Positions 1 to 64,000 of a DNA stretch of 64,000 nucleotides are shown here, piece after piece; the first letter of the stretch is position 1; each line of letters starts with the position of its first letter. The notes below the pieces were generated by a model, which ran no database searches, was not told where the DNA came from, and saw only the letters and a list, made by a program, of their open reading frames with translations. Made by a program: the position numbers and the translations under genes. The stretch comes from Streptomyces tsukubensis (lineage in GTDB: Bacteria > Actinomycetota > Actinomycetes > Streptomycetales > Streptomycetaceae), in contig NZ_CP045178.1 in the NCBI RefSeq assembly GCF_009296025.1, forward strand, positions 248,001-312,000. Direction: 5' to 3'.

Positions 1-746
1 TCGGCGGTTTCGAGGGGACGCCGTCCGACGCGGTCTTCAAGCGCTGGACCCAGTTCGGACTTCTCTCGTCACACAGCCGCCTGCACGGCTCCAAGTCCTA
101 CCGGGTGCCGTGGGACTACGGTCCCGAGGCCGTCGAGGTCACCCGCGACTTCACCCGCCTCAAGCACCGGTTGATGCCGTATCTGTACGGCGCCGCCCGA
201 CAGGCCGAGGAGTACGGCACCCCGATGATGCGGGCGATGCTGCTTGAGTTCCCCGACGACCCGGCCTGCCGGACCCTTGACCGTCAGTACATGCTCGGTG
301 AGGAGCTGCTGGTGGCTCCGGTGCTCAGCGAGTCCGGCGAGGTCGAGTACTACGTACCGGAGGGCGTCTGGACCAACATCCTCACCGGTGCACGGGTGAC
401 GGGCCCCGGCTGGCAGCGCGAGACCCACGGGTTCGACACCCTGCCCCTGCTGGCACGTCCGGGAGCGGTGATCCCCTTCTCCTCCTCGGAGGAGAGCCCG
501 GCGGCCAACTGGTCGGACGGTGTGACACTGCGGGTCTACGCCCCGGCACCCGGCACCCGCAGGGTCGTCGAAGTACCGGCCGCGGACGGCACCGTCGCGG
601 CCCGCTTCACTCTGCGGCACACCGCCGAGTCCACCACCGCCACGACGGACAGCGCCCGTCCGTGGCACCTGCGGCTCGAACCGGAAGGGACGGTCGAGGA
701 CTGCGCGGCCGGAACGGCGGAGGCCACCGTGGAGCGGGCGGGGTGA
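1..746 (+). CDS. yicI: Alpha-xylosidase, GH31 (YicI type), C-terminal part only
   Basis: The gene enters from the left edge; the first complete codon in frame is at position 3 and the TGA ends at 746, so about 247 residues are present. The visible part starts in the end of the GH31 barrel (SSHSRLHGSKSYRVPW) and continues through the conserved GTPMMRAMLLEFPDDPAC and LDRQYMLGEELLVAPV stretches into the C-terminal beta-sandwich. These stretches match what I remember of E. coli YicI, which releases alpha-linked xylose from isoprimeverose-type oligosaccharides in the cytoplasm. The catalytic aspartates lie upstream of the window and cannot be checked. It is followed on the same strand, after about 310 bases with a hairpin, by malX- and malY-like genes, so a joint role in oligosaccharide use is possible. 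Confidence 0.88.
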   Translation, partial: GGFEGTPSDAVFKRWTQFGLLSSHSRLHGSKSYRVPWDYGPEAVEVTRDFTRLKHRLMPYLYGAARQAEEYGTPMMRAMLLEFPDDPACRTLDRQYMLGEELLVAPVLSESGEVEYYVPEGVWTNILTGARVTGPGWQRETHGFDTLPLLARPGAVIPFSSSEESPAANWSDGVTLRVYAPAPGTRRVVEVPAADGTVAARFTLRHTAESTTATTDSARPWHLRLEPEGTVEDCAAGTAEATVERAG

Positions 747-1060
747 AGCCGGCGGTCCCACGCCCGTGCCCGGCGCGGCGCGGGCGTGCGACCGCCACTC
801 CCCCGCCCGCATCCCTTTTCCTCACGGGCGGGGGACGGTAGGCTGCACGACTCCATGGACAGTCGCCGACCTGCTGTGATGTGATCCGTGCGGCGGAACG
901 GCCTTGCCTGGCGTCGCACACCGGGCGAACCCCGGACGCGCGCCGGGACGGCCGGGCCCCTCCCCGTCCTTCGTTCCGCATCCGTCCGTCGCCGACTCCA
1001 CCCGTGTCGCCCAGGCGAGCACCGGAGTACGTCACCTCAAGGCTCGAAAGTTCCGCTCAC
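747..1060. other. Intergenic region between yicI-like and malX-like genes
   Basis: This 314-base stretch contains a terminator-like hairpin (800-834) but no credible coding frame: the frames open here have no recognisable content. No clear -35/-10 pair was seen upstream of the malX start, and the bases just before that start carry only a weak ribosome binding site. Confidence 0.5.
800..834. terminator. Hairpin after the yicI-like gene
   Basis: A ten-base inverted repeat (800-809 CCCCCGCCCG, 825-834 CGGGCGGGGG) encloses a 15-base loop containing a short T run. There is no U tract after the stem, as is common for terminators in high-GC actinobacteria. Confidence 0.55.
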
Positions 1061-2691
1061 ATGCAGAAGACCAAAGCGGCCCTCTGGGAATTCCTCCAGG
1101 GCCTCGGCAAGACCTTCATGCTCCCGGTGGCCCTGCTCGCGTTCTGCGGGATCATCCTGGGCGTCGGTTCCTCTCTCTCCAGCGAGGCCGTCACCGACAA
1201 CCTCCCCTTCCTGAAGGCCGAGGGCTTCCACCTCGTCTTCACCTGGATGGCCAACACCGGTCTCGTCGCCTTCACGTTCCTCCCGGTCCTCTTCGCCATG
1301 GCCATCCCCCTGGGGCTGGCGCGCGAGGACAAGGGAGTGGCCGCCTTCTCCGGTTTCGTCGGTTTCGCCGCCATGAACCTCGCGGTCAACTTCTATCTGA
1401 CGGCGAAGGGCGTCGACTTCGAGGACGAGAAGGCCATCGCCCACTACGGCATAGCCGACGTGCTGGGGGTGCCGTCCATCGATACGGGGCTGCTCGGGGC
1501 GGTGGCTGTTGGCATCGTTGTCAGCATCCTCCACCGGCGCTTTCGTACCCAGCGGATGCCTGACGCCCTGGCCTTCTTCGGTGGCCTGCGGTTCGTACCG
1601 ATCATCTCGGCGCTCGTCCTGAGCGTGCTCGGCCTGCTCATCCCGCTCGTCTGGCCGACGTTCAACGGGTGGATCACCGCGGTGGGGCGCGGTATCGGGC
1701 ACACCGGCGTCTTCGGCCCGTTCTTCTTCGGCATGGGCGAGGTCCTGCTGCGTCCGATCGGCCTCCACCACATCCTCGTGGCGATGTTCCGTTTCACGGA
1801 CGTCGAGGGTCCGGGGCGATCTGCGGTGACCATGTATCCGGCGCCCTCAACATGTTCTACGCCCACCTCGCCTGCTCGTCGGCACCGACCGGTGCCCTCA
1901 CCGACGCGACCCACTTCCTCTCCCAGGGCAAGATGGCCGCGTACCTCGGTGGTCTGCCGGGCGCCGCGCTGGCCATGTACCACTGCGCCAGGAGGAAGAT
2001 GCGGCCCGAGATCAAGGCGCTGCTCGTCTCCGGCGTCGTGGCCTGTGTGGTCGGCGGCATCACGGAGCCGCTGGAGTTCCTCTTCCTGTTCGTCGCGCCC
2101 TGGCTGTACCTCATCCACGCGGTCCTCGTGGGGCTCGGCTTCCTGACGGCGGCGGTGCTCGGCGTCTTCATCGGCAACACCGACGGCAACGTCATCGACT
2201 GGCTGGTCTTCGGTGTGCTCCAGGGCTCGACCACCAAGTGGTATCTGATACCGGTGATCGCGGCCGTCTGGTTCGTCGTGTACTACTTCCTCTTCCGCTG
2301 GGCGATCACCCGTTTCGACCTCAAGACACCGGGCCGCGAGGACGATCCCGAGCCCGACGCCGAGGACGCGGGGTCCGGCGAGGACAGCGAGGGCGACGGC
2401 GCCTCCGGGGGGAGCGAGGAGGCGAAGCCGCGCGAGCTGGTGGCGGGGAAGTACGACGCCGTCGCCATCCTCGAAGCGATCGGGGGCGCCGACAACATCC
2501 AGTCGCTGGACAACTGCATCACGCGTCTGCGGATGACCGTGCGGGACGCCGACCAGGTGAACGAGGCTCGGCTGAAAAAGCTCGGCGCCGTCGGGGTCAT
2601 CAAGCTCGACGCGCACAGCGTGCAGGTCATCATCGGGCCGCAGGTCCAGTCGGTGAAGGACGCGATCGCCACGATGGTCCCGGTGGGCTGA
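1061..2691 (+). pseudogene. malX: PTS EIICB permease of MalX type, frameshifted
   Basis: Read across one frame change, the gene codes for about 543 residues closely resembling E. coli MalX (530 residues), the glucose/maltose-family PTS permease. The first part (from ATG 1061, MQKTKAALWEFLQGLGKTF) carries the first EIIC membrane segments up to LHHILVAMFRFTDVEG. The rest continues in another frame from AICGDHVSGALNMFYAHL through further EIIC helices (GNTDGN, SSTKWY-like STTKWYLIPV) to an EIIB domain with the phosphorylation site in SLDNCITRLR. The shift lies in the G run at about 1812-1815: one extra G would restore a protein aligning with MalX without a gap. This is either a real frameshift mutation or a homopolymer sequencing error. 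A malY-like gene follows two bases after the stop. No EIIA gene is nearby. Confidence 0.85.
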
Positions 2692-2693
2692 CC

Positions 2694-3944
2694 ATGTCGT
2701 CGTATTCCGCCGGGTCAGAACCCGAACGCCCACCCGAACGCGCCGGCCGGGAGCAGGTGGCCGGCCGGGCTCCCTACGACTTCGACACCCCGGTCGACCG
2801 GCACGGCACCTGGTGCACGCAGTGGGACTACGTCGAGGACCGTTTCGGCGTTTCCGATCTGCTGCCCTTCACCATCTCGGACATGGACTTCGAGACGGCG
2901 CCCGAGATCATGTCGGCGCTCCGCGGCCGTCTGGACCACGCCGTGCTGGGTTACTCGCGGTGGCGTCAGGACGACTTCCTCTCGGCGATCGTCCACTGGT
3001 ACGCGTCACGCCATGCCACCACCGTGGACCCGGAGACGATCGTGTACGGCCCTTCGGTCATCTACCAGTTGTCCCAGTTGCTGCGACTCTGGTCCCGGCC
3101 GGGGGACGGCGTGGTCGTCCACACTCCGATGTACGACGCGTTCCCCAAGACGGTGGCGGCCCACGGACGGCTGCCCCGCGAGTGCCCGCTCGACGACTGG
3201 GAGGAGTTGGAGCGGCTCCTCGCGCTTCCCGACACGGCGGTGCTGCTGCTGTGCTCGCCGCACAACCCGACGGGCAGGGTCTGGACCGCGGCCGAGCTGG
3301 ACCGGATGGCCGAGCTGTGCGCGGCGCACGGGGTGGCGGTCGTCAGCGACGAGATCCACTCGGACCTGGCGCACGCCCCGCACGTACACCGCCCGTGGGT
3401 CGGCCGTGGCGGGGCCGGCCGGTGGGCGGTGATCACTTCAGCCTCGAAGTCCTTCAACGTGCCAGCGCTGACGGGGAGTTTTGGGATCATCGGCGACCCG
3501 GCCTCGCGTGACGCCTATCTCGAACAGCTCAAGGAGGCGGACGGCCTCTCGTCCCCCGCCGTGCTGTCCCTGGTGGCGCACATCGCCGCGTACCGGCGCG
3601 GGGAGCCCTGGCTCGACGCCCTGCGCGCGTACCTCGCGGGCAACCTGGCGATGCTCGCGGAGCGGCTGCGCTCGGAGTTCCCGCGCCTGGGCTGGGAACC
3701 GCCGCAGGCGGGGTATCTGGCCTGGATCGACCTGCGGCCGCTGGCGGTGGACGACGACGCGCTGCAACGTCAGCTCATAGAGGTCGAGAAGGTGGCCATC
3801 ATGCCGGGAGCGGCCTATGGTTCCCCCGGTCACGTCCGCCTCAACCTCGGCTGCCCGCGTTCCAAGGCGGAGGCCGGTGTGGAGGCCCTGGTGCGGGCGT
3901 TGCGCAGGCTCACCGGGGCGGGGCAGGGGCCGCGCACGGTCTGA
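2694..3944 (+). CDS. malY: MalY-type PLP-dependent aminotransferase / cystathionine beta-lyase
   Basis: 416 residues, fold type I PLP enzyme. The N-terminal run VDRHGTWCTQWDYVEDRFG and the motif YGPSVIY agree almost exactly with my memory of E. coli MalY (390 residues). CSPHNPTGRVW (about 188-197), SDEIHSDLAH (about 218-227) and the PLP lysine K252 in SASKSFNVPALTG are in place, so it should cleave cystathionine-like C-S bonds. E. coli MalY also inactivates the activator MalT; no malT is present here, so that regulatory role cannot be assumed. The ATG at 2694 comes two bases after the malX stop, so the two are probably cotranscribed and translationally coupled. An N-terminal extension of some 25 residues relative to E. 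coli is low in complexity. Confidence 0.88.
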   Translation: MSSYSAGSEPERPPERAGREQVAGRAPYDFDTPVDRHGTWCTQWDYVEDRFGVSDLLPFTISDMDFETAPEIMSALRGRLDHAVLGYSRWRQDDFLSAIVHWYASRHATTVDPETIVYGPSVIYQLSQLLRLWSRPGDGVVVHTPMYDAFPKTVAAHGRLPRECPLDDWEELERLLALPDTAVLLLCSPHNPTGRVWTAAELDRMAELCAAHGVAVVSDEIHSDLAHAPHVHRPWVGRGGAGRWAVITSASKSFNVPALTGSFGIIGDPASRDAYLEQLKEADGLSSPAVLSLVAHIAAYRRGEPWLDALRAYLAGNLAMLAERLRSEFPRLGWEPPQAGYLAWIDLRPLAVDDDALQRQLIEVEKVAIMPGAAYGSPGHVRLNLGCPRSKAEAGVEALVRALRRLTGAGQGPRTV

Positions 3945-4009
3945 GCGTGGGCCGGGGTTCGGGCCGGGCCGCAGCCGCGACGGCCCGGCCCCGGTCCCGC
4001 CCCGGTGGT

Positions 4010-4918
4010 CTATGCGGCGAACCGTTCATGGTCGGCGAGGACTTCCTCGATCACGCGGCCGCAACGGAGGGCCCGTTCTGCGTCGTCGGCGCACTCGGAC
4101 AGCACGAGGAGCGCCTTCCACAGGGCCCAGCCACGGGCCCTCGCCCAGGTGGCCTCGTCCTGGCGGACCGTGCGGCGGAACGCCTCCCGCCCCTCCTCGC
4201 CGAGCCATCCCCACGCGAACACCAGATCGCAGGCGGGGTCGCCGACACCGGAGGTACCGAAGTCGATGACGGCCGCCAGCTCGCCGTCGCGGACGAGCAG
4301 GTTGCCCTCGGAGACGTCGCCGTGGAACCAGACGGGCTTCCCGTGGTGCGGTGAGGCGAGGGCGCGGTCCCAGACGGCGGTTGCCCGTTCGGTGTCGACT
4401 CGCCCTTTGAGAGCGGTCAGACAGCGGCGGGTCTCGTCGTCGTAGTGGGCGGGGGACGCCCCCCGGTACCAGCTGTGTTCACCGGCGGGCGGCCCCTCGA
4501 CGGCGTCGCAGGCCTGAAGGGCGAGGAGGAATTCGGCGACCGAGGTGGCGAACCGGGCCCGGTCGGCGATACGCCCTCTTTCGGCCGTCTCGCCTTTCAG
4601 CCATCCGCGCACGGACCAGGGGTAGGGATATCCCTCGCCCGGCGCCCCCTCCCCCAGTACCTCGGGAACAGCCGCAGGAAGCGCGGGCGCGAGCCGCGGC
4701 AGCCAGTCGTTCTCCTTGCCCACGGCGAGGGCGTACCCGGCGGCGGTCGGCAGCCGGACCGTCATGGTGTCGCCGAGACGGTAGGTCCTGTTGTCCCAGC
4801 CGTCGACCTCCACCGGCGTCACAGGAAGGCCGCTCCACCGGGGGAACTGCGTATGGATCAGCCGTTCCACGAGGGTGGCGTCGATGCCCGCGCGTCCGTC
4901 GGGAGGGGTGGGAGCCAT
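4010..4918 (-). CDS. Aminoglycoside phosphotransferase (APH) family protein
   Basis: About 302 residues from ATG 4918 (another ATG ten codons upstream is possible). The kinase-like fold is shown by the catalytic loop VWFHGDVSEGNLLV and the metal-binding IDFGTSGVGDPACDLV, and the N-terminal DNRTYRLGDTMTVRLPT forms the ATP-binding lobe. Such proteins phosphorylate small molecules (aminoglycosides, macrolides, sugars or homoserine-like substrates); the substrate cannot be told from sequence. It is convergent with malY (about 65 bases between the stop codons) and stands alone. Resistance should not be assumed, since streptomycetes carry many APH paralogues of unknown substrate. Confidence 0.8.
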   Translation of the reverse strand: MAPTPPDGRAGIDATLVERLIHTQFPRWSGLPVTPVEVDGWDNRTYRLGDTMTVRLPTAAGYALAVGKENDWLPRLAPALPAAVPEVLGEGAPGEGYPYPWSVRGWLKGETAERGRIADRARFATSVAEFLLALQACDAVEGPPAGEHSWYRGASPAHYDDETRRCLTALKGRVDTERATAVWDRALASPHHGKPVWFHGDVSEGNLLVRDGELAAVIDFGTSGVGDPACDLVFAWGWLGEEGREAFRRTVRQDEATWARARGWALWKALLVLSECADDAERALRCGRVIEEVLADHERFAA

Positions 4919-5077
4919 CCGTGCATCGTGCGTGGGCCGATCCCGCACCGCAAACCAATATCGGAACCGGCACCGCGCGCCCGCCCCGTCCGCCTGGCCT
5001 GAAGACGCCTCTCCTGCCGTCCGTGCGGCTCGGCGCTCTTGTCACGGTTCTTGACGGCCCTTCACCCCTGGCTCATA

Positions 5078-5107
5078 TTGACTACTCAGTAGACCGATCA
5101 GTAACAA
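5078..5107 (+). promoter_or_regulatory. Putative promoter with palindromic operator before the SGNH esterase gene
   Basis: TTGACT (5078-5083) and TAACAA (5102-5107) are 18 bases apart. Inside the spacer is the perfect inverted repeat CTACT-C-AGTAG (5082-5092), and a further CAGTA half-site follows next to the -10. The arrangement suits repression by a TetR-like protein. It lies about 130 bases before the esterase start. Confidence 0.4.
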
Positions 5108-5236
5108 ATGCTCAGTGCAGGTGGCAGGCGGCGCGCGGACGGGACCGCGGGGCCGCTTCGTCGGTACGACAGCGCCGGGCCCCATGGCCTCGCGGCTCAG
5201 TCCAACACCCTGTTCCCGCTGGGGAGGCATCACTTC

Positions 5237-6115
5237 ATGCCGTCAAGCAGATCGTCTCGCTTCCGCCCGCTCCTCACAGCGGCCGCCGCCGTCACCGCGT
5301 CCCTCGCGGTGGCCCTGGGCGCGGGAGCGGCGCCCGCTTCCGCGCAGGCGGGCGTCGGCCGTTATGTCGCGCTCGGCGACTCCTACGCCTCGGGGGCCGG
5401 CGTCCCCACTCAGGTCGACACCGGGTGCACCCGCTCGGACCGCAACTATCCGTCCGTGCTGGGCAAGGCCGTGGGCCCGGCCGCCCAGAAGGACGTCACG
5501 TGCGGTGGGGCCACCACGGTGCACATGACCTCGGCCCAGAGTTCCTCCGCGGGGCCGCAGTTCGACGCGCTCACCGCCGACACCGACCTGGTGTCGGTCA
5601 CCATCGGGGGCAATGACATCGGTTTCGCCGACATCATCACCCGCTGTGTGACCCTCGGCCTCCTCTCCCCCTCCGGGTCTCCCTGCAAGACCAGCTACAC
5701 CTGGACCGGATCGGACCAGCTGACTCAGAAGATCCAGGCCACCGCGCCGAAGATCGCCTCCGTGATCGACGGCATCCATCAGCGGTCGCCCCAGGCCAAG
5801 GTCCTCGTGGTCGGCTACCCGGCGATACTGCCCGACGACGGCAGCAACTGCCGTTCCACCGTCACCATCGCCAAGGGCGACGCCCCGTGGCTCCGCGACA
5901 CGGAGAAGCGCCTGAACAGCATGATCGCCTCGCAGGCCGCCTCGCACGGCGCCGTCTATGTGGACGCCTACGCACGCTCGGTCGGCCACGACGTGTGCAA
6001 GCCTGTCGGCACCCGTTGGATCGAACCGCTCATCACCAGTGCCGCCGCCCCGTTCCATCCGAACGCGGCCGGGGAGCAGTCGATGGCCGACGCCGCCCGC
6101 GGCGCCCTGGGCTGA
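5237..6115 (+). CDS. Secreted SGNH/GDSL-type esterase or lipase
   Basis: 292 residues. ATG 5237 is preceded by GGGGAGG at a good distance. A Sec signal peptide (basic N-terminus, hydrophobic stretch about 12-31, cleavage near APASAQA) shows export. Block I is VALGDSYASGAG with the nucleophile S49; block III is TIGGNDIGF; the catalytic histidine is H274 in PFHPNAAGEQ. Several cysteines in the mature part suggest disulfides. This is the small extracellular SGNH lipase/esterase type known from Streptomyces, which hydrolyses acyl esters. The gene stands alone between a regulated-looking promoter and a very strong terminator. Confidence 0.9.
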   Translation: MPSSRSSRFRPLLTAAAAVTASLAVALGAGAAPASAQAGVGRYVALGDSYASGAGVPTQVDTGCTRSDRNYPSVLGKAVGPAAQKDVTCGGATTVHMTSAQSSSAGPQFDALTADTDLVSVTIGGNDIGFADIITRCVTLGLLSPSGSPCKTSYTWTGSDQLTQKIQATAPKIASVIDGIHQRSPQAKVLVVGYPAILPDDGSNCRSTVTIAKGDAPWLRDTEKRLNSMIASQAASHGAVYVDAYARSVGHDVCKPVGTRWIEPLITSAAAPFHPNAAGEQSMADAARGALG

Positions 6116-6180
6116 CACCCCGCACGGCCCGCACACCCACCACCCACACCCACACCCACCGTCACCTCGTCGCTCCACGT

Positions 6181-6223
6181 ATGACGAAGTCCCCGGCCGC
6201 GCCTCGGCCGGGGACTTCGTCAT
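6181..6223. terminator. 19-bp perfect hairpin terminator after the esterase gene
   Basis: A perfect inverted repeat of 19 base pairs (6181-6199 with 6205-6223; arms begin ATGACGAAGTCCCCGGCC) with a five-base loop lies 65 bases after the esterase stop. It is the strongest hairpin seen in the window. Confidence 0.85.
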
Positions 6224-6424
6224 GCGTGGAGGCACCGAACCGGAACCCCCGATCCGCAAGGCCAGTTCGGGGTCCTGGACCGTTGGGGCGTAGCGGTGAT
6301 CGCGACGGAGCCGTTGACATGTACGCACGAGACGGTGAAGGGTACTGATCGAAAATCCAGCGTTCCAAGCATGTCCGCGCACCCCTCGTTCATCTCGCTG
6401 TTCGGCACGAACGGAGAACGTTCC

Positions 6425-9097
6425 TTGCGGATCACCCGACCCCGTCCCAGACACACGGCGGCAGCGGCGCTTTCTGCCCTGGTACTCGCCCTTACCACCC
6501 TCACCGTTCCCGGCGCCCAGGCGCGCCCCTCCGCCGCGACGCCGTCGGGCGTCCTCGACAGCGGTACGAAGAACGTCACGTGGAAGAGCCCCGTCTACGA
6601 GAAGGGCACGGTCGACTCACCCACCAAATGCGGCACGGCCGCCGAGGACCCCGACAACGCGGTCTGTGCCCGCTTCGACCTGACCGTCGATCCGCCGGAC
6701 GGCCAGTGGGACGACAATCCGGAGGGCGGCGTCCCCGTCTCCGTCCAGTGGGAGACGCCCACCGACGACTTCGACCTGTACGTATACGACGAGGACAACA
6801 AGCAGGTCGCGTCGAGCGCGGGCGCCGCGGACCCCGAGGCCACGGTGATTCCCAAGGCGTCGGGCACCTACCACGTGGTCGTCGTCCCCTACAACGTCCA
6901 CAACAACTCCTTCACCGGCAAGGCGTATCTGCCCGAGCCCACCGACGCGGGGAACCTCACCGGCTTCAGCGGCTCGCACGGTACGTACGAGGTGGCGGCG
7001 GGCGATCTGAAGGCGCGCGCCTCCTTCTTCGACGACGAGACCCTGCGTCTCCAGGCCTCGCCCGACGGCGATCCGGCCGACCCACCCGACAGCCACATGA
7101 TCCAGCACCGGCCGAAGGCGGAGCGGCGCACCAGTACCTTCGACGCGGGTTCGTACTACGGCATCCGCTCCAAGGGGGTCGTACTGCGCGTGTACAAGAG
7201 GCCGCTGCGATTCGCCCTCTACAAGGGCGACAACCGCACGGCCGTATGGAAGGAGGCCGACCCACTGCGCTGGACCTCCGGCGGTCTGCGGCAGAGCCTC
7301 GAACGGGGCGCGAAGGAGCAGTTCTTCGGCGGCGGTGAGCAGAACGGCAGCTTCTCCCACCGCGACCAGGTGATGAATGTCGGCAACAACACCAACTGGG
7401 ACGAGGGCGGCTACAACAACTCCCAGCCGTTCTACATCTCCACCGCCGGCTACGGCGTGTACCGCAACACCATGACCCCCGGCTCGTACGACTTCGGTTC
7501 ACCTGTCCGCACCGGGCAGCAGGAACGACGCCTGGACGCCTACTACTTCGTGGGCGACACCAAGTCGGTCATCGGCAAGTACACCTCGCTCGTCGGCAAG
7601 CCGTTCATGCCGCCGGTGTACGGCCTCGAACCGGGCGACGCGGACTGCTACCTGCACAACGCCAACCGGGGCGAGCGCCACACCCTGGACGCGCTGAAGG
7701 TGGCGGACGGATACACCCAAAATCAGATGCCGCTCGGCTGGATGCTGGTCAACGACGGTTACGGCTGCGGTTACGAGAACCTTCCGCAGACCGGCGCGGG
7801 ACTGAACGAGAGCCACGCGCAGCTCGGTCTCTGGACGGAGGACGGCCTCCCCGACCAGAGCGAGGAGGCCAAGGCGGGTGTCCGGGTGCGCAAGCTGGAC
7901 GTCGCCTGGGTCGGTTCCGGTTACGGCATGGCCCTCGACGCCTGCGACGAGGCCAAGGCGGGCATCGAGGACAACAGCGACTCGCGCGGCTTCGTGTGGC
8001 TCCCCGTGTCATGGGCGGGAGCTCAGCGCTGCGGGGTGCTGTGGAGCGGTGACCAGAAGATGTCGTGGGACTACATCCGCTGGCAGATCCCGACCTACGC
8101 CGGCGCGACCATGTCCGGTATCGCCTACAACACGGGGGACGTCGGCTCCATCTACAGCCACGACGCCGAGATGTACACCCGTGACCTCCAGTGGAAGTCG
8201 TTCCTGCCCACCATCATGACGATGGACGGCTGGGCCAGCGACATGACCACCAAGAAGCCGCACGACCAGCAGCCGTGGCTGGACGGCGAGCCGTACACCT
8301 CCATCAACCGCAAGTACCTCCAGCTGAAGGAGCGGCTGCTGCCGTACATGTACACGCTGTCGAAGGAGGCGACGAAGACGGGTGTCGGGGCGGTACGGCC
8401 CCTGTCGTTGGAGTACCCGGACGACCCCGCGGCGCTCGGGCCCGACGCGAAGTACGAGTTCATGTCGGGGCCCGACTTCCTGGTCGCCCCCGTCTACAGC
8501 GACACGGACGTCCGCGACGGCATCTACCTGCCGAAGGGCACCTGGACCGACTACTGGACGGGTAAGACGTACCACGGCCCGACCACCGTCAACGGGTACA
8601 AGGCCCCGCTCGACACCCTCCCCCTCTTCGTCAAGGGCGGTTCGATCGTGCCGATGTGGCCGAAGGGCACGCTGTCGTGGGAGAACCGGGACAAGAGCCG
8701 GCTCGACTACGACATCCACCCGAAGGGCACCACGGACTACACGCTCTACGAGGACGACGGCGTCACCAGGAAGCACGAGAAGGGTTCCTCGGCGACCCAG
8801 CAGGTCAGGGTCCACGCGCCCGAGCACGGCCACGCGGCGACCACCATCGATGTCGGGGCCAGTGTGGGCGACTACACGGGCAAGCCGGCGTCCCGCTCGT
8901 ACCGCTTCACCGTGCACGGCAAGGACGCGCCCGCCGGGGTCTCCCTGGGCGGCGGCCGTCTCCACGAGGTGGACTCCGCGAAGGCGCTCGACGGTGTGAA
9001 GTCCGGCTGGTTCACCGATCCGAAGAGCGGAGTCACGGAGGTCAAGACGCCTTCCCTCTCCACGGGGCACGGCTTCAAGGTGTCCCTGCGGCGGTAG
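6425..9097 (+). CDS. Secreted GH31 glycosidase or transglucosidase
   Basis: About 890 residues from the TTG at 6425, chosen because it follows GGAGAACG and directly begins a Sec signal (RITRPRPRHTAAAALSALV, cleavage near GAQA); an ATG at 6371 would add 18 residues. Residues about 40-170 form a beta-rich domain (DDFDLYVYDEDNKQVASS) that may bind carbohydrate. The GH31 part has KLDVAWVGSGYG with the likely nucleophile Asp (about residue 492) and GVLWSGDQKMSWD with the likely acid/base Asp (about 543), followed by the C-terminal beta-sandwich. The nucleophile motif is not the DMNE type of classical alpha-glucosidases; it recalls secreted 6-alpha-glucosyltransferase-like members, from memory only. 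It should act outside the cell on alpha-glucans; the exact product is not predictable. Confidence 0.85.
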   Translation: MRITRPRPRHTAAAALSALVLALTTLTVPGAQARPSAATPSGVLDSGTKNVTWKSPVYEKGTVDSPTKCGTAAEDPDNAVCARFDLTVDPPDGQWDDNPEGGVPVSVQWETPTDDFDLYVYDEDNKQVASSAGAADPEATVIPKASGTYHVVVVPYNVHNNSFTGKAYLPEPTDAGNLTGFSGSHGTYEVAAGDLKARASFFDDETLRLQASPDGDPADPPDSHMIQHRPKAERRTSTFDAGSYYGIRSKGVVLRVYKRPLRFALYKGDNRTAVWKEADPLRWTSGGLRQSLERGAKEQFFGGGEQNGSFSHRDQVMNVGNNTNWDEGGYNNSQPFYISTAGYGVYRNTMTPGSYDFGSPVRTGQQERRLDAYYFVGDTKSVIGKYTSLVGKPFMPPVYGLEPGDADCYLHNANRGERHTLDALKVADGYTQNQMPLGWMLVNDGYGCGYENLPQTGAGLNESHAQLGLWTEDGLPDQSEEAKAGVRVRKLDVAWVGSGYGMALDACDEAKAGIEDNSDSRGFVWLPVSWAGAQRCGVLWSGDQKMSWDYIRWQIPTYAGATMSGIAYNTGDVGSIYSHDAEMYTRDLQWKSFLPTIMTMDGWASDMTTKKPHDQQPWLDGEPYTSINRKYLQLKERLLPYMYTLSKEATKTGVGAVRPLSLEYPDDPAALGPDAKYEFMSGPDFLVAPVYSDTDVRDGIYLPKGTWTDYWTGKTYHGPTTVNGYKAPLDTLPLFVKGGSIVPMWPKGTLSWENRDKSRLDYDIHPKGTTDYTLYEDDGVTRKHEKGSSATQQVRVHAPEHGHAATTIDVGASVGDYTGKPASRSYRFTVHGKDAPAGVSLGGGRLHEVDSAKALDGVKSGWFTDPKSGVTEVKTPSLSTGHGFKVSLRR

Positions 9098-9148
9098 CAC
9101 CACCAGGGGCGGTCGCACCACCGTTCACCGCCCGCTGTTCCACCGCAC

Positions 9149-9186
9149 ACGTACACGGGGGCCGCGCGGACGGCCCCCGTGTACGT
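9149..9186. terminator. Hairpin terminator after the GH31 gene
   Basis: A 16-bp perfect inverted repeat (9149-9164 and 9171-9186; arm ACGTACACGGGGGCCG) with a six-base loop lies 50 bases after the GH31 stop and also faces the convergent small membrane-protein gene, so it can serve both strands. Confidence 0.8.
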
Positions 9187-9226
9187 ACGTCGACGGGCAC
9201 CTCGTTGACGGCGAGCCGGTCGAGGT

Positions 9227-9515
9227 CTACCCCATGTCGGCGAAGGCGGGGCCCGTCGCCGAGACGTACCCCACGAGCAGCGCGAGCGGGACGGACGGGA
9301 TACCGATGGCGAGGCCGAGGATGAGGAAGATCAGGGTGACAGCGAAGGAGGGGAACCGGGAACCAGCCCGACCGCATCGCGACCAGTCCGACGATGAGTT
9401 CGAGGACGAGGGCGGCGAAGGCCGCGAACAGCACCCAGCCGAAGATCCCTCCGCGCTCCGGTAACGCCTGTGCCGGCCCGGTGGCTCCCCGGCCGTCCAT
9501 GCTCCGACGCGGCAC
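9227..9515 (-). pseudogene. Small hypothetical membrane protein, frameshifted
   Basis: From GTG 9515 the frame reads GGIFGWVLFAAFAALVLELIVGLVAM, a membrane helix, up to SGWFPVP. A second hydrophobic stretch, FAVTLIFLILGLAIGIPSVPLALLVG, lies in the neighbouring frame and ends in TAG at 9227. Joining them at the GGGG run near 9350-9353 (one G too many on the plus strand) gives a two-helix protein of about 95 residues. The frame change at a homopolymer suggests either decay or a sequencing error. Family not recognised. Confidence 0.5.
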
Positions 9516-9592
9516 AGACAGCCAACCCCCTTGGCGGTAAACTCCGTTGGCGTCGCCATGCGGGTCGTTCAGTTCAGGGAAGGCCGTGAGGA

Positions 9593-9829
9593 ATGACCGA
9601 TGCGGTATTCGATACGGTGCGGGACTGCGCGGTGGAGGTCCTGCAAGTCGCTCCGGACGAGGTGACCGAGGACGCGGTCTTCACCGAACACCTCGGGGCC
9701 ACCAGCCTGACCCTGGTGGAGCTGATCATGGCGATCGAGGAGGCGAGCGGGGTCGATCTGCCCGACACGGGTGTCGAGTCCGTCAGAACAGTGCGGGACG
9801 CCTGCGAGTTGGTGCGTGGCCGACTATGA
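9593..9829 (+). CDS. Acyl carrier protein
   Basis: 78 residues, acidic, typical ACP length. The phosphopantetheine site is S38 in HLGATSLTLVELIMAIEE; the usual Asp before the Ser is Thr here, which is uncommon but keeps the serine. Its stop overlaps the ATG of the next gene (ketosynthase), and bioF follows, so this is a dedicated carrier within a biotin gene set and not the housekeeping ACP (that one normally sits with fabD/fabH/fabF). It probably carries the acyl chain made or used by its neighbours, perhaps pimeloyl-ACP for BioF; this is inference from context. Confidence 0.88.
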   Translation: MTDAVFDTVRDCAVEVLQVAPDEVTEDAVFTEHLGATSLTLVELIMAIEEASGVDLPDTGVESVRTVRDACELVRGRL

Positions 9830-11034
9830 GGGCGGGCCGGCGCGTGGTGGTGACCGGGCTCGGCAGTGTGACGGCGGCGGGCTCGGGCTGTGACGCCCTC
9901 TGGCAGGACCTGCTGGCTCCGCCTCCTTTGGGACACCGGCCCCTGGAGGAGTGGGACGCCGCTCCCTGGATGGACCGTTCCGAGATCCGGCACACCGACC
10001 GCTGTACCCAGTTCGCGGTGGCCGCCGCCGCGCTCGCGGTGACGGACGCAGGTGGGGCGGAGAAGCTGGCGCCCCGCGCGGAGACCTGGCGTGCGGGGGT
10101 CGTCCTCGGTACCGCGCTCGCCGGGGTGTCCACCTTGGAGCGGCAGTCCCTGATCCGTGAGGCCCGCGGTGACAAGCGGGTCTCCCCCTTCGTCGTACCG
10201 ATGATCATGCCCAACGCGGCGGCTTCCGCCGTGTCGCAGCGGCTGGGCTGGCGGGGACCGTGCGAGACCCTGACGACCGCTTGCGCCTCGGGTACGCACG
10301 CCATCGCCTCGGCAGCACGGCTGATCGCGTACGGAGTCTGCGACACCGTCGTGACCGGCGGCACGGAGGCGGCGGCGTACGGGACCGTCCTCGCGGGGTT
10401 CTCCAATATGCGCGCCCTGTCGGCGGGAGACCGTACGCGTCCCTTCGACTCCGGCAGGGACGGGTTCACCGTGGCCGAGGGCGCGGCGGCGCTGGTGCTT
10501 GAGGCGGCGGACACGGCAGAGGAGCGCGGGGCGCGGGTGTACGCCGAGGTTCTGGGCGCGGCCAACACCGCTGACGCCCACGACGTGACCGCCCCACTGG
10601 CCGACGGATCGGCGGCGGCCCACTGCATGAGCCTCGCCCTGCGCGACGCGGCCCTCGCCCCCTCGGATGTCGCACAGCTCAGCGCGCACGGCACGGGAAC
10701 GGTCCGGGGCGATCTGGCGGAGTCGCTGGCGATCGCCGGGGTGTTCGGGGACGCGGGACCGCCCGTCACCTCGGCGAAGGGCGCCACGGGGCACGCCTTC
10801 GGGGCGAGCGGCGCTCTGGAGGCGGTGGCCGCGGTGCTGTCCCTCGCGTACGGGGTGATCCCGCCCGTCCAGGGGCTCACGACACCCGATCCGGAACTGG
10901 GCGGAGTCCTGGATCTGGTGCGTGGCTCGCCACGCCCTTGGACGCCGGGCCCCATTCTGTCCAGCTCTTTCGGGTTCGGTGGGCAGAACGGCAGCGTGGT
11001 GCTGGGGCCCGTCCGAGGTCCTCAGGCGACGTAA
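9826..11034 (+). CDS. 3-oxoacyl-ACP synthase, KAS II (FabF) type
   Basis: 402 residues from ATG 9826, in ATGA overlap with the ACP stop. Thiolase-fold ketosynthase with the Cys-His-His triad: C153 in TTACASGTHAI, H288 in LSAHGTGTVRGD, and H323 in KGATGHAFGASGA, with K318 also present. It should condense an acyl group with malonyl-ACP. Length and motifs are FabF-like and not FabH-like, so it is not BioZ. Placed between a private ACP and bioF, it may extend a chain towards the biotin precursor. Alternatively it could be part of a polyketide remnant, but no other such gene is nearby. Confidence 0.88.
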   Translation: MRAGRRVVVTGLGSVTAAGSGCDALWQDLLAPPPLGHRPLEEWDAAPWMDRSEIRHTDRCTQFAVAAAALAVTDAGGAEKLAPRAETWRAGVVLGTALAGVSTLERQSLIREARGDKRVSPFVVPMIMPNAAASAVSQRLGWRGPCETLTTACASGTHAIASAARLIAYGVCDTVVTGGTEAAAYGTVLAGFSNMRALSAGDRTRPFDSGRDGFTVAEGAAALVLEAADTAEERGARVYAEVLGAANTADAHDVTAPLADGSAAAHCMSLALRDAALAPSDVAQLSAHGTGTVRGDLAESLAIAGVFGDAGPPVTSAKGATGHAFGASGALEAVAAVLSLAYGVIPPVQGLTTPDPELGGVLDLVRGSPRPWTPGPILSSSFGFGGQNGSVVLGPVRGPQAT

Positions 11035-11056
11035 CGGCACACCAGGGAGTCTCCGT

Positions 11057-12229
11057 ATGAACCGGACGAGGCAGGACCACCGTCCCTCCGCCGACACCGT
11101 GTTCGACTGGCTGGACGACAGCGCCCGGCGGAGGGAACGCGCGGGTCTCCGGCGTGAGATGCGGGTCAGAGACGCCTCCGCGCCGGGGATCAACCTCGCG
11201 GGCAACGACTATCTCGGGCTCTCCTCGCACCCCGAGGTGACCTCGGCCGCGGGCGAGGCCGCCGTGCGGTGGGGCGCGGGTTCGGGTGCGGCGCGGCTGG
11301 TCACCGGCACCACCCGGCTCCATGTGGAGCTGGAGCGGGAACTCGCCGCGTTCTGCGGCTTCGAGGCCGCCCTCGTCTTCTCCTCCGGCTATCTGGCCAA
11401 TCTGGGCGTCCTCACCGCGCTGTGCAGGCCCGGCAGCCTGGTGGTGGCCGACAGGACCAACCACGCTTCTCTGATCGACGGGTGCGGGCTCTCCGGCGCC
11501 GAGGTCGTGGACATCCCGCACAACGACCCGGTCACCCTGGACGAGACCCTCACCGCCGGGGGCCGGCCACGGGCGCTCGTGGTGACCGAATCCGTCTTCT
11601 CGGTGGACGGGGACCTCGTGGACCTGGACGAGGTGTACGCCACCTGCCGTGGCCACGGCGCGGCGCTGCTGGTGGACGAGGCGCACGCGCTCGGAGTGGT
11701 CGGTGAACGGGGCGAGGGCGCGCTGGGCGCCGCGGGACTCGCGGGCAGGCCCGACACAGTGGCCACCGTCACCCTGTCGAAGTCGCTCGGTGCGCAGGGC
11801 GGCGCGGTGCTCGGCCCCCGCCGGGTGATCGAGCATGTGCTCAACAGCGCGCGCGGCTTCCTGTTCGACACGGGTCTCGCCCCGGCCTGCGCCGGGGGCG
11901 CGCTCGCGGCGCTGCGGATCCTCGACCGGGAGCCGGCACGGGTGGCCAGGCTCCGTACCGTGGCGACGCGGCTCCACCAGGGGCTGGCCGCTGCCGGGCT
12001 GCCGGTGAGTCCCGCGCGCGCCGCTGTGGTGTCCGTGCGCGCGGGTTCCGCCCGCTCGGCGGTCGCGTGGCGGGAGGAGTGCCGGGCGGCCGGGGTCGAG
12101 GTGGGGTGTTTCCGCCCGCCCTCGGTACCCGACCGGTTCTCCCGGCTGCGGCTCACCGCGCGGGCCGATCTGAGCGACGCCGAGGTCGACCGGGCGGTAC
12201 AGGTGATCACGGAGCACCGTCCCGGCTGA
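11057..12229 (+). CDS. bioF: 8-amino-7-oxononanoate synthase
   Basis: 390 residues; ATG 11057 with AGGGAG upstream. A PLP alpha-oxoamine synthase that joins pimeloyl thioester and L-alanine, releasing CO2, in the first ring-forming steps of biotin synthesis. Seen: LAGNDYLGLSSHP (48-60), GAGSGAARLVTGT (73-85), ADRTNHASLIDG (131-142), DEAHALGVVG (208-217) and the PLP lysine K242 in TLSKSLGAQGG. It is third in the ACP-ketosynthase-bioF series, 22 bases after the ketosynthase, and converges with the bioA-bioD-bioB-P450 series. It could in principle be a 2-amino-3-ketobutyrate CoA ligase, but the neighbours make bioF far more likely. Confidence 0.9.
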   Translation: MNRTRQDHRPSADTVFDWLDDSARRRERAGLRREMRVRDASAPGINLAGNDYLGLSSHPEVTSAAGEAAVRWGAGSGAARLVTGTTRLHVELERELAAFCGFEAALVFSSGYLANLGVLTALCRPGSLVVADRTNHASLIDGCGLSGAEVVDIPHNDPVTLDETLTAGGRPRALVVTESVFSVDGDLVDLDEVYATCRGHGAALLVDEAHALGVVGERGEGALGAAGLAGRPDTVATVTLSKSLGAQGGAVLGPRRVIEHVLNSARGFLFDTGLAPACAGGALAALRILDREPARVARLRTVATRLHQGLAAAGLPVSPARAAVVSVRAGSARSAVAWREECRAAGVEVGCFRPPSVPDRFSRLRLTARADLSDAEVDRAVQVITEHRPG

Positions 12230-12260
12230 CCGCGCCCGCACGGCGGCCGTGTACTGCAGA

Positions 12261-12427
12261 CCGGTGCGGGCCGCCGTCGTACGGCAACCGGTGCGGGCCG
12301 CGGCCGTACGCCGGACCGATACGCGCCGCCACCGTACGAGAGACCGAACCCGTCCGCCGCCGAACGGCAGACCGGTGCGGGCCACCGCCGAACGCCATAC
12401 CGCCAGCCGATACGGGCGCGGGTGGTA
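12261..12427. repeat. 28-bp degenerate tandem repeat, six units
   Basis: Six units in register: 12261-12287 (27 bp), 12288-12315, 12316-12343, 12344-12371, 12372-12399 and 12400-12427 (28 bp each). Units begin CCGGTGCGGGCC or variants and end in ACGGCA-like or CGTACGC-like sequence. The block fills the 214-base gap between the convergent bioF and P450 genes. The period is not a multiple of three, so it is not coding. It is not a CRISPR: there are no separate spacers. Confidence 0.75.
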
Positions 12428-12443
12428 CCGGACCGGGGGCTGA

Positions 12444-13736
12444 TCAGGGGCCGTCGGCCGGTCGTGACGCGTGGCCCACCCCCGTCCCGCGAGCGACGGG
12501 GACGGTCACGGGCGCCCGGAACGACAGCAGCCCCCGCATCGGGACGTCCTCCTCCGCGCAGGTCAGCCGCAGATCGGGCAGGCGGGCGGAGACCGCTCTC
12601 AGCACCACCTCGGCCTCGGTCCGCGCGAGAGCCGCGCCGGGGCAGCGGTGGCGCCCGATGCCGAAGGCGAGGTGTTCCCTGCCGCGCGGCCGGCCGGGGC
12701 GGATCGTCTCGGGCGCGTCGTACACCTCGTCGTCGGATCCGGTGGCCGCAAGCATCAGCAGCAGCTGCGCCCCGGCGGGAAGTTCGACGTCGCCGAGCCG
12801 GGCGGGCCTGGCGGTCACCCGCCGCCAAGTGGTCAGCGGCGGCTCACGGCGCAGTAGTTCCTCGGCCCAGAGCGCCGCCCGTCGGTCGGCCCGCCCGAGC
12901 AGGGGCCACAGCTCAGGTTCGGACAGGGCGCGCAGGAGCATGGTGGCGAGCATCTGCCCCGTGGTGGTCTGCCCCGCGATGACCATGAAGTAGCAGACGG
13001 CGATCCTCTCCTCGCGTCGCAGCGGAGCGCCGTCGGGCTTCCGGTGCGCGGCGAGCAGACCGAGGAGGCCGGCGTCGCCCGGCCGCGCTCCCGCGGTGAG
13101 TTCGTCGAGCCACTGGTAGAACTCGGCGGCGAGTTCGGCGAGTTCCACGTGCCGCTCCCGTGGCGGCATGCCCCAGAAGAGTTCGAGCGAGGCGTCGTTC
13201 CAGCGGGCGAGCCGCTCGATGTCCGCGTCGGCCTTCCCTTCGAGGCCGAGCACCTTGAGCATCACCTCGAAGGGCAGATCCCTGGTGAGCGCCGTCACCA
13301 GGTCGCAGCTTCCGTCGGTGGCGAGACTCCTCTCGATGCTGTCGATGCGGGGCGCGAGAAGGGATTCGATGACGGGGACGGTGGCCACCACCCGGTCCCT
13401 GGCCAGGAGTCCCGTGATGATTCTGCGCAACCCCGCGTGGCTGTCCGTGCCATTGTTGGCGAGCGTCGGCGGCAGGGTGAACCCCGCGGCGGCCAGGCGG
13501 CGCAGTGCGGGAACGGAGAGTCTCGCCACCGCGTCGAGGGCGTTGTCGGGGCGGTAGAGCTCGGGGGCGAGGAGCACCCGCCGCACGTCGCGGTAGGTGC
13601 TGACGAGCCACAGACCGGTCCCGGGGTCCCGGTGCACGGGGCTCGTCTCCCGCAGCGCCCCGTACAGCGGGTAGGGGTCGCGCAGGAACTCCGAGGAGAA
13701 CAGGTCCACCCCGGGGCACCGGTCTGTGTTACTCAC
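12444..13736 (-). CDS. Cytochrome P450 in the biotin operon (BioI-like candidate)
   Basis: 430 residues. Heme-binding [15 protein letters not shown] with thiolate C365; ExxR as E293-LL-R296; I-helix IAGQTTTG (about 253-260), where the usual acidic residue of the AGx(D/E)T(T/S) motif is Thr. Soluble class I type, so it needs a ferredoxin supplied elsewhere. Its ATG overlaps the bioB stop (ATGA), making it the last gene of the bioA-bioD-bioB series. In Bacillus, BioI is a P450 in the biotin operon that cleaves long-chain acyl-ACP to pimeloyl-ACP; the position here suggests a parallel role, which is inference. The last 20 or so residues are low-complexity. Confidence 0.85.
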
Positions 13737-14929
13737 ATATCCACCCGCTGCCCCGAGGTGTGCGGCACAGTGCCGGGCGCCTGGCCTTCCGCTTCCGAAG
13801 GTTCACCGTCGGTGGTGGCCGGGGCGAGCGCGTTGGGCGGGAGCGTGGTGCCCGCGCCGCGCCTGCGTACCTTGACCACGTCGTCCCTGTGCTCGGGCAT
13901 GGTGACCTCCTCCATGCCCTCGACGGCGAACCCCGCGTCCCTGATCATGTCGAGGTCCGCGGCCCCCGGCTGCCCCTCACTGGTCAGGTAGTCGCCGAGG
14001 AAGATGGAGTTGGCGATGTGCAGGGCCAGCGGCTGCATACCGCGCAGATGGATCTCACGGCCCCCGGCGAGCCGTACCTCGACGTCGGGGCAGACGAACC
14101 GCACCATCGCCAGGATGCGCAGGCAGCGCTGCGGAGTGAGTGCCCACTCGGAGGCGAGCGGTGTGCCCTTGAACGGCATCAGGAAGTTCACCGGGACCGA
14201 GTCCGGGTCGAGGGCGCGCAGCGAGAAGGCCACGTCGACCAGTTCCTCCGGGGTCTCGCCCATGCCGGCTATCAGCCCCGAACACGGCGAGAGACCGGCG
14301 GACTTGGCCTGTTCTACGGTCTCCACCCGGTCGGTGTAGGTGTGGGTGGTGCAGATGTCGGCGTAGCGCTCGCCAGCGGTGTTGAGGTTGTGGTTGTAGG
14401 CGTCGGCTCCGGCCTCGCCGAGCCGCTCCGCCTGCCCGTCGGAGAGCAGTCCGAGGCAGGCGCAGACCTCGACGCCGGGGCTCTCCTCCCGGATCGCGGC
14501 GATGGTCTCCGAGACACGGCCGATGTCACGGTCGGTGGGGCCGCGGCCGCTCGCCACCAGGCAGACCCGCTTTGCGCCGGCTGCGACGCCCTGGGCGGCC
14601 GCGTCCGCCGCCTCCTTGGGCTTCAGCCAGGTGTACTTGAGAATCTCGGCCTGTGAGCCGAGCCGCTGGGAGCAGTAGGAGCAGTCCTCGGGACAGAGAC
14701 CGCTCTTGAGGTTGACGAGGAAGTTCAGCTTCACCCTCCGGCCGAAGTACTGCCGGCGTACCCGCGAGGCCGCGGCCACGACGTCGAGTACGGCCTCGTC
14801 GGGGACCATGAGGAGCGCCAACGCCTCGGCCCGGGTGGGTAGTTCGCGGCGAAGCCCCTTGTCGACCAGCGTATCGAGGAGTTCGCCGTGGTCGGTGTAC
14901 TTGTCGGTCGCTGTGGGAGTGGAGTCCAC
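13733..14929 (-). CDS. bioB: Biotin synthase
   Basis: 398 residues from GTG 14929, chosen because GGAAGGAA lies in front and the family alignment starts soon after. Radical SAM enzyme that inserts sulfur into dethiobiotin. C79-x3-C83-x2-C86 in [10 protein letters not shown] binds the 4Fe-4S cluster; [17 protein letters not shown] and [11 protein letters not shown] follow as in BioB, providing ligands for the second cluster. The C-terminus is about 40 residues longer than usual and Pro/Glu/Gly-rich. It is preceded by a 230-base gap after bioD and overlaps the P450 start, so P450 and bioB are translationally coupled. Confidence 0.95.
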
Positions 14930-15160
14930 GGGGTTCCTTCCCGTTCGGACGTACGGATGCGGAGCCGGTAGGGATGCGTGCGGAGCCCGAAGGCTGTGTG
15001 CGCAGCCGGTCCTGCTGGTGCGCGGAGCGGCCACGGCTGTGCGCGTAACCCGTCCGGCCCCTTGGCCGGACGGCCCGTTCTTCCCGGAACTGAGTATTCT
15101 CCCGGCCACGGCGGCGGTAAAGACACACGGTCAGGACAGCGGCCCGTGGGCCGTTTCCCG

Positions 15161-15877
15161 TCAGGCCGGCCAGCCCTTCACGAAGGTCTCCGCGTCGAAC
15201 TCGCCGCCCAGCGAGGCGTCGAGACCCGCACGTGCGACGGCGGCGAACGCGGCTCTGTCGAGTACGGCGGAGGCGTGCGGGATCACACCGAGGAGAGGGG
15301 TTCTCGCCATGTCGGGGAGATCGACGAGGTTGCACCGCATGGCCAGATCCGGTCGGGCGGGCCAGCTTCCGATGACGGCGCCCCGCAGCTCCGCCCCCCT
15401 GTGGCGCAGGGCTTGGGCGGTCAGGGCCGCGGCGTTGAGGGTGCCGAGTCCCGCGGCCGCGACCATCACGGTCGGGGCGTCGAGTTTCACGACGAGGTCG
15501 GCCAGGGTCCATCCCGTGTCGTCGAAGCGCGCGAGCAGCCCGCCCGAGCCTTCCACCAGTACGAGGTCGTGTTCGGCGTCCAGGGCCCGCACGGCCTCCA
15601 CGGCGGTGTCGAAGCGTAGCCCGGTCCGCTGCGCTCTGCGCGCCGCGGTGTCAGGGGCCAACGGGTCGGGGTAGCGGGCGAGTTCACGGGTCTCGACCGC
15701 TCCCGCGAGCCGCCGCACCTCGGCCAGGTCGCCGTCCTCCCCCGGCAGGAGACCGGTCTGTGCGAGCTTGGCCACGGCGACGCGCGCCCCCGCGGCCACC
15801 GCGAGCGCGGCGACGGCGGCCGTGGTCACGGTCTTGCCGACCTCGGTGCCTGTTCCTGTGACGGCGAGCAGCGTCAT
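15161..15877 (-). CDS. bioD: Dethiobiotin synthetase
   Basis: 238 residues from ATG 15877, preceded by GGAGGAGGG. ATP-dependent enzyme closing the ureido ring of dethiobiotin from DAPA and CO2. The P-loop is GTGTEVGKT (8-16); LVEGSGGLLARF matches the family's VEGAGG motif, with Ser for Ala. It lies 159 bases downstream of bioA and upstream of bioB on the same strand. The small inverted repeat CCGGT-TGT-ACCGG (15901-15913) sits just upstream and could be regulatory. Confidence 0.93.
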   Translation of the reverse strand: MTLLAVTGTGTEVGKTVTTAAVAALAVAAGARVAVAKLAQTGLLPGEDGDLAEVRRLAGAVETRELARYPDPLAPDTAARRAQRTGLRFDTAVEAVRALDAEHDLVLVEGSGGLLARFDDTGWTLADLVVKLDAPTVMVAAAGLGTLNAAALTAQALRHRGAELRGAVIGSWPARPDLAMRCNLVDLPDMARTPLLGVIPHASAVLDRAAFAAVARAGLDASLGGEFDAETFVKGWPA

Positions 15878-16036
15878 CGTCCCTCCTCCGTTGTTCTTCA
15901 CCGGTTGTACCGGATATGCCCGGGGCGTCAATGTGCCGGGCGTACGACCGTTTTCGATGACCGCGCGTGCGAGGGCGGCGGGACGGACCGGCTCCACTCG
16001 GGGGCTGACCGCTCCCCCGGTCCCCGAGGGGTCTGA

Positions 16037-17329
16037 TCAGCCGGCCTGCGCGGCGGCCACCAGTGCCTCGGCGACGGTCGCCGTCTCGTCCTCGGTGCAT
16101 ATGTACGGCGGCATGGCGTAGACGAGGTCCCTGAACGGCCGTAGCCACACCCCGCGGTGTGCCGCCGCGGCGGTCGCGGCGGCCAGGTCCACGGGGTGGT
16201 CGAGCTGGATCACGCCGATGGCCCCGAGTACCCGTACGTCCGTGACGGCCGGCAGCTTCGCCGCCTCGGTGAGCCCCTCGCGCAGGCCGTGCTCGACGCG
16301 CGCCACGTCGCGCCGCCAGTCGCCCTGTTCCAGGAGGTCGAGGGAGGCTCCCGCGACCGCGCAGGCGAGCGGATTGCCCATGAAGGTCGGGCCGTGCGCG
16401 AGGACGGGTACCTCGCCCTCCGAGATACCCCGCGCCACTTCGGGTGTGCACAGGGTGGCGGCGAGCGAGAGGTAGCCGCCGGTGAGTGCCTTGCCCACGC
16501 ACAGGACGTCCGGGGTCACTCCCGCGTGGTCCGCGGCGAAGAGCTGTCCTGTCCTGCCGAAGCCCGTGGCGATCTCGTCGAAGACCAACAGGACGTCGTT
16601 GTCCCTGCACGCCTCGGTCAGGATCCGCAGGTACCCGGGGTGGTGGAAGCGCATACCGCCCGCGCCCTGCACCACCGGTTCGACGACGACGGCCGCCAGT
16701 TCCGGGGCGTACCGCCGCACGGCGGAGGTGAGGAGCTGCGCGTACGCGGGGTCCACGGGGGTGTCGAAGCCGGCCGGGGGCGCGTCGGTGAAGAGCTGGG
16801 TGGGCATCACGTCCCGCCACATGCCGTGCATACCGCCTTCGGGGTCGCAGACGGACATGGCGTGCAGGGTGTCGCCGTGGTAGCCGCCGCGCCAGGTGAG
16901 GATCCTGTGCCGCTCGGGCCGTCCTCGGGAACGCCAGTACTGGAGGCACATTTTGAGGGCGACCTCGACGGAGACGGAACCGGAGTCGGCGAGGAAGACG
17001 TGTTCGAGGCCGTCGGGGGTCAGGGAGACGAGCCGGGACGCGAGTTCCACGGCGGGGGCGTGCGTCACTCCGCCGAACATGACGTGGCTGATTCTGCCGA
17101 GCTGATCGCGTACGGCCGCGTCCAGCGTGGGATGGGTGTACCCGTGGATCGCCGCCCACCAGGACGACATCCCGTCGATCAGTTCGGTGCGTCCTTGGAA
17201 CGGCGTGGCCAGGGTCAGCCGCACCCCGCGCCCGGACTCGACGACCAGTGGGGGCGTGTCGGCCGGCATCGGCGCGTAGGGGTGCCAGACGTGGCGGCGG
17301 TCGAACGCGAGTAACTCCTCAGGCGTCAC
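16037..17329 (-). CDS. bioA: Adenosylmethionine-8-amino-7-oxononanoate aminotransferase
   Basis: 430 residues from GTG 17329. Class III PLP aminotransferase converting KAPA to DAPA with SAM as amino donor. Seen: WHPYAPM (15-21), [13 protein letters not shown] (52-64, typical of BioA), [31 protein letters not shown] (251-261) and PLP lysine K280 in [10 protein letters not shown]. First gene of the leftward bio series. There is no ribosome binding site in front of the GTG, while a -10-like TATGCT ends nine bases upstream, so the message may be leaderless. Confidence 0.95.
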
Positions 17330-17337
17330 GGTGGATG

Positions 17338-17366
17338 AGCATAGGGGCCAGGCCCTGTGTGCGGAA
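17338..17366 (-). promoter_or_regulatory. Putative bioA promoter giving a leaderless transcript
   Basis: Read on the minus strand, TTCCGC (17366-17361), a 17-base spacer and TATGCT (17343-17338) precede the GTG at 17329. The transcript would begin about two bases before the start codon. No Shine-Dalgarno sequence is present. Confidence 0.35.
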
Positions 17367-17410
17367 TGGTGCCTTCGTGAACGGCCGTGGGTTCTGCGCG
17401 GCGGTCGGCC

Positions 17411-18403
17411 TCAGCTGTCGAGGCGGATCAGTACCTTGCCCCGCCGTCCCGGCTCGGCGTCGCGCTCCAGCGCCTCCCGTACGTGGGAGAGCGGATGCGT
17501 GGACGCCACCGGGGACGCCGCGGTGCCCTCACGTACCAGAGCGAACACTTCGGTCAGGGCCGCGGTGAGCCGGTCGGGGGGCGCGGCGTGGACCCAGTCC
17601 CTGAGCCGGAAGAGCACGATGCGGGCGTCGGGGCGGTCCTGGGCGAGTTCCCACGACAGCGGGCGTCCGGAGAGCAGGCCGTAGTGGACCAGGGTGCCGC
17701 CGTCCGCGAGCGCCCGGCCCAGTTCCGTGCCCTCGGTCCCGCCGACGGCGTCGAGCACCACATCGGGCCCGCGGCCCCGGGTGATCTCGCGTACGGCGTC
17801 GGCCGCGGGCCGATCCTCGGTGCAGACCGCCGCCGTCAGCCCGTCGCCGGGCAGCCGGTCGAGGCTGCGCCGCCGCCTGACCAGGGCGATGGGGCTGATC
17901 CCCTCCTTGTTCAGCATCCTGATCAGGATCTGTCCGATGGCGGAGGCGGCGGCGTTGATCACGACGGTCCTCGCCCCGGTGGCGATGGTGTGTCGCCGCA
18001 CCATCAGGAGCGCGGTCAAGGGGTTGATGTAGGCGGTGGCGGCCTCTTCGTCGGTGAGAGCGGGGTCCACGGGGAAACACCAGCGCGCCGCTGTGACCTT
18101 GGTCTGCTGCCAGGCTCCTGCGCTGCCGAGCGGGAGGACACGCAGACCTGCCCGGAGCCCGGTCACTCCCGTCCCTGTCGCCTCGACCACTCCCACCCCC
18201 TCGTAGCCGGGTACGAACGGGAGGTCGGTCCGTGAGGCGTAGGCGCCGGAGATGGTCACCAGGTCCGAGGGGTTGACGCCGGCCAGCAGCATCCGGACGG
18301 CCACCTGGCCGGGGCCTGGCGCGGCGGGCTCGTAGCGCTCGGTGCGTACCACCTCCGCCGCGGGGCCGAATTCCCTGACGACGCTTCTCACAGCTCGGGC
18401 CAT
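17411..18403 (-). CDS. MDR-family oxidoreductase, possibly enoyl thioester reductase
   Basis: 330 residues from ATG 18403. Medium-chain dehydrogenase/reductase without the zinc-binding cysteines. GroES-like N-terminal half with LLAGVNPSDLVTISG; Rossmann half with INPLTALLMV and VVINAAASAIGQILIRM, the NADPH-binding stretch; DVVLDAVGG follows. The ITPLTA-like and NAASSAVGQ-like motifs resemble mitochondrial-type 2-enoyl thioester reductases (MECR/Etr1) and quinone reductases. An enoyl reductase next to an ACP, ketosynthase and thioesterase would fit acyl-chain synthesis, but this is inference. It ends 82 bases from the bioA start on the same strand and diverges from the thioesterase gene. Confidence 0.75.
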   Translation of the reverse strand: MARAVRSVVREFGPAAEVVRTERYEPAAPGPGQVAVRMLLAGVNPSDLVTISGAYASRTDLPFVPGYEGVGVVEATGTGVTGLRAGLRVLPLGSAGAWQQTKVTAARWCFPVDPALTDEEAATAYINPLTALLMVRRHTIATGARTVVINAAASAIGQILIRMLNKEGISPIALVRRRRSLDRLPGDGLTAAVCTEDRPAADAVREITRGRGPDVVLDAVGGTEGTELGRALADGGTLVHYGLLSGRPLSWELAQDRPDARIVLFRLRDWVHAAPPDRLTAALTEVFALVREGTAASPVASTHPLSHVREALERDAEPGRRGKVLIRLDS

Positions 18404-18449
18404 CGGAGAAGTCCTCACGTGGTGGTGACAGTCCGGTACTGACCTGGGT

Positions 18450-18469
18450 ACCGTGTTGATCACAACGGT
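18450..18469. promoter_or_regulatory. Palindromic operator between MDR reductase and thioesterase-bioMNY operon
   Basis: ACCGTGTTGATCACAACGGT is a 20-base palindrome with eight of ten pairs matching, in the middle of the 107-base divergent intergenic region. It could bind a dimeric repressor controlling both directions. It does not resemble the BirA site of E. coli as I recall it. Confidence 0.4.
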
Positions 18470-18510
18470 CACCGATCGCAGGTGACCATACACGGGGAGC
18501 GTGAGGGTTC

Positions 18511-18966
18511 GTGCGCAGGCGTGTTCCGTTCTCCGATGTGGACATGCACGGTCATGTGCACAACGGTGTCTACTGCTCCTACGCGGAGACGGCGATCAAT
18601 GAGTTCCTTCGTGAGGAAGGGCTCACCGAACGGTTCGACCCGAGAGCCGACGCCCACGGTGTCGTCTATCACGTGAAGAGGATCGAGCTCGATTACGAGG
18701 GATCCGCCGGATTCGACGACGTTCTCGATCTCGCCGCGGCCGTGCACCGCGTCGGCAACAGCAGCCTGACCTTCTCCGTGGCGGTGACCCGCGCCGAGGA
18801 CGGGGCACCGGTCGCGCGTGCCGAGGTCGTCTGGGTCTGCGTCGACCCGGGCAAGGGCCGCCCCCGTCCGCTGCCTGAGCCGACCCGGAAGGCGCTCGCC
18901 GCCGTGCGGGGCCCGGAGAGGCCCGCGGAGACCGAGGCGCCCCGGCGCCGTAACGAAGAACGGTGA
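18511..18966 (+). CDS. Hotdog-fold acyl thioesterase (4HBT type)
   Basis: 151 residues from GTG 18511, with GGGGAG/GAGG upstream. RRRVPFSDVDMHGHVHNGVY is the hallmark of the 4-hydroxybenzoyl-CoA thioesterase/YbgC group: the catalytic Asp in SDVD and the HxHVxN stretch. Such enzymes hydrolyse acyl-CoA or acyl-ACP. It is first in the operon with the biotin ECF transporter genes; its stop overlaps the GTG of the ATPase gene. The tail after about residue 120 is charged and low in complexity. Confidence 0.82.
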   Translation: MRRRVPFSDVDMHGHVHNGVYCSYAETAINEFLREEGLTERFDPRADAHGVVYHVKRIELDYEGSAGFDDVLDLAAAVHRVGNSSLTFSVAVTRAEDGAPVARAEVVWVCVDPGKGRPRPLPEPTRKALAAVRGPERPAETEAPRRRNEER

Positions 18967-19661
18967 CAGTGCGCATCACACTGAGGGACGTCTCCGTACG
19001 GTTCGGGGAGCGCACCGTACTCGACTCGGTCGACGTCGAGTTGAACGAGCGGCGGATCGGCGTGGTCGGGGCCAACGGCTCCGGCAAGAGCACCTTCGCC
19101 AGGCTCCTCAACGGCCTCGTCCTGCCCAGTGAGGGCAGTGTGGTGGTCGGGGACCATGACACGGCGAAGGAGGCCCGCAAGATCCGTAGACAGGTCGGGT
19201 TCGTCTTCCAGAACCCGGACAACCAGATCGTCCTTCCCATAGTCGAGGAGGACATGGCGTTCGGGCTCAAGAACACGGGTGTGCCCCGCAAGGAGATACC
19301 GGGCCGGGTCCGCGCGCAGTTGGAGAACCTGCGCATCGCCGAGCTGGCCGAGCGGCCGAGCCACGCCCTCAGCGGGGGTGAGAAGCAACTCGTGGCGCTG
19401 GCCTCGGTTCTGGTGATGCGGCCGGGGACCGTCGTGTTCGACGAGCCGACCACTCTCCTCGACCTCCGCAACCGCAATGTGCTGCGCGCACTGATCGCCG
19501 CCATGCCTCAGCAGGCCATCGTCGTCACCCACGACCTGGACCTGCTGTCCGACTTCGACCGGGTGCTCGTCATCGACGAGGGCCGCGTCGTCCACGACGG
19601 GGTGCCCTCGGTCGCCGTGCCCTGGTATGTGGAACGCCAGTCGGTGGAGCGCATGCCATGA
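18963..19661 (+). CDS. bioM: Biotin ECF transporter ATPase (BioM / EcfA)
   Basis: 232 residues from GTG 18963 (GTGA overlap with the thioesterase stop). ABC ATPase with Walker A GANGSGKST (36-44), the Q-loop in VFQNPDNQIV typical of ECF ATPases, signature LSGGEKQ, Walker B VVFDEPTTLLD and the H-loop in VVTHD. It energises uptake together with the T component and BioY encoded next. ECF systems often have two ATPases; here there is one, so it probably works as a homodimer, as known for BioMNY. Confidence 0.9.
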   Translation: MTVRITLRDVSVRFGERTVLDSVDVELNERRIGVVGANGSGKSTFARLLNGLVLPSEGSVVVGDHDTAKEARKIRRQVGFVFQNPDNQIVLPIVEEDMAFGLKNTGVPRKEIPGRVRAQLENLRIAELAERPSHALSGGEKQLVALASVLVMRPGTVVFDEPTTLLDLRNRNVLRALIAAMPQQAIVVTHDLDLLSDFDRVLVIDEGRVVHDGVPSVAVPWYVERQSVERMP

Positions 19662-20332
19662 GGATGTCGCTCTATGTCCCCGGTCATTCGCCGCTGCACC
19701 GGATAGCCGCCCGGTGGAAGCTGGGGGCGCTGGTCCTCTGCGGTGTGGGCGTCTTCCTGACCACGTCGGTCCTCGTTCTCGGCCCCGCTGCGGCCTTGGC
19801 CGTGGTGCTGCTGGTGAGCGTACGGGCACCCGTGGAGCAGCTGAGCCGTCAGCTCAAGGGACCACTCGTCATCCTGGCCGTCGTGGTGGCGGTGGCCGCG
19901 CTCACGCAGTCGGTGCACAGCTCGCTCGTCGTCGGACTGCGTCTGGTCGTACTCCTGTTGGCCTCGCTGAGTGTCACCCTGACCACGCGGACCTCCGAAC
20001 TCCAGGGCGTACTGGAAGTGGTGCTGCGACCGCTGGAACGGGTGGGGCTGGTGAACGCCTCGGCCATCGCGCTGGCCGTGTCGCTGGCGCTACGCTTCAT
20101 CCCCGAGGTCTTCCAGCAGTTCCAGGACATCAGGGAGGCCCAGGCCGCGCGCGGCCTGCGGGGGAGCCCGCTCGCCCTCGTCGTACCCCTGGTGGTGCGT
20201 TCGCTGAAGTCGGCGGAGGACATCGCCGCGGCCATCGACGCCCGCTGTTATCCGCCGACCCGCTCCGGCCGCGCCGGAGACTCCGACGGCGGCGGACCCA
20301 CCGACAGGCACAGTGGAAAGGTCCCCGGATGA
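19658..20332 (+). CDS. bioN: ECF transporter transmembrane T component (BioN)
   Basis: 224 residues; ATG in ATGA overlap with the ATPase gene. N-terminal SLYVPGHSPLHRIAARWKLG is the typical EcfT opening; several membrane helices follow. The cytoplasmic coupling motifs are AARGLRG and, about 25 residues on, AIDARCYPP, where the usual second Ala-Arg-Gly is Ala-Arg-Cys. It links the ATPase to BioY. Membrane protein; the stop overlaps the bioY start. Confidence 0.9.
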   Translation: MRMSLYVPGHSPLHRIAARWKLGALVLCGVGVFLTTSVLVLGPAAALAVVLLVSVRAPVEQLSRQLKGPLVILAVVVAVAALTQSVHSSLVVGLRLVVLLLASLSVTLTTRTSELQGVLEVVLRPLERVGLVNASAIALAVSLALRFIPEVFQQFQDIREAQAARGLRGSPLALVVPLVVRSLKSAEDIAAAIDARCYPPTRSGRAGDSDGGGPTDRHSGKVPG

Positions 20333-20910
20333 GCGTACGCAACCGACGCCCGATGGGCACCAGAGACATCGTGCTGATCGCCCTGTTCGGAGCCATCATC
20401 GTCGCACTGGGGCTGATCCCCCCGGTCAACATCGCGATCGTGCCGGTGCCGATCACCTTGCAGACGCTGGGGGTGATGCTCGCGGGGGCGATACTCGGCC
20501 CGATCCGCGGTGCCTGTGCCTGCGCGCTGGTCGTTCTGCTGACCGCGCTCGGCCTTCCGGTGCTCGCGGGCGGCCGGGGCGGGCTCGGCGTGTTCCCCGG
20601 ACCGACCGGTGGTTATCTGGTGGGCTGGATTCCGGGCGCCTTCGTCACGGGGTTCCTCGTCAAGACCTTCGCGATGCGTGTCAAGGGGCGTGTCCCGCAG
20701 CTCGGCGCGTATTTCGTCTCCTGCGTGGTGGGCGGGCTCCTCGTCGTCTACGCGCTCGGTGTGCCGTGGACTTCCGTCTCCACCGGCCTCAGTATGAGGA
20801 AAGCCCTGGTCGGGGCCCTCTACTTCGCGGTCGGGGACACCCTGAAAGCAGTGGTGACGGCAGCCATCGCCTACAACGTACGACGGTCCTATCCGATCGA
20901 ACCGAGGTGA
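20329..20910 (+). CDS. bioY: Biotin transporter substrate-binding subunit BioY
   Basis: 193 residues, ATGA overlap with bioN. About six membrane helices. The BioY signatures are visible: VPVPITLQTLGVMLAGAILG and GPTGGYLVGWIPGAF, which form the biotin-binding side of the S component. With bioM and bioN it makes a complete high-affinity biotin importer in the cytoplasmic membrane. Having import and synthesis genes side by side suggests shared biotin control. Confidence 0.95.
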   Translation: MSVRNRRPMGTRDIVLIALFGAIIVALGLIPPVNIAIVPVPITLQTLGVMLAGAILGPIRGACACALVVLLTALGLPVLAGGRGGLGVFPGPTGGYLVGWIPGAFVTGFLVKTFAMRVKGRVPQLGAYFVSCVVGGLLVVYALGVPWTSVSTGLSMRKALVGALYFAVGDTLKAVVTAAIAYNVRRSYPIEPR

Positions 20911-20920
20911 GTGAGCGCGG

Positions 20921-22570
20921 ATGCCGATGGCTCAGTCTGTGGCACGGGCGGGGGCGGGGCCCCTCGGGGACGAACCCGCCTTCGTCCTCGGGGACCATGT
21001 CCAGTCACATCGTGAACTGGCGGCGCGGGCGGCGGCGGTGGCGGCCGGGCTGCGTTCCGTACCCGCGCTTTCCAGAACGTGGCTGCCCTCGGGGACCCGG
21101 CTGCTCGCCATCGGTACGGGCAACCACCGGGTCTTCGCCGAACTGTTCACCGGCGCGACGGCGGGGGACGGTGTCTGCGCCGTCCTCGATCCTCAGTGGG
21201 GCACGGAACGTACCCGTGCGGTGCTCGATCGGCTCCGCCCCGACCTGCTGGTGCTCTCCGCCGGCCAGAAAGGGACGCGGGAGGCCGCGGGGGAACTCGG
21301 CATCCGTACGCTGACCGCGGGGGACTTCGCGCCCGGTGTGTACGCCGACGGATCCGGCGTCCGAGGGGGCGAGCCCGTCACACCCGGCGAGGTCACGCCC
21401 GTTGACGGGCTCTCCTCTTACGAGACCTGGCTCGCCGAGTGGGCGGGAGCGGATCCCGCCGGCCATCTTGTGCCCGGCGACGACCTCGCTCCGTTCCTCG
21501 TCGGATTCACTTCGGGGAGCACCGGCCTGCCCACCGCCTTCCACCGCTCGCGCCGCTCCTGGCGGATCAGTCTCGCGGAGGGGAGGAAGGTCTGGGGTAT
21601 GGACGAGGGGCAGCGGACCCTCGCACCGGGACCCCTCGCGCACGGGCTCAGTCTCTACGCGCTCGCGGAGTGTCTGGAGAGCGGGGCCGCCTTCCACGGG
21701 CTGCCGAGCTTCGACGCCCCCGCCATTCTGCGGGAGCCGTCCACGGCGTGGGCGCGCCGGCTGATCGTCGTGCCGACCATGCTCACCGCGCTGTGTTCCG
21801 CCGCGGCCGACTTCGGCGCGCAGGAGGCGGCGCGCCACCTCGCCTCGGTGAGAACGGTGGTCAGCGGCGGCGCCAAGCTCCCCCAGCGGCTGCTCGGCCC
21901 GGTCGCCGCGCTGCTGCCGCGGGCACGGGTCCTGGAGTACTACGGGGCGTCCGAGCTGGGCTTCGTCACGGTCGGCTCGTCCGGTCACGCGACGGGTCCC
22001 AGGGATGTCGGTACCGCCTTCCCCGGTGTCTCGCTGGAAGTCCGCGACGCGCAGGGGGCACCCGTGCCGCCGGGGACCACGGGCACGGTGCATGTGCGCA
22101 CTCCGCTGCGGTGCGACGGCTATGTGTGGGGCGAGGGCAGTTTCCGGCAGGACGGTGAGTGGGCGACGGTCGGGGACATCGGGCAGCTCACCGAGGACGG
22201 CCATCTCCATCTCACCGGCCGGGGCGGCATGGTGATCACCGGTGGGCTGAACGTCTATCCGTCCGAGGTGGAGAACGCCCTGTCCCGGCTGGAGGGGATC
22301 GAGACCGCGCTGGTGACCTCCGTGCCCGACGACTATCTCGGTCAGGCGCTCGTCGCGGTCGTCACAGGGGCCGCGGCGGGGCTCGGCCAGTCCGCGCTGC
22401 GGGAGCTGTGCGCCGCCGCGCTGCCGCGTTATCAGGTGCCCCGGCGTTTCTACACGCTCGCCACCTGGCCGCTGACGTCGAGCGGCAAGGTCGCGCGGGG
22501 CCGTATCGAGGAGTGGATCGCCCATGAAGACGCCCGGCTCGTCCCCCTTCCCGGCCTCTCCCGTGAGTGA
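20921..22570 (+). CDS. Acyl-CoA synthetase (AMP-binding)
   Basis: 549 residues, ATG 20921 ten bases after bioY with GAGGTGAG in front. Adenylate-forming enzyme: P-loop FTSGSTGLPTAFHRS, YYGASELG, TVGDIGQLTEDGHLHLTGR, GGLNVYPSEVE, and the catalytic lysine in LTSSGKVARG. It activates a carboxylic acid with ATP and CoA. From memory, Bacillus subtilis has a biotin-regulated set of bioY, a fatty-acyl-CoA ligase and a thiolase (yhfU-yhfT-yhfS), and the same order is seen here. A role in salvaging or making a pimeloyl or other acyl precursor is plausible but unproven. Confidence 0.85.
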   Translation: MPMAQSVARAGAGPLGDEPAFVLGDHVQSHRELAARAAAVAAGLRSVPALSRTWLPSGTRLLAIGTGNHRVFAELFTGATAGDGVCAVLDPQWGTERTRAVLDRLRPDLLVLSAGQKGTREAAGELGIRTLTAGDFAPGVYADGSGVRGGEPVTPGEVTPVDGLSSYETWLAEWAGADPAGHLVPGDDLAPFLVGFTSGSTGLPTAFHRSRRSWRISLAEGRKVWGMDEGQRTLAPGPLAHGLSLYALAECLESGAAFHGLPSFDAPAILREPSTAWARRLIVVPTMLTALCSAAADFGAQEAARHLASVRTVVSGGAKLPQRLLGPVAALLPRARVLEYYGASELGFVTVGSSGHATGPRDVGTAFPGVSLEVRDAQGAPVPPGTTGTVHVRTPLRCDGYVWGEGSFRQDGEWATVGDIGQLTEDGHLHLTGRGGMVITGGLNVYPSEVENALSRLEGIETALVTSVPDDYLGQALVAVVTGAAAGLGQSALRELCAAALPRYQVPRRFYTLATWPLTSSGKVARGRIEEWIAHEDARLVPLPGLSRE

Positions 22571-23828
22571 GCGGGCTCGGCGGGGGGAAGGGGGATTCCC
22601 CGACGACCGGTGGCCCGTGGTGATAGCGGCCCGCCGCACGCCGGTCGGGCGGGCCCGCGGCTCGTTGGCCGGGGTCGAGGCGTCGACGCTGGTGGCTTCG
22701 GTCATCCGGGACGTACTGGCCGACTCGGGCGCCGATCAGGACCGTGTCTGCGATGTGGTCGTCGGCAACGCCGCGGGCGGTGGCGGCAATCTCGCCAGGC
22801 TGGCGGCCCTGGAGGCGGGACTGCCCGTGGAGGTCCCCGGGGTCACCGTGGACCGGCAGTGCGGTTCGGGTCTTGAGGCCATCGTGCTGGCCTGCCGTCT
22901 CGTCGCCTCGGGCGCGGGTGACCTGTATCTGGCGGGTGGCGCGGAGAGTGTGAGCACCGCGCCCTGGCGTGCGCGGCAGCCGCGGCGCCCCGGTGGTCTG
23001 CCCGAGTTCTACGGGCGGGCCCGGTTCGCGCCGGAGTCGGTGGGCGACCCGGACATGGGGGTGGCGGCCGAGAACGTCGCGACGCGGTACGGCGTCGGCC
23101 GGCGCAGGCAGGACGAGTTCGCACTGCGCAGCCATCGGCGGGCCGTCGAGGCGCGGAAGAACGGCCGCTTCACGGCGGAGATCTCCCCGGTGACCACGGG
23201 TCGGGGCCTGGTCAGCACCGACGAGTGCCCCCGCCCGGACACCTCGCTCTCCGCGCTGTCCGCGCTGCCCCCGCTGTTCGCGGGCGAGGCCGGTGGCGAG
23301 GGCACGGTCACCGCGGGCAACTCCTGCCCGCTCAACGACGGGGCCGCCATGGCTGTCGTCACCAGCAGGTCGGTGGCCCGCTCCCTCGGCCACCGCGAGG
23401 TCCTCGGCTTCATCGACGCGAGCAGCGCGGGTGTGGACCCCAACCTGCTCGGCACGGGGCCGATCGCCTCCACGCGGCGGCTGCTCGCGCGGCGCCCCGA
23501 TCTCGCCGCACCGACGGGTACGTCGGGCCATGGCCCGGTGGCCGGGGTCGAACGCGTCGAGTTCAATGAGGCGTTCGCCTCTCAGGTACTCGCGTCGCTC
23601 GACAGCCTCGGCATCGAGGAGGAGCGGGTCAACCTCGACGGTGGCGCGCTGGCGCTCGGCCACCCGTTCGGCGCTTCGGGGGCGATCCTGGTGACGCGAC
23701 TGTTCAGCCAACTGGTCAGGGACCCGGCCGCCGCGCCGCAGCTGGGCGCGCGGGGCATGGCGATGCTGGGGATCGCGGGCGGTCTCGGCATCACCGCGCT
23801 CTTCTCCTCGCAGACGACGGCCGGTTGA
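22524..23828 (+). CDS. Thiolase-family protein lacking the C-terminal active-site cysteine
   Basis: 434 residues from ATG 22524 (GAGGAG ten bases upstream), overlapping the synthetase gene by 47 bases; a GTG at 22563 is an alternative start. Thiolase fold with the nucleophile C113 in VDRQCGSGLEA, FNEAFASQ and H380 in ALALGHPFGASGA. The second cysteine, normally in a CIGGGQG-type motif near the end, is glycine (G416 in MLGIAGGLG). A protein without this base could still bind and transfer acyl groups or decarboxylate, but should be poor at standard thiolase condensation. It is last in the bioMNY operon. Confidence 0.82.
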   Translation: MKTPGSSPFPASPVSERARRGEGGFPDDRWPVVIAARRTPVGRARGSLAGVEASTLVASVIRDVLADSGADQDRVCDVVVGNAAGGGGNLARLAALEAGLPVEVPGVTVDRQCGSGLEAIVLACRLVASGAGDLYLAGGAESVSTAPWRARQPRRPGGLPEFYGRARFAPESVGDPDMGVAAENVATRYGVGRRRQDEFALRSHRRAVEARKNGRFTAEISPVTTGRGLVSTDECPRPDTSLSALSALPPLFAGEAGGEGTVTAGNSCPLNDGAAMAVVTSRSVARSLGHREVLGFIDASSAGVDPNLLGTGPIASTRRLLARRPDLAAPTGTSGHGPVAGVERVEFNEAFASQVLASLDSLGIEEERVNLDGGALALGHPFGASGAILVTRLFSQLVRDPAAAPQLGARGMAMLGIAGGLGITALFSSQTTAG

Positions 23829-23934
23829 ACCGGTGGCGGACCGCTGAGCGTCTGACGGTGGTGTCGCCGGCCGCGGGACGAGGAAGGGCCGGGGAAGAGA
23901 GAGGCGGGAAGCGGGAGTCGGGAGTCGGTTTCCG

Positions 23935-24025
23935 TCGGCCGCTTCCGTCGGCTGGTTCCGTCGGCCGCTTCCCTCGGCCGCTTCCCTCGGCCGCTTCCCT
24001 CGGCCGCTTCCCTCGGCTGTTCCTG
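23935..24025. repeat. 13-bp tandem repeat, seven units
   Basis: Seven 13-base units in register: 23935, 23948, 23961, 23974, 23987, 24000 and 24013. The core TCGGCCGCTTCCC occurs four times without change at 23961-24012, and the outer units differ by a few bases. It lies about 105 bases past the thiolase stop, in the 536-base gap before rhaI. The rest of that gap before the rhaI promoter shows no credible gene. Confidence 0.85.
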
Positions 24026-24246
24026 TCGCCCGATCGCGCCCGGTCTTCGCCGTCCGGTCCCCGAGGCCCGCCCCTCGCCGCCCTGCCCTCGCCGCCCGGA
24101 CGCATCGGCGCGCGGCCCCTCGACGGCCGGATGAAATGTTTCAAAACCACCCGTCCTCCACAGGGGGCGCCCCGCCACGTCCGCGCGCCGCGCCCGTAGG
24201 CCGAGTTGACCTCGATCACGCATGAGAACGGGTACGTGACGGATGC

Positions 24247-24296
24247 TTGACACGCCACTCACGGGGGTCCTAACTTCGCGATATGAATCGATTCAT
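24247..24296 (+). promoter_or_regulatory. rhaI promoter and LacI-type operator
   Basis: TTGACA (24247-24252) and TAACTT (24271-24276), 18 bases apart, form a good vegetative promoter. The expected transcription start falls on the perfect 14-bp palindrome ATGAATCGATTCAT (24283-24296). A closely related sequence, TGAATCGTTTTAA, lies in front of the LacI gene that closes this cluster (30651-30663), so this is very probably the rhamnose repressor's operator. Confidence 0.7.
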
Positions 24297-24364
24297 TCAC
24301 GTCGGCCTCAGCAGTGTCCGGCCGCCCTCGCATCAGCTGCGTACCGGCTTCGGGGGCAGCGCCC

Positions 24365-25531
24365 ATGTCTGATCGAACCGCCGTGAAGGCTTTCCTCAAG
24401 TCACAGGTGATCGAGACCCCGTCGTGGGGCTACGGGAACTCCGGCACACGTTTCAAGGTGTTCGCGCAGGCGGGCGTACCCCGCGACCCGTACGAGAAGC
24501 TGGACGACGCCGCCCAGGTGCACGCGGCGACCGGCGTCGCCCCCGTGGTCTCCCTGCACATCCCGTGGGACAGGGTCGACGACTACGGCTCGCTGGTGAG
24601 GCACGCGAAGGAGCGCGGGGTGCGGCTGGGGGCGATCAACGCCAACGTCTTCCAGGACGACGCGTACAAGCTCGGCTCGGTCACCCACCCGGACCCCGCG
24701 GTGCGCCGCCAGGCCACCGACCATCTGCTCCAGTGCGTCGACGTCATGGACGTCACCGGCTCGCACGATCTGAAGCTCTGGTTCGCGGACGGGACCAACT
24801 ACCCCGGCCAGGACGACATCGTGGCCCGGCAGGACCGGCTGGCCGAGGCGCTGTCGGAGGTGTACGGAAGGCTCGGCGACGACCAGCGGATCCTGCTGGA
24901 GTACAAGCTCTTCGAGCCCGCCTTCTACACGACCGACGTGCCCGACTGGGGCACTTCCTACGCACACTGCCTGGAGCTCGGCGAGAAGGCCCAGGTCGTC
25001 GTCGACACCGGCCATCACGCGCCGGGCACCAATATAGAGTTCATCGTCGCTTTCCTGCTGCGGCAGGGGAAACTCGGCGGCTTCGACTTCAACTCCCGCT
25101 TCTACGCGGACGACGACCTGATGGCAGGCGCCGCCGACCCCTTCCAGCTGTTCAGGATCCTGCACCAGGTCGCCGTCAACGGAGGCTTCTCACCCAGCAC
25201 CGGAGTGGCGTTCCTCCTCGACCAGTGCCACAACATCGAGGCGAAGATCCCCGCGGTCATCCGCTCGGTGATGAACGTCCAGGAGGCCACGGCCAAGGCG
25301 CTGCTCGTCGACTCCGAGGCGCTCGGAGCGGCCCAGCGCTCCGGTGACGTGCTCGGCGCCAACGCCGTACTGATGGACGCCTACAACACCGATGTCAGGC
25401 CGTTGCTCGCCGAGGTGCGCCAGGAACAAGGGATCGACCCCGACCCGTTGGCCGCCTACCGCGCCTCCGGGTGGGCCGAGCGGATCGTCGCCGAGCGGGT
25501 GGGCGGTGAGCAGGCCGGCTGGGGAGCCTGA
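24365..25531 (+). CDS. rhaI: L-rhamnose isomerase (RhaI type)
   Basis: 388 residues from ATG 24365. Xylose-isomerase-like TIM barrel of the RhaI group, which converts L-rhamnose to L-rhamnulose with a divalent metal. Metal and substrate residues are visible in LHIPWDRVDDYG, LKLWFADGTNYPGQDD, LLEYKLFEPAFY, VVDTGHHAPGTN and GGFDFNSRFYADDDL. First gene of a rightward rhamnose operon, directly behind the promoter and operator described. The enzyme is cytoplasmic; no sugar importer or rhamnosidase is encoded next to it. Confidence 0.88.
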   Translation: MSDRTAVKAFLKSQVIETPSWGYGNSGTRFKVFAQAGVPRDPYEKLDDAAQVHAATGVAPVVSLHIPWDRVDDYGSLVRHAKERGVRLGAINANVFQDDAYKLGSVTHPDPAVRRQATDHLLQCVDVMDVTGSHDLKLWFADGTNYPGQDDIVARQDRLAEALSEVYGRLGDDQRILLEYKLFEPAFYTTDVPDWGTSYAHCLELGEKAQVVVDTGHHAPGTNIEFIVAFLLRQGKLGGFDFNSRFYADDDLMAGAADPFQLFRILHQVAVNGGFSPSTGVAFLLDQCHNIEAKIPAVIRSVMNVQEATAKALLVDSEALGAAQRSGDVLGANAVLMDAYNTDVRPLLAEVRQEQGIDPDPLAAYRASGWAERIVAERVGGEQAGWGA

Positions 25532-25650
25532 TCCGCCCCCCGGCTGAGGGCCGGCAGCACCGGCGCCCGCCCTGTCTCGAACCGCCCTTCCTCTCAGGTA
25601 CCGCCCTCTCGGGTACCGCCCGTCCCCTCAGGAACCGAAGGAATCCCGTC

Positions 25651-27690
25651 ATGACGCTGTCCCCCGAGGCCGACGCCCTGCTCGCGCGCTCCCACCGCCT
25701 GGGCGCCGACCCGCGCAACACCAACTACGCGGGTGGCAACACGTCCGCCAAGGGCACCGCCACCGACCCGGTGAGCGGCGCGGACACCGAACTGATGTGG
25801 GTGAAGGGCTCGGGCGGCGACCTGGGCACCCTCACCGGGCCGGGGCTGGCCGTACTGCGTCTCGACCGGCTCCGTGCCCTCGTCGATGTCTACCCGGGCG
25901 AGGAACGCGAGGACGAGATGGTCGCCGCGTTCGACTACTGCCTGCACGGCAAGGGCGGCGCCGCGCCGTCCATCGACACCGCCATGCACGGGCTGGTCGA
26001 CGCGCCCCACGTCGACCACCTGCACCCGGACGCCGGTATCGCGCTGGCCTGCGCCGCCGACGGCGAGGCGCTGACGGAGGAGTGTTTCGGCGACCGGGTG
26101 GTGTGGGTGGGCTGGCGCCGCCCCGGCTTCCAGCTCGGTCTCGACATCGCCGCGGCCAAGAAGGCCAACCCCCGCGCGATCGGCTGCGTCCTGGGCGGTC
26201 ACGGCATCACGGCGTGGGGGGAGACGTCCTCGGAGTGCGAGGAGAACTCACTCCGCGTCATACGTGAGGCGCGGGAGTTCCTGTCCGAGCGCGGAAAGCC
26301 CGAGCCCTTCGGCCCCGTACGCGACGACTGTCTGCCCCTGCCAAAGGACGAGCGGCGGAGCCGGGCCGCCGCACTGGCACCACTGCTGCGCGGCCTCGCC
26401 TCGACCGACCGCCCCCAGGTGGGCCATTTCACCGATACGGCCCCCGTACTGGACTTCCTGGCCCGCGCCGAGCATCCTCGGCTCGCCGCCCTGGGCACCT
26501 CCTGCCCCGACCACTTCCTGCGGACGAAGGTACGTCCGCTGGTGCTCGACCTGCCCCCGGCGGCTCCGCTGGACGAGGTCTCGGTGCGGCTGCGGCGACT
26601 GCACGAGGAGTACAGGAGCGAGTACGCCGCCTACTACGACAGGCACGCGGCCGACGACTCCCCCGCGATGCGGGGCGCGGACCCGGCGATCGTACTGGTC
26701 CCGGGCGTCGGCATGTTCTCCTACGGCAAGGACAAGCAGACCGCGCGCGTGGCGGGCGAGTTCTACCTCAACGCGATCAACGTCATGCACGGAGCGGAGT
26801 CGGTCTCCCGTTACGCGCCGATCGACGAGGCGGAGAAGTTCCGTATCGAGTACTGGGAGCTTGAGGAGGCGAAGCTGCGGCGGATGCCCCCGCAGAAACC
26901 GCTCGCCGCACGTGTCGCACTCGTGACGGGCGCGGGCTCCGGCATCGGCAAGGCCATCGCCCACCGGCTGGCCGCCGAGGGCGCCTGCGTGGTCGTGGCC
27001 GACCTGCACGCCGAGAACGCGGCAGCGGTCGCCGAGGAGCTCGGCGGACCCGACCGCGCCACCGCCGTCACCGTCGACGTGACCGACGAGCAGCGGATCA
27101 AGGAGGCCTTCCGTGCGGCCGTACTCGCCTACGGAGGCGTGGACCTGGTGGTGAACAACGCGGGAATCTCCATCTCGAAGCCGCTGCTGGAGACCACGGC
27201 CGAGGACTGGGACCTGCAGCACGACATCATGGCCCGCGGCTCCTTCCTGGTGTCCCGCGAGGCCACCCGTGTCATGACCGAGCAGGGGCTGGGCGGCGAC
27301 ATCGTCTACATCGCCTCGAAGAACGCCGTCTTCGCCGGCCCCCACAACATCGCCTACTCCGCGACCAAGGCCGACCAGGCGCACCAGGTCAGGCTGCTCG
27401 CCGCGGAGCTGGGCGAGCACGGCATCCGGGTCAACGGCGTAAACCCGGACGGTGTGGTCCGCGGCTCCGGGATCTTCGCCGGAGGGTGGGGGGCCAAGCG
27501 CGCGGCCGTGTACGGGGTCGAGGAGTCGGAGCTCGGCAAGTTCTACGCGCAGCGGACCCTGCTCAAACGCGAGGTTCTTCCCGAGCATGTCGCAGGCGCC
27601 GTCTTCGCTCTCACGGGCGGCGATCTGACACACACCACGGGTCTGCACATTCCCGTCGACGCCGGGGTGGCCGCCGCGTTCCTGCGCTGA
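25651..27690 (+). CDS. rhaEW: Bifunctional rhamnulose-1-phosphate aldolase / lactaldehyde dehydrogenase (RhaEW)
   Basis: 679 residues; ATG 25651 after AAGGAAT. Residues about 1-420 are a class II (zinc) aldolase domain, with metal-binding histidines in VDHLHPDAGIAL and VLGGHGITAWGE. Residues about 425-679 are a short-chain dehydrogenase: NAD site VTGAGSGIGKAIA, VVNNAGISISKP and the YxxxK motif in AYSATKADQ. The aldolase would split rhamnulose-1-phosphate into DHAP and L-lactaldehyde, and the second domain would oxidise the lactaldehyde, avoiding release of the reactive product. This fusion is known from Bacillus and actinobacteria. It lies between rhaI and the kinase gene. Confidence 0.9.
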   Translation: MTLSPEADALLARSHRLGADPRNTNYAGGNTSAKGTATDPVSGADTELMWVKGSGGDLGTLTGPGLAVLRLDRLRALVDVYPGEEREDEMVAAFDYCLHGKGGAAPSIDTAMHGLVDAPHVDHLHPDAGIALACAADGEALTEECFGDRVVWVGWRRPGFQLGLDIAAAKKANPRAIGCVLGGHGITAWGETSSECEENSLRVIREAREFLSERGKPEPFGPVRDDCLPLPKDERRSRAAALAPLLRGLASTDRPQVGHFTDTAPVLDFLARAEHPRLAALGTSCPDHFLRTKVRPLVLDLPPAAPLDEVSVRLRRLHEEYRSEYAAYYDRHAADDSPAMRGADPAIVLVPGVGMFSYGKDKQTARVAGEFYLNAINVMHGAESVSRYAPIDEAEKFRIEYWELEEAKLRRMPPQKPLAARVALVTGAGSGIGKAIAHRLAAEGACVVVADLHAENAAAVAEELGGPDRATAVTVDVTDEQRIKEAFRAAVLAYGGVDLVVNNAGISISKPLLETTAEDWDLQHDIMARGSFLVSREATRVMTEQGLGGDIVYIASKNAVFAGPHNIAYSATKADQAHQVRLLAAELGEHGIRVNGVNPDGVVRGSGIFAGGWGAKRAAVYGVEESELGKFYAQRTLLKREVLPEHVAGAVFALTGGDLTHTTGLHIPVDAGVAAAFLR

Positions 27691-27734
27691 TCCCTCACCG
27701 TGCCCGTCCCTTCCGTACCGCCGAGGTAGACACC

Positions 27735-29234
27735 GTGCCGTCCCGCTCCCCGTCCTCCGCCACCGCCACGTTCGCCGCCGCCGATCTGGGGGCCACCAGC
27801 GGTCGGGTCATGGTCGGCAGGGCGGGCCCGGCCGAACTCGCTCTGACCGAGGTCCACCGCTTCCCGAACAGGCCGGTCGCGCTTCCCGACGGGCTCCACT
27901 GGGACGTGCTCGGCCTGTACCAGGGGGTGCTCGACGGTCTCGGGCACGCGGCACGCTCCGCGGGGATCGCGTCCGACGGGATCGCGTCCGTCGGGATCGA
28001 CAGCTGGGCCGTGGACTACGGGCTGCTCGACGCGGAGGGGACTCTGCTCGGCAACCCCTACCACTACAGGGACGGCCGCACGGAAGGCGTGGCGGACCGA
28101 CTTCACCGGGCTCTTCCCGCCGGTGAGCACTACGGCATCACGGGGCTTCAGCGGTTGCCCTTCAACACCGTCTTCCAACTGGCCGCGGCGGCCGGTGGTA
28201 CGCAGCTCGCCGCCGCCAGGACGCTGTTGATGATCCCCGACCTCCTCACGTACTGGCTGACCGGCACGGTCGGCGCCGAGTCCACCAACGCGTCGACCAC
28301 CGGCCTCTTCGACGCCCGCGCCGGCACCTGGTCCGACGCCGTCCTCGACCGGCTGGGCATCGAGCGCGCGCTGCTGCCGGCGCTGCGGCATCCGGGGGAC
28401 AACGCGGGCACGCTGCTGCCAGGGGTGGTGTCGGCCACCGGGCTGCCCGCCTCCACTCCGGTGACCGCGGTGGCCTCGCACGACACCGCCTCGGCTGTCG
28501 CCGCGGTGCCCGCCACCGGCGACGGTTTCGCCTACATCTCCTGCGGCACCTGGTCGCTGGCGGGCCTGGAACTCGACGCCCCGGTCATCTCCGAGGCGTC
28601 GAGGGCGGCCGACTTCACCAATGAACGCGGCGTCGAAGGCACCTTCCGTTTCCTGCGGAACGTGATGGGGCTGTGGCTGCTCTCCGAGACCCTGCGCCGC
28701 TGGGCCGGGGACGGGCTGCCCACCGAGCTGGCTCCCCTGCTGGAACAGGCCGCCCGCGCACGCCCGTTCGCCGCGCTGGTCGATCCTGACGACCCGGCCT
28801 TCCTCTCCCCCGGCGACATACCCGCCCGTATCGCGGCCTACTGCGCCCGGACCGGCCAGACTCCGCCCCAGGACCGGGGTGCGACCGTCCGCTGTGTTCT
28901 GGAGAGCCTGGCGCTGGCCCACCGTGCGACCCTCCGTACGGCCGCCGAGCTGTCCGGCAGGGACATCCGTGTGGTGCACATGGTGGGCGGTGGCAGCCGC
29001 AACGAACTGCTCTGCCAACTGACCTCGGACGCCACCGGGCTGCCTGTCGTGGCGGGCCCCGCCGAGGCGACCGCGCTGGGCAACGTTCTCGTGCAGGCGC
29101 GCTCCCTCGGTGTCGTCGGTGAGCGCGCCGACATGCGCCGTCTGGTGGCCGCCACTCAGCCGCTGCGTCATTACCGCCCCGCGGGTGACGAGAGCGCCTG
29201 GTCGGCGGCGGCCCGGCGGGTGGGGCTCGACTGA
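27735..29234 (+). CDS. rhaB: Rhamnulokinase
   Basis: 499 residues from GTG 27735, preceded by GAGG at 27723. FGGY-family sugar kinase: N-terminal AADLGATSGRVMVG with the catalytic-loop start, SVGIDSWAVDYGLLD (typical of rhamnulokinase), ASHDTASAV, ISCGTWSLAGLEL and the C-terminal ATP-site HMVGGGSRNELLCQL. It phosphorylates L-rhamnulose with ATP, the step between rhaI and the aldolase domain. Last gene of the operon; a 54-bp tandem repeat follows. Confidence 0.93.
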   Translation: MPSRSPSSATATFAAADLGATSGRVMVGRAGPAELALTEVHRFPNRPVALPDGLHWDVLGLYQGVLDGLGHAARSAGIASDGIASVGIDSWAVDYGLLDAEGTLLGNPYHYRDGRTEGVADRLHRALPAGEHYGITGLQRLPFNTVFQLAAAAGGTQLAAARTLLMIPDLLTYWLTGTVGAESTNASTTGLFDARAGTWSDAVLDRLGIERALLPALRHPGDNAGTLLPGVVSATGLPASTPVTAVASHDTASAVAAVPATGDGFAYISCGTWSLAGLELDAPVISEASRAADFTNERGVEGTFRFLRNVMGLWLLSETLRRWAGDGLPTELAPLLEQAARARPFAALVDPDDPAFLSPGDIPARIAAYCARTGQTPPQDRGATVRCVLESLALAHRATLRTAAELSGRDIRVVHMVGGGSRNELLCQLTSDATGLPVVAGPAEATALGNVLVQARSLGVVGERADMRRLVAATQPLRHYRPAGDESAWSAAARRVGLD

Positions 29235-29320
29235 GCGGGGTTGCGAGGCCCGAGGGAGGGCAGACCCCCGGAGGGCTGGGAGCGGGCCCGCGGGAGCGGG
29301 GGCCCGCAGCCGGGACAGGC

Positions 29321-29538
29321 GTGACGTCGGCGCCGGTACGGCAAGTGTGCCGCCAGTATCAGCCGCGCCAATCGGTGCGGTCGGCGCCGGGCGCGCCGTG
29401 CGGACGCCTGCACCAGCCGCGCGCATCGGTGACGTCAGGGCCGGGAGCAGCGTGCGTCACGCCAACACCAGCCACGCCCCTCGGCGAGGTCAGGGCCCAG
29501 TGCGCCGTGCGTGACACCAACACCAGCCACGCCCCTCG
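29321..29538. repeat. 54/55-bp tandem repeat, four units
   Basis: Units at 29321-29374, 29375-29428 (54 bp), 29429-29483 and 29484-29538 (55 bp). Units run from GTGACGTC or GTGCGGTC or GCGAGGTC to CACCAGCC...ATCG or CCTCG; units three and four share a nearly identical right half. The array fills most of the 310-base gap between the convergent kinase and LacI genes and ends six bases before the LacI stop. Confidence 0.8.
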
Positions 29539-29544
29539 AAGAGA

Positions 29545-30555
29545 TCAGCGTCGGCTGCGGCTCGACTCCCTGACGACCAGCTCGGGCTGGAGGACCACTC
29601 GCTGGTGCTCGTGGTCCTTCTGGTCGGGTCCGACCTCCTCCAGCAGCAGATCGGCCGCCATCCTCCCCATCGTCACCGCCGGCTGACGCACGGAGGTGAG
29701 CGGCACGGCGGCAGCGGCGGCGAACTCGATGTCGTCGTATCCGACGATGGCCAGCTCCTTGGGTACGGCGATCCCCGCGGCGTAGACCTCCTGGAGGACC
29801 CCGAGGGCGAGCAGGTCGTTGGCGCAGAACACCGCGGTGGGCCGTTCGGCCAGGCCGAGCAGCCGGGCTCCCGCGTCCCGGCCCGCCCGCACGTCCAGGC
29901 GCTGCGCCGGGATCTCCAGGAGCGCCTCGGGGGGCAGCCCGGCCTCGGCCAGGGCCATCAGCATCCCCGCACGGCGGTCCCTGACCTGCGGCACGTGGGA
30001 GGGCCCGCTGATGTAGGCGATCGTGCGGTGTCCCGCGCCGATCAGGTGCCGTCCCGCGAGCGCGCCTCCGACGGTGTCGTCCACGGAGACGGAACACACC
30101 TCGGCCCTCTCGCCGACCCTGTCCACGAGTACGAAGGGGATCTTCTGGCGCCGCAGCAGCTTGAGGCTGGCACCTGTCGTGTCGGCGGGGGTCAACAGGA
30201 CACCGCGGACCCGGTGTTCCATGAAGAGCGACAGATAGGCCGCTTCCTCGGTGGGGCTCTGTCCGCTGTTGCAGACCATGACGCCGAGTCCGGCCGCGCG
30301 GGCGGCGGACTCGGCGCCCTTGGCCACATCCACGAAGAAGGGGTTGCCCATGTCCAGGACCAGCAGCGCCATGATGCGGCTCTGCCCGGCCCGCAGTTGC
30401 CGTGCGGACTCGCTGCGTACGTAGCCCAGTCGCCTGATGACGGACAGGACCCGCTCCTTGGTCTCCTCGGAGACGGAGTCGGGGCGGTTGATGACGTTGG
30501 ACACCGTGCCCACGGAGACGCCAGCCTCGCGCGCCACATCCTTGATCCCCGCCAT
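29545..30555 (-). CDS. LacI-family repressor of the rhamnose genes
   Basis: 336 residues from ATG 30555 (MAGIKDVAREAGVSVGTVSNVIN), which places the helix-turn-helix at the very N-terminus as usual. The hinge helix is in SESARQLRAGQSR, followed by a periplasmic-binding-like sugar sensor with VFCANDLLALGVL and IVGYDDIEFAAAA. It is transcribed towards the rhamnose operon. A TGAATCG-type site in front of its own gene and the palindrome at the rhaI promoter indicate that it controls both. The effector is likely L-rhamnose, rhamnulose or a phosphate of these; this is inferred from the neighbours. Confidence 0.88.
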   Translation of the reverse strand: MAGIKDVAREAGVSVGTVSNVINRPDSVSEETKERVLSVIRRLGYVRSESARQLRAGQSRIMALLVLDMGNPFFVDVAKGAESAARAAGLGVMVCNSGQSPTEEAAYLSLFMEHRVRGVLLTPADTTGASLKLLRRQKIPFVLVDRVGERAEVCSVSVDDTVGGALAGRHLIGAGHRTIAYISGPSHVPQVRDRRAGMLMALAEAGLPPEALLEIPAQRLDVRAGRDAGARLLGLAERPTAVFCANDLLALGVLQEVYAAGIAVPKELAIVGYDDIEFAAAAAVPLTSVRQPAVTMGRMAADLLLEEVGPDQKDHEHQRVVLQPELVVRESSRSRR

Positions 30556-30648
30556 GCGTCCCAGCTCTCTCCAGGGGCAGCACCGGCCCCAGTGCGTCCG
30601 TGCGGTCCGCACGTTCCCCGTGTGCGGTCAGCGTAGTGAATCACTCGC

Positions 30649-30663
30649 AATGAATCGTTTTAA
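30649..30663 (-). promoter_or_regulatory. Candidate autoregulatory operator of the rhamnose LacI gene
   Basis: AATGAATCGTTTTAA shares its left half with the rhaI operator ATGAATCGATTCAT and lies about 95 bases upstream of the LacI start. A second weak GAATCACT copy lies at 30638-30645. Confidence 0.5.
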
Positions 30664-30720
30664 CACACTCCCACCACGGGCGGGGAGGCGCCGTCCGACC
30701 GCACCACGACACCGAGCGTG

Positions 30721-30742
30721 GAAGGCGGATATGTCCGCTTTC
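30721..30742. promoter_or_regulatory. Inverted repeat in the LacI-P450 intergenic region
   Basis: GAAGGCGGATATGTCCGCTTTC contains GCGGA-TATG-TCCGC flanked by GAA and TTC, a near-perfect 22-base palindrome. It lies in the 375-base divergent gap between the LacI gene and a P450 gene. A looser TCAAT...ATTGA pair is at about 30848-30869, nearer the P450. Neither has a known owner; the TetR gene downstream of the P450 is broken. Confidence 0.4.
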
Positions 30743-30930
30743 TCGCGCCTGCATGCTACGTGACGACATCCGTCGACCCCGCCCCACCCGACCCGCGCTC
30801 CCCGATTCGAGAGCGGACGCACGGGCGACGGGTGAGCCCAGGACCGGTCAATTCAAGTCAGTCGATTGATTTATGAACACCGCCTCCGATTGACTGCGTC
30901 GCATCAGCACACGATCCGAGGAGGCCACAG

Positions 30931-32163
30931 ATGAGCGAAGTTCAGGACGAGGCCGGGCCCACGGAGGCCTTCACGTACCCGATCGTCTCGTCGAAGGCGC
31001 TGGAACCGCCTGAGCGGTGGGCGGAGCTGCGGCAGACCTGTCCGGTAGCGCGGGTGACCTTGCCGAGCGGCGACGAGGCGACACTGCTGACGCGGTACGC
31101 GGATGTGAAGACCGCCCTGTCCGACCCGCGACTGAGCCGTGAGGGGCTGGCGTCGCCCGGCGCGGCCCGCATCTCGGGCGGGGACGCGGAGGGCGTCTTC
31201 AGCAGTCCGATGGCGAAGGCCCTCAACGCCGAAGGGCACGAGCGCTGGCGCCGGATGGTCGGCAAGTGGTTCACCGCGAAACGGATGACGGCGCTGCGGG
31301 CGGACATGGAGTCCATGGCCGACCGGCTCATCGACGCGATGCTCGACCACGGGGGCCCCGCGGACCTCATCACCCACCTCGCCTTCCCACTCCCCGTCCA
31401 TGTCATCTGCGCCATGCTCGGGGTGCCGGAAAGCGACAGGGACAAATTCAAGGGCTGGTCGGACACGTTCCTCAATCTGACGCGGTACACCCGCGAGGAG
31501 ACCGACACGGCGTACCGGGAGTTCGCCGCCTACATGTCGGGTCTGATCGACGAGAAGCGCGCGGCGCCCGGCGACGATCTGCTCAGCCTGCTCATGGACG
31601 GCGCCGACGCCGAGGGCCGGCCGATGTCGGACGCGGGTCTTGTCGCCACCGGACAGGCGCTGCTGCTCGCGGGCCACGAGACGACGGCCGGGTTCATCGC
31701 GATGATGACAGCGCACCTGCTCTCGGACCGAAGCCGCTGGGAGCGGCTGGTGGAGGACGGTTCACTGGTGCGCCAGGCCGTGGAGGAGGTGCTCAGGTTC
31801 GATCCGAACGGCAGTGGCTTCGGCATGCTGCGCTACGTCCACGAGGACACCGAGCTCTCCGGCGGGGCGGTGACGAGCGGGACCACCGTGGTGTGCAGCA
31901 TGGCATCGGCCAACCGCGACGAGAGCGTCTGGGAGAACGCGGACGAGATGGACCTGGGCCGCTCACCCAACCCGCATCTCGCCTTCGGCGCCGGCCCCCA
32001 CTCGTGTCTCGGCCAGCCGCTGGCCCGCACCGAACTCCAAGCAGTGCTCAGCGTCCTGCTGCGCCGGCTTCCCACCCTGGACCTCGCCGTCGACCCCGCG
32101 GAGCTGCGCCGGCGCGAGGGGCTGCTCACCGCGCCGCTGCGTGAGCTGCCGGTGACGTGGTGA
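30931..32163 (+). CDS. Cytochrome P450 (CYP107/105-like)
   Basis: 410 residues from ATG 30931 behind GAGGAGG. All P450 marks are present: I-helix LLLAGHETTAG with the acid-alcohol pair, ExxR in VEEVLRF, and heme loop FGAGPHSCLGQPLAR. Soluble bacterial class I monooxygenase that needs ferredoxin and reductase from elsewhere. No ferredoxin or biosynthetic genes are adjacent, so it looks like an orphan, perhaps for detoxification or tailoring. The stop overlaps the start of a TetR pseudogene, suggesting the pair was once a P450-regulator operon. Confidence 0.9.
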   Translation: MSEVQDEAGPTEAFTYPIVSSKALEPPERWAELRQTCPVARVTLPSGDEATLLTRYADVKTALSDPRLSREGLASPGAARISGGDAEGVFSSPMAKALNAEGHERWRRMVGKWFTAKRMTALRADMESMADRLIDAMLDHGGPADLITHLAFPLPVHVICAMLGVPESDRDKFKGWSDTFLNLTRYTREETDTAYREFAAYMSGLIDEKRAAPGDDLLSLLMDGADAEGRPMSDAGLVATGQALLLAGHETTAGFIAMMTAHLLSDRSRWERLVEDGSLVRQAVEEVLRFDPNGSGFGMLRYVHEDTELSGGAVTSGTTVVCSMASANRDESVWENADEMDLGRSPNPHLAFGAGPHSCLGQPLARTELQAVLSVLLRRLPTLDLAVDPAELRRREGLLTAPLRELPVTW

Positions 32164-32573
32164 GCGGAGTGACCACCCGCGCGGACCAGGTGGCCGCGAC
32201 CCGTCGGGCGATCATGTCCGCGGCGGAGTGACTCGTCGCTGAACACGGATTCTCGGCCGTGTCGAACCGCAGGATCGGCCAGGAGGGGGGTCAGGGCAAT
32301 GTCACCGCCGTCAGCTTCCACTTCGGGAGCAGGACCGGGCTGATGCGCGCCATCATCACAGGCCACGGCGAGCAGGCCGACCGGATCCGGCAGCGGCACG
32401 TGGCCGCGACCGGTGACAGCGGCGACATCCGCGAGTGGGTGGGTTGTCTCGTGAGGCCGGTGACGGAGCATCTGGCCTCGCTCGGCACTCCGTCGCGGCA
32501 GGCCGACGGGGTCCGGCGCGTGGACGGCGGTCCGCGCGTCCCGGTGTGCGGCCGTCCCGTCCAGAAGCGGTGA
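32160..32573 (+). pseudogene. TetR-family regulator, inactivated
   Basis: From GTG 32160 (GTGA overlap with the P450 stop) the frame reads an N-terminal TetR helix (TTRADQVAATRRAIMSAAE), an in-frame TGA at 32229-32231, then LVAEHGFSAVSNRRIGQE and VSFHFGSRTGLMRAII, the rest of a TetR DNA-binding domain. A ligand-domain start (LVRPVTEHLASLGTPS) follows and breaks off near 32490 into unrelated sequence ending at 32573. TetR proteins are usually about 200 residues, so this copy carries both a nonsense codon and a lost C-terminal half. Confidence 0.75.
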
Positions 32574-32629
32574 CCGGCGCCGACGTGGAAGGCTGGCGGC
32601 CTCTCGATCCCTGTGGCAGCGTCCCAGCC

Positions 32630-33406
32630 ATGCCGAATACCGACGCCATCCTGATCACCACACTCGCGGAGCGGTCCGAGTTGATCACCCGTGTCTACGA
32701 GATCTCCGAGATCTGGCCGGCCTTCATGCGGCACGATCCGGTCGCCGTCGCCCTCTTGGATCTGGTGCCGGAGGACTTCCCGCGCTACTGCGTCGTAGCG
32801 ACGGACGGCGAACGGGTTGTCGCACGGGGGCTCTGCGTCCCCTTCGACGCCGAGGCCGAGGGGCGCGAGGAGCTTCCGGACCAGGGGTGGGACCGCGTGC
32901 TGGCGTGGGCCTCCCACGACAGACGGCTCGGGCGGCCGGGCACGACCGCGAGCGCGCTGGAGATCACGGTCGACGCCGAGTATCTCGGGCAGGGCCTGTC
33001 CTACCGCATGCTGGGCGCGATGCGCGACGCGGTAGGCCGACAGGGCTTCGGGACGCTGTTGGCGCCGGTCCGTCCGACGGCCAAGCACCGCCACCCGTAC
33101 GTTCCGATGACCGAGTACATCGGCCGGCTGCGCGCGGACGGTCTGCCCGTCGACCCGTGGCTGCGCGTCCACGTAAAGAGCGGCGGCAGGATCGAGAGAG
33201 TGGCTCCGGCGTCGATGACCATCGGCGGCTCCCTCGCCCAGTGGCGCCGCTGGACGGGCCTCCCCTTCGACAGGGACGGCGAGGTCGTGGTGGATGGGGC
33301 CCTGGTTCCTGTGGAGTGCGGGACCGGGCACGACTACGCGGTCTATGTGGAACCCAATGTGTGGGTACGACATCGCACGCGCACCGGTGACTCCGATATC
33401 CGGTAG
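32630..33406 (+). CDS. GNAT-like N-acetyltransferase
   Basis: 258 residues from ATG 32630. The acetyl-CoA motif A is visible as ALEITVDAEYLGQGLSYRMLGAM, with the pyrophosphate-binding Q-G-L-S loop, but the rest is not a family I can name. The long C-terminal part (PYVPMTEYIGR, PWLRVHVKSGGRI) suggests a specific substrate-binding region. It stands alone downstream of the P450 and TetR remnant. The stop lies in the first unit of a 25-bp tandem repeat. Confidence 0.7.
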   Translation: MPNTDAILITTLAERSELITRVYEISEIWPAFMRHDPVAVALLDLVPEDFPRYCVVATDGERVVARGLCVPFDAEAEGREELPDQGWDRVLAWASHDRRLGRPGTTASALEITVDAEYLGQGLSYRMLGAMRDAVGRQGFGTLLAPVRPTAKHRHPYVPMTEYIGRLRADGLPVDPWLRVHVKSGGRIERVAPASMTIGGSLAQWRRWTGLPFDRDGEVVVDGALVPVECGTGHDYAVYVEPNVWVRHRTRTGDSDIR

Positions 33407-33480
33407 CGGTACCGAGGCCGAGGTCCGGTAGCGGCACCGACGTCGAGACCCGACAGCGGCACCGACGTCGAAATCCGGGG
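33399..33480. repeat. 25-bp tandem repeat, three units and part of a fourth
   Basis: Units at 33399-33423, 33424-33448 and 33449-33473, each of the form TCCGGTAGCGGCACCGACG plus six bases, with a partial fourth from 33474. The first unit overlaps the last codons of the acetyltransferase gene. Confidence 0.75.
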
Positions 33481-33610
33481 AGCGCGAGGGGCGGACCCAC
33501 CCGGTTCGGGCGCCAGTCCCGACGGTGCCGACGCCGACCTCGCGACATCCGCGCCCCCGCACCCGGCGGCCGGCGGCACGTCCACGGACCGAAAGATTCA
33601 CCAAGTCTAT

Positions 33611-33624
33611 TTACATCGATGTAA
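33611..33624. promoter_or_regulatory. LacI-type operator before the GH2/ABC operon
   Basis: TTACATCGATGTAA is a perfect 14-bp palindrome 50 bases before the GH2 start. A related 18-base site, ATTTACAACGTGGTAAAT, lies in front of the GH51 gene (41553-41570). The LacI gene at 38822-39937 is the likely owner of both. Confidence 0.65.
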
Positions 33625-33674
33625 TCCAGTGCTGACATGTGGTCTCTCGCCAAGAACTCTCGTTGGAGGGCCCC

Positions 33675-35576
33675 ATGTTCGGACACCTTGACGCTCACCC
33701 GACGCCATCGGCAACCGACCCGGCTCCGCCCAGGCCCGAGTACCCGCGACCGTCGTTCGCCCGTACCGACTGGCTGAACCTCAACGGGACGTGGGAGTTC
33801 GCCAGGGACCCCGGCGACAGCGGTCTGGAGCGCGGGCTGCTCGAACAGCCCCTGCCCGAGCGGATCACCGTCCCCTTCTGCCCCGAGTCGGAGCTGTCCG
33901 GCATCGGCGACACCGACTTCCTGCACGCCGTCTGGTACCGCAGGACGGTGACGATTCCCGCCGCCTGGGCCGGCCGTCGAGCGGTGCTGCACTTCGGGGC
34001 CGTCGATCACGACTCCACCGTCTGGGTCAACGGCACGGAAGTGGCCCGGCACAGCGGCGGGTTCACCCCCTTCAGCGCCGATCTCAGCGATGTGGCGCGA
34101 CCCGGTGAAGAGGCCGTGATCGTGGTGCGGGCGAGAGACACCGCCCACGGCCCCCAGGCCCGTGGCAAGCAGTCGACCGAGTACGCCAACAGCGCCTGCA
34201 ACTACACGCGGACGACCGGGATATGGCAGACCGTGTGGATGGAGCCGGTCGCCGATGTGCACCTGCGCCGTCCGCTGATCACCCCCGACCTGGGCGGCGG
34301 CCTTTTCCACCTGGAGCTGCCGCTCTCCGCCAACCGCCCCGGCCACCGGGTGCGCGCCCGGCTGAGCGACGCGGACGGCACCGTGGCGCAGGCGTCGGTC
34401 CGCGCCGATCTGGACCTCGCACCCCGGCTGGTCCTGCAAGTGCCCGCCGACCGCAGCCGCCCCTGGTCACCGCAGGACCCGCATCTGTACGGGCTGCTGC
34501 TGGAGATCGTGGACGACGGCGGCGAGGTGGTGGACCGCGCCGTCTGCACGGCCGGTCTGCGCTCGGTCTCCATCGACGGCAAGCGGCTCCTGCTCAACGG
34601 GCAGCCGGTCTTCCAACGTCTGGTGCTCGACCAGGGCTGGTACCCCGACGGGCTGATGACCGCGCCCGACGACGCGGCGCTGGTCCGCGACATCGAGCTG
34701 TCCATGGCGGCCGGCTTCAACGGCGCACGACTGCACCAGAAGGTGTTCGAGGAGCGGTTCCTGCACCACGCGGACCGTCTCGGGTATCTGGTGTGGGGCG
34801 AGTTCGGCGACTGGGGCTGCCACACGCCCGGCGGCACGACACGGGACAACCAGCGGCCCACCGCCGGGTACGTCGCCCAGTGGCTGGAGGCGCTGGAGCG
34901 GGACCGGTCGCATCCTTCGATCGTCGGCTGGTGCCCCCTCAACGAGACCCACCAGCTGCTGCACGACCGGCACACGGTGCTCGACGACGTGACCCGCGCG
35001 ATGTTCCTCGCCACCAAGGCCGCGGACACCTCCCGTCCGGTCATCGACGCCTCCGGCTACTCCCACCGGGTCGCGGAGACCGACGTCTACGACTCCCACA
35101 GCTACGAGCAGGACCCGGCGGCGTTCCGCGCGCGACTCGCCGGCCTCGCCGAGGGCGACCCGTACGTCAACCCCCGCGACCAGCAGCCGGACGTCACGTG
35201 GTCGCTCCCCTACCGCGGGCAGCCGTACTTCGTCAGCGAGTTCGGTGGCGTGTGGTGGAACCCGGAGGAGGCGCGGGCGGCGGGCGAGGACCGCACGGTC
35301 TCCTGGGGGTACGGACAGCGTCCCCGGGACGAGGAGGACTTCCACCAGCGGTTCTCCGGCCTCGTCGGGGTCCTGCTGGACGACCCTGACATGTTCGGCT
35401 ACTGCTACACCCAGCTCACCGACGTCTTCCAGGAGCAGAACGGCGTCTACCGTTTCGACCGCTCCCAGAAGCTGGACGTGAGCCGCGTGCGGGACGCCCA
35501 GCTCCGGCCCGCAGCCTACGAGAAGGGCACCTCAGGACCGGCCGACGCCGGCTCCTCCCCGAAGGCTGAGGCGTGA
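33675..35576 (+). CDS. Glycoside hydrolase family 2 enzyme, intracellular
   Basis: 633 residues from ATG 33675 behind GGAGG; no signal peptide. GH2 layout: sugar-binding jelly roll (about 20-180, FARTDWLNLNGTWEFARDP, DHDSTVWVNG), immunoglobulin-like middle domain, and TIM barrel with the acid/base Glu in GWCPLNETHQ (about 423) and nucleophile Glu in YFVSEFGGVWW (about 521). The family includes beta-galactosidases, beta-glucuronidases and beta-mannosidases; the shortened barrel end fits none that I can assign firmly. It heads an operon with an importer and stands near a GH51 arabinofuranosidase, so arabinogalactan- or arabinoside-derived oligosaccharides are plausible substrates. Confidence 0.85.
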   Translation: MFGHLDAHPTPSATDPAPPRPEYPRPSFARTDWLNLNGTWEFARDPGDSGLERGLLEQPLPERITVPFCPESELSGIGDTDFLHAVWYRRTVTIPAAWAGRRAVLHFGAVDHDSTVWVNGTEVARHSGGFTPFSADLSDVARPGEEAVIVVRARDTAHGPQARGKQSTEYANSACNYTRTTGIWQTVWMEPVADVHLRRPLITPDLGGGLFHLELPLSANRPGHRVRARLSDADGTVAQASVRADLDLAPRLVLQVPADRSRPWSPQDPHLYGLLLEIVDDGGEVVDRAVCTAGLRSVSIDGKRLLLNGQPVFQRLVLDQGWYPDGLMTAPDDAALVRDIELSMAAGFNGARLHQKVFEERFLHHADRLGYLVWGEFGDWGCHTPGGTTRDNQRPTAGYVAQWLEALERDRSHPSIVGWCPLNETHQLLHDRHTVLDDVTRAMFLATKAADTSRPVIDASGYSHRVAETDVYDSHSYEQDPAAFRARLAGLAEGDPYVNPRDQQPDVTWSLPYRGQPYFVSEFGGVWWNPEEARAAGEDRTVSWGYGQRPRDEEDFHQRFSGLVGVLLDDPDMFGYCYTQLTDVFQEQNGVYRFDRSQKLDVSRVRDAQLRPAAYEKGTSGPADAGSSPKAEA

Positions 35577-36889
35577 TGCCCGGCCGCTCCACCAGCAGGC
35601 GGGCCCTGCTGCGTGGCGCCCTGTTCGGCGCGTCCGCCGCCGCTCTCACCCCCGCCCTCGCCGCGTGCGGCTCCGTGGCCGGCGCCGTCTCGTCGGACGC
35701 GGACATCCAGTTCTGGCACCTCTTCTCCGGCGCCGACGGCGCCCTGATGCAGAACATGATCGCCGACGTGGAGAAACGGGTCCCGGAACTCCGGCCCAGG
35801 AGCACGGTGCTGGAGTGGGGCGCCGCCTATTACACCAAGCTGGCGATGGCCTCGGCCGGCGGGCGCGCCCCCGATGTCGCGGTCATGCATGTGTCACGGC
35901 TGGCGGGCTACGCCCCCGGCGGTCTGCTCGACCCCTGGGACCTGGACCTCCTCGCCGAGTTCGGCGTGGCGAGGGACGAACTGAACCCGAAGGTCTCCGC
36001 GCTCGGCCGCTACGACGACAAGCCCTTCGCCATACCGTTGGACACCCACCCCTTCGTGGTCTTCTACGACCGTGACGTCATGGACAAGTCGGGGCTGCTC
36101 GACAGCCAGGGGAAGCTGATACCACTGGAGAACCCGGAGAACTTCCTGGAGGCCGCCGCGAAACTGCGGAAGGACACCGGGAAGCTCGGCCCTGTCGTCG
36201 GTGTCTTCAGCGACACGGCCCAGGCCTGGCGGCTGTTCTGGGGCTTCTACAGCCAGACCGGCGGCCCTTTCGACCTCTCGGAGAAGAAGCCGCGGGTCGA
36301 CGAGGACAAGATGGCGAAAGTCATCGACTTCATCAAGAAGCTGACCGCGCCGGACTGCCGCACCATGGACTACCCGGCCGCCATCGCGGCATTCACCACC
36401 CGCCGTTCGCCCTTCGTCTTCTCCGGCGAGTGGGAGTCGGCGACCTACCGAGGCTCGGGCATCGACCTCGGCGCCGCCCCGCTGCCCACACTGTTCGGCC
36501 GTCCCGCCACGCAGGCCGACAGCCACACCTTCGTCCTGCCGCACCAGGACGACCCCGACCCGGCTCGCAGGCGCGGCGCCCACCGGCTCGTCGCCGAGAT
36601 CCTCACATCCAGTCTCACCTGGGCCAAGGCCGGCCATGTCCCCGCCTATCTGCCGGTGGTCGAGTCGAAGGCGTACGCGGCGCTCGACCCGCAGGCCTCC
36701 TACGCGCCGGCCGCCGACCATCCCGCGCTGGACCCGCAGGCGTGGTTCACCGGTTCGGGTTCCGACTTCCAGGCACGTATGTGCCAGGCCCTCCAGAGTG
36801 CGATCAACGGCTCGGCCTCGACGGGGAGCACCGTCAAGAAAATGCTCTCCGAGATCGACTTCTTCCTCTCCAAGCCCAATCCGGCCTGA
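35576..36889 (+). CDS. Sugar ABC transporter substrate-binding lipoprotein
   Basis: 437 residues; its ATG overlaps the GH2 stop (TGATG). Twin-arginine-type signal SRRALLRGALFGASAAAL ends in a lipobox, LAAC, so it is a membrane-anchored lipoprotein outside the cell. The body is a family 1 extracellular solute-binding protein (IQFWHLFSGADG, FAIPLDTHPFVVFYD), delivering an oligosaccharide to the two permeases encoded next. No ATPase gene is present; in Streptomyces the shared ATPase MsiK usually serves such importers. Confidence 0.9.
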   Translation: MPGRSTSRRALLRGALFGASAAALTPALAACGSVAGAVSSDADIQFWHLFSGADGALMQNMIADVEKRVPELRPRSTVLEWGAAYYTKLAMASAGGRAPDVAVMHVSRLAGYAPGGLLDPWDLDLLAEFGVARDELNPKVSALGRYDDKPFAIPLDTHPFVVFYDRDVMDKSGLLDSQGKLIPLENPENFLEAAAKLRKDTGKLGPVVGVFSDTAQAWRLFWGFYSQTGGPFDLSEKKPRVDEDKMAKVIDFIKKLTAPDCRTMDYPAAIAAFTTRRSPFVFSGEWESATYRGSGIDLGAAPLPTLFGRPATQADSHTFVLPHQDDPDPARRRGAHRLVAEILTSSLTWAKAGHVPAYLPVVESKAYAALDPQASYAPAADHPALDPQAWFTGSGSDFQARMCQALQSAINGSASTGSTVKKMLSEIDFFLSKPNPA

Positions 36890-36913
36890 CCGGGACAGGA
36901 AAGGCATCTCGCC

Positions 36914-37816
36914 ATGAGTACAGTCCCCACCGGAGTCCGGCGAACGGCAGCGGGGCGCTCCCGTCGTACCGGCCCTCTCTTCGTCGCTCCGTTCCTCGTG
37001 TTCTTCGTGCTCTTCCTGGTCGTGCCCCTGGGCTGGGGCCTGTGGATGAGCTTCACCGACTCCAGCCTCACCGGCCGGGGCGACGGGGCCTTCGCGGGGC
37101 TCGCCAACTACGCGGAGGCGCTGACCGATGCCGAGATGTGGTCCAGTCTCGGCAACACCGCCGTCTTCACCGTCCTCTCCTCCGTACCCCTGGTCGTCGT
37201 CGCGCTGATCATGGCGCTACTGGTGCATACGGGGCTGCCCGGCCAGTGGCTGTGGCGGCTCGCCTACTTCATGCCGTATCTGCTGCCGGTCGCGGTGGTC
37301 TGGCAGATCTGGCTGATGCTGTTCCAGCCGGGGCAGGGCCCGCTCAACTCGATGCTCGGCGCCGTGGGTCTTGACGGCATCGGCTGGCTGACCGATACGA
37401 AGTTCGCGATGTGGGCGGTGGTGCTGGTCACCGTCTGGTGGACGGTCGGCTTCAACTTCCTGCTGTACCTCGCCGCCCTCCAGGCGGTCCCCGACCACCT
37501 CTACGAAGCGGCGGCGATCGACGGCGCGGGGGCCTGGCGCCGTCTCTGGTCGATCACACTGCCCCAACTGCGCCGCACGACGGGGCTGATCGCCGTGCTC
37601 CAGGTCCTCGCCTCACTGAAGGTGTTCGACCAGATCTACCTGCTGACCCGGGGCGGTCCCGACGGCTCGACCAGGCCCGTCGTGGAGTACATCTACGACA
37701 CCGGGTTCACCGGGTACCGGCTGGGCTACGCCTCGGCGATCAGTTACGTCTTCTTCGCGATCCTGATCGTTCTCTCGATCGCCCAGTTCAGGCTCTTCTC
37801 GCGCAGGGAGGCGTGA
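36914..37816 (+). CDS. Sugar ABC transporter permease (MalF type)
   Basis: 300 residues, six membrane helices starting at PLFVAPFLVFFVLFLVVPLGW. The EAA loop that contacts the ATPase is YEAAAIDGAGAWRRLWSITLPQL. Forms the membrane channel together with the next gene product. 24 bases separate it from the binding-protein gene; same operon. Confidence 0.92.
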   Translation: MSTVPTGVRRTAAGRSRRTGPLFVAPFLVFFVLFLVVPLGWGLWMSFTDSSLTGRGDGAFAGLANYAEALTDAEMWSSLGNTAVFTVLSSVPLVVVALIMALLVHTGLPGQWLWRLAYFMPYLLPVAVVWQIWLMLFQPGQGPLNSMLGAVGLDGIGWLTDTKFAMWAVVLVTVWWTVGFNFLLYLAALQAVPDHLYEAAAIDGAGAWRRLWSITLPQLRRTTGLIAVLQVLASLKVFDQIYLLTRGGPDGSTRPVVEYIYDTGFTGYRLGYASAISYVFFAILIVLSIAQFRLFSRREA

Positions 37817-37818
37817 CC

Positions 37819-38751
37819 ATGACGACCGACACCCTCAGCCCGCGTCGTGAACCCCCCGTCGCCTCCTCACCGGCGCGCCGTGCGCCGGGCCGTCCGTACC
37901 GCTCCACCGGACCTCAGGCGATCCTCGGTTCGGGTCCCGCGGCGAAGGTGGTGGCGATCGTCGCGCTGCTGCTGATGACGGTGATGTGGCTGATTCCTCC
38001 GGCGTGGATGGTGGTGACGTCCTTCAAGAGCGAGCCCGACGCCGCCGCCCCCGACGGCTGGATGCCCAAGCACGGCTTCACCGCCGACGCGTACCAGAAG
38101 ATCCTCGACCAGGGGAACCTGCCCCTGTGGGCGCTGAACAGCCTTGTGGTGACGGTGTCGGTGACGGCGCTCACGGTGGTCGTCTCCGCACTGGCCGCCT
38201 ACGGCTTCTCCCGCACCGTCTTCAGGGGCCGCAAGGGGCTGCTCGCCCTCACGCTCGCCTCGATCATGGTGCCGCCGCAGATACTCATCGTGCCGCTCTT
38301 CAGGGAGATGGTGACCTCCCGTCTCGCGGACACCTACGCGGCGATGATCCTGCCCCAGGTGGTGGCGCCCGCCATGGTGTACATCCTCAAGCGGTTCTTC
38401 GACGGGATCCCGCGCGAGCTGGAGGAGGCCGCCAGGCTCGACGGGGCGGGCAGCCTCCGGGCGTTCTGGTCCATCGTCCTGCCGCTGTCCCGGCCCATCC
38501 TCGCGGCCGTGGCCATCTTCGTCTTCATCACCACCTGGAACAACTTCCTCTGGCCCTTCGTCAGCACCAGCGACCCTGACCTGATGACCCTTCCCGTCGG
38601 TCTCTCCACGGTGAAGGACTCCTACGGCCTGCAGTACGCACAGATCGCCGCGGCCTCCGTGCTGGCGTCGATCCCGCTCATCGTCGTCTTCATGGTCTTC
38701 CAACGGCAGATCGTGAAGTCGGTGGCCACGACGGGGCTCGGCGGGCAGTAA
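37819..38751 (+). CDS. Sugar ABC transporter permease (MalG type)
   Basis: 310 residues from ATG 37819, two bases after the previous stop. Long basic, proline-rich N-terminus, then membrane helices (VVAIVALLLMTVMWLIPPAW) and the EAA loop ELEEAARLDGAGSLRAFWSIVLPL. Second half of the import channel. A hairpin after it ends the operon. Confidence 0.92.
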   Translation: MTTDTLSPRREPPVASSPARRAPGRPYRSTGPQAILGSGPAAKVVAIVALLLMTVMWLIPPAWMVVTSFKSEPDAAAPDGWMPKHGFTADAYQKILDQGNLPLWALNSLVVTVSVTALTVVVSALAAYGFSRTVFRGRKGLLALTLASIMVPPQILIVPLFREMVTSRLADTYAAMILPQVVAPAMVYILKRFFDGIPRELEEAARLDGAGSLRAFWSIVLPLSRPILAAVAIFVFITTWNNFLWPFVSTSDPDLMTLPVGLSTVKDSYGLQYAQIAAASVLASIPLIVVFMVFQRQIVKSVATTGLGGQ

Positions 38752-38777
38752 CGCGCCATCGCGGCCTTCCTCCGCAC

Positions 38778-38815
38778 CGCCGTCCTCCTTTGCCCTTCCC
38801 CGGGGGAGGACGGCG
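38778..38815. terminator. Bidirectional hairpin between permease and LacI genes
   Basis: An 11-bp perfect inverted repeat, CGCCGTCCTCC (38778-38788) and GGAGGACGGCG (38805-38815), with a 16-base loop, in the 70-base convergent gap. Confidence 0.65.
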
Positions 38816-38821
38816 TGCGTC

Positions 38822-39937
38822 CTACGGGGTGCCCCCACCCGTCCCCGTCCCCTCGCGTACCCCCGTGCTCTCCCGTACGCGCAGCCGGTGGCCGATGACG
38901 ATCTCCCGCACCGGGGCCGAGGGCGTCTCGATCCGCTCCTGGAGCAGGGCGAGCGCGCGCTCGGCGACAGCGGTCTTGTCGGGGCTCACGCTGCTGAGAC
39001 TCGGCACGCTGAACCGCCCCTCGTCCACGTCGTCGAAGCCGATGACGGCGATGTCCTCGGGCACCCGCAGCCCCCGCTCGTGGAGTACGCGCAGCACGCC
39101 GAGGGCCAGCGCGTCGTTGAAGCAGAAGACCGCGTCGGGGCGTTCTCCCCTGTCCAGCAGGGCTGTCATGGCGTCGGCCCCGTGCCGTCGGTGGTAGCCG
39201 GGTGTCTCGCACTCAAGCCCTCGGTCGCCGGGTAGTCCCGCAGCGTGCAGCGCCTCCCGGTACCCGGTCAGGCGCAGCAGCGGCGTGCCCACGAAGGGCT
39301 CGCTCCGCACTCCGACGGCGGCGATCCGTCCGCGGCCGAGACCAATGAGGTGCTGTACGGCGTCCCTGGCCGCGCGGATGTTGTCGACCGCCACATGGTC
39401 GGCGAGACCGCCGCTGGGGCGCTCCCCTATGAGGACCACGGGCGTGCCGGCCAGCCGGTCCATCAGCTCCGTGCCTCGCAGCGTCAGAGGGCTGAGTACG
39501 ATCCCGTCCACCACTTTCCCGCCGAGCGCGGCGAGCACCGCCTCCTCCCGTTCCCGTTCGCCGAGGGTCTGCTCGATGAGGATCGTGAACCGGCCCGCCG
39601 CCGCTTCGAGGAAGCAGCGGGCCAGCTCGGCGAAGTAGGGGATGTCGAGTTCTGGCACGATCAGGCCCACCATGCCGGTGCGTCCCCTGCGCAGGTTCCT
39701 CGCGCTGGTGTTGGGCCGGTAGCCGAGGTGCCTGATGGCGTCCTTGACCCGGTCCCTGGTGGCGGGTGTGACATGCACGAACCCGTTGATGACGTTGGAG
39801 ACCGTCTTGGGCGACACTCCCGCGAGCGCCGCCACGTCCTTCATGCCGACGCTTCTACGACCGGACGACGGGGTGGGAGGAGCGGGCGGTGTCCCGGGAT
39901 CACCACCGGATCCACCGAAAGGGTCTGCCGCACTCAC
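38822..39937 (-). CDS. LacI-family regulator of the GH2/GH51 sugar cluster
   Basis: 371 residues from GTG 39937. A Pro/Gly/Ser-rich leader of about 30 residues precedes the helix-turn-helix MKDVAALAGVSPKTVSNVIN, and the hinge is in NTSARNLRRGRTG. The sensor domain has VFCFNDALALGVLRVL and VIGFDDVDEGRF. It starts four bases after the GH51 stop, so the two form an operon, and it is convergent with the importer operon. The palindromes in front of the GH2 and GH51 genes are probably its operators. The inducing sugar is unknown; arabinose-containing oligosaccharides are a fair guess. Confidence 0.87.
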   Translation of the reverse strand: MSAADPFGGSGGDPGTPPAPPTPSSGRRSVGMKDVAALAGVSPKTVSNVINGFVHVTPATRDRVKDAIRHLGYRPNTSARNLRRGRTGMVGLIVPELDIPYFAELARCFLEAAAGRFTILIEQTLGEREREEAVLAALGGKVVDGIVLSPLTLRGTELMDRLAGTPVVLIGERPSGGLADHVAVDNIRAARDAVQHLIGLGRGRIAAVGVRSEPFVGTPLLRLTGYREALHAAGLPGDRGLECETPGYHRRHGADAMTALLDRGERPDAVFCFNDALALGVLRVLHERGLRVPEDIAVIGFDDVDEGRFSVPSLSSVSPDKTAVAERALALLQERIETPSAPVREIVIGHRLRVRESTGVREGTGTGGGTP

Positions 39938-39941
39938 GCGG

Positions 39942-41474
39942 TCAGGCCGGACCGCGGCCGGTGGCGGGGCTGTCGTACGCCAGCCGCAGCAGGTTCCAGG
40001 AGCTGGGGGCCAGTTCCGTGGTGAGCACGCCGTCCGTGGGCCGGGTGGGGACGACCGTCCGTGGGGCGACCCGATCCGGTTCGGCCTCGGTGTTGACGGC
40101 GGTGGGGTCGTCGTCCGCGAGTACCAGGTGCTCCACCAGCCGGACGCCGGGGAACGCCTTGAGTGACGTCTCCAGCGTCATGGGCCGCGTCCGGTCGCGG
40201 TTGACGGCGAAGAGGCTGATCTCGCCGTTCTTCCTGTCCAGGGTCGCCGTCGTCCACAGCAGCGGGACCTCGCCGTACCTGCCGGTCTCGGTGCGGGGCG
40301 TCTCGGGTTCGGTGCGCAGGACCTCGCCCTTGGCGTGCCTGGCGGTAAGCGCGAAGGGATGGAAGATGGTCTGCCGCCAGGCCGGGCCTCCCGGCCTGGT
40401 CATGATCGGCGCGATCACGTTGGCGAGCTGGGCCTGGCAGGCCACCGACACGCGGTCGGCGTTGCGCAGGAGCGTCATCAGCAGGCTGCCTACGACCACC
40501 GCGTCCGTCACGTCGTACACGTCCTCGATGAGCCGGGGCCGCTCGGTCCACTCCAGACTGTCCTCGCCTCCCCAGCCCTTCTGGTACCAGACGTTCCACT
40601 CGTCGAAGGAGAGGTTGATCCTCCGCTTGCTGCGTACCTTGCTGCCGACGTGGTCGGCTGCCGCCACCACGGAACGGATCATGTCGTCCATTCCGCTGCC
40701 GCTCGCGAGGAAGGAGTCCACGTCACCGTCGAGCGGCTCGTAGTAGGCGTGTGCGGAGATCAGGTCGACGTGTTCGTAGGTGTGTTCAAGGACGGTGGCC
40801 TCCCACGCCCCGAAGGTGGGCATGTCCGCGTGGGAGCTTCCGCACGCCACCAGCGAGAGCCGGGGGTCGAGCCGTTTCATGGCGCGGGCCGTCTCGGCCG
40901 CCAGCCTGCCGTACTCCTCAGCGGTCTTGTGCCCCATCTGCCAGGGGCCGTCCATCTCGTTTCCCAGGCACCACAGCAGGATGTCGTGCGGGTCCGCGAC
41001 ACCGTGCTCGCGGCGGAGTTCCGCGTAGCGGGTGCCGGAGGAGTGGTTGGCGTACTCCAGCAGGTTGAGAGCGTCCGAGGTGCCCCTGGTGCCCAGGTTG
41101 ACGGCCATCATCGGCTCGACACCGGCCTTGCGGGCCCACGCCATGAACTCGTTGAGTCCGAAGGTGTTCGGCTCCAGGCTCCGCCAGGCGAGATCGAGGG
41201 TGGTGGGGCGGTCGGCGAGCGGGCCGACGCCGTCCTCCCAGCGGTGGTTGGAGACGAAGTTGCCGCCGGGGTAGCGGACGGTGGTGACCCCGAGTTCACG
41301 GGTCAGTTCGAGGACGTCGGTACGGAAGCCGTCCTCGTCGGCTGTCGGGTGTCCCTCCTCGAAGACGCCGGTGTAGACCGAGCGGCCCATGTGCTCGACG
41401 AAGGAGCCGAAGAGCCTCTCGTCGACCGCGCCGATCCGGAAGTCCGGATCGAGCGTGAGACGGGACCTGTGCAT
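39942..41474 (-). CDS. Alpha-L-arabinofuranosidase, GH51
   Basis: 510 residues from ATG 41474 with AGGAGG upstream; no signal peptide, so it acts inside the cell on imported oligosaccharides. GH51 clan A barrel: acid/base E173 in LLWCLGNEMDG and nucleophile E292 in INLSFDEWNVW, with VRYPGGNFVSNHRWEDGVG near the N-terminus typical of the family; C-terminal beta domain from about 380. It releases terminal alpha-L-arabinofuranose. Upstream operator and operon with the LacI gene indicate local control. Confidence 0.95.
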   Translation of the reverse strand: MHRSRLTLDPDFRIGAVDERLFGSFVEHMGRSVYTGVFEEGHPTADEDGFRTDVLELTRELGVTTVRYPGGNFVSNHRWEDGVGPLADRPTTLDLAWRSLEPNTFGLNEFMAWARKAGVEPMMAVNLGTRGTSDALNLLEYANHSSGTRYAELRREHGVADPHDILLWCLGNEMDGPWQMGHKTAEEYGRLAAETARAMKRLDPRLSLVACGSSHADMPTFGAWEATVLEHTYEHVDLISAHAYYEPLDGDVDSFLASGSGMDDMIRSVVAAADHVGSKVRSKRRINLSFDEWNVWYQKGWGGEDSLEWTERPRLIEDVYDVTDAVVVGSLLMTLLRNADRVSVACQAQLANVIAPIMTRPGGPAWRQTIFHPFALTARHAKGEVLRTEPETPRTETGRYGEVPLLWTTATLDRKNGEISLFAVNRDRTRPMTLETSLKAFPGVRLVEHLVLADDDPTAVNTEAEPDRVAPRTVVPTRPTDGVLTTELAPSSWNLLRLAYDSPATGRGPA

Positions 41475-41552
41475 ACGTGTCTCCTCCTGTGACAGCCGCC
41501 GACTCGCCCGGCCGAAAGGCTTGTCGGCCGACGGAACCCAGCCTGCCAGCTA

Positions 41553-41570
41553 TTTACAACGTGGTAAATC
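41553..41570 (-). promoter_or_regulatory. LacI-type operator before the GH51 gene
   Basis: ATTTACAACGTGGTAAAT, a near-perfect 18-base palindrome, 79 bases upstream of the GH51 ATG. Its TTTACA and GTAAA arms match the operator in front of the GH2 gene. Confidence 0.6.
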
Positions 41571-41711
41571 CTGCGTGGAGGATCTTTTGTGCAGGGCGCC
41601 GGAGGCCGGGTCCGCCAATACCCTTCCCTGTGGGAGTACGCGTCGGACGCCCGCGGCCGGGTGCGGTGCCGGCCGCCGGGCGTGCGGGTCACTTCGGCCG
41701 CTCGGTCCCGC

Positions 41712-42518
41712 TCACCGTCGCGCGGCTCCGGTCGCCGCGTCGCCCGTCACCGTGACCTGGCGCCCCTGGGCCGTGGTCGACGACGTCGAGCTGAGGCAGC
41801 TTCCCGAGGCGGGGTCGGTGACGGTGGGCAGCCCGCCCGTGTACTCCTCTCCCGCCTCGGTGCCGATCGGCTTGCCGTAGGTGACGGTGGCCCGCTGGGA
41901 ACAGCCGGCGCTCAGATAGGGCTCGATGAAGCCGCCGTCCGCGTTCTTGAACCGGCCGGAGGACGAGGGCAGTCCGAAGCCGCCGATGTGGGCCACCTCG
42001 GCACCGGTCGAGGCGTTGACCACATCGCCGGTCATCTGCTGCGTGGCGCCGCTCACACTCGCGCGCTTGAGTACGAGGGCGTACATCGTGCCCTTCTCGT
42101 ACGGGAATCTGACGGCGCAGCTCACTCCGGCTCCCCCGTCCGCGCCGTACGAACAGTTGCCGTCCGTGGTGGTGGCGTCCGCGTTGAACGAGCTGAACAC
42201 GGCTTGGAGCGTGGGGCGCCCCGCGGAGTCCACCTCCTTGGGCTGGAACCCCGCGTAGGGACGGGTGCCGCTCTCCAGGGTGGTGTAGTAGGAGAAGTAG
42301 AGGCCACCGGCGGCGGGGGCGGACCGGAAGGCCATCGGGAGGGTCAACCGGCTGACCGGGCCCGGTGCTCCGGTCGTCCATGAGCTGGTGGGCGTCGAGG
42401 CCCACGACTCTCCCGCCGTTCCGAGGACGACGAGGACGGCGGCCCCGACCGCCGTCAGGCCTTTCGCCAGTCGTCGGCGGGTCCGGGTGGGGGTCGCGGT
42501 TTGCGTCCGGGTGTCCAT
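41712..42518 (-). CDS. Secreted protein of unknown function
   Basis: 268 residues from ATG 42518, which has a textbook AGGAGG site. A basic N-terminus (TRTRRRLAKG) and hydrophobic stretch (AVGAAVLVVLGTAG) ending ESWAS form a Sec signal. The mature part is beta-rich, with SWTTGAPGPVSRLTLPMAF, GLYFSYYTTLESGTRPYAGFQ and four cysteines that could pair. The order of motifs recalls lectin-like or DUF3472-like domains, but I cannot assign a family. It follows the GH95-type gene on the same strand after a 237-base gap with a possible operator, so it may bind or act on the same polysaccharide. Confidence 0.75.
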   Translation of the reverse strand: MDTRTQTATPTRTRRRLAKGLTAVGAAVLVVLGTAGESWASTPTSSWTTGAPGPVSRLTLPMAFRSAPAAGGLYFSYYTTLESGTRPYAGFQPKEVDSAGRPTLQAVFSSFNADATTTDGNCSYGADGGAGVSCAVRFPYEKGTMYALVLKRASVSGATQQMTGDVVNASTGAEVAHIGGFGLPSSSGRFKNADGGFIEPYLSAGCSQRATVTYGKPIGTEAGEEYTGGLPTVTDPASGSCLSSTSSTTAQGRQVTVTGDAATGAARR

Positions 42519-42588
42519 GGGGTTCCTCCTGAGGCCGTGCGCGAGTGGGGTGTCGGCGGGAAGGGGGAGGCGTCGACGCGTGGCAGCA

Positions 42589-42603
42589 TGTAAGCGGTTG
42601 CTA
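42589..42603 (-). promoter_or_regulatory. Possible LacI-like operator before the secreted-protein gene
   Basis: TGTAAGCGGTTGCTA has the NAAGCG-type core seen in many LacI-family sites and lies about 70 bases upstream of the start of the secreted protein gene. Low certainty. Confidence 0.25.
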
Positions 42604-42640
42604 CGGCCCCGCAAGGGGATCCGGGATCTTTCTACGCGTT

Positions 42641-42673
42641 ACTGCGCCACGACTGCGCCACGACTGCGCCGCG
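42641..42673. repeat. 11-bp tandem repeat, three units
   Basis: ACTGCGCCACG at 42641-42651 and 42652-42662, then ACTGCGCCGCG at 42663-42673. It lies in the 237-base gap downstream of the GH95-type gene (83 bases past its stop, minus strand). Confidence 0.7.
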
Positions 42674-42755
42674 TGGGACCGCGGTCGGGACGCCGGCCGG
42701 GTGCACGCAACGGGGCGGGGCCGCCGCGGCCGGCTGCCGCGGCGGCCCCCGTAAG

Positions 42756-45146
42756 TCAGGCGGGCAGCCCCCACGGCGGCGCGGGCCGGTTCGCGGTGAC
42801 CGGACGGATGGAGAGGTCCGGGCGGTCGTCCACCGCCGTGATCAGCGCCGAGCCGCCCTTGCCGACGTGGACGAGGATCGCGCCCTCCTCCTCGGCCTTC
42901 TCGTACCGAAGCGGCCGTCCCCGCCCGTCGCGCACCTCGACGGGCCCCGGTATGCCGTGATTGACGACACAAGGGGCTCCGGCCTCGCTCGTGAGCCTGA
43001 CCCAGCGGGTCGCGCCTTCCTCCCGTACCGCGCTGAGCAGGAACGCTCCCTGCGTACGGAAGTCGTGGACGGCCAACTCACGCCAGTTCGCGGGGAGCGC
43101 GGGGAAGACCCTGATGACCCCGCCCCACGACTGGCAGACCATGTCGTGCAAGGACTGCGCCGCGGAGAGCGGCGTCTCGATGACGGGGCCGGACTCCTTG
43201 TACATCGTGTTGGGCTGGATGAAGCGCTCCATCAGCGTGTCCAGGTAGCGGAGCGCGTCGTCGCCCTTGCCGAGCAGCGCCGACATCGAGGCGGCGCCGG
43301 TGAAGGTGTAGCCCTGGAGGGCGCCTTCGAAGCCGACCCAGTGGGCGAGCGACTTCTCGATCAGCTCCCTCTCTCCCGTCGTCCGGCCCGTGAGTTCGTG
43401 GAGCGGGTAGACGGCCAGCAGGTGGGAGTAGTGACGGTGCGACTGGGCGAAGGGCACGCCCGCACCGATCATGAACCCGTTCTCGTCGACGGGGTACGGC
43501 GTGAGCCTTGACGCCACCTCTTTCCAGCGGGGCGCGAGCGGGTCGCGCACCCCCAGGGTTTCGGCGGACTCGATCAGGGTGCGGCACCCCCAACGCAGCA
43601 GCATGAGGTCGTAGTTGGTGTCCGGGGCGTTGACCCCGTACTCCGGTGAGAACGTCGCGGGAAGGTGCAGCGCCCCGTCGGAACCCTTGGTCAGGAAGTG
43701 CAGATAGTAGTTGACGGCCTTGCGGAGCAGGGGGAAGAGGACGTCACGCGCAATGGCCTTGTCCATGGTGTGGCGGTAGCTGAGCCAGACGTTGTGCAGG
43801 GCCCAGGTGAGGTCGCCGACCTCGGGTGTGGGCGTCTCCTGACCGGGGACGCCCACACCGTAGCCGAGGTCGGAGGAGACCTCGCCGCCGTTGACCAGGT
43901 GGGGGTCGGTGGTACGCGGGATGCCCATGGAATCGGCGCGATAGGGGGCGGCCACCTCGGCGCTCAGCTGCGCACGGAACTCGCTCAGCGCCCTTGTCAC
44001 GGCGTCGAGTTCCAGATGGTTGGAACCGTGGATGAGCCAGTACTCCAACTGGACGTTGAGGTTCCACCACGTGTTGGGCCAGGGGGTCGGCTCCAGCCAG
44101 GGCCCGCAGGTCGCCATCACGGGAGCGTCCTTGCGGGCCGCCGACGCGACCTTGTAGAGCTGGACCCAGTAGAACCGCTGGAGCCTGGCGTCGGGCAGCG
44201 AGAGGAAGCCCTTGCGGTAGTACCGCTGCCACCAGGCCAGATGCGGTATGCGCAGCAGTTCGTACGGCGCCTCCGCTGCTATCCGTACGGTGCGCAGCGC
44301 GCGGTCACGCGCGGTCGACTTCGGGTAGGAGTGCGCGACCGACACATAGAGGACACGCCGCGCGCCCCGTACGCGCTCCCGCCAGGCGGTGACGTGCTGT
44401 CCGCCGGAGAGCAGTGGCTGCACGGCGGCGGTGAGCGCCCCGTGTTTCTCGGTGTTCGCGGGCGGGTTGCCCTTGTATCCCTCGGGGAGCGGCTTGAACG
44501 CCGCGCGGGGGCTGATCGCGTCGGCCGGGTGGAACACCCAGGTGAAGTCCCGCTCCCCCTCGCTGGGCGTGATCTCGACGGCGAAGACATCGGACGAGGC
44601 GTGCACGAAGGCGCGCAGTTGGAGTGTGCCCGCCGTGGTGGTCAGGGTGCCGGTCAGTTCGGCGTCGCGCAGGCCGAGTCGCCAGTCGACGCCGGTGAGG
44701 GTGCCGACGGGTTCCAGGGTGAAGTGACCGATGGGCAGCCGCGCGAGGCCGAAGAGCGACCCGAACTCGGCTCTGTGGTCCTGGACTTCCGAGTGCTGGA
44801 CGTTGAAGCGGACGGCGTTCTTGTCCGGTTCCGCGTAGATGCCCGACCCGAGCCGCCCGTTGCCGAGGAAGGGGCCCTCGTACCAGGTCGCGGGCATCGT
44901 GTGCCAGACGAGGTCGGCGTCGTCCAGGACGGCACGCCTGTTCTCCTCTGACAGGTGGGGCTCGGTCTCCCCGCGGCCCGGCGGCGCGGGGGCGGCCGCC
45001 GTGGACTCGGCGGCGGCCCCGACGCCCCCCACGGCTCCAGCGGCTTCGGCGGGGAGGGCGGAGGCGCCTCCGACGACGAGCGCGCCTCCCAGTGCGCTAC
45101 CGGTGGCGAGCAGTGTTCTCCTGGACGGATCCTGTGCGGTGGGCAT
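42756..45146 (-). CDS. Secreted GH95-type glycosidase (alpha-L-fucosidase or alpha-L-galactosidase-like)
   Basis: 796 residues from ATG 45146, behind AGGAGG. A twin-arginine signal, PSRRTLLATGSALGGALVVGG, directs folded export; cleavage is near PAEAA. The mature protein has the GH95 order: N-terminal beta domain with WYEGPFLGNGRLGSGIYAEPDKN, then an (alpha/alpha)6 barrel with TWWNLNVQLEYWLIHGSNH, FSPEYGVNAPDTNYDLMLLRWGC and SHRHYSHLLAVYPLHELTG, where catalytic Asn, Asp and Glu residues of the family lie, and a C-terminal beta domain. The exact sugar cannot be named; GH95 members act on alpha-L-fucosides or related alpha-L-galactosides of plant or host glycans. Confidence 0.82.
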   Translation of the reverse strand: MPTAQDPSRRTLLATGSALGGALVVGGASALPAEAAGAVGGVGAAAESTAAAPAPPGRGETEPHLSEENRRAVLDDADLVWHTMPATWYEGPFLGNGRLGSGIYAEPDKNAVRFNVQHSEVQDHRAEFGSLFGLARLPIGHFTLEPVGTLTGVDWRLGLRDAELTGTLTTTAGTLQLRAFVHASSDVFAVEITPSEGERDFTWVFHPADAISPRAAFKPLPEGYKGNPPANTEKHGALTAAVQPLLSGGQHVTAWRERVRGARRVLYVSVAHSYPKSTARDRALRTVRIAAEAPYELLRIPHLAWWQRYYRKGFLSLPDARLQRFYWVQLYKVASAARKDAPVMATCGPWLEPTPWPNTWWNLNVQLEYWLIHGSNHLELDAVTRALSEFRAQLSAEVAAPYRADSMGIPRTTDPHLVNGGEVSSDLGYGVGVPGQETPTPEVGDLTWALHNVWLSYRHTMDKAIARDVLFPLLRKAVNYYLHFLTKGSDGALHLPATFSPEYGVNAPDTNYDLMLLRWGCRTLIESAETLGVRDPLAPRWKEVASRLTPYPVDENGFMIGAGVPFAQSHRHYSHLLAVYPLHELTGRTTGERELIEKSLAHWVGFEGALQGYTFTGAASMSALLGKGDDALRYLDTLMERFIQPNTMYKESGPVIETPLSAAQSLHDMVCQSWGGVIRVFPALPANWRELAVHDFRTQGAFLLSAVREEGATRWVRLTSEAGAPCVVNHGIPGPVEVRDGRGRPLRYEKAEEEGAILVHVGKGGSALITAVDDRPDLSIRPVTANRPAPPWGLPA

Positions 45147-45209
45147 CGTGCGTGCCTCCTGGCGACTCATGCGCAGACATCGAGATTCATCCGAGCTGTC
45201 CCGGCAATG

Positions 45210-45238
45210 AACGTAGAGATCACCGCTGTTGACGTCAA
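45210..45238 (-). promoter_or_regulatory. Promoter of the GH95-type gene
   Basis: On the minus strand, TTGACG (45238-45233), a 17-base spacer and TACGTT (45215-45210) precede the start at 45146 by about 64 bases. The -35 is part of the perfect palindrome TTGACGTCAA (45229-45238), a possible regulator site. Confidence 0.55.
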
Positions 45239-45340
45239 TATCACGGGATAGATCCGATGACTCCAGGAGGCATGTCGACGCGGCTCTCCCGCTGCCCGTT
45301 TCGCGGGTCACGCGCTCCCGGCACAGGGATCTCGAAGGAC

Positions 45341-45445
45341 AAGCACGCGAGGAACAGGCACGCGAAGAGCAGGCACGCGGAGAACGCGTACTCGGTGACC
45401 AAGGACTCCGTGGGTAAGCACTCGGTGAACAAGCACGCCGTAGGC
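45341..45445. repeat. 15-bp degenerate tandem repeat, seven units
   Basis: Seven 15-base units in register from 45341: AAGCACGCGAGGAAC, AGGCACGCGAAGAGC, AGGCACGCGGAGAAC, then four more divergent units ending AAGCACGCCGTAGGC at 45445. It lies in the 428-base gap between the GH95-type promoter and the deoR-type stop. The rest of the gap (45446-45574) shows no gene. The period is a multiple of three, and the open plus-strand frame would read KHARN-like pentapeptides, but see rejected items. Confidence 0.65.
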
Positions 45446-45574
45446 CGTCGGCAGCGGGGAGAAGTGGGCCCGAGGCCCGAGGGCGCGGCAGGGGAAGAGC
45501 CGTGGGGGGGAGCTGCCGGGGAGCGCGGCGGACGCGCCCCTCCCCCGGCCCGTGCCGTCCGCGTCCGTCAGGAC

Positions 45575-46354
45575 TCAGACCGCGATGACCTCGACGCCGG
45601 CCTGCGTGAATCGGTCCGCCATCTCCTTGTCGACGGCGGTGTCGGTCACCAGGGTGTCCACCTGTCGGGTGGCGCAGATCAGAGCGAAGGCGCGGACCCC
45701 GAGCTTGGTGGAGTCCGCGGCGACCACCACGCGTTCCGCGCGCTCGCAGAGCAGGCGGTTGATACCGGCCTCGTCCTCGTGGTGGGCGGCGGCTCCGTGC
45801 ACGGCGTCGAAGCCGTTGACTCCGAGTACCGCGGTGTCCATGGTGATCTGGCCGAGGACACCGTCCGCCAGGGGGCCGATGAGTTCGTACGACTGCGGTC
45901 TGGCCACGCCACCGGTCACCACGATTTTGAACTGCGGGCGGATGGCGAGTTCGTTGGCGATGTTCAGCGCGTTGGTCACCACCGTGAGGGCCGGGGTCCC
46001 CGAGGTCAGGTCGGGCCTGACGGCCAGTGCGCGGGCCACCTCGGTGGTCGTGGTTCCGCCGGTCAGCCCGACCGCCTGCCCCGCCACGATCAGATCGGCC
46101 ACCGCGGCGGCGATACGCTGCTTCTCGGAGGCGCGCCTGGCCGTCTTGTAGCGCAGCGGAAGCTCGTAGCTGACGCCGTGCACCACCGCTCCGCCGCGGG
46201 TGCGTACGAGCATCTGCTGGCGTGCGAGTTGGTCGAAGTCGCGCCGGATGGTGGCGGCCGAGACATTGAGCGCGACCGCCGCTTCCTCGACATCGAGGCG
46301 GCCCTGCTCGACCAACAGCTCCAGCAGCGCCTTCCAGCGGGCATCTCGGGACAT
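45575..46354 (-). CDS. DeoR-family transcriptional regulator
   Basis: 259 residues from ATG 46354 with GGAGAGGGAG upstream. N-terminal DeoR helix-turn-helix (RWKALLELLVEQGRLDVEEAAVALNVSAATIRRDFDQL), then the sensor domain with TGGTTTTEVARAL (phosphosugar-binding loop), VVTNALNIANEL, AVLGVNGFDAVHGAAAHHEDEAGINR and VVAADSTKLG. Such proteins sense sugar phosphates. It is divergent from a sugar isomerase (SIS) gene with a palindrome between them, so it probably represses that gene and itself. Confidence 0.88.
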   Translation of the reverse strand: MSRDARWKALLELLVEQGRLDVEEAAVALNVSAATIRRDFDQLARQQMLVRTRGGAVVHGVSYELPLRYKTARRASEKQRIAAAVADLIVAGQAVGLTGGTTTTEVARALAVRPDLTSGTPALTVVTNALNIANELAIRPQFKIVVTGGVARPQSYELIGPLADGVLGQITMDTAVLGVNGFDAVHGAAAHHEDEAGINRLLCERAERVVVAADSTKLGVRAFALICATRQVDTLVTDTAVDKEMADRFTQAGVEVIAV

Positions 46355-46415
46355 GGCTCCCTCTCCTCGTCTACGGCGTCTGTGACCTTACACAGCACGC
46401 AGCGAATGCTTAATA

Positions 46416-46428
46416 ATGTTCGAAACAT
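46416..46428. promoter_or_regulatory. Operator between deoR-type and SIS genes
   Basis: ATGTT-CGA-AACAT is a perfect inverted repeat in the 120-base divergent region. It is close to AT-rich TTAATAAT sequence that may be part of a promoter. Likely site of the DeoR protein. Confidence 0.5.
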
Positions 46429-46474
46429 AGACTGATCTTGCATGTTCACTCATTCACGCGAGGGAGTACGGATC

Positions 46475-47359
46475 ATGAGCCATGTCCACGACGAGCTGTC
46501 GAGCCAGCCCGAGAGCTGGGAGCGGGCCGCCGAGCTGGCGGCCGGTGTCTCCGGCGCACTGCCCGACCGGGGTGAGAGGGTCGCCGTCGTCGGCTGTGGC
46601 ACCTCGTTCTTCATGGGACAGGCGATCGCCGCACTGCGCGAGGGATCGGGCCAGGGTGAGACGGACGCCTTCGCCGCGTCCGAGTTCCCCTTCAACCGCC
46701 GCTACGACCGCGTGATCGCCCTGACCAGGTCGGGCACGACGACCGAGGTTCTGGATCTGCTCGCGCGGCTGCGCGGGGTGACCCGCACGACGGCGATCAC
46801 CGCGGACCCAGCCACCCCGGTGATGGCCGCCGCCGACGATCTCGTCGTACTCGACTTCGCCGATGAGAAGTCGGTCGTGCAGACCCGGTTCGCCACCGCC
46901 AACCTCACCCTGCTCAGGGCGCATCTGGGGCTCCACAGCGACCAGGTGGTGGCGGACGCCCGGACGGCGCTCGCCGAACCACTGCCCGAGGGCCTGCTCG
47001 ACCGCACCCAGTTCACCTTCCTCGGACAGGGGTGGAGCGTCGGTCTCGCCCAGGAGGCCGCGCTGAAGATGCGTGAGGCGTCGCTCTCGTGGACCGAGGC
47101 CTACCCGGCCATGGAGTACCGGCACGGCCCCATCAGCATCACCACACGGTCCACGGCCACCTGGATGTTCGGCGAGGCCCCCGAAGGTCTCGCCGAGCAG
47201 GTCGCGGCGACCGGTGGCCTCTGGGTGGCCGGACACCTCGACCCACTGGCGGAACTGGTCAGGGCCCAGCGACTGGCCGTCGCCCTCGCCGGCGCGCGAG
47301 GCCTGGACCCGGACTCTCCGCGCCACCTCACCCGCTCGGTCGTCCTCGACGCGGGCTGA
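46475..47359 (+). CDS. SIS-domain sugar isomerase/deaminase (AgaS/GlmS-like)
   Basis: 294 residues from ATG 46475 with AGGGAG in front. Two SIS domains: the first with VAVVGCGTSFFMGQAIAALRE and VIALTRSGTTTEVLDLLARL, the second with FTFLGQGWSVGLAQEAALKMREASLSWTEAYPAMEYRHGPIS. The layout equals the isomerase half of GlmS and the AgaS/FrlB-type proteins that convert amino-sugar or fructosamine phosphates. No glutaminase domain. Paired divergently with a DeoR repressor. The substrate is likely an amino-sugar phosphate. The 267 bases that follow, up to the methyltransferase, show no gene. Confidence 0.85.
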   Translation: MSHVHDELSSQPESWERAAELAAGVSGALPDRGERVAVVGCGTSFFMGQAIAALREGSGQGETDAFAASEFPFNRRYDRVIALTRSGTTTEVLDLLARLRGVTRTTAITADPATPVMAAADDLVVLDFADEKSVVQTRFATANLTLLRAHLGLHSDQVVADARTALAEPLPEGLLDRTQFTFLGQGWSVGLAQEAALKMREASLSWTEAYPAMEYRHGPISITTRSTATWMFGEAPEGLAEQVAATGGLWVAGHLDPLAELVRAQRLAVALAGARGLDPDSPRHLTRSVVLDAG

Positions 47360-47626
47360 CAGCCGCTTCGACCCGTGAGCGGGAGCGGGTTCCGTCGATA
47401 GCGGCGGACGTGTCGCGCCCGGCGTACGCGAACGGGGGCACGGCGAGTCGGCAGCGCCCCCCGTTCGCGCCTGCTACGGCCCAGGGTGCGGGCAGTTCCC
47501 GGACCCGGCCGGGCCCTTGGCCCAACTGGTCTAGATTGGCGGCACGTTGCCATCGCCCGATGATGGCAGGCGAGCACGGCGCCGCCCGGTCGCGGGGCGC
47601 GGTGACGCGACCGAGGGGAGAACCAG

Positions 47627-48412
47627 GTGGACCAGATGTCCGCGTACCGCATCGATACGAGCGTCCCGCACTCGGCACGGATCTGGAACTACTGGCTGGG
47701 CGGCAAGGACAACTACGAGGTGGACAGGGTGCTCGGTGCCTCCATGGAGGAGGCGTTCCCGCAGATCATCGATATCGCGCGGGCCTCAAGAGAGTTCCAG
47801 GCACGTGTGGTGCGCCACCTCGCGGGCGAGTTGGGGATGGTCCAGTTCCTCGATCTCGGCACGGGCCTGCCGACCGCCAACGCGACCCACGAGACGGCCC
47901 AGGGCGTCACGCCTTCGTCGAGGGTCGTGTACGTGGACAACGACCCGATCGTCCTGGCCCACGCACGCGCTCTGCTCACCAGCCGTCCCGAGGGCGCCAC
48001 CGACTACGTACACGCGGACCTGACCGACGCGCCCGCCGTGCTGCGGGAGGCGGGCCGCACCCTGGACCTTCGCGAGCCGGTCGCCGTGATGCTGTTCTCG
48101 ACGCTGGGGCATGTGGCCGACCCGGAGCAGGCGGGGCTGCTGGTGCGCTCGTATCTGGAGCCGCTGCCCCGGGGGAGCTGCCTCGTGCTGTGCGACACCA
48201 TCGAGACGCCGGAGACCCGGGCCGGTTCCGACGAGTACGCGAGCGGCGGGGCAGCTCCGTACATCTCCAGGCCCCAGGAGATCATCGCCTCCTTCGCCGA
48301 CGGACTCGACCTCCTCGACCCGGGGTTCGGTTCCATCACCCTCTGGCGCCCGGACACGCCGGTGACCGGCGAACCCGTCAACCAGTGGGGCTTCGTCGCG
48401 GTCAAGCCGTAG
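47627..48412 (+). CDS. SAM-dependent methyltransferase, Methyltransf_19 (DUF574) family
   Basis: 261 residues from GTG 47627, which GGGGAG precedes at the right distance; ATG 47636 is an alternative. The opening IDTSVPHSARIWNYWLGGKDNYEVDR is the signature of this actinobacterial family, and the SAM-binding loop is FLDLGTGLPTANATHE, with VVYVDNDPIVLAHARALL after it. These genes are present in many copies in Streptomyces; their substrates are unknown. It stands alone and ends at a strong bidirectional terminator. Confidence 0.92.
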   Translation: MDQMSAYRIDTSVPHSARIWNYWLGGKDNYEVDRVLGASMEEAFPQIIDIARASREFQARVVRHLAGELGMVQFLDLGTGLPTANATHETAQGVTPSSRVVYVDNDPIVLAHARALLTSRPEGATDYVHADLTDAPAVLREAGRTLDLREPVAVMLFSTLGHVADPEQAGLLVRSYLEPLPRGSCLVLCDTIETPETRAGSDEYASGGAAPYISRPQEIIASFADGLDLLDPGFGSITLWRPDTPVTGEPVNQWGFVAVKP

Positions 48413-48436
48413 CGGCGCGGACGGCCCGCCACGCGG

Positions 48437-48488
48437 ACGCCCGCGCCCGTCCGTCCTCCTGACACGGAGGGCGGACGGGCGCGGGCGT
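48437..48488. terminator. Bidirectional hairpin between methyltransferase and GntP genes
   Basis: A 17-bp perfect inverted repeat (48437-48453 with 48472-48488; arm ACGCCCGCGCCCGTCCG) extends inward to about 22 bp with one G-T pair. It serves both convergent genes. Confidence 0.85.
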
Positions 48489-48510
48489 GAACGCCGGGTG
48501 GCGCGGGCGC

Positions 48511-49953
48511 TCAGGCGAAGACCGAGATGAGCAGCGCCATGAGAAGACCGCAGACGCTCACTATCGTCTGGATGGCCGTGTGGGACTTGGTGGCCTGCCC
48601 GAGGGTCATCCCGAAGGACTCCTTGACCAGCCAGAAACCCGCGTGGTTCACGTAGTTGAGACCGATCGAGCCGGCCCCGATCGCCACGACGAGCAGCGCG
48701 GTGCGCAGGTCTCCCCCGCCCTGCGCCATCGGCGCCAGGATGCCGGTCGCGGCCACGATCCCGACCGTGGCGGAACCGGTCGAGAAGGAGAGCAGCAGCG
48801 CGACGAACCAGCCGAGGACGAGGACGTTGATGTGTGCGCCCGACGCGGCGGACTCGACGGCCTTGCCGATACCGGAGTCCTCAAGGACCTGGTTGAAGGC
48901 CCCGCCGCCCGCGATGATCAGCAGGATGCCCGCGATCGACTTCATGCTGTCCGTGAGCGCCGTACGGACCTTGTCCGCGCCCATGTCACTGCGGTAGCCG
49001 AGGGCGAACAGCGCGAAGAGGAAGCCGGCCAGCATGGCGACGACAGGCTCACCCGTGAAGCTGAGGACGTGCCGTACCGGGCTGGACTCGTCGGTCATGA
49101 GCTCGGCGAGGGTACGCAGCAGCATCAGGGCCACGGGGACGAGAACCGCCGCCAGCGCCCACCCGGTGGGGACCTTCCCGAGGTCGCCCGCGGCCGGGGC
49201 CGCGCCCGAGCGCTCCTCGCCGCTCTCCTGTGCCTGTCCGGCGGAGGTGGAGCCCGACGGGGCCCCGCCGGTGAACTGGGCCACCAGCTCGCGGTCCGGG
49301 TACACGTCGAGGCGCGGGGCTATCCACCGGCCGTAGACGGGACCCGCGACGATGATCGTCGGGATCGCGCACACCAGCCCGACCAGGATGGTGGTGCCGA
49401 GACTCGCGTGCAGGCCGTCCACCGCGATCAGCGGCCCCGGGTGGGGCGGCACCATGCCGTGCAGGGTCGAGAGCGCCGCGATGGCGGGGGCTGCCAGGTA
49501 CACGTAGGGCGAACCCTTGACCCCGTGGGTGGTCCGGAGCCGCTGGGCCACGCTGAAGACCAGCGGGAGCAGCACGATCAGCCCGATCTCGAAGAACATC
49601 GGAATGCCGATCACGAAAGCGGCGCCCGCCACGTACCAGGGCAGCGAACGCGCTCCCGCCCTGTCGACGATCAGACGGGCGATCCTGTCCGTGGCGCCCG
49701 AGCTGGCCAGCAGTCTGCCCAGCATGGCCCCGAAGGCCAGCGTCACACCCACATTGCCGAGGATTCCCCCCGCCCCCTCTTCCAGGGACTCCGCGATCTT
49801 GTCGCTCGGTTGTCCCGCCGCGAGGGCCACGCCGATCGAGACCACCATCAGCGCGACGAAGGGGTGGAACCGCAGCCGTGAGTTGATCAGCAGGATGAGG
49901 GCCGCGATGGCCGCCGCCAGAATGGCGAGCAGCGTCCACGTGTGCCCCGTCAC
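48511..49953 (-). CDS. GntP-family gluconate/organic acid permease
   Basis: 480 residues from GTG 49953. About 12 membrane helices; GntP marks include INSRLRFHPFVALMVVSI, GGILGNVGVTLAFGAMLGRL, MVPPHPGPLIAVDGL, GGGAFNQVLEDSGIG and LNYVNHAGFWLVKESFGM. Transports gluconate or related hydroxy acids with protons. A Gly/Ser/Glu linker of some 30 residues sits in the middle cytoplasmic loop. No gluconokinase gene is adjacent. It is divergent from a CitA/CitB-type two-component system, which may regulate it. The 300-base gap holds no other gene. Confidence 0.9.
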   Translation of the reverse strand: MTGHTWTLLAILAAAIAALILLINSRLRFHPFVALMVVSIGVALAAGQPSDKIAESLEEGAGGILGNVGVTLAFGAMLGRLLASSGATDRIARLIVDRAGARSLPWYVAGAAFVIGIPMFFEIGLIVLLPLVFSVAQRLRTTHGVKGSPYVYLAAPAIAALSTLHGMVPPHPGPLIAVDGLHASLGTTILVGLVCAIPTIIVAGPVYGRWIAPRLDVYPDRELVAQFTGGAPSGSTSAGQAQESGEERSGAAPAAGDLGKVPTGWALAAVLVPVALMLLRTLAELMTDESSPVRHVLSFTGEPVVAMLAGFLFALFALGYRSDMGADKVRTALTDSMKSIAGILLIIAGGGAFNQVLEDSGIGKAVESAASGAHINVLVLGWFVALLLSFSTGSATVGIVAATGILAPMAQGGGDLRTALLVVAIGAGSIGLNYVNHAGFWLVKESFGMTLGQATKSHTAIQTIVSVCGLLMALLISVFA

Positions 49954-50270
49954 GGCCGGACCTCCGGTGCGCGCCGGGCGCGGGCGTAGGCCGATGAGGC
50001 GTCGAGAGGTGTTGTCATCAGTGGGGTACTCCTGGTGGTGCGGGCGGCTCTGTCCTACCCGGCGCGCGGCGTGCTGTCCTGGCTCGCGGCGTGCCCGGCC
50101 CGCGGTGAAGCTATAGGGCACCTGTCACAGCACTCCAGCTTCTGTACGCAACCCGCGAAACCCCTGATCTGCGCCTTTCGCGCATTGTGCGCACCACCCA
50201 CCGTCCGGTCGGATCCCCGGGACGCGCCGGGCGCGGGACCCGGGGCGCACGGGTGGCGATTACCGTCGGT

Positions 50271-52091
50271 GTGGTGAAGTTCTTCGAACCGTCGGCAGGA
50301 CGACGCCGGGACCGCCCCCGGCGGCTGAGGCTCAGGTCGCAGGTCCTGCTGCTCCAGAGCGCGGTCGTGGCTGTCACCCTGGCCACGGTGTTCGGCACCT
50401 ACGCCTACACCAACAACCACCGGCTGATCCGCGAGTACCAGCTCCGCGCACTCGCGGTGGCCAGGACGGTGGCGTCGGAGCCGACCGTCCGCGCGGGCGC
50501 CGCGCGGTTCTCCGCGGCCAACGCCAGTGGCGGCGGCGCGGCGCACACCCCGCCTCGGGACCTCGCCACGCAAGAGGTCCGTACGACGGCCGAGGCAGCG
50601 CGGAAGCGTACGGGGTCGCTGTTCGTGGTGGTCACCGACGACCGGGGGTTCAGACTGGCCCACCCGGAGGTCGCGCAGCTGGGCAGGATGGTGAGCACCG
50701 ACCCGTCGCGTGCCCTGTCGGGACACGAGGTGCTGGCCAGGGACCACGCGCATCTGGGGGACGAGGTCGTCGCGAAGGTGCCTGTCTACGCGCCGGGCTC
50801 CACCACGGTCGTGGTGGGTGAGGCCAACGCCGGGGTCGCTGTCTCCGACGTCCACGCCCAGCTCGTCCGCGTCCTGCTGGGCGGTCTCGGCGGACTGGTA
50901 CTCGCCCTGCTGCTGGGTATCGGGGCCTCCGCCCTCCTCGCACGACGCTGGAAGCGGCTCACGTTCGGCCTGGAGCCGGAGGAGCTGGCCGGTCTCGTCC
51001 AGGAGCAGGAGGCGGTGCTGCACGGGATCGGCGAGGGGGTGCTCGCTGTCGACTCCGGCGGCACGGTGACCGTCATCAACGAGGAGGCCCGCCGCCTGCT
51101 GAGGACCGACGCGGTCCCCGGACAGCGGATCGAGTCCCTCGGGCTCACCCCGAGAGTGCGGGAAGCGGCCGGGACGCCCTCGGACGGCCCGGTGATGGCG
51201 GCGGTGGGCGAACGGGCCCTCGTCCTGTCGTCGCGCTCCGTCGACAGGGACGGTCGCGACCTGGGCACCCTGCTGACGGTGCAGGACCGTACCGACGTGG
51301 AGTCACTGACACGCCAGCTCGACGCGGTGCAGGCCATGAGTGCGGCCCTGCGGGCCCAGCGCCACGAGTTCGCCAACCGGCTGCACGTGATCTCGGGTCT
51401 GGTGCACGGGGGGTACAGCGCCGAGGCGACCGACTACATCGACGCGCTCCTCGGCACGGGGCCGCTCGGCTCCGATCCGCCGGGGCTCGACACGGTGCAG
51501 GACTCGTCGGTCAGGGCCTTCCTCGCGGCGAAGGCGGCGCAGGCGCGCGAGCGCGGGGTGACACTGGTCATCGGGGAGGCCACCTGGGCGGAGGCTCCGG
51601 TGGCCGCGCCCGTCGATGTCACCACCGTCCTCGGTAACCTTGTCGACAACGCGATCGACGCCGCCCAGGACGGGGCGCGCGATCCCCGCCGCGTCGAAGT
51701 GGAACTCATGACGGAGGAGACGACCCTGCTCATCACGGTCGCTGATACGGGTGACGGCGTGAGCGACGTCCGCCGCGACGGGCGGGACGTGTTCCTTGAG
51801 GGCGTGTCGACCAAGAACCACTCCGCGGTCCTCGGCGGGCGCGGGATCGGTCTCGCACTGGCACGGCAGATCGCCAGGGCGCGGGGCGGGGACGTCTACC
51901 TCGCCGAGCCGGGCGGGCCCCCAGCAGGGGGCGGCTGTCGCGCCGAACCCGGCAGGCCCCCAGCCGGGGACGAGTACCCCGCCGGACCCGGCGGGTCTCC
52001 GGCCGGGGACGACGCAGCGGGGCCACGACGGGTCAGCGGTGGGGCCGTCTTCGTGGCGCGGCTGCCCGGCGCCATGGAGGACGACCGGTGA
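50271..52091 (+). CDS. Sensor histidine kinase, CitA/DcuS type
   Basis: About 606 residues; the start is uncertain among GTG 50253, 50271 and 50274. Two membrane helices (VLLLQSAVVAVTLATVFGTYAY and LLGGLGGLVLALLLGIGASALL) enclose a PDC-type extracellular sensor of about 130 residues. A PAS domain (EAVLHGIGEGVLAVDSGGTVTVINEEA) and the phosphoacceptor His in LRAQRHEFANRLHVISGLV follow; the ATPase domain has the N box VTTVLGNLVDNAIDAAQD and G boxes ADTGDGVSD and LGGRGIGLALARQI. Between the last helix of the ATPase domain and the final strand lie three 13-residue Pro/Gly-rich repeats (see separate entry). This class senses extracellular carboxylates such as citrate. Coupled by GTGA overlap to the regulator gene. 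Confidence 0.9.
   Translation: MVKFFEPSAGRRRDRPRRLRLRSQVLLLQSAVVAVTLATVFGTYAYTNNHRLIREYQLRALAVARTVASEPTVRAGAARFSAANASGGGAAHTPPRDLATQEVRTTAEAARKRTGSLFVVVTDDRGFRLAHPEVAQLGRMVSTDPSRALSGHEVLARDHAHLGDEVVAKVPVYAPGSTTVVVGEANAGVAVSDVHAQLVRVLLGGLGGLVLALLLGIGASALLARRWKRLTFGLEPEELAGLVQEQEAVLHGIGEGVLAVDSGGTVTVINEEARRLLRTDAVPGQRIESLGLTPRVREAAGTPSDGPVMAAVGERALVLSSRSVDRDGRDLGTLLTVQDRTDVESLTRQLDAVQAMSAALRAQRHEFANRLHVISGLVHGGYSAEATDYIDALLGTGPLGSDPPGLDTVQDSSVRAFLAAKAAQARERGVTLVIGEATWAEAPVAAPVDVTTVLGNLVDNAIDAAQDGARDPRRVEVELMTEETTLLITVADTGDGVSDVRRDGRDVFLEGVSTKNHSAVLGGRGIGLALARQIARARGGDVYLAEPGGPPAGGGCRAEPGRPPAGDEYPAGPGGSPAGDDAAGPRRVSGGAVFVARLPGAMEDDR
51903..52019 (+). repeat. 39-bp in-frame tandem repeat inside the kinase gene, three units
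   Basis: Units 51903-51941, 51942-51980 and 51981-52019, exactly 39 bases each, coding for AEPGGPPAGGGCR, AEPGRPPAGDEYP and AGPGGSPAGDDAA. They are inserted after GGDVYLAEP-like end-strand sequence and before RRVSGGAVFVARLP. In related kinases these two parts are normally adjacent. Confidence 0.85.
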
Positions 52092-52750
52092 CCGCGCGGC
52101 CTCCCCTGTCCGTCCTGGTGGTCGATGACGACTTCAGAGTCGCCGAGCTGCACGCCTCGCTGGTCCGCGCGGTCACCGGCTTCACCGTGACGGCCACCGC
52201 CGGTTCCTTCCGCGAGGCGTTGAGTACGGCGGCCGACTCCCCCGTCGACCTGGCGCTCGTCGACCTCTATCTGCCCGACGGCTCGGGGACCGACCTGCTG
52301 CGTCGGCTGGAGGGGGACGCCTTCGTCCTGAGCGCCGCCACCGAGGGCGCGACGGTGCGCCGTGCGATGTCGGCGGGGGCGCTGGCGTATCTCGTCAAGC
52401 CCTTCCCGCCCGAGCTACTGGCGGAGAAGCTGCGCGGGTACGCCCGTTTCCGCCAGCTCACCGACACGGACCACGTGGACCAGGACGCCGTCGAGAGCGC
52501 CTACGGGGCGCTGCGCGGGCCCGCGAGGAGCCGGCGGGCGCCCGTCGGCACGCCCACGGGCGACCTCGTGCTGTCGGCGGTGAAGAACTCCCCGGCCCCC
52601 ATGTCGGCGGGGGAGGTCGGTGCTCTCCTCGGTGTGTCGCGCGCCACCGCGCAGCGCTACCTCGCGGGTCTGGTCACCTCGGGGCTGCTGCGGATGCGGC
52701 TGCGTTACGGCACGACGGGCCGGCCCGAGCAGGAGTACCGGGTTCCGTGA
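52088..52750 (+). CDS. Response regulator, CitB/DcuR type
   Basis: 220 residues from GTG 52088 in overlap with the kinase stop. Receiver domain with DDD near 13-15, phosphoacceptor D59 in LALVDLYLPDGSG and K105 in AYLVKPFPP. C-terminal helix-turn-helix domain (MSAGEVGALLGVSRATAQRYLAGLV), as in CitB/DcuR regulators. Phosphorylated by the preceding kinase; the divergent gntP-type gene about 300 bases from the kinase start is the obvious candidate target. Confidence 0.92.
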   Translation: MTARPPLSVLVVDDDFRVAELHASLVRAVTGFTVTATAGSFREALSTAADSPVDLALVDLYLPDGSGTDLLRRLEGDAFVLSAATEGATVRRAMSAGALAYLVKPFPPELLAEKLRGYARFRQLTDTDHVDQDAVESAYGALRGPARSRRAPVGTPTGDLVLSAVKNSPAPMSAGEVGALLGVSRATAQRYLAGLVTSGLLRMRLRYGTTGRPEQEYRVP

Positions 52751-52858
52751 GGGTGGAGGCAGACGGGCGGCCGACTGCGCAACCTTGTCGCAACGTCGGA
52801 CCGTGTTGGCTGTCCTCGGGACAGCTTCCGTTCCGGCCGTCCGGCGAAGGGATCGCAC

Positions 52859-53329
52859 GTGTACCGAGAAGAGGCCGAACTTCCTGAGACCGAGCGCCCG
52901 GAGACCGGGCATCCGGAGTACGAGCGTCGGGAGTCCGGCGACCGGGTGGCCCTGACCCCCGCCGCCGCCGATCTGCTGCGACGGCTGCGCGAGCTCCACG
53001 GCCCGTTGATGTTCCATCAGTCGGGCGGCTGCTGCGACGGCAGCGCGCCCATGTGCTACCCGGAGGGCGAGTTCCGTACGGGCGGCTCCGACATCCTGCT
53101 CGCCTCACTGTCCGTCGAGGGGATCGACGAGGCCATCGGATTCTGGATGTCGAAGAGCCAGTACGAGGTGTGGAGCCACACCCATCTCGTGGTCGATGTC
53201 GTACCGGGCAGGGGCAGCGGCTTCTCACTGGAAGCGCCCGAGGGCGTGCGCTTCCTGATCCGGTCGCACCTCGCGGGAACGGGCGACCGGTCGTACGCGG
53301 TGGCTGAGCGGGCCGCGCGGGAAGGCTGA
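52859..53329 (+). CDS. DUF779 family protein
   Basis: 156 residues from GTG 52859. After a 30-residue charged leader, the core reads ALTPAAADLLRRLRELHGPLMFHQSGGCCDGSAPMCYPEGEF and YEVWSHTHLVVDVVPGRGSGFSLE, with a Cys-Cys and another Cys in the family's conserved part, possibly metal-binding. DUF779 genes are usually next to an aldehyde dehydrogenase gene, as far as I recall; here none is adjacent. Function unknown. Confidence 0.85.
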   Translation: MYREEAELPETERPETGHPEYERRESGDRVALTPAAADLLRRLRELHGPLMFHQSGGCCDGSAPMCYPEGEFRTGGSDILLASLSVEGIDEAIGFWMSKSQYEVWSHTHLVVDVVPGRGSGFSLEAPEGVRFLIRSHLAGTGDRSYAVAERAAREG

Positions 53330-53348
53330 GCGGGCCGCCCGGCTGAGT

Positions 53349-53405
53349 GGGCGTCAGGTCGCGGCGGTAACACCACGGTCGCGTGACCGCGTACACCTGA
53401 CGCCC
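53349..53405. terminator. Hairpin between DUF779 and phosphodiesterase genes
   Basis: GGGCGTCAGGT (53349-53359) and ACCTGACGCCC (53395-53405) form an 11-bp stem around a 35-base loop which itself can fold (CGGTCGCGTGACCG). It lies in the convergent gap. A directly repeated GGTGTCCCGGCCTC follows. Confidence 0.55.
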
Positions 53406-53436
53406 TGGGTGTCCCGGCCTCCGGGGTGTCCCGGCC

Positions 53437-54303
53437 TCAACGCCCCCTGTCGTGAGCGTCCAGCCAGCTCTCCAGCCCGGCGAGGTCGTCCGTGTTGATG
53501 TGGTCCACCCCCGCCGCCAGAAGCTCCGTCCATACGGCGTCCCGTGCGGGGCCCGGCAGGTCGGGGGTGGACCAGAACCTGACGCGCTGCCGGTTCGCGT
53601 GCGCCGTGCCGACCAGGCGGTGCAGGGTGGCTCGCTGGGCCGACGGCATCGGGCCCGCGCCCGCCCAGCCGAAGGTCAGTGACCAGTTGTCGCTGATGAG
53701 CGGGGCGAAGGACCGACCAGCGGGCCCGCCGAGGTCGGTGAGGCGGCCGTCGTAGAAGGCGAGCCTGGTCCGCTGCGCCTCCATCGGGGCACGTGCGCCC
53801 CGGTCACCGGAGACGACGGCGGTCACCGCGGCCGGACGTACCGCTCCGTGCGCGTAGGAGGTGAGGTACGAACGGTAGGGGCGCAGCCGGCGGTCGAGTT
53901 CGGCGTAGGTCGCCCCACCGGCCGTCTTGATGTCGATCAGCAGCTGGAAAGGGACCGGCTCCCCCGGGTGCACGGAGCCGTGATGGGCCCTGATCAGCCG
54001 CGCCAGCGGGTCGAGGTAGAGCGATTCGAGGGTGCGGGAGGGGTCGAGGTCCACGGGGTCGTGGGCGACGAGGAGTTCGCCGTCCACGAGGTAGATGTCT
54101 GCCTCGACGCTGGTGAACCGGTGGTCGAGCGCGTCCAGCAGTGGCCTGGTGTGGTCGTAGTCGTTGTGCGCGTGCGCGCGCGCCAGGGGGCGGCCTTTCT
54201 TCGGCACGGTGTCGGCGGCACGGGCGATGGTGGGCATGCCCAGGACACCGGCGACTGCTGCGCCGAGTGTGGTGAGGGCTCTTCGACGGGTGGTGGGGGA
54301 CAT
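53437..54303 (-). CDS. Exported GDPD/PI-PLC-like phosphodiesterase
   Basis: 288 residues from ATG 54303 with GGAGG upstream. Signal peptide with Arg-rich start (TTRRRALTTLGAAVAGVLG) and cleavage near ARAAD; the paired arginines allow Tat export. TIM-barrel phosphodiesterase core: RAHAHNDYDHTRPLLDALDHRF, SVEADIYLVDGELLVAHD and PFQLLIDIKT, the conserved His, Glu and Asp of the GDPD/AIM6-like group. Probably hydrolyses phosphodiester head groups outside the cell; the substrate is not known. It stands alone. Confidence 0.8.
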   Translation of the reverse strand: MSPTTRRRALTTLGAAVAGVLGMPTIARAADTVPKKGRPLARAHAHNDYDHTRPLLDALDHRFTSVEADIYLVDGELLVAHDPVDLDPSRTLESLYLDPLARLIRAHHGSVHPGEPVPFQLLIDIKTAGGATYAELDRRLRPYRSYLTSYAHGAVRPAAVTAVVSGDRGARAPMEAQRTRLAFYDGRLTDLGGPAGRSFAPLISDNWSLTFGWAGAGPMPSAQRATLHRLVGTAHANRQRVRFWSTPDLPGPARDAVWTELLAAGVDHINTDDLAGLESWLDAHDRGR

Positions 54304-54407
54304 GGGCGGCCTCCGCGGGGTTGCTGTGGGGATACCCGCGAGTATGAGGCGGTGCACATGTCAAGGAGGGTTCTGCTTGAGGAGTTGGCCGGATGGTCAC
54401 TCCGATG

Positions 54408-55157
54408 TCATACCGCGCGACCGGTTCGACTCTCCCCCGCAGGACCGCCGCTGACGGCGGGTGGCGTCCCCACGTCACTGTCGGACGGTGTCGCCGCCAC
54501 GCCGCCGACCTCTCCGGGCCACCGCACCGTCCGCTCGCACCACCGTTCAAGGAGCACCTGGTCGTGGCCGACCGCCAGGAGTCCTGCCCCGGTGGCCCGG
54601 CGGTACTCCTCCACGACGGCGACCAGCGCCGCGGTGGTGGAGGCGTCGAGCATCGCGGTCATCTCGTCACAGACGAGCCACCGGGGGCGGAGCACCAGGG
54701 CGCGCGCCAGGCAGGCGCGCTGGAGCTGGCCGTCGCTGACCTCGTGCGGTCTGCGGGTGAGCAGCTCAGTGCCGAGCCCGACGTCGTCCGCCAGTGCACC
54801 CACCCTGGATTCCGCGTCCTGGCGGCGGCCGCTCGCCAGGAGGGGTTCCGCGACGAGCTCGGCCAGTGTCAGCCGTGGGTCGGCCGCGAGTCTCGGCTGC
54901 TGGAAGACGACGCCGATGGCGGTACGCAGCCGCCTGGGTGCTCCGTGGCGCCAGCCGCGCACGGGCTCCCCTTCGATGACGACCTCGCCGGCCTCGGGCC
55001 TGTGGAGCAGGGCGGCCACCCTGGCCAGGGTGGATTTCCCGCAGCCGCTCGGACCGAGCAGGCCGACCGATTCGCCCGCGGCGACCGTCAGGGACACGCC
55101 CCGTACGACGGGCGCGTACCGCACGTATCCGGCGGTGATGGCGCGCAGTTCAAGCAC
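54408..55157 (-). CDS. Opp/Nik-type ABC transporter ATPase (second ATPase)
   Basis: 249 residues from GTG 55157, overlapping the preceding gene by eight bases. Walker A LLGPSGCGKST; Walker B WLVCDEMTAMLD, with Met in place of the usual Pro of DEP; signature region EVSDGQLQRACLARAL, where LSGGQ has become VSDGQ; H-loop in AVGHD. These variations resemble the second ATPase of nickel/metallophore (NikE, CntF) systems, from memory. The C-terminal tail after about 210 is low in complexity. Last gene of a five-gene importer operon. Confidence 0.85.
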   Translation of the reverse strand: MLELRAITAGYVRYAPVVRGVSLTVAAGESVGLLGPSGCGKSTLARVAALLHRPEAGEVVIEGEPVRGWRHGAPRRLRTAIGVVFQQPRLAADPRLTLAELVAEPLLASGRRQDAESRVGALADDVGLGTELLTRRPHEVSDGQLQRACLARALVLRPRWLVCDEMTAMLDASTTAALVAVVEEYRRATGAGLLAVGHDQVLLERWCERTVRWPGEVGGVAATPSDSDVGTPPAVSGGPAGESRTGRAV

Positions 55158-56235
55158 GGTGGGTCTCCTCTGCCGCGGCTGCGGGCTCCGGGTGGTGGCA
55201 GGCGACGGAGGCGCTGAGCGGGGGCCGGGTCCGTTCGCAGATCTCGTCGGCCCGTGCGCAGCGCGGCGCGAAGGCGCAGCCGTCCGGCAGGTCTCCCAGC
55301 TCGGGCGGGGCGCCAGGCACGGGGACGAATGCGCGTTCCGGCAGCGCGGCGAGGAGACCGCGCGCGTAGGGGTGGCGGGGGCCGGGGTCGCCGAAGAACG
55401 CCTCGGCGTCGGACAGCTCGACGATTCGGCCCGCGTACATGACGGCCACCCGGTCGGCGATGCGTCTGGCCGCCGCGAGGTCGTGGGTGATCAGCAGCAG
55501 GGCGCGGTCGTCCCCGACGTGGGTGCGCAGTTCGTCGACGGTCCGCTCGACGAGGTCCCTGTCGAGCCCTGTGGTGGGTTCGTCGGCGAGCAGCAGCGGG
55601 GCGTCCCCGATCAGGGCGAGCGCGGTGGCGGCGCGCTGGGCGAGGCCGCCGGAGAGCTGGTGCGGATACCGGTCGAGGTGGTCCTCGGGGAAGGCGGCCC
55701 GTTCCGCGGCTCGTACGGCCGTCTCCCGCAGCGCCCCGCGGGGTGTGTCCGTCAGTTCCCTGACGGTCTCCTCCAGTTGGGACCGTACGGTGCGTACGGG
55801 GGTCAGGTGGGCGGCCGGGCTCTGGGGCACGAGCGCGGCACGGCGTCCGCGTACCGTACGGGCGAGGACGTCCTCCCCGGCGGTGAGCAGGTCGATGTCG
55901 CCGAGGAGCGCGGAGCCCGTGGCTCTGGCGTTTCCGGGGAGGAGACCGAGGAGGGCGGAGGCGAGCACGGATTTCCCGCAGCCACTCTCTCCCACGAGTG
56001 CGAGGCATTCACCGGCCGCAAGGTCGAACTCCGCTCCGGTGACCGCCTCGATGGCGTGTCCCGAGCGCATCAGGAACCGTACGGTCAGCTCCCGTACCGA
56101 GAGCAGGGGTGATGTCGGTGCGGGCGCCGCGGCCTTTTCTTCCCGCGCTGCCGGGGGTCGGGGGCCCCGGTCCGTGCCGGGGCCTGAGATGTCCGTGCCA
56201 TGGGCCCGCGCGACGCGGGTGCTCCGGGCGCTCAC
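55150..56235 (-). CDS. Opp/Nik-type ABC transporter ATPase (first ATPase)
   Basis: 361 residues from GTG 56235 in GTGA overlap with the permease stop. A 45-residue Ala/Pro/Arg-rich leader, then Walker A LVGESGCGKSVL, Q-loop in VPQSPAAHL, signature QLSGGLAQR, Walker B LLLADEPTTGLD and H-loop LLITHDLAA. The C-terminal oligopeptide/dipeptide-type domain contains four Cys in CAFAPRCARADEIC plus CHH, an iron-sulfur-like cysteine cluster common in OppD/DppD proteins. It pairs with the next ATPase. Confidence 0.9.
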   Translation of the reverse strand: MSARSTRVARAHGTDISGPGTDRGPRPPAAREEKAAAPAPTSPLLSVRELTVRFLMRSGHAIEAVTGAEFDLAAGECLALVGESGCGKSVLASALLGLLPGNARATGSALLGDIDLLTAGEDVLARTVRGRRAALVPQSPAAHLTPVRTVRSQLEETVRELTDTPRGALRETAVRAAERAAFPEDHLDRYPHQLSGGLAQRAATALALIGDAPLLLADEPTTGLDRDLVERTVDELRTHVGDDRALLLITHDLAAARRIADRVAVMYAGRIVELSDAEAFFGDPGPRHPYARGLLAALPERAFVPVPGAPPELGDLPDGCAFAPRCARADEICERTRPPLSASVACHHPEPAAAAEETHRA

Positions 56236-57110
56236 AGCATCAGCTCCGATCTGCGACGGGGGTTGAGCCGCTCCCGCCACGCTCCGGCGAGACCGGCGAC
56301 CGCGAGGGTCGGCACGACGATGAACAGGCCGGGGAAGAGGGTCGGCCACCAGTCCCCCGCGAGGAGGGAGCCCCTGGCGCTCTGCACCAGGGTGCCGAGA
56401 CTCGCACGGTGGGTGGGCAGGCCGAGGCCGAGGAAGGAGAGGGCCGACTCGTGCCAGATGGCGTGGGGCACCATCAGGGCGGCGGCGAGTCCGGCCTGTG
56501 GCAGCACCCCGGGTACGAGGTGGCGTACCGCGACCCGCCACCGTGAGGCCCCGCCGGAGATGGCCGCGTCGACGAAGGGGCGTGAGCGCAGCGACAGTAC
56601 CTCGGCGCGCACGATCCGCGCGGTCGAGAGCCAGTGGGTCAGCGCCACGGAGACGACGACAGGCCATACGCCGGGCTGGAACATGGCGACGATGAAGACG
56701 CCGAGCAGGAGGTGCGGCACGGAGGCGAAGGCGTCGACCACGCGCATGACGAGCCGGTCCGTCATCCCTCCGATCGCCCCGGCCGCGGCGCCCACGGCCG
56801 TGCCGATGACGGTGGCGACGACTGCGGCGACGACCCCGACGAGGAGTGAGACCCGCAGTCCGTAGACGCACCGCACCAGCAGGTCACGGCCGACGTCGTC
56901 GGTGCCGAACGGGTGCTGCCAGGAGGGTGGGAGCAGTTTGGCGCCGAGATCGACGGCCTGTTCGTCGAGGCGTACGAGGGGCGGTACGAGCAGCACGGCG
57001 AGCACGATCACGGCGACCACGGCCCCGGAGGTCCACAGTTTCCGCCGCGCGGACCCGGCCGTGCGTGGGCGCCCGCCCCGTACGGCGGGACGTTTCAGGG
57101 TGTCAGCCAT
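56232..57110 (-). CDS. Opp/Nik-type ABC transporter permease (DppC/NikC type)
   Basis: 292 residues from ATG 57110, overlapping the previous gene by eight bases. Six membrane helices; WQHPFGTDDVGRDLLVRCVYGLRVSL is the typical N-terminal signature and FVDAAISGGASRWRVAVRHLVPGVLP is the EAA loop for ATPase contact. One half of the channel for peptides, nickel or metal-chelate complexes. Confidence 0.92.
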   Translation of the reverse strand: MADTLKRPAVRGGRPRTAGSARRKLWTSGAVVAVIVLAVLLVPPLVRLDEQAVDLGAKLLPPSWQHPFGTDDVGRDLLVRCVYGLRVSLLVGVVAAVVATVIGTAVGAAAGAIGGMTDRLVMRVVDAFASVPHLLLGVFIVAMFQPGVWPVVVSVALTHWLSTARIVRAEVLSLRSRPFVDAAISGGASRWRVAVRHLVPGVLPQAGLAAALMVPHAIWHESALSFLGLGLPTHRASLGTLVQSARGSLLAGDWWPTLFPGLFIVVPTLAVAGLAGAWRERLNPRRRSELML

Positions 57111-58179
57111 CGAATCCCACCCTCGGGTCGGCCAGGCCGTAGAGCAGATCGGCCAGGAGGTTACCGGCCAGGACCGCCACGGTGGCCAGTGCGGTCAGAG
57201 CGGCGAGCAGCGCGAAATCGACGGCGGTGGCCGCCTGGACGGTGGCCGCGGCGATGCCGGGCCAGGTGAAGACGGTCTCCACCAGGAGGGCTCCTGTGAT
57301 GAGTTCTGGCACCCGTGAACCGATCAGGGTGAGCACGGGAAGCATCCCGGAGCGCAGGGCGTGACCGAGCAGGACCGTGCGTGGTGCGAGGCCTCGGGCG
57401 CGCGCCCCGCGTACGGGGTCCTCGTCCAGGGCGTCGCCCACGCCCTGGCGCACGTACAGCACGAACCAGGGGAGCTGAGTCACCGCCAGGACGCCCGCGG
57501 GCAGCGCGAGATGGCGCAGGACCTGGCCCGCGGTGACGGCGTCGGTGCCGGTGTCGGTGAGTCCGCCCGCGGGCAGTACCCCGAGTTTCAGGGCGAACAG
57601 CCACACGGCGAGGAGACCGATCCAGAAGGGCGGCGCCGCCTCAAGGGTGTAGGCGAGGGAGGTGATGGCGCGGTCGAGGAATCCGCCCCTGCGCTTGGCC
57701 GCGAGGACGCCGAGCGCGGTGCCGACGACGACGGCGGCGGCGAACGCGGTGGCGGCGAGCAGGGCCGACCAGCCGACGCGTTCGGTGAGCGCCTCGGTCA
57801 CCGGCTGGCGCAGTACCGCGGAGTGGCCGAAGTCGCCGGTGAGCGCCGCCGTCAGCCAGTGCCACCAGCGGCTGACGAGCGGCTGGTCCACGCCGAGGTT
57901 GACGCGGAGCTGGTCGAGGTTCTCCTGCGAGGCGGTGAGTCCCGCCGTGCCCGCGTAGGCCCGGACGGGGTCGAAGGGCGAGGCGGCGGCGATGGCGAAG
58001 ACGCCGAAGGTCACGGCGAGCAGGACGGGTACGGCGAAGAGGGCTCTGCGGCCGGCCATACGCGCCATCGCTCCCCAGGGGAGTCCTCGCGGTATGCCCG
58101 CCGAGGGCGCGGCGGCGCCGGTCGACCGCCCGCCGCCGCTCTTGTCGCGGGTCGTGCCGCCGGTGGTGGCACCGGTCAC
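57103..58179 (-). CDS. Opp/Nik-type ABC transporter permease (DppB/NikB type)
   Basis: 358 residues from GTG 58179 (GTGA overlap with the binding-protein stop); an ATG at about 58069 (MARMAGRRALFAVPVL) would drop a low-complexity leader. DppB marks: NLDQLRVNLGVDQPLVSRWWHWL, GDFGHSAVLRQPVTEAL, and EAA loop DPVRGARARGLAPRTVLLGHALR. First permease of the importer; coupled to its neighbours by overlaps. Confidence 0.9.
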   Translation of the reverse strand: MTGATTGGTTRDKSGGGRSTGAAAPSAGIPRGLPWGAMARMAGRRALFAVPVLLAVTFGVFAIAAASPFDPVRAYAGTAGLTASQENLDQLRVNLGVDQPLVSRWWHWLTAALTGDFGHSAVLRQPVTEALTERVGWSALLAATAFAAAVVVGTALGVLAAKRRGGFLDRAITSLAYTLEAAPPFWIGLLAVWLFALKLGVLPAGGLTDTGTDAVTAGQVLRHLALPAGVLAVTQLPWFVLYVRQGVGDALDEDPVRGARARGLAPRTVLLGHALRSGMLPVLTLIGSRVPELITGALLVETVFTWPGIAAATVQAATAVDFALLAALTALATVAVLAGNLLADLLYGLADPRVGFDG

Positions 58180-59786
58180 TTCTTCGGCCGCCAGTCCTCG
58201 ACGTTCCACCACGGGCCGGAGGCGAGGCCGTGGTCGTGGGGTTCGACCTGGGTGGTCAGGGAGCCGAAACGGTCGTCCACGACGTAGAGGTGGTCGATGT
58301 GGGTGAGGAAGGTGTAGCCGGGGTCCTTGACCAGTTCGCGCTGGACCCGGTCGTAGGCGGCGTGCCGCTTCGCGGTGTCGTCGGTCCTGCGTCCTTCCTC
58401 CAGGGCCTTGTCCACGGCGGGATTGTCGTACGACGCCATGTTGTTGAGGCCCTCGCCCGCGAGGTCGGACTTGAGGAGGGGGTACTGGTCGAAGTCGGGA
58501 TCGGCGGGGGCGCCGCCGCCCGCGAGGACGGCGTCGGTCTTCAGTCGCGGCGTGATCACCTCCCACGTACCCGACTTGACGGTGATGTCGATCCCGAGCT
58601 TCTTGGCGTCGGAGGCGTACGCGAGGGCGTGGTCCTGGCGCAGCTTGTCGCCGGAGAGGTACCAGAGCGGGAAGGCGGCCTTCACGCCGTCCTTGGACCT
58701 GGTGCCGTCCTTGCCCTTCTTCCAGCCGGCCTTGTCGAGGACGGCCGCCGCCTTCGCGGGGTCGTGGGCGCGCCGGGTGCCCTTGGTGAACCATTCGCTG
58801 TCGGTGGGTACGGGGCCGTAGGCGGCCTTGCCCGCTCCGTCGAGCACCGAGTCGACCATGGCCCGCCGGTCCACGGCGAGGTCGAGGGCGCGGCGTACGG
58901 CGGTGTCGCCCGCCACGTCGTTGGCGGTGGGCAGGGTCACCGTGCGGTAGTCGAAGCTGGTGGCCTCGTAGGTCTTCCTGTTCTTGTCGCCCTTGAAGGT
59001 CTCGGCGAGATTGGGCGGCAGGATGGCGCCGTCGAGGTCACCGGAGCGCAGCCGCGTGGCGCGTACGTCGTCGTCCTTGATGATGGCCATGGTGAAGCGC
59101 TTGATCTTCGGTGCGCCGCCCCAGTAGTGGGGGTTGGCCTTGAGGACGAGCTTCTCGCCCTTGGACCAGGCGGCGAGGGTGTAGGGGCCCGTGCCGACGG
59201 GCTTGGTGGTGAAGGGACCGTTGTTGACGTCCTGCCGGCCGGCGAGGTGGGCGGGCGCGATGGGCTGGACGGTGCGCTCGGCGAAGGGCGCGTAGGGGTA
59301 TTTGAGGTGGAAGACGACGGTGTCGTCGCCCTTCGCCTCGACGCGGTCGACGGCGTCGAGTTCGGCCTTGGAGGCGTTGTTGGTCTTCCTGTCGAGGATC
59401 GTCTCGTAGGTGAAGACGACGTCCTTCGAGGTGAACGGAGTGCCGTCGCTGAACTTGACGCCGTCGCGCAGCCGGTAGGTGTAGGTGCGCCCGCCGTCCT
59501 TCACCTCGGGCAGTTCCGCGGCGAGGGCGGGCTTGAGCTTCATGTCGGCGTCGCGGGTGAGCAGTCCGTCGAAGATCTTCGAGTTGCCGTCCTTGCCGTA
59601 GCCGAGCAGCGGGCTGAGGCTGTCGGGTTCGTAGGCGATCCCGACGACGGCCGACTCCGCGGCTTTCCCTCCCCCGCCACCCGTGCCTTCCGCGTCGGAA
59701 CCCGGTGCGGAACAGGCGGTGGCGGCGGCCGCGAGTGCGACAGCCGCCGCCAGTGTGCCCGTGCCCCGTATCGGTCCGGCCTTCAT
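58176..59786 (-). CDS. Opp/Nik-type ABC substrate-binding lipoprotein
   Basis: 536 residues from ATG 59786, AGGGGTGGG upstream. Signal with lipobox (ALAAAATACS) so it is anchored to the membrane outside. Family 5 solute-binding fold: YEPDSLSPLLGYGKDGNSKIFDGLLTRD, YTYRLRDGVKFSDGTPFTSKDVVFTYE, KPVGTGPYTLAAW, and DPDFDQYPLLKSD. Family 5 proteins bind peptides, nickel or metallophore complexes. Only the regulatory palindrome upstream hints at metal control. First gene of the five-gene operon. Confidence 0.92.
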   Translation of the reverse strand: MKAGPIRGTGTLAAAVALAAAATACSAPGSDAEGTGGGGGKAAESAVVGIAYEPDSLSPLLGYGKDGNSKIFDGLLTRDADMKLKPALAAELPEVKDGGRTYTYRLRDGVKFSDGTPFTSKDVVFTYETILDRKTNNASKAELDAVDRVEAKGDDTVVFHLKYPYAPFAERTVQPIAPAHLAGRQDVNNGPFTTKPVGTGPYTLAAWSKGEKLVLKANPHYWGGAPKIKRFTMAIIKDDDVRATRLRSGDLDGAILPPNLAETFKGDKNRKTYEATSFDYRTVTLPTANDVAGDTAVRRALDLAVDRRAMVDSVLDGAGKAAYGPVPTDSEWFTKGTRRAHDPAKAAAVLDKAGWKKGKDGTRSKDGVKAAFPLWYLSGDKLRQDHALAYASDAKKLGIDITVKSGTWEVITPRLKTDAVLAGGGAPADPDFDQYPLLKSDLAGEGLNNMASYDNPAVDKALEEGRRTDDTAKRHAAYDRVQRELVKDPGYTFLTHIDHLYVVDDRFGSLTTQVEPHDHGLASGPWWNVEDWRPKK

Positions 59787-59814
59787 ACCCACCCCTGATG
59801 AACATAGAGAGTTA

Positions 59815-59831
59815 TTGCGAACGATTCGCAA
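59815..59831 (-). promoter_or_regulatory. Perfect 17-bp palindromic operator of the Opp/Nik operon
   Basis: TTGCGAA-CGA-TTCGCAA is a perfect inverted repeat starting about 29 bases upstream of the first gene of the importer operon. A -10-like TATGTT (minus strand, about 59800-59805) follows it, so the site lies over the promoter. The layout and the GAACGATTC core are similar to Fur-family (Nur/Zur-like) boxes of Streptomyces as I recall them, which suggests metal-dependent repression. Confidence 0.6.
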
Positions 59832-59905
59832 GTATGCCCTACGCAATGGGCAGGTAAAACACCTGCCCGCACGTCAGAGGGGTCGGGTGCCACCGCACGG
59901 GCCGG

Positions 59906-60857
59906 TCACGGCATGACGCAGATCCGTCCCGTGGTGGTGCCGTCCGCGACGCGCTGTACGGCATCGGCGGCCCGGTCGAGCGTGACGCGCTCCGAGACGA
60001 GCGGCTTGATCAAACCCTTGGCCGCGAGGCTGGTCAGCTCTTCGTGGCAGGCTCCGATGGACGCCGGGTCGTGGGCCGCGTAGAGACCCCAGTGCAGACC
60101 GAGGATCGAGTAGTTCTTCACCATCGCGTGGTTGAGCCCCGGGGTGGGGATGGCACCACTGGTGAACCCGACGATGACGACGCGGCCCTCGAAGGCGACA
60201 CACTTTGGACGAACTTGAGATACTCGCCGCCCACCGGTCGTAGACCACGTCGGCGCCCTTCCCACCGGTGAACTCCTTGACTCCCGCGATGAGGTCGTCG
60301 GCGCGCCGGTCGAGCACGAGGTCGCAGCCCAGCTCCCTGGCCACCGCGGCCTTCTCCGGCCCTCCGACGACGCCGATGACGGTGGCCCCCGCGGCCTTTC
60401 CGAGCTGCACGGCGGCGCTGCCCACCCCGCCCGCCGCCGCGTGCACGAGCAGTGTCTCGCCCGGCTGGATGTGGGCCCTGCGGTGCAGGCCGAACCAGCC
60501 TGTCTGGTACCCGATGTGCAGGGCAGCGGCCTCGGCGTCGTCGAGCGCCTCGGGGGCAGGCAGCAGGACGGCCTCGTCGACCAGGGCGTACTGCGCGAAG
60601 CCGCCGTACGGCAGCGCCGGATTGCCGATCACACGACGCCCTTCGGACGTCTCACCACAGATCTCCACACCGGGCGTGAAGGGCAGTGGCGGCCTGCTCT
60701 GGTACTGCCCCCTGCACAGGAGCGCGTCGGGGAAGTTGATGTTCGCCGCCCGCACCCGTACGAGCGTCTGCCCCGGGCCCGGTTCCGGCGTCTCCACCTC
60801 GTCGAGCCGCATCACCGCTGCCGGCTCGCCGTTCTCGTGCACTCGCCATGCCTGCAT
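59906..60857 (-). pseudogene. Quinone oxidoreductase-like MDR gene with frame changes
   Basis: From ATG 60857 (GGAGG six bases upstream) a zinc-free MDR protein is readable: AANINFPDALLCRGQYQ, FTPGVEICGE, LLVHAAAGGVGSAAVQLGKAAGA and GKGADVVYD. After that the frame is lost near 60233-60238 (a missing base in the expected GACCCGGTGGGC context). A short VGGEYLK appears in the second frame, and from about 60205 the remainder, KCVAFEGRVVIVGFTSGA to GRICVMP, runs in the third frame to TGA at 59906. Two shifts within 40 bases mean a decayed gene or a poor-quality sequence stretch. Intact length would be about 318 residues. Confidence 0.8.
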
Positions 60858-60898
60858 CGCGGCCTCCATACGCCATCGGGGTGAACCTCGCTCCGCGG

Positions 60899-60918
60899 CA
60901 TACTAAGCGGTCGGTATG
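60899..60918. promoter_or_regulatory. Palindromic site before the MDR gene
   Basis: CATACTAAGCGGTCGGTATG has perfect five-base arms (CATAC, GTATG) and a core of the CCGACCGCTTAGT type common in TetR-family operators. It lies about 42 bases upstream of the MDR start. Confidence 0.45.
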
Positions 60919-61028
60919 GCGGCGTGAAGGGTGTTCGTCACGCCCGCCGCGGCCATGTGGAGCCACTCCCCCGCCAGGCCGCCGCCCTCACGGATCGAGC
61001 CGGGCGGCCAAGCGGACCTCGTCGCCCG

Positions 61029-61676
61029 TCAGTCGGCGCGTCCGCGGGGCTTGGCCCGCACGTGGATGCGCTCACCCTGTGGCCCGTACAGGCTCAGGAA
61101 CTCCACGGGGCCTTCACCTGTGGACCCGAACCAGTGCGGCACCCGCGTATCGAACTCGGCGGCCTCCCCCGGCCCCATCACCAGGTCGTTGTCGCCCAGT
61201 ACCAGCCGCAGCCTGCCGGCCAGCACGTAGAGCCACTCGTACCCCTCGTGCGTGCGGGGGTCGGGTTCCTCGACACGGGCGGCGCTGATCACCTTGTAGG
61301 CCTGCACGCCTCCGGGGTTCCTGGACAGCGGCAGCATCGTCCTGCCATGTCTGACGATGGGCTTCGCCTTGACCCGGGGGTCTCCCGCCGGGGGCGCTCC
61401 CACGAGGTCGTCGAGCGGCACCTGATGGGCGCGGGCGATGGGGAGCAGCAGTTCCAGGCTGGGCCTGCGCAGACCTGATTCCAGCCGGGACAGGGTGCTC
61501 ACGGAGATGCCCGTCACCTCGGAGAGCCCGGCAAGAGTGGACCCGCGCTCCTTGCGGAGCCGCCTGAGCCGGGGGCCGACCCCGGCAAGCACGTCGCTGG
61601 TCCCGTCCGGGGAGTCCGCCTCTTCGGGGTTGTCCGTCCGCGCCTCGTAGGCCTGTTCGTCGTCGTCCGCCTTCAC
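61029..61676 (-). CDS. XRE-cupin transcriptional regulator
   Basis: 215 residues. An acidic 30-residue leader, helix-turn-helix (LRRLRKERGSTLAGLSEVTGISVSTLSRLESGLRRPSLELL, about 37-77) and a C-terminal cupin (about 130-210: HEGYEWLYVLAGRLRLVLGDNDLVMGPGEAAEFDTRVPHWFG). Such regulators sense small molecules through the cupin. Its target is not evident; the palindrome ahead of the neighbouring MDR gene is about 110 bases past its stop, and an alpha/beta hydrolase gene lies upstream on the same strand. Confidence 0.9.
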   Translation of the reverse strand: MKADDDEQAYEARTDNPEEADSPDGTSDVLAGVGPRLRRLRKERGSTLAGLSEVTGISVSTLSRLESGLRRPSLELLLPIARAHQVPLDDLVGAPPAGDPRVKAKPIVRHGRTMLPLSRNPGGVQAYKVISAARVEEPDPRTHEGYEWLYVLAGRLRLVLGDNDLVMGPGEAAEFDTRVPHWFGSTGEGPVEFLSLYGPQGERIHVRAKPRGRAD

Positions 61677-61815
61677 TCCGCCACTATCGCAGAATCGGCA
61701 AAGTCCCTTGTCGACTCCGAGGGGGCGCGTCAGCGGTCGAAGAGCCCGAAGGTGACGGCGGGCCGCCGCCCTTCCCTGCCTTCGAGGCTCTCCGCCGCCC
61801 GTCCTCGGCCCCCGC

Positions 61816-63135
61816 TCACGCCTCGCCGCGGACGAGGCTCAGCAGCCGGTCGAGGACGCGGGGGCCTCCCGCGCGCAGCCCGTCGTGCTCGAACTCGTCG
61901 GTGACCCAGGTCCGCAGTCCCCGGATCGTGCGGGCGGTACGCAGGGCGTGCTCGGTGTCGACGTACATGTCGTCGTGGTAGACGGCGGCGGCGACGGGCA
62001 CCTCGTTGCGGGCGAGACGGCCCGCGTCGTACAGCGGGGTCCAGTCGGCACGCTGGGCGATCGTTTCCGCCGTCTCCCGCAGGGGCGCGAGGGAGGGGTC
62101 GCAGTGGAAGGCCCAGGGGTGCACGGACTCGCCGGTGAAGAGCAGCGGAGCGTCGGTGGCAAGGGTGCGTTCCGCGTCGAACTGCGGGAACTCTGCCCTG
62201 ACCCGCTCGGCGGCCCACCCCGTGGGGCGGTTGTCCTGGGCGTAGATCGCCTCGTGCATCAGGGCGTAGAGAGGGTGACCCGCGTAGGAGAGAGCGGTCT
62301 GCACCTCCTCCTGGAAGCCGTCGGAGAGCTGCGGCCCCGTCGCCGTGCGGACGAAGGCGTTCTCCAGGAGATAGTGCAGGCGGTGGCTGCCGTCCCCGCC
62401 ACCCAGCATGATGCCGAGTGACTGGAACGCCTCGACGGTGAGCCGGTATCCGCCGTTCAGCACGGTCCTGTGCTCGGCCAGGTGCTCAGCGATCCTGCGG
62501 GCTCTCGCGATGTCCTGCGGGTAACGGTCGTAGTGCGCCGCGACCTTGCGTTCGATACGGGGGTAGGCGGCGCGGTAGACGTCGTCGGCGTGCGCGTCGA
62601 GTGAGGGCAGCCCGCCGGTGAGCAGGGCTGCCGCGAGCCCCTCGGGTGCGCTGGAGAGGTAGCGCGTGACACAGAAGCCGCCGAAGCTCTGCCCCAGCAC
62701 GGTCCAGGGAGCGCCGCCCGTGACGGCGGTCCTGATGACCTCGCAGTCGCGGACGATGGAGTCGGTCCGGAAGCGCGTGAGGTATTCGGCCTGTTCCGCG
62801 GGGCCGCCGCGCAGGGGCAGGGTCTGCCGGTTCACCGGTGTGGAGCGGCCGGTCCCGCGCTGGTCGAGCAGGAGTACCCGGTAGTCCTCGACCGCCCGCC
62901 CCAGCCAGGCCTCCCGGCCCACGAACCGCCTGGCACCGAAGCCGGGCCCGCCTTCCAGATACAGCAGCCAGGGCAGTTCCGCCGTGTTCCGTCCAGCCGC
63001 CGCGACCTCCCGTGCGTACAGCTCGATCTGTTCCCCGTCGGGGTCGTCGTGGTCGAGGGGGACGGTGAAGAACCGGTCGGTGAGGACGACTCCGGGCTGG
63101 CGGTACGTGGCGGTGGTGGCCGTCGAGGCGGTCAT
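61816..63135 (-). CDS. Alpha/beta hydrolase, proline iminopeptidase-like
   Basis: 439 residues from ATG 63135. S33-type peptidase layout: oxyanion region LYLEGGPGFGARR, LLLDQRGTGRSTPV (typical of proline iminopeptidase), nucleophile S150 in VLGQSFGGFCVTRYL, and a C-terminal region AAAVYHDDMYVD with EFEHDGLRAG, where Asp and His of the triad are expected. No signal peptide, so cytoplasmic. It removes N-terminal proline or similar residues from peptides, by family knowledge. Stands alone. Confidence 0.88.
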   Translation of the reverse strand: MTASTATTATYRQPGVVLTDRFFTVPLDHDDPDGEQIELYAREVAAAGRNTAELPWLLYLEGGPGFGARRFVGREAWLGRAVEDYRVLLLDQRGTGRSTPVNRQTLPLRGGPAEQAEYLTRFRTDSIVRDCEVIRTAVTGGAPWTVLGQSFGGFCVTRYLSSAPEGLAAALLTGGLPSLDAHADDVYRAAYPRIERKVAAHYDRYPQDIARARRIAEHLAEHRTVLNGGYRLTVEAFQSLGIMLGGGDGSHRLHYLLENAFVRTATGPQLSDGFQEEVQTALSYAGHPLYALMHEAIYAQDNRPTGWAAERVRAEFPQFDAERTLATDAPLLFTGESVHPWAFHCDPSLAPLRETAETIAQRADWTPLYDAGRLARNEVPVAAAVYHDDMYVDTEHALRTARTIRGLRTWVTDEFEHDGLRAGGPRVLDRLLSLVRGEA

Positions 63136-63617
63136 GGCGCTCCTGGGGGCGGGTGAGACGGTCGTGCTGATCTTCCCAGTTCAGCACAGCTCGTGCCGCC
63201 GTCGGAGTCGCCCCCGGCGGATGCGCGTCGTTCCGGAGCGGCGGCGGTGGACGGCGCGCGCCCCTGTCCCCGCTCCGACTCCGGGCTTCGGATCCCCGCG
63301 TCGGCGCGCCCGGAGGGAGGTTCGGCCGGCGCCGGAGGAAGGAGTCTTGAGCCGGGCGGGGCCGGGCGTGGTGTTCGTGTCGGCCCCAGCGCCAGCAGGG
63401 AGCCCGTACCAGTGGAGTTGGAGTGGCCGTGTGCCCGTGTCGGCGCGGTGCCCGTATGCCCGTGTGCCCGCATGCCCGTATGCCCGTGTGTCCGCAGGAA
63501 CGGCCCCTCGTCCCTGCGAGAACATGGACGCGTCGTGTCGGGTGGCGCGACGCGGACCGAGACGAACCGACCGGGACGAACCCGATCCCGAACCCACCGA
63601 GACGGAGTGGAGCCCTC
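63136..63617. other. Intergenic region with simple repeats
   Basis: This 482-base stretch between divergent genes shows no credible coding frame. It contains the 8-bp repeat array described separately, and no clear promoter for either side was recognised. Confidence 0.5.
63449..63496. repeat. 8-bp tandem repeat, six units
   Basis: TGCCCGTA, TGCCCGTG, TGCCCGCA, TGCCCGTA, TGCCCGTG, TGTCCGCA in perfect register from 63449 to 63496, with looser copies just before (GTGTGCCCGTG at 63430-63439). It lies 120 bases upstream of the ornithine cyclodeaminase-like gene. Confidence 0.8.
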
Positions 63618-64000
63618 ATGCGCGAACCCCGGCTTCCGATGATCGACCAGGCGGCGCTCGCCGCGCTCTGTGACCCGCGCACGGCGGTCGACGCCCTCCG
63701 CGAGGCTCTGCGTACGGGGGTCGATCCCGCGTCCGCTCCGCCGAGGACCTCGGTCCCCCTGAGCGCCGGCGAGCTGCTGCTGATGCCGGCCGAGCACGGC
63801 GCCCACGCGGGCGTGAAGATCACCGGGGTGGCTCCGGGCAACCCGGACCGAGGACTCCCCCGCGTCACCGGTCTCTATCTGCTGCTCGACGCCACGACCC
63901 TGCGGCCGGCCGCGCTGCTCGACGGCGCGGAGCTGACACTGCTGCGGACCTCCGCCGTCTCGGCCCTCGCCGTCGACTGTCTGGCACCACGCGGTGCGGA
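63618..64000 (+). CDS. Ornithine cyclodeaminase / mu-crystallin family protein, N-terminal part
   Basis: The gene starts at ATG 63618 and runs off the right edge; 127 residues are visible. MIDQAALAALCDPRTAVDALREAL opens the family fold; PLSAGELLLMPAE, HAGVKITGVAPGNPDRGLPRVTGLYLLLD and LLDGAELTLLRTSAVSALAVD are the well-conserved substrate- and NAD-side elements (the Lys in VKI and Arg in LLRTSA). Members include ornithine cyclodeaminase, alanine dehydrogenase and N-terminal-alkylated amino acid synthases; the missing Rossmann half would decide. Confidence 0.85.
   Translation, partial: MREPRLPMIDQAALAALCDPRTAVDALREALRTGVDPASAPPRTSVPLSAGELLLMPAEHGAHAGVKITGVAPGNPDRGLPRVTGLYLLLDATTLRPAALLDGAELTLLRTSAVSALAVDCLAPRGA

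Follow-up and report, generated by a model that had tools for sequence, protein, structure and literature searches.

Streptomyces tsukubensis lacks the normal Streptomyces biotin operon, bioF|bioBAD, and the only bioB over the cut-off in its genome lies in a biotin-linked gene cluster within the window analyzed here (the 64,000-nucleotide stretch from 248,001 to 312,000 of contig NZ_CP045178.1, to which our positions refer unless marked C2). This situation is what is new; the cluster type itself is already known. By analogy with published homologues, the locus is probably an mdb-type biotin-antimetabolite cluster, and it may replace the absent operon as the biotin pathway of the strain.

The core of the cluster spans 9593-17329, where + strand genes for an acyl carrier protein (ACP), a FabF-type ketosynthase and BioF face a - strand series encoding P450, BioB, BioD and BioA. 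The dedicated ACP (MkpB-like; 9593..9829, +) scores 46.7 bits against PP-binding, is 82% identical to the S. lydicus copy, and has a Ser conserved across the 9 ACPs aligned. The beta-ketoacyl-ACP synthase (KAS; MkpC-like; 9826..11034, +) has FabF/KAS II as its best-scoring type, although its 368 bits against TIGR03150 are below the cut-off of 493.75. It is 80% identical to the S. lydicus copy and 61-62% to mkp-type copies, and the Cys, His, Lys and His columns, to which we assign catalytic roles, are invariant in 16 relatives. For the KAPA synthase BioF (MkpD-like, mdb/mkp clade; 11057..12229, +; 62-65% to mkp-type copies), TIGR00858 is the best NCBIfam match, though its 382.6 bits fall short of the 426.45 cut-off. 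The cytochrome P450 (MkpG-like; 12444..13736, -) is 76% identical to that of S. lydicus and 57-58% to mkp-type copies; what we take to be its ExxR and haem-Cys motifs are intact, and AGQTTT stands in the presumed I helix. Its reading frame overlaps that of bioB by 4 bases. BioB (13733..14923, -; TIGR00433, 381 bits, cut-off 225), the dethiobiotin synthetase BioD (15161..15877, -; TIGR00347, 97.9 bits, cut-off 83.3) and the DAPA aminotransferase BioA (16037..17329, -; TIGR00508, 544 bits, cut-off 405), all of the mdb clade, complete the core. The original prediction had named this same set of genes, including the P450 overlapping bioB, and all are there as open frames; the start codons of BioF, BioB and BioD were picked in our analysis.

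The conserved unit is longer than this core and reaches 23828, with 14 genes. The extension begins with an MDR-family reductase (zinc-binding dehydrogenase/quinone reductase-like; 17411..18430, -), possibly an enoyl reductase, which has stayed next to the cluster in four relatives: S. lydicus, S. albireticuli, G307 and S. cattleyicolor. The loci of these four also conserve a + strand gene for a 4HBT (YbgC/FadM-type) acyl thioesterase (18511..18966; TIGR00051, 72.1 bits, cut-off 68.7). Three further + strand genes are conserved as well: an EcfA/BioM-like ECF transporter ATPase (18963..19661; ABC_tran, 88.8 bits; TIGR04520, 215.6 bits, below the cut-off of 315), an EcfT/BioN-like transmembrane subunit (19658..20332; PF02361 CbiQ, 64.5 bits) and an AMP-forming acyl ligase (20921..22570; AMP-binding, 125.7 bits; PRK07638, 243 bits, below the cut-off of 518). 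The ligase is presumably YhfT-like, and no BioW model is among the best 25 of its 93 model matches. Between EcfT and the ligase lies BioY, the biotin-specific ECF subunit (20329..20910, +; PF02632, 127.7 bits). The block ends with a thiolase (22560..23828, +; TIGR01930, 357 bits, cut-off 240.55; Thiolase_N, 218.5 bits) that is present in the S. lydicus, S. albireticuli and S. cattleyicolor blocks; PRK06690 is among its best-matching models, and we take it to be YhfS-like. S. lydicus has the same gene order, and S. albireticuli and S. cattleyicolor have it with some genes lost, so the grouping is more than chance. One relative is on a megaplasmid, which makes the mdb cluster apparently mobile. 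The divergent promoter between MDR and thioesterase holds an inverted repeat here, but the idea of an operator common to the strains was rejected, as the repeat has no clean match in the two others tested.

Trees of the ring-assembly enzymes place all four in the mdb clade and apart from 16 primary Streptomyces copies (support 98/97 for BioF, 100/100 for BioB, 100/99 for BioD and 100/100 for BioA). The linked ACP, ketosynthase, BioF-like protein and P450 of mdb/mkp clusters are accompanied here by adjacent mdb-clade bioA, bioD and bioB. Homologous mkp/mdb clusters of Streptomyces have been published, contrary to the earlier view that the full gene set was undescribed; they make alpha-methyl-KAPA, a methylated analogue of a biotin precursor, and then alpha-methyldesthiobiotin, antimetabolites that block the biotin pathway of other bacteria (PMC13336041). 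The published model, in which a private ACP and ketosynthase are followed by P450 cleavage and BioF, is partly shown: the ketosynthase, BioF and P450 are necessary and valine and threonine labelling was demonstrated in S. virginiae/S. lydicus, and an S. lydicus bioADB-mkp cassette in S. coelicolor yields alpha-methyldesthiobiotin, while the loading, elongation and cleavage steps are the authors' proposal (PMC13336041). The mdb assignment is supported by the S. lydicus gene order, by the clades of BioB, BioF, BioA and BioD, and by the intact catalytic residues of P450, KAS and ACP. Counting against it are two BioY genes, which keep pure biotin import possible, the faster change of the P450 than in S. 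lydicus, and the lack of a FabH (MkpF), although mkpF is dispensable in S. virginiae (PMC13336041).

If, as we infer, the S. tsukubensis copies do the same chemistry as their S. virginiae/S. lydicus homologues, the private ACP would receive a branched starter, either isobutyryl or 2-methylbutyryl, from housekeeping FabD/FabH, and the FabF-type KAS would carry out two rounds of elongation. The P450 would then oxidize and cleave the distal end to give 6-methylpimeloyl-ACP, which BioF would condense with alanine to alpha-methyl-KAPA, and BioA and BioD would convert this to alpha-methyldesthiobiotin. The cluster BioB probably acts as a biotin synthase with tolerance, and the linked ECF-BioY importer could take up biotin while the product circulates. 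The original prediction of a chain built on the private ACP and cut by the P450 thus agrees with the published enzyme logic, but the known product is a branched alpha-methyl analogue and not general pimelate (PMC13336041).

In the rest of the genome, rated 100% complete, the conserved site of bioF|bioBAD has its flanks and no bio genes, and neither a second bioB over the cut-off nor a second bioF was found. A strong BioF-like match at C2:572929 was rejected, being a glycine C-acetyltransferase (Kbl; 639 bits, cut-off 460) beside L-threonine dehydrogenase (Tdh). Any biotin made here must therefore go through the cluster BioF and BioB. BioC, which the original prediction did not see in the window, is likewise not found over the curated cut-off anywhere in the genome (best 67.8 vs 184.95 bits), which leaves that prediction unrefuted as far as BioC is concerned. 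BioY occurs twice, in the block and at C2:2605387. With the cluster BioY as query, only 3/199 genomes gave matches at E ≤ 1e-20, suggesting that streptomycetes generally lack BioY; this was overturned by the family model, which finds one or two BioY in 18/20 chosen genomes, so what is rare is this BioY subtype and the second copy. A second BioY is also present in all five other mdb entries checked and so does not set this strain apart.

Among the best 80 of 553 confirmed loci with KAS relatives, 5 are bio-linked, all of them in Streptomyces, and the remaining 75 have no BioF, BioB, BioD, BioA or P450 match in the locus DNA, and 64 of them have an ACP match. P450 relatives are widespread (46/392 genomes), and 12 chosen neighbourhoods of these, compared with 13 cluster proteins, hold no bio gene, ACP or KAS, their matches being limited to an ABC-ATPase (4 loci) and a 34% thiolase (2 loci). 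BioB matches at E ≤ 1e-60 occur in 380/392 Streptomyces genomes, whereas this KAS occurs at E ≤ 1e-115 in 5/392 (up to four candidates scored per genome), which means that biotin synthesis in the genus does not depend on the trio.

Relative-rate tests against S. lydicus covered 13 genes, with uncorrected p values. P450, BioA, MDR and EcfA leaned towards faster change here (p 0.0005 to 0.044), the P450 with 42 unique changes vs 15 (p = 0.0005) and BioA weakly (p = 0.04). From this rate the P450 may have a substrate different from that of its S. lydicus homologue. With G307 as outgroup, BioB instead had 6 unique changes here vs 18 (p = 0.023; p = 0.0023 against the other 12 genes together). A retest took in ten mdb copies and several outgroups: the primary copy p_litch gave 3 vs 15-17 (p = 0.003-0.008) and another primary outgroup 5-6 vs 13-15 (p = 0.08-0.12), but the signal was gone with S. 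albireticuli (7-9 vs 11-13) and S. cattleyicolor (11-12 vs 7-9). Extra constraint on the BioB of this strain was therefore dropped as outgroup-dependent.

With the sole bioB in the cluster and no normal operon, the strain would have to import its biotin or else make it with the antimetabolite enzymes; we lean slightly towards the cluster enzymes also serving biotin synthesis. They might do so, with a chance only a little short of even, by dual use: BioF, BioA, BioD and BioB would make biotin from a pimeloyl thioester of the genus-wide route, and ACP, KAS and P450 the branched analogue. That trio is attached to none of 16 distinct primary bioF|bioBAD loci, so pimelate seems to be supplied by unlinked genes, and this supply may have been kept here. 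S. lydicus BioA accepts KAPA, and MdbA and MdbB convert alpha-methyl-KAPA (PMC13336041), which agrees with such dual use, as does the low BioB count with p_litch; the weakening or loss of this signal with the other outgroups speaks against it. It is unlikely that the trio produces normal, unbranched pimeloyl-ACP, with the cluster forming a biotin pathway complete in itself. The sole bioB and bioF and the missing operon would suit this, and the fast-diverging P450 would fit a change of substrate, but the homologous clusters make the alpha-methyl compound (PMC13336041), BioB is far more common than this KAS, and each of the six further mdb-type genome entries has two bioB, meaning that the trio does not normally provide the biotin.

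The strain could also be a biotin auxotroph that has lost de novo synthesis, uses imported biotin and keeps the cluster for the antimetabolite only, which we find rather doubtful. The two BioY genes, one inside the block, favour this, and loss of this kind apparently happens among streptomycetes: at E ≤ 1e-60, BioB goes unmatched in 12/392 Streptomyces genomes (some are incomplete assemblies), and 10 of the 12 have BioY. On the other hand, the reading frames of BioB, BioD and BioA are open and score above their cut-offs, BioB would be superfluous beyond alpha-methyldesthiobiotin, and a second BioY is usual among mdb entries. Returning to dual use, the boldest picture, to which we give slightly less than even odds, is that an antimetabolite cluster has taken the place of the ancestral biotin operon, one set of BioF, BioA, BioD and BioB making both biotin and poison, the starter unit deciding between them, and the extra importer as a safety line.

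If the cluster feeds the biotin of the strain, a secondary-metabolism cluster has taken over an essential vitamin pathway. The strain would then be a natural single-copy background for the handling of KAPA vs the inhibitory methyl analogue by BioF, BioA and BioB. It would also bear on how Streptomyces makes pimelate, as no pimelate-making gene is recognized in the normal bio operon. If the strain is an auxotroph instead, loss of the target pathway would be a form of producer immunity, with nothing to inhibit.

Several known systems resemble the locus in part. BioI of Bacillus subtilis (presumably CYP107H1, with PDB 3ejb as its entry) is likewise a P450 thought to cut an ACP-bound chain to pimeloyl-ACP, but it acts on general fatty acyl-ACP, whereas the P450 here has a private ACP and KAS alongside. 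The suggestion that this P450 acts like BioI agrees in its cleavage logic with the published model (PMC13336041), but by sequence the P450 is not closest to BioI: 3ejb (87.6 bits) ranks 59th among the best 60 of 421 matches, and the best PDB match is 5gwe (151.7 bits). The BioZ pathway of alpha-proteobacteria also has a ketosynthase of its own for the pimelate part of the biotin route. BioZ is a KAS III (PMC8024396), unlike the FabF-like KAS here; as originally predicted, no KAS III-type protein (FabH/MkpF or BioZ) is found among the 14 genes at 9593-23828, and the contiguous S. lydicus block has no room for one either. The mkp cluster of S. virginiae/S. avidinii likewise has ACP-KAS-BioF facing the P450. 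However, the S. avidinii locus lies in the streptavidin region with a FabH-like gene (PMC13336041), and has an MFS transporter gene before it, a ligase gene inside and a BioA copy nearby, with no bioB or bioD in the 21 kb read, both of which S. tsukubensis has. The primary Streptomyces operon has the same four ring-assembly enzymes, but differs in gene order and site and in the separate clades of its BioB, BioF, BioD and BioA. Closest is the mdb cluster of S. lydicus, with the same order and strands of ACP, KAS, BioF, P450, BioB, BioD and BioA at 72-89% identity. Our comparison used NRRL ISP-5461, which we take from the strain numbering to be the same strain as DSM 40461. The latter is the strain of the published work (PMC13336041). 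S. lydicus has a second, primary bioF|bioBAD operon, so that its cluster bioA, bioD and bioB are extra copies, whereas in S. tsukubensis the cluster bioB is the only copy over the cut-off.

This S. tsukubensis strain appears to have lost the primary biotin operon of Streptomyces, which we infer because the site of that operon is conserved genus-wide. In the 16 distinct primary loci compared (L104-L107 and L125-L136; L137 duplicates L107), a non-random sample hand-picked from our Streptomyces BioB survey and from cluster carriers, bioF is divergent from bioB-bioA-bioD. All 16 carry a relative of the S. lydicus NlpC/P60-like or anti-sigma-like gene on the bioF side, and 10 have CBS-domain-like genes past bioD (names assigned by eye). 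The corresponding site lies at about 944-949 kb on contig C2, which also carries the window (248001-312000). The order there is ClpP, NlpC, anti-sigma and a helix-turn-helix-like gene, then an LLM-type and a CBS gene, and bio genes are absent between them. At the DNA level the site matches primary locus L128 at 72% over 1,443 aligned positions, and the similarity ends about 50 bases short of the L128 bioF match. Searches with 93 bio proteins (22 BioB, 24 BioA, 25 BioF and 22 BioD) gave no match in the empty stretch at E ≤ 0.01 and none in the whole 20 kb around the site at E ≤ 0.001.

An assembly gap could also leave such a site empty, but this is unlikely since the site is internal to an 8.6 Mb contig; the genome (8.63 Mb, two contigs) is rated 100% complete. 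Genome-wide, a single bioB over the cut-off and a single BioF were found, both within the window cluster. The six other mdb entries (G641, G596, G141, G307, G696 and G400), which represent about four species as S. lydicus and S. albireticuli are seemingly entered twice each, have two bioB copies each. G641 and G596 repeat G001 and G002, judged by coordinates, and in these two genomes one bioB is at the primary site and the other in the mdb locus; for the four remaining entries the data are bioB counts and places. Two mkp carriers have one copy each, and G139, included as a bioB-less genome, has none. In the trees, from which two near-copies (G141 and L137) and one partial BioA were omitted, the strain's own copies cluster with the mdb copies (support 100/100 for BioB, 98/97 for BioF, 100/100 for BioA and 100/99 for BioD). 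The 16 primary copies fall on one side of a branch in the BioB, BioF and BioD trees, while mkp-adjacent copies are placed among them in the BioA tree.

Every gene named in the original prediction of a biotin island is an open frame within 9593-17329, and the core genes, encoding all four late biotin enzymes, are present. The predicted extent was too small, as 17411-23828 is also conserved, with family assignments to MDR, thioesterase, EcfA, EcfT, BioY, ligase and thiolase. S. lydicus, S. albireticuli and S. cattleyicolor all have these genes after the cluster; G307 has them as far as the ligase, where that stretch ends. Because the tested outer neighbours have no counterpart in the relatives' compared stretches, save 30-39% matches of one protein part, ACP to thiolase (~14.2 kb) looks like one unit. 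The S. cattleyicolor copy is carried by pSCATT, a linear plasmid of 1.81 Mb that was typed as mobilizable. No bioA match was found at the cluster locus in S. cattleyicolor or S. albireticuli (L108/L019), and no match to the cluster P450 at the latter. S. albireticuli L108 has, between BioB and BioF, in the cluster-P450 position, a 29% relative of a second window P450 (30931-32163; PF00067, 90 bits) located outside the conserved block. The divergent operons MDR-BioA-BioD-BioB-P450 and thioesterase-ECF-BioY share a gap of ~80 bases (18430-18511), which in this strain holds the inverted repeat GGTCACC-N7-GGTGACC. The bio locus is ~0.26 Mb from one C2 end. Equal-score methyltransferase-like matches mirror each other at C2:11999-12352 and C2:8602863-8603216, with one more on C1, which suggests terminal inverted repeats 12 kb or more in length.

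BioB was matched in 380 of 392 Streptomyces genomes (E ≤ 1e-60), and the cluster-type KAS in five of the 392 and in six of 394 in a family draw that shares genomes with that set. The 12 genomes lacking a BioB match, some of them incomplete assemblies, are possible biotin auxotrophs, and 10 of them have BioY; the present genome has two BioY genes. The cluster, with its four late enzymes, may make biotin in this strain. Pimelate supply in Streptomyces is independent of the ACP, KAS and P450, and this genus supply may still be present in this strain. The result of a BioB rate test varied with the outgroup. The P450 has evolved faster in this strain, with 42 unique changes versus 15 in S. lydicus, a post hoc finding for one of the 13 genes compared. 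Primary BioB has a low-complexity insert close to the C-terminus with at least two Cys in 14 of 16 distinct Streptomyces proteins, many with CGS/CGSH repeats; in this region a single Cys is found in the primary copy of S. lydicus, and none in L125 or the mdb copies. The insert could be a built-in counterpart of BsaP, an Fe-S auxiliary protein in mycobacteria (PMC11099021).

The best model for the KAS is FabF, at 368 bits and below the cut-off of 493.75. A species-genome scan with a 16-sequence KAS alignment gave 553 confirmed loci, and bio-linked Streptomyces account for five among the best 80. The non-Streptomyces relatives among these 80 (L023-L097) are MAG sequences at 47-58% identity, and many of the MAGs bear the label Acidimicrobiales or Acidimicrobiaceae. 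Since 64 of these 75 stretches also hold an ACP match, the private pair may, as this suggests, derive from an old fatty-acid synthesis pair. In the alignment the ACP attachment Ser sits in G-A-T-S-L, and both aligned MAG ACPs (L051 and L072) have D-S-L instead. The cluster P450 retains the haem and ExxR motifs, and its I helix reads AGQTTT (AGQxTT in 16 aligned relatives). Relatives of this P450 at 57% adjoin a conservon-like group of sensor-, roadblock- and GTP-binding-like genes (names by eye) in L169 and L170, and ten other neighbourhoods examined were diverse.

No recognisable account of an mdb cluster as sole biotin locus was found in the open-access PMC literature other than preprints. 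In the main text of the study describing these clusters, outside figures and tables, BioY, thiolase, biotin uptake and auxotroph each occur zero times; among the works it cites is a related preprint from Brown and colleagues (PMC13336041). According to that text, the S. virginiae mkp cluster produces alpha-methyl-KAPA, which takes up valine and threonine label and is lost on deleting the ketosynthase, BioF-like or P450 gene, while mkpE and mkpF are not needed (PMC13336041). The shorter mkp type was also found in S. avidinii, S. katrae and S. amritsarensis; in the last of these the contig stops after BioF. The S. lydicus NRRL ISP-5461 locus is identical to the window cluster in genes, order and strands, with protein identities of 82% (ACP), 80% (KAS), 81% (BioF), 76% (P450), 89% (BioB), 72% (BioD) and 85% (BioA), and 71-82% for the downstream genes. 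In an S. coelicolor host, the bioADB-mkp cassette of S. lydicus (mdb) led to production of alpha-methyldesthiobiotin, and MdbA and MdbB carried out the last steps in vitro (PMC13336041). This cassette would correspond to the seven window genes from the ACP to BioA.
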